This document shows, piece by piece, positions 1-43,410 of a stretch of DNA of 43,410 nt; the stretch's first letter is position 1, and each line of letters starts with the position of its first letter. The DNA is from Candidatus Nealsonbacteria bacterium (GTDB lineage Bacteria; Patescibacteriota; Minisyncoccia; Minisyncoccales; JAGGXC01), in assembly GCA_026396195.1 (NCBI GenBank), contig JAPLXH010000010.1, forward strand, positions 1 through 43,410. Reading direction: 5' to 3'. The notes beneath the pieces are model-generated. The model did no database searches, was not told the origin of the DNA, and saw only the letters and a list, made by a program, of their open reading frames with translations. Position numbers and translations under genes: made by a program.

Positions 1-16
1 TTTGAACTTGAATCAT
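1..16 (-). CDS. Start of a probable ABC transporter ATPase (partial, runs off the left edge)
   Basis: An ATG at 16-14 on the minus strand opens a frame reading M-I-Q-V-Q before the window ends. It lies 28 bases past the natural stop (45-47) of the efflux adaptor frame, which is where a MacB/LolD-type ATPase gene usually follows. Such ATPases often begin with a similar short hydrophobic stretch. Five residues cannot prove a family and no clear Shine-Dalgarno sequence precedes the ATG, so the call rests mainly on gene order. Confidence 0.3.
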
Positions 17-44
17 TTTTATTAATTGTTTCAATAAGGACTAT

Positions 45-164
45 TTACATACCAAACATACGAAATCCCTCGTTTTGACTTGATTGCGCACTTTGTTGTG
101 AGGTTTGAGTAATGGTTTGAGAAATTACAGCATCCCCTTCTATTAAACCGCTTATAATTTCAGT
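45..164 (-). other. Orphaned C-terminal codons of the efflux adaptor beyond a premature stop
   Basis: Directly after the TAA at 165-167 the same frame stays open for 39 codons and ends at a second TAA (45-47). The translation begins TEIISGLIEGDAVISQ and ends in EGFRMFGM. The first part is what HlyD/MacA adaptors carry after the conserved G-L-S/T-N-D segment, which is the last thing coded before the stop. The Ser/Gln-rich spacer and Phe-Gly-Met end also look like a normal adaptor tail. The stretch is therefore the missing tail of the neighbouring gene and not random sequence. Confidence 0.75.
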
Positions 165-1814
165 TTAAGAATCGTTAGATAATCCAATTTCTACTTGTTG
201 TTGACGAGGCAGTGTTTTTGAAATCATTCTTGCATTGGTGGCAGTAGATGTTGTGTTGCCTTCAAGTATTTCTACGTAAGAATTATTGCCGGTTGTTTTA
301 ACAGCCGAATTTGGAACTAATAATACATTTTGTTTTACATCAGTAATAATCGTTGTATTTACACTCATGCCAGGTTTTATTCTTTCGTCCTGCGTATCAA
401 AAACAATTTTAACGCTATAATTAACTACTCCTTGGCTTACAGTTCCTATATTATTAATTTCAACTACCTCGCCAGTGATACTCAAATCTGAAACAGCATC
501 AAAAGTAAGAGTAACTTTTTGGCCAATTTTCACTTTTGCAATGTCTACTTCATTTAAAGAAATTTCGGCTAATTGTTGCTTTGTAATAATTGTTGCAACT
601 ACCGTTCCAGAGGTCACGGGATCTCCTTTTTTTGAATTCAATGTGGCAATAACGCCATCGAAAGGAGCACGGACAGAACAATCAGCAAGGTTTTGTTTTG
701 CTGTAAACAAAGCGTCTTCTTTTTGCTGGACAGTAATTTTTTTAGCTCTTATGCTAAGTTCATCAGCGCCTGCTTTTAATTTATCAAGCGATAACTCCTT
801 TTCTCTAATTGTTCGCTCAGCATTAATAACTGTTTCCTTGTTGTCTTGAAAAGATCTTTGAATCGATAAAAGACTTACAAGATAACTGTTTGTTTTTCCC
901 GTGTAAGCATTAAGATTGGATAAATACGTACTGGAAAGCGTTTCCGGTTTAAAATTATGCTCTATAAGTTTAGCTTGATAGAATTGAACTAAATCATTAG
1001 CGTTTTTTATTGCCTCAGCAATATCTTTTGATGCGTTATAGGTTGTATTAATTAAATTTTCAATTGTTGTGTCGTCAGAAAAACGCGAAGCCGATTTATA
1101 ATCTATAAAATTCTGGTTATATGCATTTTTTGCAATTTGATATTTGTTATAGGTATCTATTTTATATTGCAAAACTTTTTGGTCATAAGCTTTTACTGCA
1201 TCAGCGTAGTAATCAATATTCTGTTGATTTACACTAAAACTATTTGAAAAAAGTACAGAGTTAAGCCCAGCCATAATACTTGGAAGCTCAAGGAAAACAT
1301 TGGTAACGCCATTAAAAGCGTCTTCGTAATTTTTTTTGAGACTATCTTCTGCTTTTTGTTTCGATTCTTTTGCTTGAGCTAAAGAATTTTCCGCTTGAAG
1401 CAACGTAAGTTCATCGGGGGGGCTTAATAATTCTTCTAATTCAAGTTTAGCGGTCTCAAGGTCTGTTTCAGCATTACGGAGTGCTTTTGCAGTATCGACA
1501 GTATCTATTTGCATAATAAGTGTTCCCATTTTTACTTCTTGACCGTTTTTCACCTTTACACTTATAACATCGCCGGACACTTTAGGTTTTATGTCTAATT
1601 GGTTTAAAGCAGAAACTTGTCCAGCTCCTGAAATAGAAGTAACAAGAGTTCCTTTTTCAACCGTTGCTAACACATAACTATTTTCTACTGAGTTGTTGCT
1701 AAATTTCTTGTATCCAACATAACCACCGCCGATTAACGCAATAATAATTATAACCATTATAATTTTATGCTGTAATATTGTCTTTAAGATTTTTAACATA
1801 AAAATTTTAAACAT
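165..1814 (-). CDS. HlyD/MacA-type efflux periplasmic adaptor, interrupted near the C-terminus
   Basis: This is a membrane-fusion (adaptor) subunit of a MacAB-like ABC exporter. The N-terminus has a membrane anchor (about residues 18-36, rich in Ile/Val then Gly-Gly-Gly). A lipoyl/barrel-sandwich half follows (about 50-100, with VSGDVISVKVKNGQEVKMG), then a long helical hairpin (about 105-370), the second lipoyl half (DCSVRAPFDGVIATL) and a beta-barrel domain. The frame stops at residue 549, just after VEIGLSNDS. The same frame downstream encodes the expected remaining 39 residues, so the natural protein would be about 589 residues. Either the gene is newly inactivated, the protein works without its membrane-proximal tail, or the base is an assembly error. 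Met-1 (1814) and Met-6 (1799) are both possible starts; neither has a clear Shine-Dalgarno site. Confidence 0.85.
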   Translation of the reverse strand: MFKIFMLKILKTILQHKIIMVIIIIALIGGGYVGYKKFSNNSVENSYVLATVEKGTLVTSISGAGQVSALNQLDIKPKVSGDVISVKVKNGQEVKMGTLIMQIDTVDTAKALRNAETDLETAKLELEELLSPPDELTLLQAENSLAQAKESKQKAEDSLKKNYEDAFNGVTNVFLELPSIMAGLNSVLFSNSFSVNQQNIDYYADAVKAYDQKVLQYKIDTYNKYQIAKNAYNQNFIDYKSASRFSDDTTIENLINTTYNASKDIAEAIKNANDLVQFYQAKLIEHNFKPETLSSTYLSNLNAYTGKTNSYLVSLLSIQRSFQDNKETVINAERTIREKELSLDKLKAGADELSIRAKKITVQQKEDALFTAKQNLADCSVRAPFDGVIATLNSKKGDPVTSGTVVATIITKQQLAEISLNEVDIAKVKIGQKVTLTFDAVSDLSITGEVVEINNIGTVSQGVVNYSVKIVFDTQDERIKPGMSVNTTIITDVKQNVLLVPNSAVKTTGNNSYVEILEGNTTSTATNARMISKTLPRQQQVEIGLSNDS

Positions 1815-1996
1815 ATGGATTTGTTTAATTATTTTTTAATACTTAAAAAGAAAATCTTGGGCCTCGATTTATTTTTTCCCTCTATTTTTTCTTCAAGAAA
1901 CGAAGCACCTAAGGTCTCCTTTTTAAAATGACATTATTGATTACTTATATTACTACAATATTTATACTAAATTTATTTCATTATTGACCAACAATT

Positions 1997-2066
1997 AGGA
2001 CCGAAAAGAGGGTTGAGGTAAAAGCTTAAAAATCTCTCATTCGGTCCTTTGCTTTCTCAACCCTCT
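1997..2066 (-). other. Interlocking inverted repeats in the adaptor leader (pseudoknot or switch topology)
   Basis: The 346-base gap 1815-2160 has no convincing gene. It holds two perfect inverted repeats that interlock instead of nesting. Arm A is 1997-2005 and pairs with A' at 2040-2048 (9 bp, AGGACCGAA/TTCGGTCCT). Arm B is 2007-2017 and pairs with B' at 2056-2066 (11 bp, AGAGGGTTGAG/CTCAACCCTCT). The order A-B-A'-B' allows either a pseudoknot or two mutually exclusive hairpins. It lies on the 5' side of the adaptor gene and after the terminator of the upstream gene, so it could be a leader RNA. I recognise no known riboswitch or T-box consensus in it. Confidence 0.55.
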
Positions 2067-2111
2067 AATTTATTAGTACAAATAATTTCTTTTTTTATTT
2101 CATAAAAAATA

Positions 2112-2132
2112 AAGTCGCTTATAAAGCGACTT
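2112..2132 (-). terminator. Rho-independent terminator after the anti-sigma candidate
   Basis: A perfect 9-bp stem (AAGTCGCTT/AAGCGACTT) with a 3-base loop is followed on the minus strand by TATTTTTTAT. It sits 29 bases past the stop of the membrane protein gene and separates that operon from the adaptor gene. Confidence 0.8.
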
Positions 2133-2160
2133 GTTGCAATATAGAATATTTTTGAATATT

Positions 2161-2919
2161 TTATTGTTCAAAATGAGGTTGACCCCTGGGAATTTGGTCT
2201 GGTGGAAAAAGGTTAAAATCTTTTTCAATCTGGCGTATTTCAAAAGCATTTACTGTGCCGTCACTCCGCTCTCCGAAAATTACCACTTCATCTCCCTGTT
2301 TTATTGTTTCATCGGAAAGAATACGCGTTTCTGGCGCGATTATTATTGTTAGGGTTTCCTCTCTTGGTGTTTCTATTTTAAAACCATTGTCTATTATTTC
2401 AGAAACAATGCCACGATGAACATTATGAATTGGAGGAGCCCCAAAATTACGATAAAATGGCCCCATAACCGGTAAATGCCTATCTCTGGCGCTTAAAAAT
2501 AAATTGGAATGCAGGTGTGTTTTTTCTATTAAAAAACCGACTAAAAATCCCAATACAATAATTACCAGCAACGAATAAACAATCGGCCGGCGATAAACAA
2601 AAGAAAAGCGCTTACTGAATATCTCCAGGGCCACAATTAAAACTCCCACGATTAAAATTAAAGCCCAAGGCAAATAACCAAAAAGTATTCCTACTCCGTG
2701 AAAACCGAATCTCGGCAAGAATAGAAGTCCGGTTATTCTTAAGTTAAAAATAATAAAGCTGATAAAAAAGACGACGAACAAAAATAAAAAGAAAGCACCC
2801 AAACCCAATAAAACCATTTTAAAAATAAAATATATTCTGGGCTTCATTTTAATGTCTCCGCTTTTTATTTTACTGATCACTTTTTCGCTGAGAGAATTTT
2901 TTTGTTCTTGATTATTCAT
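2161..2919 (-). CDS. Membrane protein with C-terminal DUF5666-like domain; candidate anti-sigma factor
   Basis: The 252-residue protein starts with a short charged cytoplasmic segment (about 1-27). Hydrophobic segments follow at about 30-60, 62-80, 83-98 and 112-130. A soluble C-terminal part after residue 165 has alternating short strands (HRGIVSEIIDNGFKIETP, then GDEVVIFG), resembling the small beta domain DUF5666. Its ATG lies inside the end of the ECF sigma gene (8-base overlap), so translation is probably coupled. This arrangement is typical of a sigma factor and its membrane regulator, but no zinc-finger anti-sigma motif (HxxxCxxC) is visible. The role is therefore inferred from position and topology. 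Confidence 0.6.
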   Translation of the reverse strand: MNNQEQKNSLSEKVISKIKSGDIKMKPRIYFIFKMVLLGLGAFFLFLFVVFFISFIIFNLRITGLLFLPRFGFHGVGILFGYLPWALILIVGVLIVALEIFSKRFSFVYRRPIVYSLLVIIVLGFLVGFLIEKTHLHSNLFLSARDRHLPVMGPFYRNFGAPPIHNVHRGIVSEIIDNGFKIETPREETLTIIIAPETRILSDETIKQGDEVVIFGERSDGTVNAFEIRQIEKDFNLFPPDQIPRGQPHFEQ

Positions 2920-3490
2920 AATTGTAACCCAATTTTTTTAAAATAGGTTTTATTATTTTTTTTGCCCTTTTTATTCTTATTCCAACGGTCGAAATAGGAA
3001 TTTGCATTACATCGGCAATTTCTTTATAGGTTAATTCTTCTAAATAATAAAGAATAATTGGTTCGCGGTATTTTGGCTCTAATTGATCAAGGCCCATGTC
3101 TATTATTTTTTCCATATTTTGCCTATCTATTTGTTGATTAAGAATATTATTATTAGAAAAATCATAAGGAAAAAAAACATCGAAATCAAATAAAAACAAA
3201 GGTTGTTTTTTTCGTTTTTTAAGGGCGTTAACTAATTCATTATGGGCAATGCGATAAAACCATGGAGAAAATTTTCTTTGGGAATCAAACTCTTGTATGT
3301 TTGTATAAGCTTTTATAAAAACTTCTTGAACAATATCATTTATGTCTTCTTTGTCTGAAAGAAATTTCCTAGCATAACGCCTAATTTTATTTTCATATCT
3401 ACTTACCAAAATACCAAAAAACCTAACTTTCCCAGACTGAATTAACTGCGCAATCTCTTCGTCTTTTAGTTGAGATATGGTTTCTTCCAT
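2912..3490 (-). CDS. RNA polymerase sigma-70 factor, ECF subfamily
   Basis: This is an alternative sigma factor of 192 residues, the normal ECF length. Region 2 is at about residues 25-95, with the RNA-polymerase-binding segment DINDIVQEVFIKAY and the -10-reading WFYRIAHNELVNALKKRKK. Region 4 is at about 130-185, with a helix-turn-helix (YKEIADVMQIPISTVGIRIKRAK). The linker between them is short and there are no regions 1 or 3. The gene overlaps the next membrane protein gene by 8 bases, and that protein may hold it at the membrane. Its targets are not shown by the sequence; the efflux adaptor downstream is one candidate. Confidence 0.9.
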   Translation of the reverse strand: MEETISQLKDEEIAQLIQSGKVRFFGILVSRYENKIRRYARKFLSDKEDINDIVQEVFIKAYTNIQEFDSQRKFSPWFYRIAHNELVNALKKRKKQPLFLFDFDVFFPYDFSNNNILNQQIDRQNMEKIIDMGLDQLEPKYREPIILYYLEELTYKEIADVMQIPISTVGIRIKRAKKIIKPILKKLGYNYE

Positions 3491-3533
3491 ATAATTAATA
3501 CAAAAAATAGAGAATTTTATTTCATTTTACTGT

Positions 3534-3594
3534 GTCCGTCCGAAGCCCGCAAGTTGAGTTCCGATTTGTCGGAACGAAATTCCGATTTATCGGG
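3534..3594. repeat. Dispersed 61-bp intergenic repeat, copy A
   Basis: This 61-base element matches 41320-41380 in the same orientation at about 55 of 61 positions. It contains internal hairpins such as TTCCGA-TTTG-TCGGAA. About 60 bases further on, a second short module (CCGTAGCCTTAGCGGTAGGA, 3654-3673) also recurs near the other copy. Between them CCCGAG/CTCGGG makes another small hairpin (about 3618-3636). The gap 3491-3762 shows no gene otherwise. Confidence 0.7.
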
Positions 3595-3762
3595 AAGCGA
3601 AGAACGAACACAAAACCCGAGTAAAATCTCGGGTAAAACTTTGGCTTGCCATTCCGTAGCCTTAGCGGTAGGATGGCGGGGACTCATTAACGACGTTAGA
3701 ATTATTATCCAGTAGTCCTCTGAGTAAATTTATATCCCAAATTTAATAAAAAATTAAACATA

Positions 3763-4671
3763 CTAACATTTTACAACTGAAAAAATATGTGTTTTGTAAA
3801 ATAATTTAGGTTGAAATTTATTTTTAAAATTAGTGAGTGCATCCTCGCCGCCGCCCATATCGGCCTCTATGTAACCGTGCGTCTTAAGCCACACTAAATC
3901 CTCAAGATAAAGAATATCTCCTAAATCAGGCAATGAGTAATCGTGAATTCCGACTGCTCCATAAAATCGACTGTTGTTGGGAATTAACCATCCGGCGTTT
4001 ATCCCAACCGCCTTGCCGTCAACCACAAATACCCGCGCTTCTGATGCTCCCATGCAATTCTCATTAATAATAAAATTATGATACGGAAGAAAATATGTCC
4101 TGTCGTGTCCCCCTCGTTTTTTGCGCCATTCGTTGAGAATCAAGCGCAGCGCTTCTTTATCTTTATATGTCTGCGCATCTACCACGCTTACACAATAATT
4201 TTGATAAAATTTATTTTTCTCCTTGCGCAATGTTTTCCAGTGTTTTCCCGTGAGCGTAAGATTAAAATTTTTAAGATCGTAAACCGGCCACGTAAGCGTA
4301 TATTTAATAGCTCGGGCTTTAATTTGGCATGGCAATTTATCAAGAAATTCTTTGTATAATGCGGTTTCAAGCTCAAGCGTAACTTTTTGAATTTCTGGTA
4401 ATTGAAATATGTGCTCAAGATATTCAATAATAATCGAAACCCGTCTTAATGGGGGCGCAATTGGACTTGAAAAAATAGTAGTTCTTTTTTTGTCTCTTTC
4501 CTTAATTGTCAAAAGCCCTGTGCCGTCATTGAATGCTACATAAACATTTTTTGAATTTTTTTCCGCCTGAGATTTATACCACCAGAAATTATGCTCAGGC
4601 GCATATCCATATTTTTTTATCGCTTCTTCAATACGAGATTTTTCTGCCAATATATCTTCAAAAAAATTCAT
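3763..4671 (-). CDS. GNAT-fold acyltransferase related to FemAB / phosphatidylglycerol lysyltransferase C-domains
   Basis: The protein has 302 residues and no membrane segments. The second half carries the clearest family features: ARVFVVDGKAVGINAGWLIP, then LGDILYLEDLVWLKTHGYIEADMGGGED and a final NFKNKFQPKLFYKTHIF. This resembles the end of FemAB-like and DUF2156-type GNAT enzymes, which move an aminoacyl or acyl group to peptidoglycan precursors or lipids. The N-terminal half has strand-rich sequence as in the duplicated fold of these enzymes. The substrate cannot be told. The gene is monocistronic, and its promoter appears to sit in a repeat just upstream (4698-4706). Confidence 0.6.
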   Translation of the reverse strand: MNFFEDILAEKSRIEEAIKKYGYAPEHNFWWYKSQAEKNSKNVYVAFNDGTGLLTIKERDKKRTTIFSSPIAPPLRRVSIIIEYLEHIFQLPEIQKVTLELETALYKEFLDKLPCQIKARAIKYTLTWPVYDLKNFNLTLTGKHWKTLRKEKNKFYQNYCVSVVDAQTYKDKEALRLILNEWRKKRGGHDRTYFLPYHNFIINENCMGASEARVFVVDGKAVGINAGWLIPNNSRFYGAVGIHDYSLPDLGDILYLEDLVWLKTHGYIEADMGGGEDALTNFKNKFQPKLFYKTHIFSVVKC

Positions 4672-4697
4672 ACAATTATTTATTACATCTCCGTATC

Positions 4698-4706
4698 ATT
4701 TTACCA
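4698..4706 (-). promoter_or_regulatory. Extended -10 promoter inside an intergenic repeat
   Basis: On the minus strand the bases read TGG-TAAAAT, an extended -10 element, with a transcription start expected near 4690 and an untranslated leader of roughly 20 bases. The same sequence plus 22 more bases recurs at 42259-42289, directly before the deaminase gene. The promoter is thus part of a repeated element. No -35 match is evident. Confidence 0.5.
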
Positions 4707-4735
4707 CTTCGATAAACTCAGTGTAAACGCTTCAA

Positions 4736-4755
4736 CCCTTCGACACCGCTCAGGG
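4736..4755. repeat. Short intergenic hairpin repeat of the CTTCGA...CTCAG family
   Basis: CCCTTCGACACCGCTCAGGG can fold with CCCT/AGGG ends. Related elements, with the same CTTCGA and CTCAG blocks in either orientation, occur at 4704-4722 (adjacent), 32224-32249 and 42265-42285, with a weaker one near 43330-43361. They appear only between genes. The gap 4672-4841 is made almost entirely of such elements and a terminator. Confidence 0.5.
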
Positions 4756-4775
4756 CAGGTAAGCTCAGCGCAAGC

Positions 4776-4800
4776 AAAAAAACCTGCCTGCCGGCAGGCA
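4776..4800 (-). terminator. Terminator of the ybeY-ftsA-ftsZ operon
   Basis: A perfect 16-bp palindrome (TGCCTGCCGGCAGGCA, 4785-4800) is followed on the minus strand by GG and seven T residues. It lies 42 bases past the stop of the last operon gene. A second small stem (CGCC/GGCG, about 4803-4815) precedes it. Confidence 0.75.
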
Positions 4801-4841
4801 AGCGCCTCAATGGCGATTTTTATTAGTTACCAATCCTAACC

Positions 4842-5849
4842 TTAATTAGGTTCTTTAAATAATTCCCTTGCTTCATCCCAAATTCTGGAATCGTTTTGTT
4901 TTGTTTTTAACCAATACCACCATTCTGCTCCCCATAAATAAAATTCGTCAAACCCGGTTTTCTTGGCAAACTCTATATTACTTTTAAACTGCTCAAAACT
5001 CATTGTTTTTTCCTGTTCCTCCTTAGGCAAATCGCTAAGTAAAGTCTTGCCCCATGGCTCCGCCTGCAGTTCTCCGCAAATTACCCTTTTGTTAAAAATA
5101 GCTTTAACGATTTGATATTTACGCCAATAAAAAATCGGCGGAAAGGGATACTCCACGTAAGAATTCAAATTGTGGAACCAAACTTTTCTGTAAAGGCTGA
5201 TACTGACTATGTCTCCCAATGTTGAAGTTTTTATCCAAAAACGATTGGAGCCGGAATCGCTTATCATGACCATCTTTCCCGGATCTAATTTTTTTACCAG
5301 GTTAATTTCTTTTTTTAAAAAATCTTCGTCAGTTTCCGGACAATCGCCGAAAGGAAAAAAGGGTTCATTTTCCACCTGCCAGGCCCAAATATTCTCGGAA
5401 TCTCTATATCTTAAAACAATTTTTTCAATCAGTTTTAAAACTGATTCTTGTTGTTTTTCTTCGTCCAAGCCCTTCGCCCATTCCGGAACATGGCATTCCG
5501 GCCATCTCGGCACTTTTCTGCCTATAGCTAAGGTTAACTTAATGTTTCTTTTTTGAGCTTCCTTAATCTGAAAATCCAAATCGTCAAAAAAATAATTTTC
5601 AGGTTGTTTTTCAATTACATCCCAGTAAGCGGTGACCTTAAGATGAGAAACTTTAAGGTCGTCTAAAATTGCCAAATAATTATCCTTCCAGGAAAGACCC
5701 AACAAATCGGATTGCTTTTGGGAAAAACTTATTCCCCAATTTATATTTTGAGCCTGAGGGGCTTTTCCAATAAAAAGCCAGGCTGCGAAAACTAAGATAG
5801 GCAACACTAATATTAAAAATAATAATTTTAAAATTTTTTTAATTATCAT
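4842..5849 (-). CDS. Membrane-anchored TIM-barrel glycoside hydrolase (clan GH-A type)
   Basis: The 335-residue protein starts with a single hydrophobic anchor (about residues 5-27), which would place the enzyme outside the membrane. The rest reads like a clan GH-A barrel: a WAWQVENEP strand end gives the probable acid/base Glu-162, and VICGELQAEPW gives the probable nucleophile (Glu-260, or Glu-264). Trp-rich segments near the end (FYLWGAEWWYW) fit a sugar-binding groove. It resembles cellulase-like families, but the exact family and substrate cannot be assigned by eye. It is the last gene of the ftsZ operon, 7 bases after an EamA transporter and near a GH1 enzyme, so a role in envelope or imported sugar is possible. 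Confidence 0.75.
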   Translation of the reverse strand: MIIKKILKLLFLILVLPILVFAAWLFIGKAPQAQNINWGISFSQKQSDLLGLSWKDNYLAILDDLKVSHLKVTAYWDVIEKQPENYFFDDLDFQIKEAQKRNIKLTLAIGRKVPRWPECHVPEWAKGLDEEKQQESVLKLIEKIVLRYRDSENIWAWQVENEPFFPFGDCPETDEDFLKKEINLVKKLDPGKMVMISDSGSNRFWIKTSTLGDIVSISLYRKVWFHNLNSYVEYPFPPIFYWRKYQIVKAIFNKRVICGELQAEPWGKTLLSDLPKEEQEKTMSFEQFKSNIEFAKKTGFDEFYLWGAEWWYWLKTKQNDSRIWDEARELFKEPN

Positions 5850-5856
5850 TTTATTT

Positions 5857-6837
5857 TTAAGTTAAAATGGCTAATCCCGCCAGAATGAAAAAAATACCTA
5901 TAATTTTTTGCAGTAAAACCCTTTTTGAAACTTGCTCTTTGAAAATTTTAGGAAACTTAAAGAAAAATAAAGTGGCTAAAATAATCAGAAACACATATTG
6001 AATGCCGGCTAAAGCGTTGATTACGGGTAATAAAATTATTGGCGCTAAAAAAATAGCCCTGTTTTGCAAAATAGCAGACAAAGCCCCTGTTGTTTTTGAA
6101 AAAATAAAAGGCAGGGCGATTTTTTGTTTTAAAATTGTCTGGCGCTTAAAAATATTGTTTCTGACTTCGGGAAAAAACAAAAGACTCAAAGCTCCAAAAA
6201 ACTCGCCCATTCTTATCCAAATAAATCCGGGCAAAAACGGTAAAAAAGTATAAACGATTTTGCTTAACACAAAGGTTAGGCCAAATAAAAACGAAGCGAG
6301 CAGAGCGATTCTAAGACTTTTTAAGGTGGCTAATTTTTCTTTTTGAATGGTTAAAATAACGCTTCCTAAAATAAGAAATAATAAAGCTGAAATCTCCGAG
6401 GACCCAAGGTTCAGTTTTGGAAAATTAAGAGGAAGCGGTAAAAAAGCAAATAAATAAATCAACAATAGGCTAAAAATAGGAACCGTTCCCCCAACAGCCG
6501 GCCCAATTCTGGAAACTTCAAATTTGCTGATTGCCTGATAATAAAAAAACAAAGCTGAAAGAGAAACAATTCCGGTAAAAAGCCCGAGTCCGATTAAATA
6601 CAAATTAGGGATTACAAAAAATACCGTGTTCTCTAAAAAAGAAAAGCCAAAAGGAGAAAAAAATTGATTGGATAATAAAATTCCGATCGGGATAACAAAT
6701 AAAACCGCCAAGGCTAAAATCCCGACATAGAAAGAATAGAGTTTGGGAGACAATAACTCTCCGCCCAATATATATTTATCTAAAAAAGTAGCGGCAGAAA
6801 GCAAGAAATAACTTAAAATCGCTAAAGTTAACCACAT
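5857..6837 (-). CDS. EamA-family (DMT superfamily) transporter
   Basis: The 326-residue protein is hydrophobic throughout, with about ten membrane helices arranged as two EamA-like halves. An early LDKYILGG turn follows helix 1, and the sequence SRIGPAVGGTVPIFSLLL is typical of the helix 3-4 region. EamA proteins move small metabolites such as amino acids or nucleotide sugars; the substrate here is unknown. It is 4 bases downstream of the GH1 gene and 7 upstream of the anchored glycosidase, which suggests a sugar-related substrate, but this is inference. No Shine-Dalgarno site is needed if translation is coupled. Confidence 0.8.
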   Translation of the reverse strand: MWLTLAILSYFLLSAATFLDKYILGGELLSPKLYSFYVGILALAVLFVIPIGILLSNQFFSPFGFSFLENTVFFVIPNLYLIGLGLFTGIVSLSALFFYYQAISKFEVSRIGPAVGGTVPIFSLLLIYLFAFLPLPLNFPKLNLGSSEISALLFLILGSVILTIQKEKLATLKSLRIALLASFLFGLTFVLSKIVYTFLPFLPGFIWIRMGEFFGALSLLFFPEVRNNIFKRQTILKQKIALPFIFSKTTGALSAILQNRAIFLAPIILLPVINALAGIQYVFLIILATLFFFKFPKIFKEQVSKRVLLQKIIGIFFILAGLAILT

Positions 6838-6841
6838 ATTG

Positions 6842-8011
6842 TTAATTATTAATTTCTAAACAATTTTCTTTGCAAATTTTGGCGTAATAAAAAGCGCTGG
6901 GCCTAGGCTTTCTTTCCAAGTTTTGGTAATTAATCTCTATCAGCCCGAATCTCGGCCAAAAACCCCTGTCCCACTCAAAGTTATCGATTAAAGACCAGTG
7001 AAAATATCCCTTAACGTCTATTTTTTCTTCAATTGCCTTGTGAATCCAAACTAAGTGTTCCTTAATAAAATCTTTTCTAAACTTGTCCTTTGAATCAGCC
7101 AAACCGTTTTCTAAGATATAAATCGGTTTTTTGAATTTAGACAGATTTTTCAAAACCCAGTATAACCCTTCCGGATAAATTTCCCAATTAATATCGGAAA
7201 CAAGGTCAGTAAATTTTTTCAAAAAAGGAGGATAAAAAACTACTTGATGGGCAAAATAATAATCCACTCCGATATAATCAATATGTTTTTTTATTTTTTT
7301 TAAAAAAAGGTGGTTCCAAAAATAATGGAATAAAAAAGCAAGAAATCTTTCCAGGGCTAACCATTTTCTTGCCGGTTTAAAAAAATTACTGATGGCGGTA
7401 ACGCTGACTTTCGCTTCCGGATATTTTTGGTGAACAATATCATAAGCCTCTTGATGGGCTTTAACTAAATTTCTAAAAGTTTTTATTGCCAAAACAACAT
7501 CTTTTTTATTGGGAGGAAAAATACCTTGCAAGTAACCATTGGAAATATGAACAAGGGGTTCGTTAAGAGTAACCCAAAAATCAATCAAATCCCCCAATTC
7601 CTCAGAAATAACCTTTGTGTATCTGGAAAAAAAATAAACTGCTTCTTTATTGGACCAACCGCCCTTTTCCGCCAGCCAAAGAGGATTGGTCCAGTGCCAA
7701 AGAGTAACCACTGATTTGATATTCCTTGTTTTTAGAGCCAAAAGCACTTTTCTATAGTGTTCAATTTCTTTTTTGTCAAAATTGCCTTCTTTAGGCTCAA
7801 TTCTTGACCATTCAATTGAAAAACGAAAAGCGTTTTGATTCAAGTTTTTTACCAAATCAAAATCTTCTTCAAAAAGATTATAATGGTCGCAGGCAACGCC
7901 GGCATTTTCAAACTTTGACCAGTCGCAATTTTCAATTCCGCCCTCAACCTGATAAGCCGAGATAGAAGAACCCCATAAAAAATCTTTGGGAAACTTTAAA
8001 ATTTTTTTCAT
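6842..8011 (-). CDS. Glycoside hydrolase family 1 (beta-glucosidase type)
   Basis: This is a cytoplasmic GH1 enzyme that hydrolyses beta-linked glycosides by a retaining mechanism. The N-terminal signature FPKDFLWGSSISAYQVEGG (residues 7-25) is present. The acid/base is Glu-151 in TLNEP and the nucleophile is Glu-301 in YILENG. The aglycone/sugar-binding HWSLIDNFEW stretch is also present (about 338-347). At 389 residues it is shorter than the usual 440-470, consistent with trimmed loops. No signal peptide is seen. It sits between comEC and an EamA transporter in the division-gene operon, an unusual setting. Confidence 0.92.
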   Translation of the reverse strand: MKKILKFPKDFLWGSSISAYQVEGGIENCDWSKFENAGVACDHYNLFEEDFDLVKNLNQNAFRFSIEWSRIEPKEGNFDKKEIEHYRKVLLALKTRNIKSVVTLWHWTNPLWLAEKGGWSNKEAVYFFSRYTKVISEELGDLIDFWVTLNEPLVHISNGYLQGIFPPNKKDVVLAIKTFRNLVKAHQEAYDIVHQKYPEAKVSVTAISNFFKPARKWLALERFLAFLFHYFWNHLFLKKIKKHIDYIGVDYYFAHQVVFYPPFLKKFTDLVSDINWEIYPEGLYWVLKNLSKFKKPIYILENGLADSKDKFRKDFIKEHLVWIHKAIEEKIDVKGYFHWSLIDNFEWDRGFWPRFGLIEINYQNLERKPRPSAFYYAKICKENCLEINN

Positions 8012-8034
8012 TGTTTAATCATATCACAGTTTAA

Positions 8035-9540
8035 TCAGTAATTTAAAAATTCCATCTTCCATTTTTCGTTTAAATGGCGAACAAAGAAAATTAAAATTAA
8101 ATAAAAAATAACCAGCCAAATCAAAGAAACGTTTTCCATGTTTAAATAAGAAAATGAAAATTTAGAAAGCCAGTCTATTGTTTTCACCATATAAGTCAAA
8201 ATTAACCAGCAAGGGAAAGAAAGAAAATGAGAAATAGTTTGGGAAACAATGCCAACTATCCCGACTAAAAATCCCAAAATGGTTAACAAGGGAATAAAAG
8301 GTAAAATTAAAATATTGGTAATGGGCGAAATCAAAGAAATTCGGCCAAAATTGTAAATTAAAATCGGCAAAGTAAAAAGCTGGGCCGAAAAAGTCATTGA
8401 AGCCATGGTTCTTAGGTTAAAAAATTCTTTTTCCGGAATTTTTTTAAGCAATTTTTTAAAAATAGGGTCTAAAAAAATCAAACCGATTACCGCTAAAAAA
8501 GATAATTGAAAGCTGACGTCGAACCTTAAAAGCAAGGGGTTTGCAATCAGAATAACAACTGCGGCAAAAACAATTGACCTGAAGGCCGTACTTTTCCGGC
8601 CAATCTTTTGAGCAAACAAGAAGAGACCGCCCATAATTCCGGCTCTGATTGCAGAGGCCGGCAAACCTACCATTAAAATAAACAAGATTAAAAAAATACA
8701 AGTTATATAAAAAGCCTGACTCCTCCAAAAACCGAGCCCTAAGAGAAACTCCATTAAAATGGCTGATAATATGGCGACATGCATGCCCGAAACTGAAGTA
8801 ATATGGCTGATTCCTGTAATGTTTAACTTTTCCCTGAACCAATCCGGCATTCTCCGCTGGTCTCCGAGGATTAAGGCTCCCAAAAGCGAACTTTGGGGAG
8901 GAGAAAAATTTTGATAAATTGATTGGCGAATTTTATCTTTTAAAAACAAAATTTCGGCAAAAATAAAATTGCCTTTTTTGTCGCCTATTTTTTTAACTTC
9001 AGGAAAATACATCACGGAAAAAATTCCGTCTTTGGCCAGGAAATCTTTATAATTAAACCCTTCAAAAACCATGGGAGTCTTTAACTTTCCCGTAACCTCC
9101 AGTTCATCTCCGTAATTATAAACGGGATAGCGGGAGGCGGTTATTAAAACCTTCCCCGAAACTTTTATTTTTTCATTATTTATTAAAATATAATCGCTTT
9201 TAATTTCTAAATTAATGCTTTTCTCTCTTATGTCCGCTTCTTTACCGGTTTTACCAATCAGAATTATCGATTCTTCTTTGTCGTTGTATTTTATGAAGTC
9301 ATTATTTGAAATTTTTTCCATGGTTATTTGATAGTGCCAGGCGCCTAAAATCGCAAAAAAAGAACAAAAACCCAAAACAGCCAATCTTTTATTTTTTAAG
9401 AAAAAACAAAAAATTATCGAAAATCCGCTCAAAATTAAAAATCCCGGAAAAAATTCCCGAGAAAACGAAAAAACGGAACTTAAAAAAATACCAATTATAA
9501 AAGAAAGGCAGAAATATAAAAAGACTTTTGAAAAAGTCAT
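8035..9540 (-). CDS. comEC: ComEC/Rec2 competence membrane channel (core form)
   Basis: ComEC forms the inner-membrane channel that takes up single-stranded DNA in transformation. The 501 residues begin with three hydrophobic helices (about 5-65), then the DUF4131-like soluble OB region (about 75-190). The Competence domain follows, with LGALILGDQRRMP and GISHITSVSGMHVAI (about 215-255) and many helices to the end. The metallo-beta-lactamase domain found at the C-terminus of longer ComEC proteins is absent. The start lies 18 bases after ftsZ. Together with dprA in this window it supports a DNA-uptake ability, as is common in Patescibacteria. Confidence 0.9.
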   Translation of the reverse strand: MTFSKVFLYFCLSFIIGIFLSSVFSFSREFFPGFLILSGFSIIFCFFLKNKRLAVLGFCSFFAILGAWHYQITMEKISNNDFIKYNDKEESIILIGKTGKEADIREKSINLEIKSDYILINNEKIKVSGKVLITASRYPVYNYGDELEVTGKLKTPMVFEGFNYKDFLAKDGIFSVMYFPEVKKIGDKKGNFIFAEILFLKDKIRQSIYQNFSPPQSSLLGALILGDQRRMPDWFREKLNITGISHITSVSGMHVAILSAILMEFLLGLGFWRSQAFYITCIFLILFILMVGLPASAIRAGIMGGLFLFAQKIGRKSTAFRSIVFAAVVILIANPLLLRFDVSFQLSFLAVIGLIFLDPIFKKLLKKIPEKEFFNLRTMASMTFSAQLFTLPILIYNFGRISLISPITNILILPFIPLLTILGFLVGIVGIVSQTISHFLSFPCWLILTYMVKTIDWLSKFSFSYLNMENVSLIWLVIFYLILIFFVRHLNEKWKMEFLNY

Positions 9541-9558
9541 TTTATGGTTCTTTAAACA

Positions 9559-10500
9559 TTATCTTTTAAATCCGGTAGCCATAAGGGTAACTTTTATTTC
9601 TCCTTTTTTAAGAGTTTTGTCTTTTATCGCCCCAAAGATTATTTTAGCTTTGGGGTCTATATTTTGAGTAATAATTTTGGCTACCGTGTTTACATCAAAA
9701 AGAGTAAGGTCATCTGCGCCGGAAACATTAAATAAAACTGACTTTGCTCCTTTAGTCGAAAAACTCAATAAAGGAGAGTTAATCGCCCTTAAGGCTGCCG
9801 TCATCGCTCTTTTAGGACCCGAAGCCCGACCGGTGCCAAAAATAGCGGGACCGGAATCTTTCATCACGGCTTTTGCATCGGCAAAATCAAGATTTATAAT
9901 CCCGGGCTTTACAATCAAGTCGGATATCCCCTGCACCGCTTCTCTTAAAACTTCGTCGCAAGCCCAAAAAGCATCAACCAAAGAAACGTCTTCGGTTTCT
10001 TTTGTTTTTAACAATTTATCATTGGGGATAACCAAAAGAGTGTCAACTTTATCTTTCAAATCTTTTATTCCCTTCTTGGCAATTTTTTTTCTTTGGGCGC
10101 CTTCGAAACTGAAGGGCTCTGTAACGATGGCTATAGTCAAGGCACCTATGCTTTTAGAAATTTCCGCAACTATCGGAGCAGCCCCGGTTCCAGTTCCCCC
10201 GCCCAATCCGCAAGTGATAAAAATCAAGTCTGAGTTTTTTAAAATTTCAAAAATTTCTTCTTTGCTTTCTTTGGCAGCGGCTTTGCCGATACCGTAATTC
10301 ATTCCCGTTCCCAATCCCTGAGTAATTTTTTTACCAATTTGCAGTTTCTTGTCAGCCAAAGCGCTTCTTAGGTCCTGAACATCAGTATTTGCAACAATCA
10401 GCTCTATGCCGGAAATATTACATTTTGCCATTCGAGAAATGGCATTGTTTCCCGACCCCCCTATTCCTATAACTTTTATTTTGGGTCTATTTTTTTTCAT
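9559..10500 (-). CDS. ftsZ: Cell division protein FtsZ without a C-terminal tail
   Basis: FtsZ is the tubulin-like GTPase that forms the division ring. GIGGSGNNAI (about 12-21) and the tubulin signature GGGTGTG (100-106) bind GTP. The catalytic T7 loop NLDFAD is at 203-208, with both acidic residues kept. The frame ends at residue 313, right after the last strand of the C-terminal domain (KVTLMATGFKR). The linker and conserved C-terminal peptide that normally bind FtsA are missing, even though ftsA is the gene just upstream (14 bases apart). Many FtsZ proteins are 350-400 residues. FtsZ could be held in another way here, or a second FtsZ may exist elsewhere. Confidence 0.95.
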   Translation of the reverse strand: MKKNRPKIKVIGIGGSGNNAISRMAKCNISGIELIVANTDVQDLRSALADKKLQIGKKITQGLGTGMNYGIGKAAAKESKEEIFEILKNSDLIFITCGLGGGTGTGAAPIVAEISKSIGALTIAIVTEPFSFEGAQRKKIAKKGIKDLKDKVDTLLVIPNDKLLKTKETEDVSLVDAFWACDEVLREAVQGISDLIVKPGIINLDFADAKAVMKDSGPAIFGTGRASGPKRAMTAALRAINSPLLSFSTKGAKSVLFNVSGADDLTLFDVNTVAKIITQNIDPKAKIIFGAIKDKTLKKGEIKVTLMATGFKR

Positions 10501-10514
10501 TTTAGTAAAATCTT

Positions 10515-11753
10515 TTAGGGAATAAAATTTCTAAACCAGTCCTTCGCTTTGGAAAAAAATTCTTTGCCTCTGCCAACATTAAAATCAGAAAAAGATTTTT
10601 CCTTATCGGAATCCGCTCCTTCCAATACCAAACCGCAAACCGTAGCCAAGCTCGGATCTTCTTCTAACCCAATAAAGCATCTTGGCTTGCCGACTCGAGC
10701 GGGAAGCTTTAATTCTTTTTTAGCCAATTCTGCAATTTGAGATAACTTAGCTCCGCCGCCAGTAAAAACTATGCCGGCCGGCAGTGATTTCTGGCGGGAA
10801 ACTTTTTTTAACTCTTGGTCAATTTGGTCGAAAATCTCCGAAACCCGGGCGCCAATTATGGCGTTTAATATTTTTCTGGAAAAAATTAAAGAATCGGGAA
10901 ATTTAATCTTATCTCTTTTGTATTTTTCTCCTTTTTCTTTTTTTGGCAGACAGGTTCCAAAGTCCTGTTTTATTTTCTCAGCCAAATCAATATCGCACTT
11001 AAAACCAATGGCTATATCCTGGGTAATGTTTGCGGAACCAATCGGAAAAATAGTGGAATGAATTAAGTTTTCTTCTTCAAAAATAGCCAAACCCGTGGTT
11101 TCAGCTCCAATATCAACCAAAACCACTCCCAATTCTTTCTGCTGAGGAGTTAAAACTGATTTTGCGGCCGCTATCGGAGAAAATTGAATTCCGGCCGGTT
11201 GCAATTCAGAATATTGAATAGCTTTTTTCAAATTGTGCAAAGAAGGAACAAAGGCGCAAAGCAAAAGAACTTCCGCTTCCAGTCTTATTCCTTCCATGCC
11301 TAAAATCTCTTTAATTCCTCCCTTGCCGTCAACAATAAAGTCTTTCGGAAAAGAATCGATAATTTCCTGATTAGAAGAAAGATTCACTGATTGAACCGCT
11401 TGGCAAATAACCCTTTCTTTATCTTCCTCTGAAATTCGCTTGTCAGCCCTTGAAACGGCAATGGTCCCCTTAGAAAAGATAGCATTCATATGAGAGCCGT
11501 TTATGTTAAAAAAAACGCGTTTAATTTTTTGGCCACTTAAATTCTGAGCTTCTTCGATCGCTAACTTAATTATTTCAGCTACCTTTTCCGGCTTACTAAC
11601 CACTCCTTTTCTGACTCCGGAACAATTTTTTTTAACTTGAGCTAAAACTTCCAGCTCTTCTTGGTCAGCTTTTTTTAAAGCAACCAAAACCTTGATGGCA
11701 TTCGTTCCGATATCCAAGCCGGTTATTATTTCTTGACCTCTGTTGCGAAACAT
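10515..11753 (-). CDS. ftsA: Cell division protein FtsA
   Basis: FtsA is the actin-like membrane tether of the Z ring. The phosphate-1 motif GLDIGTNAIKVLVA is at the N-terminus, the second nucleotide motif is VVLVDIGAETTGLAIF, and the adenosine motif is GIVFTGGGAKLSQI. The inserted SHS2 (1C) domain occupies about 85-170. The last residues (EFFSKAKDWFRNFIP) look like the amphipathic membrane-targeting helix. The length of 412 is normal. It is 15 bases after ybeY and 14 before ftsZ. The partner FtsZ has no C-terminal peptide for it to bind, which is odd. Confidence 0.95.
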   Translation of the reverse strand: MFRNRGQEIITGLDIGTNAIKVLVALKKADQEELEVLAQVKKNCSGVRKGVVSKPEKVAEIIKLAIEEAQNLSGQKIKRVFFNINGSHMNAIFSKGTIAVSRADKRISEEDKERVICQAVQSVNLSSNQEIIDSFPKDFIVDGKGGIKEILGMEGIRLEAEVLLLCAFVPSLHNLKKAIQYSELQPAGIQFSPIAAAKSVLTPQQKELGVVLVDIGAETTGLAIFEEENLIHSTIFPIGSANITQDIAIGFKCDIDLAEKIKQDFGTCLPKKEKGEKYKRDKIKFPDSLIFSRKILNAIIGARVSEIFDQIDQELKKVSRQKSLPAGIVFTGGGAKLSQIAELAKKELKLPARVGKPRCFIGLEEDPSLATVCGLVLEGADSDKEKSFSDFNVGRGKEFFSKAKDWFRNFIP

Positions 11754-11768
11754 TTAAATTTTTTAAAC

Positions 11769-12218
11769 TTATTTATTAATAATTTTTTGAAAATAATAAT
11801 CTTGTTTTTTTTCCATCAATTTTGCTTGGTTTTCGGATTTTTCGTGGTCGTATCCTAAAAGATGCAAAATACCGTGAATTAAAACTCGATAAAGCTCGTC
11901 TTCAAATTCAGATTTAAATCTTTTGGCGTTTTTTTGAACTTCTTTGGGGCAAATAATTATTTCGCCCAAATTAACGCTTTTTCCTGTTTTTTTTACTTTA
12001 AATTGTTTCTCTGTTTTTTTAAACCTCGGAAAAGAAAGAATGTCAGTGGCTTGATTGTTTTTCCTGTATTTTTTGTTTAAATTTTTGATTATCCCGGAAT
12101 TTACGAAAGCGATTGATAAATCATTTTTTTTAAACTTCCCGATTAATACTTTCTTGATAATTTTCTTCAGTTTTTTTTCGTCCAAATAAAATTTAGTCAG
12201 ATTGTTTATCTCAATCAT
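11769..12218 (-). CDS. ybeY: Endoribonuclease YbeY (rRNA maturation)
   Basis: YbeY is a metal-dependent RNase needed for 16S rRNA 3' end maturation and ribosome quality control. The signature HGILHLLGYDH gives the zinc ligands His-115, His-119 and His-125. Length 149 matches the family. It is the first gene of the operon leading into ftsA and ftsZ and starts 49 bases after the terminator of the HD-domain gene. Confidence 0.95.
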   Translation of the reverse strand: MIEINNLTKFYLDEKKLKKIIKKVLIGKFKKNDLSIAFVNSGIIKNLNKKYRKNNQATDILSFPRFKKTEKQFKVKKTGKSVNLGEIIICPKEVQKNAKRFKSEFEDELYRVLIHGILHLLGYDHEKSENQAKLMEKKQDYYFQKIINK

Positions 12219-12261
12219 AATCTTTTTTCTATCGTATCAAATCTAGGGGTGTAAATCAAAT

Positions 12262-12288
12262 AAAAAACCACCTGATTGATTGGGTGGT
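12262..12288 (-). terminator. Rho-independent terminator after the HD-domain gene
   Basis: ACCACC (12267-12272) pairs with GGTGGT (12283-12288). On the minus strand the hairpin is followed by TTTTTTATTT. It ends the HD-domain transcript just before ybeY begins. Confidence 0.8.
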
Positions 12289-12321
12289 ATTTAAAAATAA
12301 TTTGAAGATTTTTTGGTTTTT

Positions 12322-12954
12322 TCAATAATCCGCCAGGGCTTTTTGGTAGAAATTAATCCTGAAATCAAATTCGTCCGGATAGTTTTTTTGCAGTTGATTC
12401 CCTAGGTTATCAATTAAAGAAAAAATTATTATTTCCAAAAAAATTTCAGAAAAATCAGACCTAAAGACTCTGTACTCTTCTTCCAGGTTATTGTTGCCGG
12501 GGTAAACCATTATATGCAAAACGCCGTGATTCTTAATGATCTGAGAAACAAAATTTTTTTCCTTTTCTGATAAATCAATTCTGTCTAAAATGCTTTTAAC
12601 TTTTTGATAACCTTTTTCTTCGTGGCCGGGACATGAGGTTTTGCCGTCTTTTTTTATAATTGTTTCGTCTTTGGCTATGTCATGAAATAAAGCCGCCAGA
12701 AATAAAAGATCCTTTCTGCTATGATCGGTGATTTCTTGGCTAAGATAATTTAAGATTTTTCTATTCGCGCCCTTCAAAAAAGAGCCTAATCCCTTTAAAA
12801 CACCTATCGTATGGTTAAAAACGGAATCGCGACTGTGCCAAAAACCATCATCTTCTATAACTTTTTTCAGTTCATAAAACTCCGGTAAAATAATAGAAAA
12901 TTCTCCTTTTTCTATTTTTTCGATTGTTATATCTTCTGGTTTAATTTTTCCCAT
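12322..12954 (-). CDS. HD-domain phosphohydrolase
   Basis: The 210-residue soluble protein belongs to the HD superfamily. It has an early His in HSRDSVFNHT, the HD doublet in LFLAALFHDIAKDET, a GHEEKGYQK segment, and a later NHG stretch, the usual order of metal ligands. HD proteins of this type include tRNA nucleotidyltransferase C-domains and nucleotide phosphohydrolases; the substrate is unknown. The gene has its own promoter (12996-13023), an AAGGAGA Shine-Dalgarno site 8 bases before the ATG, and its own terminator, so it stands apart from the operons on each side. Confidence 0.8.
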   Translation of the reverse strand: MGKIKPEDITIEKIEKGEFSIILPEFYELKKVIEDDGFWHSRDSVFNHTIGVLKGLGSFLKGANRKILNYLSQEITDHSRKDLLFLAALFHDIAKDETIIKKDGKTSCPGHEEKGYQKVKSILDRIDLSEKEKNFVSQIIKNHGVLHIMVYPGNNNLEEEYRVFRSDFSEIFLEIIIFSLIDNLGNQLQKNYPDEFDFRINFYQKALADY

Positions 12955-12995
12955 AAAATCATTCTCCTTTTATTTTTTAAAAAATAGCTAAATTT

Positions 12996-13023
12996 AGTTT
13001 AATTAAAAAAATTTTTTTGTCAA
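12996..13023 (-). promoter_or_regulatory. Promoter of the HD-domain gene
   Basis: TTGACA (13018-13023) and TAAACT (12996-13001), read on the minus strand, are 16 bases apart. The leader then carries AAGGAGA shortly before the ATG at 12954. Confidence 0.55.
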
Positions 13024-13064
13024 TAAAAAACTACTCTTAATATTGATGCTCTTTTTTTTATATT

Positions 13065-13418
13065 TTATCCTGCAATTATCTTTAAAATTTCTTTTTTGTT
13101 TTTTAGGTTTTCCACCGTAAAATCAGCTCCGGCTTCTATCAATTGTTCTTTTGAATAAATCCCCGTTGTAACGCCAATTGTTTTTGCTCCTCCTTTTTTT
13201 CCCGCTTTCATATCTTGAGGCGCATCTCCTATCAAAAAAACATTATTATCGAATTTAAAATTAAAATTTTCTTTGGCTCTTTTTATGGCTAACTTCACTA
13301 ATTTTGCCCTGTCTATGTCATCGCTCCCAAAACCGCCAACCTTAAAATAATTATTCATGCCAATTTTTTTCATTTTTAATCTTGCAATGGTTTCTAAATT
13401 TCCGGTTACCAATCCCAT
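13065..13418 (-). CDS. HAD phosphatase, C-terminal half of a broken gene
   Basis: The 117 residues hold the second half of a HAD hydrolase: motif II in MGLVTGN (Thr), the conserved Lys region (RAKLVKLAIKRAKENF) and motif IV in FLIGDAPQDMKAGKKGGA. There is no motif I in this fragment; it lies in the frame just upstream (13434-13745). Both fragments are in the same reading frame and are separated only by TAA TAA and five codons. Whether this part is translated alone from its ATG is doubtful, since it would lack the nucleophile. It is best read as part of a pseudogene spanning 13065-13745 (227 codons). Confidence 0.7.
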   Translation of the reverse strand: MGLVTGNLETIARLKMKKIGMNNYFKVGGFGSDDIDRAKLVKLAIKRAKENFNFKFDNNVFLIGDAPQDMKAGKKGGAKTIGVTTGIYSKEQLIEAGADFTVENLKNKKEILKIIAG

Positions 13419-13433
13419 TAAAATATTGTTTTA

Positions 13434-13745
13434 TTATAATTCTTTTAATAAATCTTTGACTCCTTCCAGCAAAATAATTTCTTCTTTGTCGATGATTTTA
13501 TTGAAAAAATATATCATTGCTTCCATGCATTCTTTTAATTTAGATTTTATACTTTTATCATCCAAATTATTTTTCTTTAAAACGTCTGTTATTATTTGCT
13601 GGTCGGTCATGCCATGATAATTAATAATCTCGATGCTTGTTTTTATCTTGTAAACTTTTAAAAATGCCTTGGAGAAAGCAAACATATGCCCTTTAAAACC
13701 ATTAATTAAAGTTCCGTCTATATCAAATAACGCTAATTTATTCAT
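13434..13745 (-). CDS. HAD phosphatase, N-terminal half of a broken gene
   Basis: The 103 residues contain HAD motif I (LALFDIDGTLING, nucleophile Asp-8) and the helical cap region, as in phosphoglycolate-phosphatase-like enzymes. The frame ends in KDLLKEL at two tandem TAA codons (13431-13436). The next codons in the same frame (NNILMGLVTGN) continue directly into motif II of the downstream fragment. A full-length enzyme would need these stops to be sense codons; Lys-Lys (AAA AAA) is the likeliest ancestor, because a Lys-rich turn usually sits there. It is probably a recent pseudogene or a sequence error. Confidence 0.7.
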   Translation of the reverse strand: MNKLALFDIDGTLINGFKGHMFAFSKAFLKVYKIKTSIEIINYHGMTDQQIITDVLKKNNLDDKSIKSKLKECMEAMIYFFNKIIDKEEIILLEGVKDLLKEL

Positions 13746-13781
13746 ATAAAATATAATAACATAAAAAATAAAACAAAAAAG

Positions 13782-13806
13782 CCCAATAACTTTAAGAATT
13801 ATTAGG
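13782..13806 (-). terminator. Terminator of the lepB-yqeY operon
   Basis: CCCAATAA (13782-13789) pairs with TTATTAGG (13799-13806). The single mismatch becomes a G-U pair in the minus-strand RNA, which fits that direction. A T-rich stretch (GCTTTTTTGTTTTATTTTTT) follows. Confidence 0.7.
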
Positions 13807-13840
13807 TTCCGCTAAAATTTTAAGATTTTTTAGCTCAAAG

Positions 13841-14335
13841 TCAGGACAAAAACTCTTTAACGATTTTGCTTACCAATCCCCCTTCTGCTCTGCCTTTTAT
13901 CTGAGGAGACAATTCCTTCATTACCTTGCCCATTTCTTTTATGTCCTTTGCTCCGATTTTTTTAATCGTTTCCTCAGCCATTTTCCTGACTTCTTCTTCC
14001 GGCAACTGTTCCGGTAAATAACCTCTTAAAATATCGATTTCTTTCCTTTCTTTTTCAGCCAAATCCTTCCGGTTTCCTTTTTCAAACGCCAAAATCGCTT
14101 CTTTTCTTTTTTTGATTTCAGACATCATCACTTCTATTATTTCTTCGTCAGTCAGGTTGCTTTGGTTCGCTAAGTTGTTTGCGCCCGCCTCTTTCCCCTT
14201 GGCTAATTTAAATCTTTTTTCCTTTTCCCTGTTTAAAATCTGGGCATTCAAAAATCTCAAGGTAGAAGCCCGATTTTCGTCTTTTTCTTTAAGAGCAGAG
14301 TATAAATCTTTTTGAATCTTTTCTTTAAGATTCAT
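13841..14335 (-). CDS. yqeY: GatB/YqeY-domain protein
   Basis: The 164-residue protein matches the YqeY family: an N-terminal helical part with ALKEKDENRASTLRFL, the central EIKKRKEAILAFEKGNRKD, and the C-terminal EIDILRGYLPEQL followed by the GatB-tail-like domain. The family is related to the tRNA-binding tail of the amidotransferase subunit GatB, but its function is unproven. A 15-residue Gly/Ala/Asn-rich insertion sits at about residues 45-60. It is encoded right after bS21, as is common, and is the last gene before the terminator. Confidence 0.88.
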   Translation of the reverse strand: MNLKEKIQKDLYSALKEKDENRASTLRFLNAQILNREKEKRFKLAKGKEAGANNLANQSNLTDEEIIEVMMSEIKKRKEAILAFEKGNRKDLAEKERKEIDILRGYLPEQLPEEEVRKMAEETIKKIGAKDIKEMGKVMKELSPQIKGRAEGGLVSKIVKEFLS

Positions 14336-14354
14336 ATTTTTCTAAATTAGAAAA

Positions 14355-14564
14355 TTATCCCAATTTAGCCAATTTTTGATAATGTTTTTTAAGCTCTTCT
14401 TTTCTCAGAGCGGCTTTTTTAACAGCCCCTTGGCTTTTAGTTTTATCCCTAAACCTTACTTTTCTGGCCTGTATCAAAGTTCCGCTTCTTCTGAATTGCT
14501 GGGAAAAACGCCTCATTAAACTCTGAGTTGTTTCTCTTGGCTTTTTTTTAACTTCTAAGACCAT
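14355..14564 (-). CDS. rpsU: 30S ribosomal protein bS21
   Basis: A small basic protein of 69 residues starting MVLEVKKKPRETTQSLMRRF. The bS21 features are the Arg/Lys-rich helix with RRFSQQFRRSG and the later VRFRDKTKSQGAVKKAALRK. bS21 binds the 30S platform near the anti-Shine-Dalgarno region. The open frame extends 27 codons upstream into the HIT gene, but those codons are shadow sequence. The ATG at 14564 lies 16 bases after the HIT stop and is the natural start. No strong Shine-Dalgarno site is visible. Confidence 0.85.
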   Translation of the reverse strand: MVLEVKKKPRETTQSLMRRFSQQFRRSGTLIQARKVRFRDKTKSQGAVKKAALRKEELKKHYQKLAKLG

Positions 14565-14580
14565 ATATTTAAAATTATCT

Positions 14581-14931
14581 TTAAATGGGACGAATATCCT
14601 CAGAAAGAGAAGAACCGCCGATAAGATGCAAATGAACGTGTTCAACCTCTTGTCCGCCGTGACGACCCACTCTAAATAAGAGTTTATATCCCGATTTTGA
14701 TATATTCAGACTATCAGCTATTTTCTTCGCTGTCAAAATAATTTTTCCCATCAAAGCTTGATCTTTGTCTTTGATGTCTGAAATTCTGGCGATATGCTTT
14801 TTGGGAATAATTAAAATATGAACCGGGGCCAAAGGATGAATGTCTTTAAAAGCAAAAACATCGTTATCTTGATAAACGATTTCTGTCGGTACTTCTTTAT
14901 TGATAATTTTACAAAAAAAACATTCTTCCAT
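14581..14931 (-). CDS. HIT-family nucleotide-binding hydrolase (HINT branch)
   Basis: The 116-residue protein has the HIT signature EHVHLHLIGG (His-98, His-100, His-102; His-102 is the catalytic residue). The N-terminal CFFCKIINKEVPTEIVYQD and HPLAPVHILIIPKKH are typical of HINT proteins, which act on purine-nucleoside phosphoramidates. CxxC (5-8) and further His residues could bind zinc. It sits 8 bases after hisS and 16 before rpsU. Confidence 0.92.
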   Translation of the reverse strand: MEECFFCKIINKEVPTEIVYQDNDVFAFKDIHPLAPVHILIIPKKHIARISDIKDKDQALMGKIILTAKKIADSLNISKSGYKLLFRVGRHGGQEVEHVHLHLIGGSSLSEDIRPI

Positions 14932-14939
14932 TCGAAAAT

Positions 14940-16247
14940 TTAAATCTTTTTTTTCATTTCTTTAACTATCCGGCCGTTTTCTATCGACCTCTGTTTTCCG
15001 TTTTCCATATCTCTTATTAAAACTTCTTTTTCTACCACTTCTTTTTGCCCTATAATCAAAACATATTTTACCCCTAATCTATCGGCGATTTTCATTTGGG
15101 CGCCCAGAGAATCCTTGCTTAAAGAATGCGCAATGGGAATTTTAGCTTTACGAAATTCCTCTATCAGCTTTAAGCTTTCTCTTTTGGCTTTCTTGCTCAA
15201 TTGGGCTAAAAATATTTTTGGCCTTTGTCCGTTTTTAAATTTCATTTTTCTTCCTTTCATTATTTCTACAATTCTTTCAATGCCCATGGCTCCGCCGCAG
15301 CCAGGAGTGTCTTTCCCACCCAAAAGCTTCACCAATTTATCATACCTTCCTCCGCCGGCTAAAGCATGCCTGACCAAACCCGATTCCGAAGCATTATCTG
15401 GGTTTGAAGGTTCTGTGGAAAAAATTTCAAAAACGGTCTTGGTATAATAATCCAATCCTCTGACCAAATAAGGATTTAATTGGTAAGGAAGACCCAAGTC
15501 ATCTAAAAACTCTAAAACTTCTTTAAAATATTCGTGGCATTCCGGACAAAGATAGTCCACAATTTGAGGAGCAGATTTAATGATTCTTTGACATTTTTCA
15601 TCCTTGCAATCTAAAACTCTTAAAGGATTTTCTCTAGCCCGACGCCGGCAATCAACGCAAAGGGAAGACTGGCGGGATTTAAAATAGCTCGACAGCGTTT
15701 TTTTATAATACGGGCGGCATTGGCTGTCTCCGATGCTGTTTATTTCTATGACTAAATTTTTAAAACCCAATTCTTCAAAAATGGAATAAAAAACCTGAAT
15801 AATTTCCGCGTCAATTACCGAACTTCTTTCCCCCAGAACCTCGAATCCCGCCTGAAAAAATTGACGATATCTGCCTGCCTGCGGTCTCTCGTGCCTGAAA
15901 AATGGCCCCCAATGCCATAATTTTACAGGTTGCGTCAAGGATTGCATGCCATGCTCAATATAAGCTCTTACAATGGGAGGGGTGCCTTCCGGCCTTAAGG
16001 CCAGTAAATCTCCCCCTTTAGTTTTAAAGGTATACATTTCTTTCTCAACAATATCCGTGTCGCTTCCGGTTCCTTTTGAAAAAAGCTCGGCATTTTCCAC
16101 GATTGGAGTTTCAATTTTCCTGAAACCGTAAAACTCGGCAACAGTTTGAACTGTTTTTAAAATTTCTTGAAAATATTTTTGGTCCCGCGGAAGAATATCA
16201 TGCATCCCGTAGGGAACCTGAAATTTTAATTTTTTTTCTCTGGACAT
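14940..16247 (-). CDS. hisS: Histidyl-tRNA synthetase
   Basis: This class II synthetase charges tRNA-His. Motif 2 is FRHERPQAGRYRQFFQ, the histidine-binding signature is RGLDYYTKTVFEI, and motif 3 is GAMGIERI. The C-terminal anticodon-binding domain starts at about residue 340 (RPKIFLAQL). A Cys-rich insert in the middle (CVDC, CKDEKC, CPECHEYF) could bind zinc, in a region where many bacterial enzymes have no cysteines. Length 435 is normal. It follows lepB after 3 bases, so the two are surely co-transcribed. Confidence 0.95.
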   Translation of the reverse strand: MSREKKLKFQVPYGMHDILPRDQKYFQEILKTVQTVAEFYGFRKIETPIVENAELFSKGTGSDTDIVEKEMYTFKTKGGDLLALRPEGTPPIVRAYIEHGMQSLTQPVKLWHWGPFFRHERPQAGRYRQFFQAGFEVLGERSSVIDAEIIQVFYSIFEELGFKNLVIEINSIGDSQCRPYYKKTLSSYFKSRQSSLCVDCRRRARENPLRVLDCKDEKCQRIIKSAPQIVDYLCPECHEYFKEVLEFLDDLGLPYQLNPYLVRGLDYYTKTVFEIFSTEPSNPDNASESGLVRHALAGGGRYDKLVKLLGGKDTPGCGGAMGIERIVEIMKGRKMKFKNGQRPKIFLAQLSKKAKRESLKLIEEFRKAKIPIAHSLSKDSLGAQMKIADRLGVKYVLIIGQKEVVEKEVLIRDMENGKQRSIENGRIVKEMKKKI

Positions 16248-16250
16248 AAA

Positions 16251-16802
16251 TTAATAAGAATAACTTGGAGATTCAATTTTAGAAAAAGCGGAAATAGGCC
16301 AAGCCCTCAAATAAACCCTGCCTATTATCTTGTCTCTAAGTAAAATGCCGAATTTTCTTGAATCAGCCGAGACAAAGCGGTTATCTCCTAAAACAAAATA
16401 TTCTTGAGAGTTTAAGGTTGTTTGAACGTCTCCGAAGGTTTTAACCTCCGAAGAAAGATATTTATCTTCTTTAAGGTCCTGGTATTTTCCGTCTTGAAAA
16501 AGAAAAACCTTCCCGCCCTCAATCTTTATTGTCTCTCCGGGCAAGCCTATGATTCTTTTTATATAACGCGAAGAAGGGTCATTGGGAGCGTCAAAAACAA
16601 TCACCTCTCCTCTCTCGGGAGCCCTGAAACGATAGGAAATTTCATCAATAATCAAATAATCGCCATCGGAAAAATTAGGGTCCATTGATTGGCCTTTTAC
16701 AATAAACGGCTGAAATAAAAAATATCGCACCGGAACCACTATCACAAGGGCGATGACTACTATTTTTAAAACCTCGAAAACAAAAGACAACAAATTCTTC
16801 AT
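16251..16802 (-). CDS. lepB: Signal peptidase I
   Basis: This membrane protease removes signal peptides of exported proteins. One N-terminal helix (about 8-30) anchors it. The catalytic Ser-39 is in KGQSMDPNF, the general base Lys-82 is in YIKRIIGLPGE, and the GDNR box is at 139-142 with Ser-145 and Asp-147. At 183 residues it is a short single-anchor form like Gram-positive SipS. It starts the lepB-hisS-HIT-rpsU-yqeY operon from a well-formed promoter (16831-16858). Confidence 0.95.
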   Translation of the reverse strand: MKNLLSFVFEVLKIVVIALVIVVPVRYFLFQPFIVKGQSMDPNFSDGDYLIIDEISYRFRAPERGEVIVFDAPNDPSSRYIKRIIGLPGETIKIEGGKVFLFQDGKYQDLKEDKYLSSEVKTFGDVQTTLNSQEYFVLGDNRFVSADSRKFGILLRDKIIGRVYLRAWPISAFSKIESPSYSY

Positions 16803-16830
16803 GCTATTTTTTATAATATTTAGTTTTTAC

Positions 16831-16858
16831 ATTATATCACTTTTTTTTATTTAAACAA
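16831..16858 (-). promoter_or_regulatory. lepB promoter with extended -10
   Basis: On the minus strand TTGTTT (16853-16858) is followed after 16 bases by TATAAT (16831-16836), with TGA just before it. The expected start is near 16824, giving a leader of about 22 bases without an obvious Shine-Dalgarno site. Confidence 0.7.
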
Positions 16859-16886
16859 GATTTTTCTAATTATTATGTTTTTATTG

Positions 16887-16895
16887 TGATATAAT
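16887..16895 (+). promoter_or_regulatory. pth extended -10 promoter, leaderless transcript
   Basis: TGATATAAT forms a perfect extended -10 (hexamer 16890-16895). The next purines at the right distance are at 16901-16902, and the ATG is at 16902. The mRNA would therefore start at or one base before the start codon. No -35 match is seen. Confidence 0.65.
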
Positions 16896-16901
16896 AAAAA
16901 A

Positions 16902-17495
16902 ATGATTTTAATTGTTGGTTTGGGAAATCCCGAAAAAAAATTTGAGGAAACTTGGCATAATCTGGGCCAAAGAGTTTTGAATTTTATCTGCCAAAAATGG
17001 CAAAAAGATTATTCTTTTTCTGATTGGGAAAAAATAAAAAAAACAGAAAACGAAATCAGCAAAGGAAAAATAAAAGAAGAGTTAATCATTCTGGCCAAAC
17101 CCCTGAATTTCATGAACCTTTCGGGAAAAAGCGTAAAAAAATTACTTTTTTATCATAAAAAATCGGCCAGCAGCTTAATAGTTATCCATGACGATTTAGA
17201 CCTTCCTTTGGGTAAAATTAAAATCGCCAAAAACCGAGGAGCAGCCGGCCATAAGGGCGTTCAGTCAATAATTTCTGAATTAAAAAGTAAAAATTTCGCA
17301 AGATTCAGAATTGGAATCAAACCTGACGACCAAAAAATAAAAAATCCGGAAAAATTCGTTCTTCAAAAATTAAATAAAAAAGAAAACGAAAAAATTCAAG
17401 AAGTAATTAAAGTAACAACAAAAGCGATAGAAACAACTATCCAAAAAGGATTAGAAAAAGCAATGAATCAATTTAATCAACAAAAAAAGAGGTAA
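16902..17495 (+). CDS. pth: Peptidyl-tRNA hydrolase
   Basis: Pth frees tRNA from peptidyl-tRNA that has dropped off ribosomes. The family pattern VGLGNPEKKFEETWHNLG carries the catalytic His in WHN. KPLNFMNLSGKSV and HDDLDLPLGKIKIAKNRG provide the substrate-binding Asn and Asp. Length 197 is normal, with a Lys-rich C-terminal tail. The transcript appears leaderless, and the gene converges on the phosphatidyltransferase gene with 9 bases between stops. Confidence 0.95.
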   Translation: MILIVGLGNPEKKFEETWHNLGQRVLNFICQKWQKDYSFSDWEKIKKTENEISKGKIKEELIILAKPLNFMNLSGKSVKKLLFYHKKSASSLIVIHDDLDLPLGKIKIAKNRGAAGHKGVQSIISELKSKNFARFRIGIKPDDQKIKNPEKFVLQKLNKKENEKIQEVIKVTTKAIETTIQKGLEKAMNQFNQQKKR

Positions 17496-17512
17496 AAAGA
17501 TATTTTACCTCT
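17488..17512 (-). terminator. Terminator of the CDP-alcohol phosphatidyltransferase gene
   Basis: A perfect 10-bp stem (AGAGGTAAAA/TTTTACCTCT) overlaps the stop regions of both converging genes. The T-run (seven T) lies on the minus-strand side, so it mainly ends the minus transcript, although the hairpin may also protect the pth mRNA end. Confidence 0.75.
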
Positions 17513-18143
17513 GACTCTCTATCGCCCCAAGGGCATAAATAAACCTTTGGACGATAGTGATGCCTCCGAAAACTACGAAAATTATCATTGCCCAACCCAA
17601 TAAACTGAACTGAAACTGCGCCAAGCCGATTTTCTCTGTCCAAAATGCGTTTAGGAAAATAAACAGATTCAAAATAACCAATCTGTAAGTTCTTCCCATC
17701 AAACCCCGGTATTCTCTTTGGATTCCCAAAGCCTGAACTTGAACGCCCAGATATGATACCAGCGATATAATAGAAAGAGCAATCATTCCTATTTCCCAAC
17801 CGATGTAACCCGCCCAAACAATTCCTAAAATAGGAATTATGTCGGAAAAACGGTCAAAAACATGGTCAAGAAAATCTCCTTTTTTGCTGGCTAAATTTCT
17901 TTGTCTGGCTATTATGCCATCAATAGCGTCTAATAAAGAGCTAAAGAACAAAAAAATTCCGGCTAAAATTAACCAATAGGGATTATTAAGCTTTCCTGAT
18001 AAAAAAATAAAAATCCCGGAAAAAACCGCAAACAAAAAAGAAATAACTGTCCACTGGTTGGGAGTAATATTTTTCGGAAACTTTCCGGTAAGGCCTATCA
18101 ATAATTTCTGAGCTATTTCTCTTAACATATAGATATTTATCAT
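17505..18143 (-). CDS. CDP-alcohol phosphatidyltransferase
   Basis: This integral membrane enzyme joins a CDP-activated lipid to an alcohol to make a phospholipid. The family signature is complete: AIDGIIARQRNLASKKGDFL followed by D-H-V-F-D, giving the DGxxAR...GxxxDxxxD pattern. About six membrane helices fill the 212 residues. PgsA-like activity (glycerol-3-phosphate) or an inositol-phosphate acceptor are both possible. The start at 18143 follows an AAGGAG site. The 5' leader is long and highly structured (18193-18305), suggesting RNA-level control. Confidence 0.88.
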   Translation of the reverse strand: MINIYMLREIAQKLLIGLTGKFPKNITPNQWTVISFLFAVFSGIFIFLSGKLNNPYWLILAGIFLFFSSLLDAIDGIIARQRNLASKKGDFLDHVFDRFSDIIPILGIVWAGYIGWEIGMIALSIISLVSYLGVQVQALGIQREYRGLMGRTYRLVILNLFIFLNAFWTEKIGLAQFQFSLLGWAMIIFVVFGGITIVQRFIYALGAIESQR

Positions 18144-18192
18144 TTCTAATCATTCTCCTTTTTTAATGTTCAAGGAAGCTTTTTATGCTTCA

Positions 18193-18305
18193 GGCTACCT
18201 GCGAGCGATTAGAGAATCAAAGCATAAGCTCAGAATCCCTAAATCTTTAAGCTATTAATTAAGATAAAGGAGGGATTGCTTAATTTTCGCTACTCTCAGA
18301 TAGCC
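18193..18305 (-). ncRNA. Rod-like structured RNA or leader upstream of the phosphatidyltransferase
   Basis: Nested pairings build one long irregular hairpin: GGCTACCT 18193-18200 with AGATAGCC 18298-18305; AGCGA 18204-18208 with TCGCT 18287-18291; AAGC 18220-18223 with GCTT 18278-18281; AATCCCT 18234-18240 with AGGGATT 18271-18277; and an inner stem near 18243-18265. The one mismatch of the outer stem is a G-U pair only in the minus-strand RNA. A consensus promoter (18343-18370) drives this strand. After the rod come a GAAGC/GCTTC hairpin and TTCCTT, which can pair with the AAGGAG ribosome site. It may be a riboswitch-like leader or a 6S-like RNA; I match it to no known family. Confidence 0.55.
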
Positions 18306-18322
18306 GGAAAAATAAAAAAATC

Positions 18323-18350
18323 TTGCATTAAAGATATTCTATATTATAAT
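18323..18350 (+). promoter_or_regulatory. mfd promoter, sharing its -10 with the opposite promoter
   Basis: TTGCAT (18323-18328) and TATAAT (18345-18350) are 16 bases apart on the plus strand. A start near 18357 leaves a leader of about 68 bases before mfd. The -10 overlaps the -10 of the minus-strand promoter by four bases. Confidence 0.6.
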
Positions 18351-18370
18351 TGAATTTATAAATTTGTCAA
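18343..18370 (-). promoter_or_regulatory. Consensus promoter of the structured leader and phosphatidyltransferase
   Basis: On the minus strand TTGACA (18365-18370) and TATAAT (18343-18348) match consensus exactly with a 16-base spacer. Transcription would start near 18336, about 30 bases before the rod-like RNA. Confidence 0.75.
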
Positions 18371-18424
18371 TCGAAATCACCTCCTCCCTATTTTAAAAAA
18401 GAGGTTGTTTTTTGATTTCATTTA

Positions 18425-20392
18425 ATGGAAGAAAAAAAATCTGAAAAATCAATTAATCAAGTTTTAGTCGCCAGCCTTTGTCCTTACTTTTTAAAAAAGC
18501 CGAATTTTTGGTTTGAAGAAAATTTTAAAAAAATATTGCACAATCAAAAAACCCAGTCTTTTTTTCAAGATAATGTTCTTTTTCTGGAAAAAGGAAAAAA
18601 ATCAAACCTGTCTGAAGTATTAAGAAAGTTGGACGAAATGGGATATGAAAAAGTATATAAAGTGTCTGAGATTGGTGAATTTTCCCATTCCGGGGGAATA
18701 ATCGAGCTTTTCCCGATAAATCTAAACTATGCCGTCAGGTTTGATTTCCTGGGCAACCTTTTGGAAAGCATTGAAAAGCTGGAGATTTCAATCCAAGACG
18801 AAGAAAAAGCGAAAAAAATTTTAAAAAACAAACTAAAATCACAAAAATTTTTTTCGGACTTAAAAGGATTGAAAATTAATGAATATTTGGTTCATCTGGA
18901 TCATGGAATCGGAAAATTCATCGGTTTTTTTGAAGAAAAAAAAGGAAATTTAAAATATTATCTTTTAGAATACGCCCAGCAAGATAAACTGTACGTGCCC
19001 TTGGGACTGGAAAGAAAACTTTCCCGTTATATAGGATTCACAGAACCTAAAATTTCAAGACTGGGCTCTTCTATTTGGCAAAAAACAAAGAAAAAAATAA
19101 AAGAAGATGCGGAAAATTTGGCAAAAGAACTTTTAGAAATATACGCCAAAAGAGAGACAACCGTCAGGGCTCCTTATGTTTTAAATGATGAAATCCAAAA
19201 ACAAATATCAGGCAACTTTGAATACGAAGAAACGCCCGACCAGCTTCAGGCGCTGGAAGAAATAAGCCAAGACTTGGAAAAAAACCAACCCATGGATAGG
19301 TTGGTTTGCGGAGATGTGGGGTTTGGAAAAACGGAAATTGCCTTAAGAACGGCCGTTAAAGCCGTTTGCTCCGGTTTGCAGGCTGTTTTAATCTGCCCGA
19401 CCACTATTTTAGCTGAACAGCATTTCCAAAATTTTAAAAAAAGAATTGATAATCTGCCGATTAAAATAACCCGGCTTTCCAGATTGGAATCAAAAAAAAC
19501 CCAAGAAAAAATAATCAAAGATTTGAAAAACGGCTCAATCGATATTGCGATAGGAACTCATCGCATATTATCAAAAGACGTTGAATTTAAAAACCTTGGA
19601 CTTTTAATTATTGATGATGAACAAAAATTCGGAGTAAAACAAAAGGAAGCGTTAAAAAAAATAAGAACCAATCTTGATGTTCTCAGTCTTTCAGCGACCC
19701 CGATTCCAAGAACTTTATATTTGGGCCTTTCTAATTTTAAATCAATAAGCTTAATCTATACTCCTCCACCAGGCCGTCTGGCAATAAAAACTTTTATTCT
19801 CCCTTGGTCGGAAAAAATAATTAAAGAATCAATTGAAAAAGAATTGGCAAGAAAAGGCCAGGTTTATTATTTGCATAATCGCATAGACAATATTGAGGCT
19901 GTAAAAAAATTCTTGGAAAATTTGATACCCAGAGCCAAAGTAGGCATTGCTCACGGCCGAATTGGAGAAAAAGATTTGATAAAAACAATGGAAGATTTCA
20001 GAAATAAAAAATTTGATATCTTAGTGGCGACAACAATAATTGAAAACGGCCTGGACTTATCCAATGTTAATACTTTAATTGTGGCCGACGCCGCAAGATT
20101 GGGACTTTCCCAGGCCTATCAATTAAGGGGAAGAATCGGCAGGTCTGACGTCCAATCCTTTGCTTTTTTTCTCTATAGTAAAAAATTGTCGGATCTTGCT
20201 AAAATAAGATTAAAAGCTTTAAAGGAAGCCGAGGAACCGGGTTCCGGATATAGGGTTGCTTTGAAGGATTTGGAAATCAGGGGCGCCGGTAATATTCTGG
20301 GAAAAGAACAATCGGGCAACGTAAACAAAGTGGGTTTAAACCTATATTGCCAAATGCTGAACGAAGCTGTAGAAAAATTAAAAAACAATTAA
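18425..20392 (+). CDS. mfd: Transcription-repair coupling factor Mfd, minimal form
   Basis: Mfd removes stalled RNA polymerase and recruits repair. The 655 residues hold a remnant of domain D1b (about 60-120, SGGIIELFP then VRFDFLGNLLESI), the CarD-like polymerase-interacting domain (about 148-205, YLVHLDHGIGKF), and both helicase lobes. Walker A is GFGKTE (299-304), motif III LSATPIPRT, and motif VI QLRGRIGRSD. The usual protein has about 1,150 residues. Here the N-terminal UvrB-like part with the UvrA-binding region and the C-terminal D7 domain are both missing. Motif II reads D-D-E-Q (397-400) where D-E-x-H/Q is expected. A TGA 10-12 bases upstream in frame fixes the start region. Confidence 0.88.
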   Translation: MEEKKSEKSINQVLVASLCPYFLKKPNFWFEENFKKILHNQKTQSFFQDNVLFLEKGKKSNLSEVLRKLDEMGYEKVYKVSEIGEFSHSGGIIELFPINLNYAVRFDFLGNLLESIEKLEISIQDEEKAKKILKNKLKSQKFFSDLKGLKINEYLVHLDHGIGKFIGFFEEKKGNLKYYLLEYAQQDKLYVPLGLERKLSRYIGFTEPKISRLGSSIWQKTKKKIKEDAENLAKELLEIYAKRETTVRAPYVLNDEIQKQISGNFEYEETPDQLQALEEISQDLEKNQPMDRLVCGDVGFGKTEIALRTAVKAVCSGLQAVLICPTTILAEQHFQNFKKRIDNLPIKITRLSRLESKKTQEKIIKDLKNGSIDIAIGTHRILSKDVEFKNLGLLIIDDEQKFGVKQKEALKKIRTNLDVLSLSATPIPRTLYLGLSNFKSISLIYTPPPGRLAIKTFILPWSEKIIKESIEKELARKGQVYYLHNRIDNIEAVKKFLENLIPRAKVGIAHGRIGEKDLIKTMEDFRNKKFDILVATTIIENGLDLSNVNTLIVADAARLGLSQAYQLRGRIGRSDVQSFAFFLYSKKLSDLAKIRLKALKEAEEPGSGYRVALKDLEIRGAGNILGKEQSGNVNKVGLNLYCQMLNEAVEKLKNN

Positions 20393-20394
20393 GC

Positions 20395-21261
20395 ATGGAA
20401 GAAATAAAAAAAATTTCATTTGAAGATAAAAACTATCCGAATCTTTTAAAAAAAATCCAAAAACCGCCCAAAGAGCTTTATTTAAAAGGAAATATATTAT
20501 CCGACGAATTATGTTTTGCGATTGTAGGAACCAGAAGATTTTCTTCTTACGGAAAGCAGGTTGCTTGGGATATGGCCGGAGACCTATCCGAATCAGGACT
20601 GACTATTGTCTCAGGTTTAGCCCCAGGAATTGATACCTTTGCTCATTCTTCGGTCATAGAAAGAAATAAGCGAACAATTGCGGTGTTAGGCACCGGCTTG
20701 GATGAAAAAAGTATTTATCCCCAATCTAATCTAAGATTAGCAAAAAAAATAATAGAAAAAGGAGGAACCCTGCTTTCGGAATATCCGCCAGGCACCCGAG
20801 GAACCCGTTTTACCTTTCCCCAAAGAAATAGAATTATTTCCGGCCTTTCTTTGGGAGTTTTAGTTATAGAAGCTAAAGAAAAAAGCGGTTCTTTAATCAC
20901 GGCTAATTGCGCTTTTTCCCAAAAAAGAAAAGTTTTTGCCGTACCCGGCTCCATTTATTCTTCCAACTCCCAGGGTTGCCATTATTTAATAAAAAAAGGG
21001 GCAAAATTAATTCAAACCTCCCAAGATATTTTGCAAGAATTAAATTTATCAGGTAAAAAGAATAAAGAAAAGTTAATGGGCGAAAACGAAGAAGAAAATA
21101 TAATTTTAAAAACTCTTCTTGAAGGCTCTCTCCACATAGACGAGATAATAAAAAAAGCCAAGCTTCAAACTTCTATTGTAAACAAAACTTTAACCATTCT
21201 GGAAATTAAAAACAAAATAAGAAATTTAGGCGGAAATATTTATGCAATTAATAATCGTTGA
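20395..21261 (+). CDS. dprA: DNA processing protein DprA
   Basis: DprA loads RecA onto incoming single-stranded DNA. The Rossmann-like core is clear: CFAIVGTRRFSSYGKQVA, then IVSGLAPGIDTFAH, AVLGTGLD and FPQRNRIISGLS, and SGSLITANCA with VFAVPG. A short winged-helix-like C-terminal part follows (about 225-288). The frame is open from 20347, but the 16 extra residues overlap mfd and are not conserved. The ATG at 20395, two bases after the mfd stop, is the better start (288 residues). It overlaps topA by 20 bases. Confidence 0.92.
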   Translation: MEEIKKISFEDKNYPNLLKKIQKPPKELYLKGNILSDELCFAIVGTRRFSSYGKQVAWDMAGDLSESGLTIVSGLAPGIDTFAHSSVIERNKRTIAVLGTGLDEKSIYPQSNLRLAKKIIEKGGTLLSEYPPGTRGTRFTFPQRNRIISGLSLGVLVIEAKEKSGSLITANCAFSQKRKVFAVPGSIYSSNSQGCHYLIKKGAKLIQTSQDILQELNLSGKKNKEKLMGENEEENIILKTLLEGSLHIDEIIKKAKLQTSIVNKTLTILEIKNKIRNLGGNIYAINNR

Positions 21262-23341
21262 ATCGCCAACTAAAGGAAAAACCATCGGTAAATTTTTAGG
21301 CCCTTCTTACAAGGTCCTTTCTTCTTATGGGCATGTCCGAGATTTGCCTAAAAGCAAACTGGGAATAAAAATAAAAAATGATTTTGAGCCCGAATATATA
21401 ATTCCGACAAAAGCCAAAAAAAATGTTCAGTTGTTAAAGAAGGAAATAAAAAAATCAAAATCAGTCATTCTGGCGACCGATGAAGACCGGGAAGGAGAAG
21501 CAATCGCCTGGCATTTAGTCGAGGCCCTGGAATTAAATAAAAAAGATTCTTATCAAAGAATCGTTTTTCATGAAATTACCAAGTCCGCCATTAAAGAAGC
21601 CCTTAAAAATCCCCGGGCAATAGATATAAATTTAGTTAACGCCCAGCAGGCCCGCCGGATTTTAGACCGATTAGTGGGATACAAACTCTCTCCGTTTTTA
21701 TGGAAAAAAATGATGAGAGGATTATCGGCCGGCAGGGTCCAATCGGTAGCGGTAAGATTAATTGCCGACAGAGAAAAAGAAATCAAAAATTTTATTCCCC
21801 AAGAATATTGGCAAATTACGACCTCTTTTAAAAAAGACGAAAAAAATTTTGAATCTATTTTAATTAAAAAAGACGGAAAAATCCTGGCGAAATTGGAAAT
21901 TAAAAACAGCAAAGAGGCTGAAAAAATCCTCCAAGAATTGAAAGGAGCGGAATATAAAATAATAAGTGTTGAAAAAAAAGAAAACGAAAAAAACCCCTTG
22001 CCTCCTTTCACAACCAGCACCCTCCAGCAAGAAAGCTGGCAAAGATTTAAATTTCCCGCAAAGCTGACAATGAGATTGGCTCAGAACCTTTACGAAAAAG
22101 GGTTTATCACTTACCACCGGACCGATTCTTTGAATTTATCCGAACTTTCCCTCTTTTCCGCCAAAAAATTTATAAACGAAAATTACGGTGAAAAATATTG
22201 GGCGGGATTTTTAAGAAAATATAAAGCGAAGGGCAAGGTTCAAGAAGCCCATGAAGCAATAAGGCCGGCTTATCCGGATAAATCGCCGGATAAATTAGAA
22301 CTGGACGAAAACAACTTCAAGCTCTATGACCTTATTTGGCGAAGATTTATCGCTTGCCAAATGGCAAAAGCTATTTTCAACCATACTTCAATTGAGATTG
22401 AAGCCAAAAATCCTGCCCCGAACCTCCCGACAAGTCAGGATGATAATGAGGGGTATATTTTCGGAACCAATGGCCAAACTTTAAAATTTGACGGGTTTTT
22501 AAAAGTTTATCCTTTAAAAATCAAAGAAACCGAGTTGCCCATTTTGGAAAAAAACGAAATCTTGGAATTTTTAAGCATTTTGCCTTCTCAACATTTTACC
22601 CTGCCTTCCGCAAGATTTACCGAAGCCACTTTGATTAAAGAATTGGAAAAAAACGGCATTGGCCGGCCCTCGACTTATGCTCCCATTTTAGCCACTATCC
22701 AAGAAAGAAATTATGTGGAAAAAAACGAAAAAAGGCAATTTCAGCCGACTGAAATCGGAGTAATGGTTAACGATTTGTTAGTTGAACACTTCAAAGAAAT
22801 CGTGGATATTAAATTTACCGCCCAAATGGAAGAAGAGCTGGACGAAATCGCCGAGGGCAAAAAAGATTGGGTAAAAGTTCTTTGGAGTTTTTACGAACCA
22901 TTTGAAATAAATCTTTCAAAAAAAGAAAAAGAAGTTATAAAAAAAGATTTGACGGAAAAAACCGAAAAAAAATGCCCTAAATGCGGCGCTCCTTTAATCA
23001 TCAGATTTGGAAAATTTGGAAAATTTCTTGCTTGCTCAAGTTTTCCCAAATGCAAGCATACCGAAAGCTTGCCCAGCTTAAAATTGGGAATTAAATGCCC
23101 GAAATGTAAAAGCGGAGAAATTACTGAAAAAAGAACGAAAAGGAAAAAAATTTTTTACGGCTGCAATCTTTTCCCTAAATGCGATTTTGCTTTGTGGAAT
23201 AAGCCAACCGGTGAAATTTGCAAAAAATGCGGTTCGCTTTTAGTAAAAACAAAAAAAGAACAAATAAAGTGTTCCAACAAAGAATGCGATTCAAAAGAAG
23301 AAATTAATCCTCCCTTGTCTCAAAATAATCAGGAGACTTAG
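21242..23341 (+). CDS. topA: DNA topoisomerase I (type IA)
   Basis: TopA relaxes negative supercoils. The Toprim domain has Glu-7 in VESPTKGKT and the acidic triad in TDEDREGE (Asp-80, Asp-82, Glu-84). The catalytic tyrosine is Tyr-291 in FITYHRTDS. After the four core domains there are three C-terminal zinc ribbons (CPKCGAPL..., CPKCKSGE..., CKKCGSLL...), the last ending near residue 690. Length 699 is normal. The ATG lies inside the dprA end (20-base overlap), so the two are translationally linked. Confidence 0.96.
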   Translation: MQLIIVESPTKGKTIGKFLGPSYKVLSSYGHVRDLPKSKLGIKIKNDFEPEYIIPTKAKKNVQLLKKEIKKSKSVILATDEDREGEAIAWHLVEALELNKKDSYQRIVFHEITKSAIKEALKNPRAIDINLVNAQQARRILDRLVGYKLSPFLWKKMMRGLSAGRVQSVAVRLIADREKEIKNFIPQEYWQITTSFKKDEKNFESILIKKDGKILAKLEIKNSKEAEKILQELKGAEYKIISVEKKENEKNPLPPFTTSTLQQESWQRFKFPAKLTMRLAQNLYEKGFITYHRTDSLNLSELSLFSAKKFINENYGEKYWAGFLRKYKAKGKVQEAHEAIRPAYPDKSPDKLELDENNFKLYDLIWRRFIACQMAKAIFNHTSIEIEAKNPAPNLPTSQDDNEGYIFGTNGQTLKFDGFLKVYPLKIKETELPILEKNEILEFLSILPSQHFTLPSARFTEATLIKELEKNGIGRPSTYAPILATIQERNYVEKNEKRQFQPTEIGVMVNDLLVEHFKEIVDIKFTAQMEEELDEIAEGKKDWVKVLWSFYEPFEINLSKKEKEVIKKDLTEKTEKKCPKCGAPLIIRFGKFGKFLACSSFPKCKHTESLPSLKLGIKCPKCKSGEITEKRTKRKKIFYGCNLFPKCDFALWNKPTGEICKKCGSLLVKTKKEQIKCSNKECDSKEEINPPLSQNNQET

Positions 23342-23348
23342 AGCAGGT

Positions 23349-23376
23349 TTGACAAAAAGTCTTAGTTTGATAATTT
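23349..23376 (+). promoter_or_regulatory. Promoter of tRNA-Leu
   Basis: TTGACA (23349-23354) and TAATTT (23371-23376) are separated by 16 bases, and the expected start is just before the tRNA 5' end (23386). The promoter lies immediately after the topA stop. Confidence 0.6.
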
Positions 23377-23385
23377 AAAAATTAA

Positions 23386-23469
23386 GCCGGGGTGCTGGAA
23401 TTGGCATACAGGGTGGACTCAAAATCCACTGTCCGCAAGGGCTTGAGGGTTCAACTCCCTCCCCCGGCA
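23386..23469 (+). tRNA. tRNA-Leu (anticodon CAA)
   Basis: The acceptor arms GCCGGGG (23386-23392) and CCCCGGC (23462-23468) pair perfectly, with discriminator A. The anticodon stem is GTGGA/TCCAC (23413-23417, 23425-23429), and the loop CTCAAAA gives anticodon CAA, reading UUG. The T-arm GAGGGTTCAACTCCCTC is canonical and the variable arm is long, as in class II tRNAs. CCA is not encoded, so it must be added after transcription. Confidence 0.95.
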
Positions 23470-23472
23470 CTT

Positions 23473-23511
23473 AAAACTAAAAAACTCTCTCTCAGGGAGT
23501 TTTTTAGTTTT
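23473..23511. terminator. Bidirectional terminator between tRNA-Leu and the PAP2 gene
   Basis: A perfect 15-bp stem (AAAACTAAAAAACTC with GAGTTTTTTAGTTTT) is A-rich on one side and T-rich on the other. It gives a U-rich end in both directions and serves the tRNA on the plus strand and the PAP2 gene on the minus strand. Confidence 0.85.
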
Positions 23512-23517
23512 AATTTA

Positions 23518-24042
23518 TTATTGTTTTTTAAGTTTTTCAAAAATCTTGAGCACTAAAATGCCTGAAAAAATTCCCACGATAAATCCTCCCACGATATCCA
23601 ATGGCCAATGAATTCCGCAGTAAATTCTGGCAAAAACAATGGGCAAACTGGCCAGAAAAAAAATAATTCCCAATTTTTTATTATAAAAAAACAAAACCGT
23701 TGATATCCCGAAAAAAAAGGAAGCATGTCCTGAAGGAAAAGAACGGCTGCTTATATCTTCTATAAAAGACTTAATATGTAAAAAATTAACCTCGTTGTTA
23801 ACGAAAGGGCGGGGCCTGTCCACGAAAAAACGAATAATTTCGGCAATTCCCCTAGCTAAAGATCCGGCTATAAAAGATTGCAAAACCACCAAGCGATATT
23901 TTTTATAATCAAAAAATAAAAACAATAACAAAAAAAAGGCCAAAATATATGGAAAATATATCGCAAAAAAAAGCCCAAAACTATCCAACCAGATATTTTT
24001 TAAGGCTAAATTATTAATTGCCTGAAAAATAAAAGCCTCCAT
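23518..24042 (-). CDS. PAP2-family membrane phosphatase
   Basis: The 174-residue protein has about five membrane helices and the three PAP2 motifs: RFFVDRPRPF (motif 1), SRSFPSGHASF (motif 2, catalytic His) and ARIYCGIHWPLDIVGG (motif 3, nucleophile His). Such enzymes dephosphorylate lipid phosphates such as undecaprenyl diphosphate or phosphatidate. It begins directly after the stop of the purN-like gene with no gap, as the last gene of a three-gene operon. Confidence 0.9.
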   Translation of the reverse strand: MEAFIFQAINNLALKNIWLDSFGLFFAIYFPYILAFFLLLFLFFDYKKYRLVVLQSFIAGSLARGIAEIIRFFVDRPRPFVNNEVNFLHIKSFIEDISSRSFPSGHASFFFGISTVLFFYNKKLGIIFFLASLPIVFARIYCGIHWPLDIVGGFIVGIFSGILVLKIFEKLKKQ

Positions 24043-24660
24043 TTATTTTATTAAAACTTTATTCCCCTCTATTTTTAATTTTCCCTGGCAAAATAATTTT
24101 ATGCCTTTGCATAAAATTTCTTCTTCTTTTTGGTGTATCTTTTTTTGCAAACTCTCCACTGTTTCCTTGGGCCCTATCTCAATTGCTCTTTGCAAAATTA
24201 TGGCTCCGGTATCGACCCCGGGGTCTACAAAATGCAAAGTACAGCCGGTGTAATTTACTCCGTAATCCAAGGCCATTTTCTCGGCATCCATTCCCGGAAA
24301 AGCCGGGCACAAAGAAGGATGAATATTAATAACTTTATTTAAAAAACAATTTAAAAATTCTTGATAAAGAACCAAGTCCCAACCGGCCAAAATCACCAAG
24401 TTCACATTTTTTTTCTTTAAAATATCGGCCAGCTCCAGATTATAAGCCTCCCTGGATTCTTTCCAATCGCTTAGTCTGAAATAAAAAGATTCTATCCCCT
24501 TTTCTTTAGCCCATTCCACGCCCGGAGATATTTTTTTATGGGAAACGACCAAAGTTAAATCTGCATTTTTTATTTTTTTAACGCATTGATAAATCGCTTT
24601 TAATCTGCCGCCTTTTCCGATTAAAACTGCCAATTTAATTTTTTCTATTTTATTTTTCAT
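24043..24660 (-). CDS. purN: PurN-type formyltransferase (phosphoribosylglycinamide formyltransferase-like)
   Basis: PurN transfers a formyl group from 10-formyl-THF to GAR in purine synthesis. The catalytic set is present: Asn and His in VINIHPSLCPAFPG and Asp in FVDPGVDTGAII. The 205-residue length fits. The N-terminal substrate loop reads IGKGGRLKAI where the family has a GSGxGSN-like motif, so the acceptor may differ. No other purine-synthesis gene is in the window, so the enzyme may act on another amine, for example an amino-sugar. It overlaps the Sua5-like gene by four bases (ATGA). Confidence 0.75.
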   Translation of the reverse strand: MKNKIEKIKLAVLIGKGGRLKAIYQCVKKIKNADLTLVVSHKKISPGVEWAKEKGIESFYFRLSDWKESREAYNLELADILKKKNVNLVILAGWDLVLYQEFLNCFLNKVINIHPSLCPAFPGMDAEKMALDYGVNYTGCTLHFVDPGVDTGAIILQRAIEIGPKETVESLQKKIHQKEEEILCKGIKLFCQGKLKIEGNKVLIK

Positions 24661-25298
24661 TTTATTTTTTTATTATATTTTTTTGATATTTTGTCTTTTG
24701 AAACCTGACCAATTCTCAAAATTTCGGGCATCCTTTTGCTAAAATCAATCACGGTTGAGATTTTACTTTTTTTAAGATTACCGGCGTCAACAATAATATC
24801 GGGCCTATATTTTTTATTTTTAAACTGATTTATAATTTTTTTAATCTCAATAAAGTCGCCCTTGCCGGAAATATTAGCTGAAGTTCCGATTAAGGGTTTG
24901 TTTATTTTTTCAAGCAACACATTTATCAGTTTATAATCGGGCAATCGAAATCCTATCGTATTTTTCCCGCCAAAAACAGCTTTGGGCAGTTTACAATCTT
25001 TTCTTTTTTCTAAAACAACGGTTACCTTGCCCGGCCAAACTTCTTTTAAAAATTTCTCTTGGCTATTGCTTATTTTGGCCATTTTTTTTGCCATTGCAAT
25101 ATCTTGAACAAAAACAGGTAAAGACTTTGATTTCTGCCGATTTTTAATCTTAAAAATTTTTTCTACGGCCCTTTTAGAAGTAGCATCAGCTATTAATCCG
25201 TAAACCGTATCGGTCGGCAAAACCAAAACTTCTCCTTTTGTAATGGCTTTAACCGCCTCTTGGATTGTCCCTTTTGATTTTTCTTTAATAATCTTCAT
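24657..25298 (-). CDS. tsaC: Threonylcarbamoyl-AMP synthase (Sua5/YrdC/YwlC family)
   Basis: This enzyme makes threonylcarbamoyl-AMP for the t6A37 modification of tRNAs. The YrdC domain is clear: LPTDTVYGLIADA at the start, KNRQKSKSLPVFV with the basic substrate-binding residues, and later PLIGTSANISGKGD. With 213 residues it is the single-domain bacterial form without the Sua5 C-terminal domain. It leads the operon with the purN-like and PAP2 genes. Confidence 0.92.
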   Translation of the reverse strand: MKIIKEKSKGTIQEAVKAITKGEVLVLPTDTVYGLIADATSKRAVEKIFKIKNRQKSKSLPVFVQDIAMAKKMAKISNSQEKFLKEVWPGKVTVVLEKRKDCKLPKAVFGGKNTIGFRLPDYKLINVLLEKINKPLIGTSANISGKGDFIEIKKIINQFKNKKYRPDIIVDAGNLKKSKISTVIDFSKRMPEILRIGQVSKDKISKKYNKKIK

Positions 25299-25341
25299 TT
25301 TTATTTTATCTTTAGTTTAACCTAAATTATCCAATAAAAAA

Positions 25342-25359
25342 AGCGTCGTTATGGACGCT
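25342..25359 (-). terminator. Terminator of the GGGP synthase gene
   Basis: AGCGTC (25342-25347) pairs with GACGCT (25354-25359). The minus-strand RNA then has seven U residues. It lies just past the stop at 25366. Confidence 0.85.
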
Positions 25360-25365
25360 CATTTT

Positions 25366-26109
25366 TTAACTATTATTTATCGCCTTGATAATATTTTTCA
25401 TCTTTGCATCGTTTATTCCTTCAATAGCATTTCCTGTCACTATAATATCTGCTCCAGCTTTCGCCGTTTTCTCTGCGGTTTTAATGTCTTTAATGCCGCC
25501 CCCAACAAATAAAATATTTTCAATTAAAGCCTTTATCGATTCTATCATTTTTTCTGGAACCGTTTCATTCGCGCCTGAACCTGCTTCTACATAAAAAGTC
25601 TGAAATCCAAATCGTTTAGCGGCAAGAAGAAACTTCACTGCTGTTTTCGTATCATTTCTTTTAATTAAGTCTGCCTCTCCCTTCTTCCCAACGGTCATCC
25701 CAGGTTCAATCACTAAATATCCCATTGAAATGGTCTGCATGCCAATGGATTCGATATACAAAGAAGCTTCTGCTTGTTCTCGAATAATATACTTTGGATT
25801 TCTAGAATTCAAAAGGCTCATAAACAATAAGGCGTCGGCGTATGGACTTAAAAATCTTGCACCAGAAGGAAATAGAATAACCGGCAAATCTGTATTTTCT
25901 TTAATGGCTATTACCGTATCGTCAACTTGTTGCTGTGATTCTAATGTAGACCCGCCAACCATTACAAAACTAGTTCCCATTTTTGTAAATTTTTTACCCA
26001 ACTTTCCGGCTATTTTCGGCTCTTGTTTGTCTGGGTCTATTAAGGTGGCGTGAAGTTTCCCTTTCTTTAATTCTTCATTAATGTATTTCCAAACATCAAT
26101 TTTATCCAT
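25366..26109 (-). CDS. Geranylgeranylglyceryl/heptaprenylglyceryl phosphate synthase family protein
   Basis: The enzyme joins a polyprenyl diphosphate to sn-glycerol-1-phosphate, the first step of archaeal-type ether lipids. The TIM-barrel family features appear in order: HATLIDPDK, VMVGGSTLES, LPVILFPSGA, YADALLFMSLLNSRNP, SMGYLVIEPGMTVGKKGEAD, FYVEAGSGA, ILFVGGGIK and ADIIVTGNAIEG. The sequence looks like the group found in archaea and Bacteroidota more than the short PcrB of Bacilli. Length 247 is normal. The gene has its own promoter, an AGGAGG site 7 bases before the ATG and its own terminator, and it stands outside any operon. Codon and signal style suggest acquisition, but that is inference. 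Confidence 0.85.
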   Translation of the reverse strand: MDKIDVWKYINEELKKGKLHATLIDPDKQEPKIAGKLGKKFTKMGTSFVMVGGSTLESQQQVDDTVIAIKENTDLPVILFPSGARFLSPYADALLFMSLLNSRNPKYIIREQAEASLYIESIGMQTISMGYLVIEPGMTVGKKGEADLIKRNDTKTAVKFLLAAKRFGFQTFYVEAGSGANETVPEKMIESIKALIENILFVGGGIKDIKTAEKTAKAGADIIVTGNAIEGINDAKMKNIIKAINNS

Positions 26110-26143
26110 ATCAAATCCTCCTATATTTTAAAGAACCTGCTTT

Positions 26144-26171
26144 ATTTTAAAGATAATTCAAATTATGTCAA
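26144..26171 (-). promoter_or_regulatory. Promoter of the GGGP synthase gene
   Basis: On the minus strand TTGACA (26166-26171) and TAAAAT (26144-26149) are 16 bases apart. A strong ribosome site AGGAGG lies at 26117-26122, seven bases before the ATG. Confidence 0.7.
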
Positions 26172-26212
26172 TAAAGAAACGCGGTCAAAACTAAAAAATT
26201 TCGTAAAAAAAA

Positions 26213-27379
26213 TTAATAAATTTCTTGAGAGAGTTTTTCTTTTATTTTTTCTATTTTTAACCGGAAAAGGGGCAAAATAATTACCAAGGAAATTAATATG
26301 ACAAAAATGGAAATTAAGTAGATGGTTTTAATTTCATAAATAAATAATTGAGAAATTAATAAAGCAGTAATCACTCCTATTGTCTGAACCATCCAAAATA
26401 AAGCCGTTATAAATTCGAGATTTTTGCTGTTGCTTATGTCTCCAATAAAAGCGGCGGTTACCGGCCTCATAATCGCCGAATTTATAGCCAATAAAATTAT
26501 TCCCAATATCAAAAAAAATCCATGATTTGAAAAAATAAACGAAAAAAGGCCAACGATAATTAAAAAAAATGACAAAATTATCATTTTTTTTCTTCCGATA
26601 ATGTCGGATAATCCTCCCAAATAATAGGAAAATAAAAATGGCAAAATATAAAACAAAGAAGATAAAATTCCAACACAGGGTGCGCCAAAAATATTTTTAA
26701 TTTCAATCGGGATAATTCCAATTACCAAGCCAAAAATAAACTGCACGGCAAAATAAATACTTGCCAATCTAAGGGCTGTTAAGCTTAAAATTGATTTTTT
26801 AATAAGCCTGAAATTATTTGATATTTTTTCTTCTTTTTTTAAATCTTTTAAAGTAAAAAGCAATAAAAAACCCATTAAGGGAAAAAAAGAAAAAAATAAA
26901 ATCGGTAATTTAAATAAAAACTTTCCAATTAAAAATCCCAGTAAAACAACTCCAACGGCGGAACCGAAAGATTGAAGGGAAGTAAAAAATCCCGAATTTT
27001 TTCCATAAGACTTTTCATCGCTCGCTCTTATTAAAAAACTATTTTGCCCTGTCCAAAGCAAAGAAGCGCCAATCCCTAGAAAAACTGAAATTAAGTAAAT
27101 TAAGTAAGGAGATTTTGAAAGTAAAAAGAAGATAAAAATAAAATAAAAAATGGAACCGATAAGCATTGATTTTTTTCCGCCATACTTAGAAGCAAAAACC
27201 GCTGCCAAAGGATTAAATAAAATAAAAAATAAATAAATTAAAATTAAAGACCGAAAACCAACCTCAGCTATTCCTGCTTCAGAAAAAAAAGAAGTAAGGT
27301 ACTGCTGAACTCCGGCAAATCCAAGAAAAATAAATAAAAAGCTCAAACTTAATATTTTTATTTCTTTGCTTGGTTTCAT
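26213..27379 (-). CDS. Major facilitator superfamily transporter
   Basis: The 388-residue protein has about 12 membrane helices in two halves with a central loop (about 185-200, DLKKEEKISNN). The loop between helices 8 and 9 reads GGLSDIIGRKK, the classic MFS motif, and its weaker counterpart ASKYGGKKS is in the first half. The sequence is typical of sugar- or drug-efflux MFS proteins, but the substrate is not deducible. It is monocistronic. Confidence 0.88.
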   Translation of the reverse strand: MKPSKEIKILSLSFLFIFLGFAGVQQYLTSFFSEAGIAEVGFRSLILIYLFFILFNPLAAVFASKYGGKKSMLIGSIFYFIFIFFLLSKSPYLIYLISVFLGIGASLLWTGQNSFLIRASDEKSYGKNSGFFTSLQSFGSAVGVVLLGFLIGKFLFKLPILFFSFFPLMGFLLLFTLKDLKKEEKISNNFRLIKKSILSLTALRLASIYFAVQFIFGLVIGIIPIEIKNIFGAPCVGILSSLFYILPFLFSYYLGGLSDIIGRKKMIILSFFLIIVGLFSFIFSNHGFFLILGIILLAINSAIMRPVTAAFIGDISNSKNLEFITALFWMVQTIGVITALLISQLFIYEIKTIYLISIFVILISLVIILPLFRLKIEKIKEKLSQEIY

Positions 27380-27438
27380 TTTAAATTTTATATTATATAT
27401 CTATTTTATTGTTGTTTGTTCCAAAGAGCAAATAAAAA

Positions 27439-27458
27439 TACCGGTTCAAAATCCGGTA
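27439..27458 (-). terminator. Terminator of the GlmU-like gene
   Basis: TACCGG (27439-27444) pairs with CCGGTA (27453-27458), followed on the minus strand by TTTTTATTT. It sits 19 bases past the stop. Confidence 0.75.
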
Positions 27459-27476
27459 ATTTAATTGTTTTTTCTT

Positions 27477-28736
27477 TTATTTTTGCTCAATTACTCCCTC
27501 AGCTTTTGTATAAAAAACAGTGTTATCTTTGATATTTTCAAAAACTAAAGATTGGGGACCAATCTGGCAATTAGAACCTATTAAAACTCCGGGCATCAAA
27601 GAAACGTTAATTCCAATTCTTGTATTTTTTCCGACTACTGCTCCAAATTTATCTAGACCGGTGTCGATTTTTTCTCCCTTTAGAAAAGATTTTATCTTTC
27701 CTTTGTCGAGCCTTATATTGGCGGTAACGGTTCCGGCTCCAACCTTACAATTTGTATTAAATATTGAGTCTCCAAAATAACCCGAATGAGTTTGGCAATT
27801 ATCCTGGAAAACGGACCTCGTAACTTCCGCAAAAGCGCCGATTAAAGTGTTGTTTTCCAAATTAGTATAATCTCTTATTAAAGCATTGCTTCCGATTATA
27901 GAGTTATCTCCAATATAACAAGGCCCTTTAATAAAAGCTTCTTCAAAAATTTTAACGTTTTCTCCGATAAAAACCTTGCCTTCTATTTTTGCCGATTTGG
28001 CAATTTTTGCTGTTTTGGAAATTTTTTCTTGCAACATTTTGTCGAATATGTAATTCCTTAAGTCAAATAAATGCCAGGAATACTTTAAAGCAAATGTTTC
28101 CTTGTTAATATTGACTATTTTGACCTCTTTCTCTTTGGCGTATAAAGAGATAGCATCTCCCAAAGAACGAACGCTGGGCTGAACTCTTTTAATATAATTT
28201 AAAAAATCTTTCGGGAAAAAATAGGTTCCGACTATTTTTAAATCAGACTGTTCCTCTCCCGGCTTTGGTTTTTCAATCAATGTTATCACCTTATCGCCCT
28301 TAACTTTTAAAATGCCGTAAAGCCAGGGAGTTAAGGTTTTCCCCGCCAGTAATATTATTTTATTTATTGCCTTTTCTTTTTTAAACTTTTCCAAAATCGG
28401 AGCAATATGCTCCTTAGCATCTACTCTTTCGGCGTTTAAAACAAAAAAGTTTTCTTTTATATTTTTTTGAGCCTTTAAAATCGCGTCTCCCGTCCCCAAA
28501 GGCACAGGTTGCACTACGTATTTTATTGGTATGGAAATTTTATAATTTTTGAGCTCTTTTTGAATCTCTTTTTTGGGCCCCTGAACGATTATCGCTTCTT
28601 TTATGCCATTTTCCTTTATTCCTTCAATTAAAGATAAAATTAAAGGTTTCCCCATTATTTTAATAAGAGATTTGTGGCAACCATTAATCGGCCAAAATCT
28701 GGAAGATTCGCCGGCGGCTAAAATAACAGCTTGCAT
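27477..28736 (-). CDS. GlmU-like sugar-phosphate nucleotidyltransferase with left-handed beta-helix domain
   Basis: The N-terminal domain (1-230) is a nucleotidyltransferase starting [16 protein letters not shown], with [12 protein letters not shown] as the sugar-phosphate site lysine region. The C-terminal part (about 240-410) consists of hexapeptide repeats ([20 protein letters not shown], then [38 protein letters not shown]), which form a trimeric beta-helix. GlmU makes UDP-GlcNAc for peptidoglycan. The two-domain layout supports that or a related NDP-sugar enzyme. The acetyltransferase catalytic residues cannot be placed with certainty. It is monocistronic. Confidence 0.82.
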
Positions 28737-28830
28737 AAAATTAAAATGTTTTTTTAACTTATAGTTTTAAACTTTTAAAAAATAGCCTTGTATTACTTAG
28801 CATATCATATCTAAACGACATCAAAGAATT

Positions 28831-29853
28831 TTATTTTATTAGATAATAAAGCAAAAAGCAAATTATTATTAACAAGGCCGCTGTTCTTAAAACAAACAAG
28901 GTTTTTAAAAATATTTTCTGCTTATCAGCTCTTAATATGGCGTACCAATTCATTGAGTTAACAAATAAAAGCGTTCTCGAACAGAATTTAAATATTCGCC
29001 ATCGGCCGAATTTTTTGCTTTCTTCCTGCCAGTTATGTTTAATTTTAATGGCATCTTTAACGAATTGAAAATTTAAAAAATTTTGATGGGCGAAACTTAA
29101 TAAAAAATCCGTTTCTGCCATCAAAAAAATATTAAATTTGTAACCGTCAAAGCTGTGTATTTCTTTTTCCAGTTCTTGAACATTTTCTTTTAAATTCTGT
29201 CTGGGAAGCTTGTCTAAAAAGAAAAAAGTTGAACCTATTGAATAAATAACCGCTTTATCGGACAGCTTTAAAGCGGTTTTAGGGAAGAATAAAGATACAA
29301 AAATGGAAAAAAAAGCGATATAAAAAGGAATTAAAAGTGCTTTAATTTTTTCCCATAAAGTTGCCTTGAATTGAATCTCTTTTTTTATATCCCGGCCGTA
29401 TAAAATCTTGCCCTCATATTTCATGTTTTTGAAAATCATTGCCTGGGAAGCGAATAATTTAGCTCCGATAACCAAACTTTTTTCTTTAATTTCGCTCTTT
29501 GACCAATCTATGTCTCCCGGACCGAAAACCTGAAAAGGCACGTAAAGTCTTGTTTTTTCTAAAATATTATTAATGGCTTCTTTTTTTCCCCCTGTTGAGC
29601 AAACTTCATCAAACTTGGTCTCATATTTTTTATCCAGCTCCCAAAATATATTTTCCGCTTCTTTCAAAAACCATTTTTTCTTTTTTGAGTCTTTGACTTG
29701 AATAATCAAATCAATGTCGCTGATTCCTCTCCTCCACTCTCCCCGAGCCGCACTGCCAAAAAGCAATATAAAATCTAAATCGCCGCCAGCTCTTTGAGAT
29801 AACTGGCGGGAAAAATCTTGAAGAAAGTTTTCTACTCTCTTCTGGTCGTCCAT
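28831..29853 (-). CDS. Nucleotidyltransferase (MNT fold) with C-terminal membrane segments
   Basis: Residues 1-120 form a polymerase-beta-type nucleotidyltransferase: LFGSAARGEWRRG followed by ISDIDLII supplies the GS and the two catalytic Asp residues. After about residue 165 the protein has hydrophobic helices (IKALLIPFYIAFFSIFVSLFF), a middle helical domain that could be a worn HEPN-like part, and a last membrane helix (LLIIICFLLYYLIK). Total length is 340. A membrane-tethered MNT enzyme is unusual. The gene follows iorB after five bases, so it is co-transcribed with the oxidoreductase. It could modify a lipid head group, a small molecule or a partner protein. Confidence 0.65.
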   Translation of the reverse strand: MDDQKRVENFLQDFSRQLSQRAGGDLDFILLFGSAARGEWRRGISDIDLIIQVKDSKKKKWFLKEAENIFWELDKKYETKFDEVCSTGGKKEAINNILEKTRLYVPFQVFGPGDIDWSKSEIKEKSLVIGAKLFASQAMIFKNMKYEGKILYGRDIKKEIQFKATLWEKIKALLIPFYIAFFSIFVSLFFPKTALKLSDKAVIYSIGSTFFFLDKLPRQNLKENVQELEKEIHSFDGYKFNIFLMAETDFLLSFAHQNFLNFQFVKDAIKIKHNWQEESKKFGRWRIFKFCSRTLLFVNSMNWYAILRADKQKIFLKTLFVLRTAALLIIICFLLYYLIK

Positions 29854-29858
29854 AAATT

Positions 29859-30461
29859 TTATTTTTGTTTTTCTAAATTACCGGCGAGCTCAAATGCTTT
29901 TTTATTAATTTCCAGAAATTTATCCGGCACTATCTCTTGCATAGCTTTCAAAATCGACGGTATCTTAAGCGGGATTAAATCCTGATAAATTGCTTTTCCC
30001 AGTAAATAAGTTCCGGCCAAAACCGAATTGTTAAATTCCTTTTGAGTAACTTCGGTCGCCGGGACAATCAATGTCTTTTTGGAAAAATCTTCCAAAGTCT
30101 TGGAAATCTTTTCAAGAGGTATTAATTCTTGTTCGATAATCGGAGTTAAAAATTTATTTATCAAAAATACGGTTCCGGTTTTTTTCGATGCATAAAAAGA
30201 TGCTTTTACGGCTTCCTGGGCTTCAAGGGCAATTATTAAATCAGCGCCTCCGGCTTTTACCAGTGGAGAATAGATTTTTTTACCGAATCTGACATGGGTT
30301 TCTACTGAACCTCCTCTCTGGGCCAATCCGTGAAGCTCTGAGGTTTTAGCCTCATAACCTTCTTCCTGAGCGGCTATGGCTAAAATTTTAGTCATAGTTA
30401 TTAATCCCTGACCTCCGACTCCGCAAATAACTATATTAAATTGATTTATTTTATTTTTCAT
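29859..30461 (-). CDS. iorB: Indolepyruvate ferredoxin oxidoreductase, beta subunit
   Basis: The gamma-type domain of 2-oxoacid:ferredoxin oxidoreductases is evident: NIVICGVGGQGLITMTKIL at the N-terminus, TSELHGLAQRGGSVETHVRFG in the middle and ADLIIALEAQEA. With 200 residues it has the usual IorB length. The complex oxidises arylpyruvates (transaminated Phe, Tyr, Trp) to acyl-CoA and reduces ferredoxin. It lies five bases after iorA and five before the nucleotidyltransferase gene. Confidence 0.92.
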   Translation of the reverse strand: MKNKINQFNIVICGVGGQGLITMTKILAIAAQEEGYEAKTSELHGLAQRGGSVETHVRFGKKIYSPLVKAGGADLIIALEAQEAVKASFYASKKTGTVFLINKFLTPIIEQELIPLEKISKTLEDFSKKTLIVPATEVTQKEFNNSVLAGTYLLGKAIYQDLIPLKIPSILKAMQEIVPDKFLEINKKAFELAGNLEKQK

Positions 30462-30466
30462 GCTGT

Positions 30467-32095
30467 TTATTTTTTAGCCACAAATACGCAAGGTCTCCGG
30501 GCGATAATCACAGAAACCTCTGTTTTATTTAAAAATTCTTTGATGGTATTTATCATTTCTTCTTGGTTTCCCTGGTCAACAATTTTCATATTTTTAACTC
30601 CCAGGGCTTTCACCACGTCTTCAATTTTTAAAGGCTCCCCTTCTTTGGGTGCTGCCGGATGGGGCTGATGCCCGGTCATGCCTGTTGTCTGGTTGTTCAT
30701 TATAATAATCAGAGGATTAGATTTGTTAAAAACGGTATTTATCAAAGCGGGAAGTCCGGCATGAAAAAAAGTAGAATCCCCGATAAAAGCAATCAATTTC
30801 TGATCGCTGACTTTTTTGATTCCATGGGCGATTCCAATGGAAGAACCCATGCAAGATAAATAATCCTGAAGATAATGTGGCGGATTGCCGGCCAGCATAT
30901 AACAACCGATGTCTCCTCCGAAAATCACCTCTTTTTCGTTAACTGCTTTTTTTACTGCCGAGAAAACCAGCCAATAAGGACAACCCGGACACAGCTGGGG
31001 TTTTCTTTTTAAAATCGGTGTTTTTGTTTTCACAACCGGATTTGAATATTTCTTGCCGGTAACCTTAGCCAAGGCTTCGATTACGTTTTCCGGCCTCAAT
31101 TCTCCAACCTCAGATATCAAATCCTTGCCGAAAATTTTAACTTTGGGATTCGCTCCTTTGGCTATTGCTTTTACTTCTCTTTCAAGAAAATTCTCCAATT
31201 CCTCAACTATTAATATTTTTTTAAATCCTTTAAGGAAATTTTTAATTTTCTTTTCAGGTAAGGGATAGAAAAATCCCAATTTTAAAATGGGCAGATTAAG
31301 ATTAAGTTCTTCCATCGCTTCCTTGATATAAAGATAAGAAACTCCGGAAGTAATAATCCCGATTGGAGATTTTTTATTGCCTTCTATCCGGTTAATTTTA
31401 CTTTTTTCGGCAAAATCTCTTATTTTTTCAATTTTTTCCAAAAGTTCGGCTTTCATTTCCAGAACCCTGGGAGGCAAAGTGACAAATTGATGGGGATTTT
31501 TTATAAAAGTTCCCCTAGGATTTGGCTTTTGAATTTCGCCAAAGGTTACTATTTGTTGCTGGTGGGAAACTCGAGTGGTCAATCTCAGTAAAACCGGAAT
31601 TTTAAATTTTTCGGAAAGCTCAAAAGCAAATTTGGTAAATTCCTTGCATTCCTGCGGGTCGGAAGGTTCTATTGTCGGAATATGAGCCAAATAAGAGTAG
31701 GGCCTTGTGTTAACCTCGGCTTGGGCCGAACTCCAGCAGGAAGCGTCGTCAGCAATCATTAGTACCGTGGGAGCCGGACTGCCGGTATAAACAAAAGGCA
31801 TTAAAGAATCAATGCAAACATTCAAGCCAAAATTTTTCATCGCCACTAAAGTTTTAACTCCGGAATAAGACGCCCCTACCCCGGCTTCCATGGCTACCTT
31901 TTCGTTGACAGAAAATTCAAAATAAACGCCGGCTTCTTTGTGGATTCTAAAAAAAATGTTTCCGATTTCCGAAGCCGGAGTTCCCGGATAAGTAGAAACA
32001 AAACTAACGCCTGATTCTAAGGCGCCTCTAATAACAGCTTCGTTGCCCAAAAGTAATTGTTTTTCTCCCTTTTGATTGGAAAGTATTTTTTCCAT
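30467..32095 (-). CDS. iorA: Indolepyruvate ferredoxin oxidoreductase, alpha subunit, short form
   Basis: IorA carries the thiamine diphosphate catalytic domains. The N-terminal Pyr domain has TYPGTPASEIGN and AMEAGVGASYSG. The PP domain has CPGCPYWLVFSA, GSSIGIAHGIKK and the TPP signature GDSTFFHAGLPALIN followed by NN. The protein ends at residue 542 with VIIARRPCVFVAKK. Known IorA proteins run to about 600-650 residues and end with two 4Fe-4S ferredoxin motifs. No CxxCxxCxxxC pattern is present here. Electrons must then leave by a separate protein. The frame ends normally, directly before iorB, so this is not a visible frameshift. Confidence 0.92.
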   Translation of the reverse strand: MEKILSNQKGEKQLLLGNEAVIRGALESGVSFVSTYPGTPASEIGNIFFRIHKEAGVYFEFSVNEKVAMEAGVGASYSGVKTLVAMKNFGLNVCIDSLMPFVYTGSPAPTVLMIADDASCWSSAQAEVNTRPYSYLAHIPTIEPSDPQECKEFTKFAFELSEKFKIPVLLRLTTRVSHQQQIVTFGEIQKPNPRGTFIKNPHQFVTLPPRVLEMKAELLEKIEKIRDFAEKSKINRIEGNKKSPIGIITSGVSYLYIKEAMEELNLNLPILKLGFFYPLPEKKIKNFLKGFKKILIVEELENFLEREVKAIAKGANPKVKIFGKDLISEVGELRPENVIEALAKVTGKKYSNPVVKTKTPILKRKPQLCPGCPYWLVFSAVKKAVNEKEVIFGGDIGCYMLAGNPPHYLQDYLSCMGSSIGIAHGIKKVSDQKLIAFIGDSTFFHAGLPALINTVFNKSNPLIIIMNNQTTGMTGHQPHPAAPKEGEPLKIEDVVKALGVKNMKIVDQGNQEEMINTIKEFLNKTEVSVIIARRPCVFVAKK

Positions 32096-32223
32096 ATTTT
32101 CAATAATATAATAATATATCTATTTTAGATTTTTTAAATAAAATAGCAAACAGAAGTTGTATTAATCATATAATTTAATTTTACCAAAAAAACCGCCTGT
32201 TTGACGATTTTATTTTGGCCTGC

Positions 32224-32282
32224 CCTGAGGAGCATAGCGACGAATGGGTCCCCTAGCGAACTATATTAGCCTCGCCCGTAGG
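32224..32282. repeat. Intergenic repeat patch before iorA
   Basis: CCCTGAGGAGCATAGCGACG (from 32224) belongs to the CTTCGA...CTCAG hairpin family in reverse sense. It is followed by GCCTCGCCCGTAGG (32269-32282), which recurs inverted at 32745-32758 on the other side of the small DUF2007-like gene. The gap 32096-32316 contains no gene. Confidence 0.55.
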
Positions 32283-32316
32283 GCTACGGCTGAGAGAACC
32301 TGTTGAATTTTATAAT

Positions 32317-32673
32317 TTAAAGATTTCCAAAATAACTTTTTATTATGAAATAAACCGAAAGTAAAATTAAACTAAAAAAAATAAGAAGATATATTGTAAC
32401 TGGAATTTTTAAAAATTTAAAAATTTTTCTATCTTGTGAAGGAAATTTTAAACTACTATCTTCTATATTTAATAATTCTTTTGCTTGAGCTAATTGTGAA
32501 GGTTTCACACAAATTTCTTTTCCTAATAAACTTGCTCCTCCATATTGCCTTTGCCATGCATTTGCATTATTATCTTTAACCAAATATTCTATTCCAGATT
32601 CCTTTAACCTTTGACATATTATTTCAACCTCATAATCTGATATCGCCATTAAAAATATAAAATCTTCTTCCAT
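32317..32673 (-). CDS. DUF2007-like small protein with C-terminal membrane helix
   Basis: The 118-residue protein starts with a DUF2007-like domain (about 8-70): DYEVEIICQRLKESGIEYLV, a central GGASLLGKEICVKPSQ and AQAKELL. Domains of this type are small ferredoxin-like folds of unknown, possibly signalling, role. A single membrane helix lies at about 89-112 (PVTIYLLIFFSLILLSVYFII). The gene stands alone, flanked on both sides by inverted copies of a 14-bp intergenic repeat, and has no clear Shine-Dalgarno site. Confidence 0.65.
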   Translation of the reverse strand: MEEDFIFLMAISDYEVEIICQRLKESGIEYLVKDNNANAWQRQYGGASLLGKEICVKPSQLAQAKELLNIEDSSLKFPSQDRKIFKFLKIPVTIYLLIFFSLILLSVYFIIKSYFGNL

Positions 32674-32744
32674 AATTTTATAGTTTAATTTATTTCTTTA
32701 TTCTACCAAAAAACCGCCCTCGGCCATAGCCCAGAGGATTAAAG

Positions 32745-32758
32745 CCTACGGGCGAGGC
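32745..32758. repeat. Inverted copy of the 14-bp repeat
   Basis: CCTACGGGCGAGGC is the exact reverse complement of 32269-32282. A T-rich AAAAAACCGCC lead-in close by (32708-32718) also resembles 32185-32196, so the small gene between them is framed by matching pieces. Confidence 0.6.
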
Positions 32759-32876
32759 CTTATTAAAAAGCGGTCAATTCTTTTGGGTCAATTACTAATT
32801 TAAATTCAATCTGGTAAAAATCTAACAGGTGTCCACATAGAACATTACTTAAATAAAGTAGCAAATTAGATAAATA

Positions 32877-33038
32877 AATACCCTCAGTAAAAAACTTTGG
32901 GTATTGAAAAATATGATAAATTGTGAAAAAACTAATTGTGGAGGTAGGGGTTGGGGGTATATACCGGTTTCTAATTGTAATAATTAAAAAAGATTAAAAA
33001 AAGCAGCCCCAAAAACCTCACAGCCTTTACTCCCAACC
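32877..33038 (+). other. Gene-free zone with competing inverted repeats and a G-rich tract
   Basis: The gap 32674-33128 (455 bases) has no convincing gene. A 7-bp hairpin lies at 32877-32883/32899-32905 (AATACCC/GGGTATT). A G-rich tract follows (GGAGGTAGGGGTTGGGGG, 32940-32957). Its left part TGTGGAGGT can pair with ACCTCACA (33015-33022), and TTGGGG with CCCCAA (33007-33012). Alternatively GGTTGGGGG (32949-32957) can pair with CTCCCAACC (33030-33038). The one mismatch is a G-U pair only in plus-strand RNA. The tract could also form a two-layer G-quadruplex. A 24-codon frame (32913-32987) lies within. Function is unknown. Confidence 0.4.
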
Positions 33039-33098
33039 TTATATTAATTTTAAAACTTTCCAATATTAACGTCAACTAAAGCATCCACGGATAAAAAA

Positions 33099-33115
33099 AG
33101 AGGGAAAAACCCTCT
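33099..33115 (-). terminator. Terminator of the 73-residue gene
   Basis: AGAGGG (33099-33104) pairs with CCCTCT (33110-33115). On the minus strand seven T residues follow. It is 14 bases past the stop. Confidence 0.8.
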
Positions 33116-33128
33116 TGATATTGTTTTT

Positions 33129-33350
33129 TCAAAATTTACTCTTGAAAGATATCCGTAATATTTCCGGCGCAATCCCTATTTCTTTTGACGTTTTAATCAT
33201 GTTTCTAAGTAAATTTTGGGCTGTCCCGGTATAAAGATCTATTTTTTCTTTAGGAACTCCCGGCCCATCTCTTTTTTGAAGCCATTTTGCGGTTTCCTCT
33301 CTTATCTCCGGCCTGATATTATTTAAATTAATAATTTCGCTTCCTGCCAT
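33129..33350 (-). CDS. Small hypothetical protein (73 residues)
   Basis: I do not recognise this protein. It is soluble and charged, with a likely helical first half (REETAKWLQKRDGPGVPKEK) and a second helical part (GTAQNLLRNMIKTSKEIG). It has no Cys and no signal peptide. That it is a real gene is supported by an AGGAGG site nine bases before the ATG, an extended -10 promoter (33394-33402) and its own terminator. It could be a small DNA- or RNA-binding protein, but nothing in the sequence proves it. Confidence 0.65.
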   Translation of the reverse strand: MAGSEIINLNNIRPEIREETAKWLQKRDGPGVPKEKIDLYTGTAQNLLRNMIKTSKEIGIAPEILRISFKSKF

Positions 33351-33393
33351 TTTTTACATCCTCCTATGAAAATTTTTAAAAATCTATTTATTC

Positions 33394-33402
33394 ATTATAG
33401 CA
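33394..33402 (-). promoter_or_regulatory. Extended -10 promoter of the 73-residue gene
   Basis: The minus strand reads TGC-TATAAT, an extended -10 with a perfect hexamer (33394-33399). The leader of about 37 bases carries AGGAGG (33360-33365). Confidence 0.65.
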
Positions 33403-33477
33403 AAAAAACCACTCCAATAAAGAAGCGATTTTTAATCAGACTTATTCGCAAAACAATATTAAAAAAACAAAACAGCA

Positions 33478-35307
<1,830 letters not shown>

Positions 35308-35321
35308 ATGATTAAAAAGTA

Positions 35322-35350
35322 ATTATATGTTAAAAATTGCCTATTGTCAA
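35322..35350 (-). promoter_or_regulatory. Consensus promoter of typA
   Basis: The minus strand has TTGACA (35345-35350), a 17-base spacer and TATAAT (35322-35327), a full match to the sigma-70 consensus. The start would be near 35315, eight bases before the ATG. Confidence 0.8.
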
Positions 35351-35499
35351 AATTAAAAAAGCCTGTATTTTCTTAATTAAAAACCGAAATCCTGCTCCTG
35401 AAGTGATTATTTTTACCTCACCCTGCTTACTCGCCATATACTAAACTTCAACTAAGGAGTAATATTAAAATTTATTTTATAAAAGTTTAAAAATAAAAA

Positions 35500-35522
35500 G
35501 ACTCTTTGTAAAATAAAGAGTC
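35500..35522 (-). terminator. Terminator of the inositol-monophosphatase gene
   Basis: GACTCTTT (35500-35507) pairs with AAAGAGTC (35515-35522), followed on the minus strand by TTTTTATTTTT. Confidence 0.85.
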
Positions 35523-35558
35523 ATTGTTTTTAAAAAAGATTGGAGTTTTACTTAGAAC

Positions 35559-36323
35559 CTAAATCGAACCAATCCCTTCTAAAATCTGCTCATGTAATAT
35601 TCCGTTACTGGCGATAATAGAGCTTGAAAAAACATCCCAGGGATCATTATTTAAATCAGTAACTTTTCCTCCAACTTTTTCCACGATAAGGGCGGCTGCG
35701 GCAAAATCTTCCGGCGCAGGATGAGGATGAATATAGGCGCAAATCTTTCCGTTGGCAACGGCCATTAAGGAAGCTGTAGCACAAAGCCTTATTTGAGGAT
35801 AAAGACTTATTTTTTTAAGCTTCGGCAATAAAGAGAGAACGACTTCGGATTCTTTTCCCCAATCAGTCCAAATTTGAGCTTCGGCAAGACGGCTATCTTT
35901 TCTTACGCCTAAGGATACGTTGCCCTTTACGATTATTTCATTTTCGTATACGCCAATTGTTTGATTTAATGCTGGCAGACAGACTACGCCTAGTTTGGTT
36001 TTTCGATTTTCTACCAAGGCAATAGAAACTCCCCATAGAGAATCTTGATGGAAAAAATTAACGGTTCCGTCTAAAGGATCCACTACCCAAATTTTTCCTT
36101 TGTTTATTGAATGTTCGCCATTCTCTTCGGAAAAAATAGGAATTTGCGAAGCAACGCTTTTAAGTCTTGCTCCGACAAGCTTGTCTGATTTAAAGTCAGC
36201 GTCTGTTAAAAAATCTTTTCTGTTTTTTTTTAATTCCCGGACATTTTTCTGAAATTTTAAAAGAACTTCGCCGGCTTCTTCAGCAATCTCGATTATTTTA
36301 CCCAAAAAAATACTTTCTTTCAT
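35559..36323 (-). CDS. Inositol monophosphatase family protein
   Basis: The 254-residue enzyme belongs to the lithium-sensitive phosphatase family, which dephosphorylates inositol phosphates or related sugar/nucleotide phosphates. The metal site is visible: Glu-Glu in IFSEENGEH, and Asp, Asp in WVVDPLDGTVNF (the DPxDGT motif). The second signature near PAPEDFAAAALIVEKVGG has the final Asp ligand. The protein could make myo-inositol or clean up phosphate by-products; its neighbours do not say. It has its own promoter (36353-36380), an AAGGAG site and its own terminator. Confidence 0.9.
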   Translation of the reverse strand: MKESIFLGKIIEIAEEAGEVLLKFQKNVRELKKNRKDFLTDADFKSDKLVGARLKSVASQIPIFSEENGEHSINKGKIWVVDPLDGTVNFFHQDSLWGVSIALVENRKTKLGVVCLPALNQTIGVYENEIIVKGNVSLGVRKDSRLAEAQIWTDWGKESEVVLSLLPKLKKISLYPQIRLCATASLMAVANGKICAYIHPHPAPEDFAAAALIVEKVGGKVTDLNNDPWDVFSSSIIASNGILHEQILEGIGSI

Positions 36324-36352
36324 TTTTTTTACTCCTTTTTCAACTGTTAAAA

Positions 36353-36380
36353 ATTATAATACATTAATTAAAAAAATCAA
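36353..36380 (-). promoter_or_regulatory. Promoter of the inositol-monophosphatase gene
   Basis: TTGATT (36375-36380) and TATAAT (36353-36358) are 16 bases apart on the minus strand. Confidence 0.65.
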
Positions 36381-36403
36381 GCCATCTGCTAAAAAAGCTT
36401 GTC

Positions 36404-36459
36404 CGTCTCCGTCTCCGTCTTCGCCTTCGTCTTCGCCAACTGGCGGAGGCGGTTTTTTT
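36404..36459 (+). repeat. Hexamer repeat ending in a terminator-like hairpin
   Basis: Five and a half copies of a C-G-Y-C-T-Y unit (CGTCTC, CGTCTC, CGTCTT, CGCCTT, CGTCTT, CGCC) run from 36404 to 36437. The end folds by CGCC/GGCG (36434-36445) inside CGCCT/AGGCG, followed by seven T on the plus strand. It lies between the divergent promoters of two genes, and no plus-strand gene precedes it, so its terminator shape has no obvious client. Confidence 0.5.
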
Positions 36460-36486
36460 CTCTCTTAGTTGCACAACATTACAATA

Positions 36487-36515
36487 TTGACAAATATTAA
36501 ATAACATAATATGAT
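36487..36515 (+). promoter_or_regulatory. Promoter of the plus-strand EamA gene
   Basis: TTGACA (36487-36492) and TATGAT (36510-36515) have a 17-base spacer. AAGGAGG (36531-36537) lies five bases before the ATG. Confidence 0.75.
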
Positions 36516-36542
36516 TTTTAAGTTGCTTAAAAGGAGGTTTTT

Positions 36543-37406
36543 ATGAAGACAGAAAAAAATTCTTCACATAACGTATTGGTTGGAGGACTTCTCGTAGTTG
36601 CCGCGATGGTAATTTTCGGATCTTATGGTTTATTGGTAAGGTTTATTCAGGCGGACGCAATTCTTCTTGTGTGGGCGCTACAGATAGTTGGAGTATTTTG
36701 TTTTTCACTCTATCTTCTTAAAAATAGAGTTCTTTTCAAACACTATAATATGCTCGGCCACATCTTTTTGATGACAATATTCGTAACTGTCGCAGACCTC
36801 AGTTTTTTCATGGCGCTTCGACTGACTACCGTTTCAACTGCCGTTTTCGTAAAATTTCTGATGCCAATTATCGTAGTGGTTTTTACATTCCGTTCAAGCA
36901 CAGTGACTATAAAAAAACTTCTGCTCTTGATTAGCTTAGGTACCGTAGGGCTTTTCTTCGTACTTTTGTCTCAAGGAAATTTTTCGCTTGTAGCGAATGC
37001 GGGAACTCTTTGGGCTTTAGTTACGGCTTTTACGCTTGCGCTATTTATTGTTTTATTTAAAAAAATAGCAAACGTTATGCCCCTGCCCACAATATTATTT
37101 TACCGATATGCAATTGCCTCAATAATACTTTTACCCCTTATCTTTTACGCCAACGACATTATTTATCAGGTAAACGAATCATGGCCATGGCTGTTAGGAT
37201 TCGGACTTTTATATGCAGTTGCCGGAACATTAATACACACTCAAGGGTTAAAGCTTACTAAGGTCCAATATGGCGCGATACTCGGATATATAGAACCGCT
37301 TGCCGCAACTGTAATGAGTATTGTTTTTTTAGGCGAAGCCCTTACATTCCCACTTTTATTAGGAGGCATATTAATCTTTTTAGGAAGTGCTTTGGCGCTT
37401 AAATAG
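36543..37406 (+). CDS. EamA-family (DMT superfamily) transporter
   Basis: The 287-residue protein has about ten membrane helices in two EamA halves. The first half ends in FMALRLTTVSTAVFVKFLMP, and the second has TQGLKLTKVQYGAILGYIEP and FLGEALTFPLLLGGILIF, the usual drug/metabolite-transporter repeats. The substrate is unknown. It is unlike the EamA gene in the ftsZ operon, which is longer and more divergent. It has a strong promoter, a strong ribosome site and its own terminator, and it stands alone on the plus strand among minus-strand genes. This and its codon style may mean later acquisition. Confidence 0.9.
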   Translation: MKTEKNSSHNVLVGGLLVVAAMVIFGSYGLLVRFIQADAILLVWALQIVGVFCFSLYLLKNRVLFKHYNMLGHIFLMTIFVTVADLSFFMALRLTTVSTAVFVKFLMPIIVVVFTFRSSTVTIKKLLLLISLGTVGLFFVLLSQGNFSLVANAGTLWALVTAFTLALFIVLFKKIANVMPLPTILFYRYAIASIILLPLIFYANDIIYQVNESWPWLLGFGLLYAVAGTLIHTQGLKLTKVQYGAILGYIEPLAATVMSIVFLGEALTFPLLLGGILIFLGSALALK

Positions 37407-37410
37407 AACC

Positions 37411-37436
37411 ATCCTGAAATAAATTCAGGATTTTTT
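37411..37436 (+). terminator. Terminator of the plus-strand EamA gene
   Basis: ATCCTGAA (37411-37418) pairs with TTCAGGAT (37424-37431), followed by a run of T on the plus strand. Confidence 0.8.
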
Positions 37437-37448
37437 ATTAAATAAAAA

Positions 37449-37469
37449 ACACCGATAAATTTTCGGTGT
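37449..37469 (-). terminator. Terminator of the HAD phosphatase gene
   Basis: ACACCGA (37449-37455) pairs with TCGGTGT (37463-37469), with TTTTTTATTT following on the minus strand. It lies next to the opposite terminator. Confidence 0.8.
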
Positions 37470-37482
37470 CTTGTTTTAAAAA

Positions 37483-38217
37483 TTAAAAGTGCCTTATCTT
37501 TGATTGAAGTTCTTGATTCAAATTTTCAAAAAGAGCTGGAAAATTAATCTCTCTCCAGTCCATAAATATCCGATCGGCGCCTTCGTTAATCAAACGAATC
37601 ATTAGCTCTGGTTTATTAAAAACCGGCATAGCAATGCCAAACGGACATCCGGCATTTCTGGCAGACTTTATGTCGCCTGGCGAATCACCGAAGATTGCCA
37701 TTCCTTCTGGCTTTATTCCTAGTTTGCCAGCGCCCTTGATCCAAATTTCTCCATCAGGCTTGGGATGAGTTACGTCTTCTCTGAAGATAAAATTATCTTT
37801 TTTAATTATATTGATTAAACCAGCCCTTTCCACAATTACTCTTGCTTGGTCTGTGTTTGTTACTGAACCGACAACGACTTCAAGACCATTACTCCTCAGC
37901 CATCTGATAGATAGTTCGACTCCTGGACGCAACACCATAGGCACTTGTGGTAAATATTTCTTATAACGTGCCCTTTTTTCTTTTAAATACTCTGCCACGT
38001 CATGATCTTCTCCGGTTCTTTCTTTCGATGACTTTACCGCTGCTTCTGCGACTTTTTCGTCAGGTCCGCCAATAAAACAAGGGATTAACTTAAGAGCTTC
38101 GTCAAAAGATAAGGGAACACCCCACTCGCGTAATATTTCTAGATGTGATGTGTGGTGAACGAACTCTATATCAACCAAGTTTCCTTCTAGGTCGAGACCA
38201 ATTCCTTCTATTTTCAA
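37483..38217 (-). CDS. HAD-family hydrolase with altered motif I and TTG start
   Basis: The 244-residue protein has HAD motifs II (VVVGSVTNTD), III (Lys in THPKPDGEIW) and IV (MAIFGDSPGDIKSARNAG). Motif I reads GLDLEGNLVD: the nucleophile Asp-9 is present, but the second, acid/base Asp is Glu-11 and the usual Thr/Val position is Asn. The cap is helical, as in beta-phosphoglucomutase-like HADs. The start codon is TTG (38215-38217), seven bases after a strong AGGAGG site, and the next Met is far inside. The substrate is unknown; the altered motif could change the balance between phosphatase and mutase activity. Confidence 0.8.
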   Translation of the reverse strand: MKIEGIGLDLEGNLVDIEFVHHTSHLEILREWGVPLSFDEALKLIPCFIGGPDEKVAEAAVKSSKERTGEDHDVAEYLKEKRARYKKYLPQVPMVLRPGVELSIRWLRSNGLEVVVGSVTNTDQARVIVERAGLINIIKKDNFIFREDVTHPKPDGEIWIKGAGKLGIKPEGMAIFGDSPGDIKSARNAGCPFGIAMPVFNKPELMIRLINEGADRIFMDWREINFPALFENLNQELQSKIRHF

Positions 38218-38241
38218 ATTACTACCTCCTTTTATCCTATT

Positions 38242-38269
38242 ATTTTAAGGCAATTTTAAAAAAAGTCAA
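38242..38269 (-). promoter_or_regulatory. Promoter of the HAD phosphatase gene
   Basis: TTGACT (38264-38269) and TAAAAT (38242-38247) are 16 bases apart on the minus strand. The ribosome site is in the short leader. Confidence 0.65.
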
Positions 38270-38388
38270 CCCCGAAACCTATCTCGGGTTTTCCCAACGA
38301 ACTCGTCCGTCCTTAATTTTAATGAAAAAAATATTAAAACCCTCTAAGCGAAGCTTTTGTTATATATAAAATCATTAGCCATTCCTTA

Positions 38389-39612
38389 TTAGAAAGGAAG
38401 CAAACGAAATAAAAGTTTTTTTATTGATTTTTTTGAATATCGGGCAGCTGAATAAGTAAGGCCTCGCATTGAACTTATTATAGAGCTGTAATTAAAATCT
38501 GTTTTTATATAATTGCCGGAAAATTTAATGATTCCAAAAACCAAAAAATAAGTTATTAAAAAGCCAAAAATAAACAATCCTGTGAATATAACAACGGGAT
38601 TGATATAAAATAAATTAAAAAATTTAATCATGTTTATCAAAAAAGCTAAAACATAAAAGTGAATAAGATAAAAATATAAGCTGTTTTCGCCAATTTTTTG
38701 AATGAACTTTGCAAAAGAAAAACGGGAAAACCAATTGAAATAATAGAAAAGAAGCAAAAAAACTATGGGACCGTAAATAAATTGACAATTTAATAATCCT
38801 TCTTTAGAGCTAATCAGTCCGATACCAAAATAAAAAATCAATGCCAAAATCGACCAAAAAGGCAAATAAATTTTTCTGAGCCACTCTCTGTTGTTCAGAA
38901 AAATCATGGGCTTTAAAACAATTCCCAATGCAAAGAAAAAAATATATAAACCGAAAACTGAATTACCAAACGGCCAACCGGACCAATAAACAGAAAGGAC
39001 ATAATATCCGACAGCGAAAACAAATGTAAAAAATAAAAATAATCTGGGCCTAATTTTTTTTATTGCCAAAAGATACCATAATCCCGGATAAAGCAAATAA
39101 AGCATTAAAAGAAAGGGAATAAACCAAAAAGGCAAAACAAGCAATGAAATAAAAATATTATTTTTCCCTTCAGTAAGACAAAAAAATAGAAGAAAAATAG
39201 CGGGGAAAGAAAAAACGAGATAAGGAATAAGCAATTTTTTTAATTTGCTTTTATAAAAAATCCAAATATTCTTTTTTTCAAAATTAGGGATTGTTAACAA
39301 AGCTCCGGAACTAATAAAAAAAACCGGGATAGCAAACATTACGAGCCTGTTAATGTATTGACTCCACGTAATAAAATAATCCGGAAAATTTTCACTGACG
39401 AAATTTAATAAATACGAAATGTGATATATAAATATTGCCAAAACAGCAACGCCTTTAGCATAATCAAAAAAAGGCAAACGCATTAACGGCTTCTGGCTTA
39501 AAATATCAGCAGAAAAAGGAAAAATCTTGTGTTTCTTTTGGTAAAAAATAATACCGAAATAAAACAGCACAGAAAAAACTAATATGAGACTGATGGATAT
39601 TTCGTTTAACAT
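38389..39612 (-). CDS. Acyltransferase family 3 membrane protein
   Basis: The 407-residue protein has about ten or eleven membrane helices. The acyltransferase-3 signature is at residues 49-65: DYAKGVAVLAIFIYHIS, with the conserved His in helix 2, followed by MFAIPVFFISSGAL. A Leu/Phe-rich row of helices fills the rest, ending in a basic tail. Members O-acetylate envelope sugars or lipids; the acceptor is not predictable. The gene is alone, next to a repeat-rich gap on its 5' side. Confidence 0.85.
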   Translation of the reverse strand: MLNEISISLILVFSVLFYFGIIFYQKKHKIFPFSADILSQKPLMRLPFFDYAKGVAVLAIFIYHISYLLNFVSENFPDYFITWSQYINRLVMFAIPVFFISSGALLTIPNFEKKNIWIFYKSKLKKLLIPYLVFSFPAIFLLFFCLTEGKNNIFISLLVLPFWFIPFLLMLYLLYPGLWYLLAIKKIRPRLFLFFTFVFAVGYYVLSVYWSGWPFGNSVFGLYIFFFALGIVLKPMIFLNNREWLRKIYLPFWSILALIFYFGIGLISSKEGLLNCQFIYGPIVFLLLFYYFNWFSRFSFAKFIQKIGENSLYFYLIHFYVLAFLINMIKFFNLFYINPVVIFTGLFIFGFLITYFLVFGIIKFSGNYIKTDFNYSSIISSMRGLTYSAARYSKKSIKKLLFRLLPF

Positions 39613-39682
39613 TATGTCTTGTTTCTTGTTCTAAATTTAATGAAGAGGAAAGGTAAGATTTAATGATTTCTACAAAATACTA

Positions 39683-40648
39683 TTATTTTTTTTCTGAAAT
39701 TAGTTTGTTTAATATTTTTTTAACGTTGTCCAGGCTGTCAGAGTCAATTATTGAAATAGCCAAGGCCTCTTTACCAATTTTTTTAAAATCACTTTTTATC
39801 CGCTCAACAACGGCTTTTGAAGCAATATCGCTTTTGCTGATAAAAATATATTCCGGCTTTTCTAAAAGCAACTTACTATGCGTTTCCAATTCAGCTCTTA
39901 CTGTTTTGTAGTCTGATATTGGGTCAGCAGAATCAACTGCAATAAAATGAAATAAAATTTTGGTTCTTTCAATATGACGCAAAAATTTTGTGCCAAGGCC
40001 CTTACCTTCAGACGCGCCTTCGATAAGCCCCGGAATATCAGCTAATATTAAATCATAATAAACTCCCAAATTAGGCTCCAGGGTTGTAAAGGGATAATTA
40101 GCAACCTTGCTTTTTGCATTGGTAAGCTCGTTCAATAAACTGGATTTACCAACATTCGGCAGACCTATGAACCCAACGTCGGCAATCATTTTCAATTCCA
40201 GCCTTACTTCAAAAGATTCTCCCGGTTTACCTTCTTCAAATTGCATCGGACTGGTGTTGGTTGATGACCTGAAAAGAAAATTTCCCTTTCCTCCTCTCCC
40301 CCCCTTGGCAAGAAGCTCTTTTTGTCTTATTTTATTAATTTCCATGTCTTCTCCTGTGTGCAAAATATGCACTACCGTACCTGCCGGCACATATAAAATT
40401 AAATCTTCTCCGCAATGTCCGTCATTCAGCTGCGACTTGCCGTTTTGCCCGTCTTTTGCCTTGTTTACTTTTTTAAAGCGAAACTGCCTCAAAGCTCCCA
40501 AATCAGAAACGCCTTCAATAAAAACACTGCCGCCGTTTCCGCCGTTGCCTCCTGTTGGTCCTTTAGACATTTTTGTCTTGCTAAAAGCCACAAGGCCTTT
40601 CCCGCCATGTCCAGCTATAACAGTTATTTTTACGTCGTCTATAAGCAT
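39683..40648 (-). CDS. obgE: GTPase ObgE/CgtA (short form)
   Basis: ObgE is a GTPase for 50S assembly. The glycine-rich Obg fold fills residues 1-155 (GHGGKGLVAF, GPTGGNGGNGG, GRGGKGN). The G domain starts with G1 GLPNVGKSS (162-170), then the switch with YPFTTLEP and G3 DIPGLIEGASEGKGLG. The variable OCT domain found in many Obg proteins is missing, so the 321-residue protein is the minimal form. It is 11 bases after the thioredoxin-FTR gene, so they probably share a transcript. Confidence 0.95.
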   Translation of the reverse strand: MLIDDVKITVIAGHGGKGLVAFSKTKMSKGPTGGNGGNGGSVFIEGVSDLGALRQFRFKKVNKAKDGQNGKSQLNDGHCGEDLILYVPAGTVVHILHTGEDMEINKIRQKELLAKGGRGGKGNFLFRSSTNTSPMQFEEGKPGESFEVRLELKMIADVGFIGLPNVGKSSLLNELTNAKSKVANYPFTTLEPNLGVYYDLILADIPGLIEGASEGKGLGTKFLRHIERTKILFHFIAVDSADPISDYKTVRAELETHSKLLLEKPEYIFISKSDIASKAVVERIKSDFKKIGKEALAISIIDSDSLDNVKKILNKLISEKK

Positions 40649-40659
40649 TTTGATTTAAG

Positions 40660-41274
40660 CTATTTTATAAATAATCCGCAAAAGCATCTGCCGTCTTTTG
40701 CAATCTCGTCTTTATGATAAGCGCAGGGGCAGATTTTTTTTGAATCTTCTTCTTTATTTTTACTTAATCTCCTGCAAGGGCAGTATTTTTTTCCGTTTTT
40801 CTTTTCATTTTCCAATAATCCATTAATTACTCTTTCAACGTTTTTCCTGTCGGGATTTAATTGAAAACCATTGTTTTGCGCATATTCCGAATATTCCTTA
40901 ATCATTTCTTCTATCTTTTTTTGTTTATCTTCTGAAGATTCAAACGACATATTATCCTGAATCATTTTTTCCAGCCATTCTTTAATTACGGACTCAGGCC
41001 TAAATCCGGTAAAAGCACTGATGGGCTTCCCACCCTTAAACAAGGTTACCATTGGAATTCTATCAACTTGAAACTTCTGAGCGTTAAACGGAATCTCGTC
41101 AACGTTGGCTTTTAGTAAAACAATCTTTTCCTCAAATTCCTTTTCTAATTTTTCTAAAACCGGGGCAATTAATGAGCATGGCTCACACCAAGTTGCATAA
41201 AAATCAACCAAAGCCAGCTTATCTGTTCTTTGAATTTCTTTTTCAAAATTTTTATCAGTTAAAGTAACAGGCAT
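40660..41274 (-). CDS. Thioredoxin fused to a ferredoxin:thioredoxin reductase catalytic-like domain
   Basis: Residues 1-105 are a thioredoxin with active site WCEPC (Cys-30, Cys-33; Glu replaces the usual Gly) and the cis-Pro in RIPMVTLF. A Lys/Glu-rich linker with a helix follows (about 106-160). The last 40 residues contain CPC (165-167), CPC (182-184) and CFC (197-199), the six-cysteine order of the FTR catalytic subunit, which binds a 4Fe-4S cluster and an active disulfide. Plant FTR has CHC at the last site; here it is CFC, and a His (187) lies elsewhere. Such a fusion would let electrons from ferredoxin reduce the tethered thioredoxin. The FTR variable subunit is not needed for the cluster and none is seen. 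Confidence 0.82.
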   Translation of the reverse strand: MPVTLTDKNFEKEIQRTDKLALVDFYATWCEPCSLIAPVLEKLEKEFEEKIVLLKANVDEIPFNAQKFQVDRIPMVTLFKGGKPISAFTGFRPESVIKEWLEKMIQDNMSFESSEDKQKKIEEMIKEYSEYAQNNGFQLNPDRKNVERVINGLLENEKKNGKKYCPCRRLSKNKEEDSKKICPCAYHKDEIAKDGRCFCGLFIK

Positions 41275-41319
41275 TTTTTATTTTTTTAATTTATCATAGT
41301 AATTTTATTATTCTACTTC

Positions 41320-41380
41320 GTCCGTCCGTAGCTCGCAAGTTGAGTTCCGGTCTGTATGAACGAAATTCCGATTTATCGGG
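41320..41380. repeat. Dispersed 61-bp intergenic repeat, copy B
   Basis: It matches 3534-3594 at about 55 of 61 positions. A second module (CCGTAGCTTTAGCGTAGGA, from about 41400) follows in the same order as at the first copy. The gap 41275-41475 has no gene apart from this repeat. Confidence 0.7.
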
Positions 41381-41475
41381 GCGAAGGAGGATTTATCCGT
41401 CCGTAGCTTTAGCGTAGGAGGACCAAAAAACAGTCTAATTAGCGATTGATGAATAGATGATGTTAAAATTTAATT

Positions 41476-41757
41476 TTAATCAATTCCCCAAAATTTATTT
41501 TTACTAATTTCATCCGGCCCAATAATCTTTAATTGCAAAAAATCGTTAAAATCACTTATAAAAAAACCTGCGCCGAAATATAATATTAACAATCCCAGAA
41601 AATGCTTGCGAAAAATTAAACCTAAAATCATTAAAATTAAACCAAATATCCAATGATGGGGCGTGTCCATATAACCAAAAATTATATGACCCATTCTTCC
41701 AGTGGCGTATCCAATGAAAATTATTAAAATGTAAAATAAAATTTTAAAAAAATGCAT
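41476..41757 (-). CDS. Small membrane protein (93 residues)
   Basis: I do not recognise this protein. It has two or three hydrophobic helices (about 4-20, 32-50, 51-68), with a His-rich loop (MDTPHHW) between the first two and a polar C-terminal tail of about 20 residues. The frame starts nine bases after the deaminase stop, so it is likely co-translated. It may be a small membrane subunit, but nothing points to a partner. Confidence 0.5.
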   Translation of the reverse strand: MHFFKILFYILIIFIGYATGRMGHIIFGYMDTPHHWIFGLILMILGLIFRKHFLGLLILYFGAGFFISDFNDFLQLKIIGPDEISKNKFWGID

Positions 41758-41766
41758 TATATAAAA

Positions 41767-42249
41767 TTATGGCTCCCAGAATTCTCCGTGTCTTAAAATT
41801 TTGCCAACTCCTATTTTTCCATCAAAAATAATAATTTCTATTCCAGCTTCTCGCAACATTGCAAAAGCAAAATCTATATTCTCCTGCCAATTATAAGACC
41901 TATCAAGAGCTTGTTTGTGAGTCACCAATCTTTTTATGCCTGATTGAATTATGGCTTTGGCGCAATCTGTACATGCAGCCCAGCAGCAAACCATAGTCAG
42001 TCCTTCTGTTTTTATTCCATTTTTTGCAGCACGATATATTAGGTTTCGTTCCGCGCACACGCCAATCTTAGAACGCAAAGGTTTAATTTTTCTTTCTTCG
42101 GTTTCCTTTATCCCGTCAGGAAAAGTATTTACTGCCGAGAGAACAATCTTGCCTTTATCATCAACTAAAATAGCTCCGTTCTGAGTAGAAGGCCAGATGC
42201 TTTTTTGAGCTTCAAGATATGCAATTTTAAGCAATTTTTGCCAATCCAT
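41767..42249 (-). CDS. Cytidine/deoxycytidylate deaminase family protein
   Basis: The zinc site is present: GVCAERNLI gives the first Cys and the catalytic Glu, and CWAACTDCAK gives the second pair of Cys. A Cys replaces the first His of the dCMP-deaminase type, as in cytidine deaminases. The protein of about 160 residues ends in a short basic tail. The frame is open from an ATG at 42261, but this overlaps the -10 of its promoter (42260-42268). The next ATG, at 42249, would be the true start on a near-leaderless mRNA. The reaction is deamination of a pyrimidine base or nucleotide. The 93-residue membrane gene follows at nine bases. Confidence 0.8.
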   Translation of the reverse strand: MDWQKLLKIAYLEAQKSIWPSTQNGAILVDDKGKIVLSAVNTFPDGIKETEERKIKPLRSKIGVCAERNLIYRAAKNGIKTEGLTMVCCWAACTDCAKAIIQSGIKRLVTHKQALDRSYNWQENIDFAFAMLREAGIEIIIFDGKIGVGKILRHGEFWEP

Positions 42250-42259
42250 ATTTTTTCTC

Positions 42260-42268
42260 ATTTTACCA
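42260..42268 (-). promoter_or_regulatory. Extended -10 promoter in a repeated element
   Basis: The minus strand reads TGG-TAAAAT, identical to 4698-4706 together with the surrounding 31-base repeat (42259-42289; four differences). Transcription would begin near 42253, just ahead of the ATG at 42249. Confidence 0.5.
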
Positions 42269-42294
42269 CTTCGAACAACTCAACGTAAATAAAA

Positions 42295-42315
42295 AGAGGT
42301 TTAAGTTTAGCCTCT
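42295..42315 (-). terminator. Terminator of the 57-residue gene
   Basis: AGAGG (42295-42299) pairs with CCTCT (42311-42315). The minus strand then has TTTTTATTT. It overlaps the TAG stop. Confidence 0.65.
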
Positions 42316-42487
42316 ATTTTACAAGAAAAATTTTACAATAAACATTGCGTTCTACTTTAAAATAATCTACGCAATGTTTTATTCCTCCTTTATTAAGATT
42401 TTTAATTATTTCTTCATCATGCCCTTTATTGCAACCGTCGCAATCCCAATTAAAATTGCCGCAACTGTCACATAAGTCCTCTTCCAT
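42314..42487 (-). CDS. Cys-rich 57-residue small protein (possible zinc-binding)
   Basis: An ATG at 42487 follows AAGGAGG at a six-base distance and opens 57 codons ending in TAG. The N-terminal part has two CxxC pairs six residues apart: CDSC (6-9) and CDGC (16-19), with Trp-14 between. His-23, His-38, Cys-39 and Cys-51 lie further on. This fits a small zinc- or iron-binding domain followed by a helix (DEEIIKNLNKG) and a strand. I know no family for it. It has its own promoter (42508-42535) and terminator. It is a real but short gene, between the deaminase gene and the secreted protein gene. Confidence 0.7.
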   Translation of the reverse strand: MEEDLCDSCGNFNWDCDGCNKGHDEEIIKNLNKGGIKHCVDYFKVERNVYCKIFLVK

Positions 42488-42507
42488 TTAAAACCTCCTT
42501 GCTTTTC

Positions 42508-42535
42508 TTTTTACTTAAAATCACTAATTTGTCAA
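42508..42535 (-). promoter_or_regulatory. Promoter of the 57-residue gene
   Basis: TTGACA (42530-42535) and TAAAAA (42508-42513) are 16 bases apart. The 19 bases 42518-42536 are identical to 42922-42940, in front of the next gene. Confidence 0.6.
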
Positions 42536-42544
42536 ACAAAAAAA

Positions 42545-42564
42545 GTGACATAAGATTATGTCAC
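42545..42564 (-). terminator. Terminator of the 110-residue secreted protein gene
   Basis: GTGACATA (42545-42552) pairs with TATGTCAC (42557-42564), followed by seven T on the minus strand. It overlaps the gene stop by a few bases. Confidence 0.8.
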
Positions 42565-42893
42565 CAAAAGTTAGGCATTCTGCCTTTTTCTTTATTCCTT
42601 TTTTTGAGATTTTCTAAGAAACATACTGGATTGAACCATAAAGTATCTTGTCCAAATTTTTTCCAGTATAAATCTTGAATTTTCCGGAATTTTTTTCCAT
42701 CCGGAATTGTTTCTTTTAAAAGAGCTGAATTTCCTGATCCCCCTGGTTGATTATTGGTATTACTGGCAGTTTGAAGAATTAAATCTTTATCTGGTATTTT
42801 TGAATTTGCCTCTCCCTCTGCAGCTCCGGCGTATAGGAAAATTAAAAGTGCGATTCCTATCGCTATTTTTTTGCAAAAGTCTTTTTTTTCCAT
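42561..42893 (-). CDS. Small secreted protein of unknown function
   Basis: The 110-residue protein has a classic signal peptide: basic MEKKDFCKKIA, a hydrophobic stretch to about residue 22 (IAIGIALLIFLYAGAA) and a likely cut near AEG-EA. The mature part is polar, Asn/Gln/Gly-rich and low in complexity in the middle (NTNNQPGGSGNS), then basic with FGQDTLWFNP and a Cys at about residue 92. I know no family for it. It has its own promoter (42912-42939), an AAGAGG ribosome site and a terminator. Confidence 0.6.
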   Translation of the reverse strand: MEKKDFCKKIAIGIALLIFLYAGAAEGEANSKIPDKDLILQTASNTNNQPGGSGNSALLKETIPDGKKFRKIQDLYWKKFGQDTLWFNPVCFLENLKKRNKEKGRMPNFW

Positions 42894-42911
42894 CTTTCAA
42901 CCTCTTTATTA

Positions 42912-42939
42912 TTTTTATCTCAAATCACTAATTTGTCAA
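42912..42939 (-). promoter_or_regulatory. Promoter of the secreted protein gene
   Basis: TTGACA (42934-42939) and TAAAAA (42912-42917) are 16 bases apart. The -35 and spacer share a 19-base block with the promoter at 42508-42535. Confidence 0.6.
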
Positions 42940-42945
42940 ATAAAA

Positions 42946-42968
42946 AAAGGAGTGAATTTTCACCCTTT
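42946..42968 (-). terminator. Terminator of the zinc-ribbon gene
   Basis: AAAGGAGTGAA pairs with TTCACCCTTT with one bulge and a G-U pair on the minus strand, followed by a run of T. It lies just past the zinc-ribbon gene stop. Confidence 0.65.
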
Positions 42969-42971
42969 ATT

Positions 42972-43175
42972 TTATTTTTTACTTCTTATCCTTCTGTCTC
43001 TAATGCTTATTCTGCGAACTGCTTGATTGGAGATCTCTACCTCTTTTCCGCAATCAGAACAATACCCTATATCCATTTTAACTCCGCGCCCTATTAATTT
43101 TACTTTTTTCCCTTCACATTCAGGACAAGTGGGACCTTCCATTATTCTACTTGACAAACTATTACTTTTATCCAT
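42972..43175 (-). CDS. Small zinc-ribbon protein
   Basis: The 67-residue protein has two CxxC knuckles, CPEC (17-20) and CSDC (39-42), separated by 18 residues with short strands, as in zinc ribbons. The C-terminal part is very basic (RRISIRDRRIRSKK), so nucleic-acid binding is plausible. An AGGAGG site lies 10 bases before the ATG, and there is an upstream promoter (43198-43225). The function is unknown. Confidence 0.7.
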   Translation of the reverse strand: MDKSNSLSSRIMEGPTCPECEGKKVKLIGRGVKMDIGYCSDCGKEVEISNQAVRRISIRDRRIRSKK

Positions 43176-43197
43176 TTTTCAAAGACCTCCTAATAAA

Positions 43198-43225
43198 AGA
43201 TTATCTTAAACCAATATTTTGTCAA
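43198..43225 (-). promoter_or_regulatory. Promoter of the zinc-ribbon gene
   Basis: TTGACA (43220-43225) and TAATCT (43198-43203) are 16 bases apart on the minus strand. Confidence 0.6.
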
Positions 43226-43410
43226 ATCAAAAACCAACCGATTATAAAAAAATTTGAAATTGAAATAAGAAAACTCCGAGTAGAATTATATTCCACAAGG
43301 AGTTCGAATTTGGGACACCACTGAATGGTTTAGTCGAAGACCTTGGCTGCGTAGCGCTGAGGAAATAGACGGAAACTGATCTTGTCAAAGATGGAAACTT
43401 TCTCTTTCCC
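43226..43410. other. Gene-free right end
   Basis: There is no convincing frame. AACTCC (43270-43275) and GGAGTT (43299-43304) could pair around an AT-rich loop. Further right, TCGAAG and CTGAGG blocks (about 43333-43361) recall the CTTCGA...CTCAG repeat family. Nothing else is supported. Confidence 0.4.

Follow-up and report, generated by a model that had tools for sequence, protein, structure and literature searches.

A thioredoxin fused to an FTR-type domain in a Patescibacterium: a probable ferredoxin-fed thioredoxin with interchanging fused and separate forms

How is a thioredoxin charged when it is built into one chain with an FTR-type catalytic domain? The question is raised by a gene in a 43,410-nucleotide stretch of contig JAPLXH010000010.1 (the window), from a Patescibacterium of the same order as 'Ca. 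Nealsonbacteria' whose genome comprises 792 kb in 13 contigs, with 98.7% completeness. The original prediction was of a self-contained ferredoxin-driven reductase, part of a thiol redox system standing in place of NADPH-thioredoxin reductase.

A thioredoxin and an FTR-type domain in one chain

The gene (40660..41274, minus strand, as are all the features of the locus given here) is an uninterrupted open reading frame from an ATG at 41274 to a stop at 40660, encoding 204 aa. Residues 3 to 102 (40969..41268) matched Pfam Thioredoxin PF00085 with an E value of 4.4e-27 and 94.5 to 95.8 bits (cut-off, 23.5), and the protein also scored 99.8 bits, above cut-off, against the thioredoxin model TIGR01068. 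The FTR/FDR-type catalytic domain spans residues 121 to 204 (40663..40914), of which residues 121 to 203 matched FeThRed_B PF02943 with an E value of 5.7e-23 and 81.4 to 81.7 bits (cut-off, 22). Within the thioredoxin domain, the WCEPC redox site occupies residues 29 to 33 (41176..41190) and contributes Cys30 and Cys33; the buried Asp24 and cis-Pro74 are also present. All six cysteines of the FTR domain were found, arranged as a first CPC (Cys165 and Cys167; 40774..40782), a second CPC (Cys182 and Cys184; 40723..40731), and a third motif, CFC (Cys197, Phe198, and Cys199; 40678..40686). The pairing of the two domains and the placement of the four motifs were thus as originally predicted, with both Pfam models well above cut-off. 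The fusion was the sole FTR-B match in the genome in a PF02943 search, and its thioredoxin is the only ordinary thioredoxin of the host.

An AF2 model of the whole chain, built with 46 aligned relatives, had a mean pLDDT of 96.2 and a pTM of 0.71; each domain is confidently modelled, whereas the placement of the domains relative to one another is only moderately certain at this pTM. Superposition of the N-terminal domain on solved thioredoxins, including those of E. coli and ancestral thioredoxins, gave Z scores of ∼20 and rmsd values of 1.1 to 1.6 Å (VIA-align). Because the fold search with the whole chain was filled by thioredoxins, the FTR domain was modelled alone (pLDDT 93.8). Its closest match was 7pwe (Z 12.9, rmsd 2.7 Å over 92 residues, 30% identity in the structural alignment), followed by 4tpu (Z 12.0, rmsd 1.8 Å over 85 residues) and the plant and cyanobacterial FTRs 1dj7, 2puk, and 7c3f (Z 8.5 to 9.2, with 9.1 for 1dj7), and the best unrelated structure after these reached a Z score of only 2.1. 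As modelled, the C-terminal domain has the FTR/FDR fold.

The principle of joining a redoxin to an FTR-type domain was already known from 7pwe, the glutaredoxin/FDR fusion of Desulfotalea psychrophila, in which, as here, a chain of ∼200 aa carries the redoxin N-terminal to a six-Cys FTR-type domain. The third motif of 7pwe is C-Y-C rather than CHC, and its redoxin is a glutaredoxin, whereas that of the window protein is a canonical WCEPC thioredoxin; the protein therefore falls outside the Grx-FDR type. The FDR of Methanosarcina acetivorans (4tpu) likewise shares the FTR-type catalytic domain outside photosynthesis and has a C-Y-C third motif, but it differs from the window protein in including a rubredoxin part and lacking a thioredoxin domain. 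Chloroplast and cyanobacterial FTRs (1dj7, 2puk, 7c3f) have the fold and the six cysteines in common with the window protein but differ in that the catalytic and variable subunits are distinct, the thioredoxins are proteins of their own, the third motif is CHC, and the ferredoxin is light driven. NTRC also combines a reductase and a thioredoxin in one chain; its reductase, however, is a flavin/NADPH enzyme of an unrelated family, and its thioredoxin is C-terminal (PMC9025218).

Fused, adjacent, and unlinked forms across the order

In a phylum-wide sample of 380 genomes, just 3 had FTR-B above cut-off, 2 of them in the order of the window; a class-wide sample gave 16 of 383, 12 from that order, and within the order itself the domain was found in 80 of 247 genomes. 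A total of 82 FTR loci were dissected, one of which, without a trx gene nearby, came from outside the order. An N-terminal thioredoxin was fused to the FTR domain at 31 of the 82 loci (26 genera, 13 families), with one further doubtful case, a spread that rules out chance or an assembly artefact as the source of the fusion. At 39 loci (22 genera) trx was a separate gene immediately upstream of the FTR gene, in the same orientation; at the remaining 11, 10 of them within the order, no trx gene was nearby. Most of the separate pairs overlapped or were less than 20 nt apart; spacings below 10 nt were frequent, and several pairs overlapped by 4 nt, as is typical when genes are coupled. Of four FTRs taken from the class outside this order, two likewise follow a trx gene. 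A contig scan with poor peptide stretches returned one relative, 'Candidatus Nealsonbacteria' JAPLXL010000006.1. The FTR domain had no match in plasmid, phage, or viral-contig collections; plasmid matches to the whole protein were mostly thioredoxins, with none annotated as FTR among the matches listed.

The fused and separate forms were interleaved on a tree of the combined thioredoxin and FTR sequences (69 loci, 194 columns), a pattern that requires at least nine changes, seven of them forced by well-supported branches. The two forms have thus interchanged at least seven to nine times, as fusion or fission. In two species of a single genus of the window's family, a fused locus (L017) and a separate one with the genes 13 nt apart (L020) are close relatives. 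Distances among the thioredoxins and among the FTRs were correlated (Mantel r of 0.51, with 0 of 2,000 permutations as high).

The obgE GTPase gene (39683..40648), 11 nt downstream of the fusion, is a conserved neighbour, with Obg 69 to 74% identical after trx/ftr in related genomes. Upstream lies a small predicted membrane protein (41476..41757) without a Pfam match; in a related family it is likewise a conserved neighbour, ahead of trx/ftr and obg. At L060, where the FTR is 74% identical to that of the window, the same order of small membrane protein, trx/ftr, and obg was observed with trx and ftr as separate genes, so the joining or splitting took place in situ. The 201 nt upstream of the fusion showed no unusual RNA fold (z of -0.10), and the element AAAGCTACGG within it was not a repeat in the other FTR loci.

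Flavin reductase, electron donor, and the third motif

Canonical thioredoxin (threshold, >60 bits) was detected in 49 of 50 FTR-positive genomes and in 4 of 25 FTR-negative ones (Fisher p of 1e-13, kinship ignored), a comparison made among related genomes and in part restating the physical linkage of the genes. It shows that the thioredoxin comes and goes with the FTR. The same pattern was seen within one genus, where the only species with the fusion has the thioredoxin and the four sampled species without an FTR lack it.

The flavin thioredoxin reductase (TrxR) was distributed quite differently, being matched in all 77 genomes tested, FTR positive and FTR negative alike; 74 matches were long (≥250 bits), 2 were fragments at a contig end, and 1 was weak, with none above the model cut-off. 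Since it is present with and without the FTR, it is not an alternative to it. Among the genomes with the TrxR were seven FTR-negative ones without any thioredoxin match, and the enzyme occurs throughout the order (for example, L006:1489-2403). In one FTR-positive genome (G426), where no canonical thioredoxin was found, a stand-alone FTR with a CHC motif adjoins the flavin TrxR gene (L013:510-1767); this pair may have a different partner.

A search for trxB in the host genome returned a TrxR of 304 aa (C13:11873-12766) scoring 318 bits against TIGR01292 (cut-off, 343) and 314 against AhpF; its best solved match was the C-terminal part of AhpF (E value of 2e-67), and it retains the CxxC and the dinucleotide-binding region. 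AhpF prefers NADH and is not known to have a free thioredoxin as its partner. At the site of the NADPH-enzyme motif VxxxHRRDxxRA (PMC5627308), the host enzyme has LEFSSKLKAD, resembling LEFAPEMKAD of AhpF. This AhpF-like motif makes NADH the likelier donor and suggests that the enzyme uses NADH rather than NADPH. The original claim that the FTR system takes the place of NADPH-thioredoxin reductase is ruled out by a full-length flavin TrxR in the genome and across the order. Only the replacement is refuted, since the enzyme found is not of the typical NADPH type and since flavin and ferredoxin routes are reported to coexist in Methanosarcina (PMC6262447), whose FDR occurs together with a flavin TrxR, as does the FTR domain in the host genome.

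The presence of this enzyme allows that the thioredoxin domain is recharged mainly by the NADH-type TrxR, with the FTR domain auxiliary or downstream, for instance as a second input when the ferredoxin pool is reduced. The full-length enzyme with its intact CxxC and dinucleotide-binding region, its occurrence throughout the order, and the dual NTR and FDR systems described for Methanosarcina (PMC6262447) would all fit such an arrangement. We nevertheless consider it rather unlikely, as 21 of the 25 sampled FTR-negative genomes lack canonical thioredoxin although those searched for the TrxR have it, so that the thioredoxin tracks the FTR and not the TrxR. The nearest relative of the enzyme, AhpF, is moreover not known to serve a free thioredoxin.

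A supply of ferredoxin for the FTR domain was sought in the host genome. A ferredoxin-motif pattern ending in CP matched only HydA and a stretch antisense to another open reading frame, but with the final P omitted the pattern identified a 74-aa, single-cluster [4Fe-4S] ferredoxin close to the solved Pyrococcus/Thermotoga-type ferredoxins and encoded at about 6.1 kb on C5, so that the donor envisaged in the original scheme does have a gene. The genome also encodes a HydA-type [FeFe] hydrogenase adjoining a NuoF-like protein. Genes resembling [FeFe] hydrogenases, counted here to include short proteins of uncertain function, were present in 46 of 80 FTR-positive and 36 of 167 FTR-negative genomes (46 with both, 34 with FTR only, 36 with hydrogenase only, 131 with neither); by genus, the association had an odds ratio of 3.5 (p of 0.0015). 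At seven loci of one genus (g432, which includes L060), an Fe-hydrogenase-like gene of ∼285 aa lies within about 3 kb of trx-ftr-obg. In another genome of the order, which also has a trx-ftr pair, the C terminus of an FTR-type domain is joined to a two-cluster ferredoxin (L012:1480-1992), and this arrangement points to ferredoxin as the FTR donor. The IorAB genes, named in the original prediction as the maker of reduced ferredoxin, are real (29859-32095 of the window). The IorA-like protein (30467-32095, 542 aa) has POR_N and TPP domains and no Fer4 domain; to cast IorAB as the ferredoxin source for the fusion protein would be guesswork. The FTR variable subunit (FeThRed_A) is reported to be exclusive to oxygenic phototrophs (PMC9025218).

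It is also conceivable, though quite improbable, that the FTR domain reduces the thioredoxin domain with electrons from a donor other than ferredoxin, such as rubredoxin, flavodoxin, or the hydrogenase directly. In its favour, the Methanosarcina FDR includes a rubredoxin domain, the PDB list giving 4tpu under the name Rubredoxin, and a hydrogenase-like gene is found within a few kilobases of several FTR loci; against these stand the [4Fe-4S] ferredoxin gene of the host and the in-order FTR fused to a ferredoxin.

The third motif was highlighted in the original prediction as a departure from FTR, CFC replacing the chloroplast-type CHC, with Phe198 at the position of the His. This view was not borne out, as CHC proved to be a minority state in the group and is missing from both solved microbial homologues, 4tpu and 7pwe, which carry Tyr at that position. 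The middle residue, read automatically in 78 FTRs, was L in 11, F in 10, I in 3, H in 2, C in 2, A in 1, and Y in 1 of the fused forms and H in 15, F in 14, Y in 11, L in 7, and S in 1 of the nonfused forms, and the tree requires at least 21 changes at this position. With the residue free to vary and Tyr in the solved homologues, CFC as a defect is ruled out, and Phe198 is ordinary for FTRs of this branch. Prakash et al. in 2018 reportedly proposed that this Tyr substitutes for the His. The cysteines themselves are strongly conserved: the CxxC was retained in all 69 thioredoxin domains compared (buried Asp24 and cis-Pro74 in 68 each), and the six-Cys spacing C.C-13/14-C.C-12-C.C, both active-site cysteines included, in 81 of 82 FTR domains. 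A second FTR copy in one genome (L068:1461-1772, genome G458) has lost one cluster-ligand Cys (YYC for CxC) and is likely degenerate. That the FTR-type domain is an iron-sulfur redox or oxygen sensor, with the state of its cluster gating the thioredoxin, rather than a catalytic reductase, is very improbable, for although Phe198 and the lost ligand of the L068 operon copy, by which activity is not always preserved, could be read in that way, the fixed six-Cys spacing and the Tyr of two solved relatives, both titled disulfide reductases, argue against it.

A proposed ferredoxin-to-thioredoxin path and its implications

The reading that we prefer, with a probability of roughly three in four, is that the gene encodes a ferredoxin-fed thioredoxin, in which the FTR domain draws on ferredoxin and reduces the thioredoxin to which it is fused. 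It rests on the identity of the two domains, the full set of cysteines, the modelled FTR/FDR fold, the two-gene pair in relatives, and the repeated switching between fused and separate forms, and also on the finding that the thioredoxin co-occurs with the FTR and not with the flavin TrxR. The [4Fe-4S] ferredoxin and [FeFe] hydrogenase of the genome, the L012 fusion, and the co-occurrence of FTR and hydrogenase support the same reading. Against it stand the flavin TrxR of the genome, which could reduce the same thioredoxin domain; the 10 in-order FTRs that lack an adjacent trx gene, some of which may serve other partners; the FTR-positive genome in which no canonical thioredoxin was found (G426); and the only moderate certainty of the interdomain arrangement.

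In Synechocystis FTR, the first and third CxC each supply one cluster ligand and one active-site Cys, and the second supplies two ligands. The roles of the cysteines in the fusion were assigned by homology to that enzyme. The cluster itself, ferredoxin as the electron source, the course of the electrons, the choice between intra- and inter-chain transfer, and the targets are all inferred. Reduced ferredoxin would give electrons singly to a [4Fe-4S] cluster held by Cys165, Cys182, Cys184, and Cys197; the cluster would then reduce the adjacent active-site disulfide Cys167-Cys199, which in turn would reduce the disulfide between Cys30 and Cys33, and the thioredoxin domain would then pass the electrons to cellular target proteins. 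Ribonucleotide reductase is a candidate target by analogy, since in Methanosarcina barkeri an FDR is reported to feed a class III ribonucleotide reductase (Wei 2015, cited by PMC9176816 and PMC6262447). That an FTR-type enzyme can reduce a thioredoxin is supported by the Methanosarcina FDR, which is reported to reduce a separate one, MaTrx5 (PMC6262447).

A broader picture can be offered only tentatively. This lineage of small-genome bacteria may have its only canonical thioredoxin permanently tethered to an iron-sulfur reductase, tying thiol reduction to the ferredoxin (and hydrogen) pool, with the universal flavin TrxR serving another partner and fusion and fission tuning the same two-protein machine.

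Nothing on the thioredoxin version of the fusion, its repeated joining and splitting, or its distribution through a candidate-phyla order was found in the open-access literature searched, and all three appear to be new. The series of fused, operon, unlinked, and ferredoxin-fused forms amounts to a set of natural constructs for asking whether the catalytic His is needed, given L, F, H, Y, I, C, A, and S at its position, and the same series could show whether transfer to the thioredoxin occurs within or between chains. The finding also raises the puzzle of what role the flavin TrxR plays in genomes without a canonical thioredoxin. Members of the class, Nealsonbacteria among them, have been reported attached to methanogens (PMC10936435). 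The proposed path would extend disulfide reduction driven by ferredoxin to candidate-phyla bacteria whose genomes are mostly below 1 Mb.
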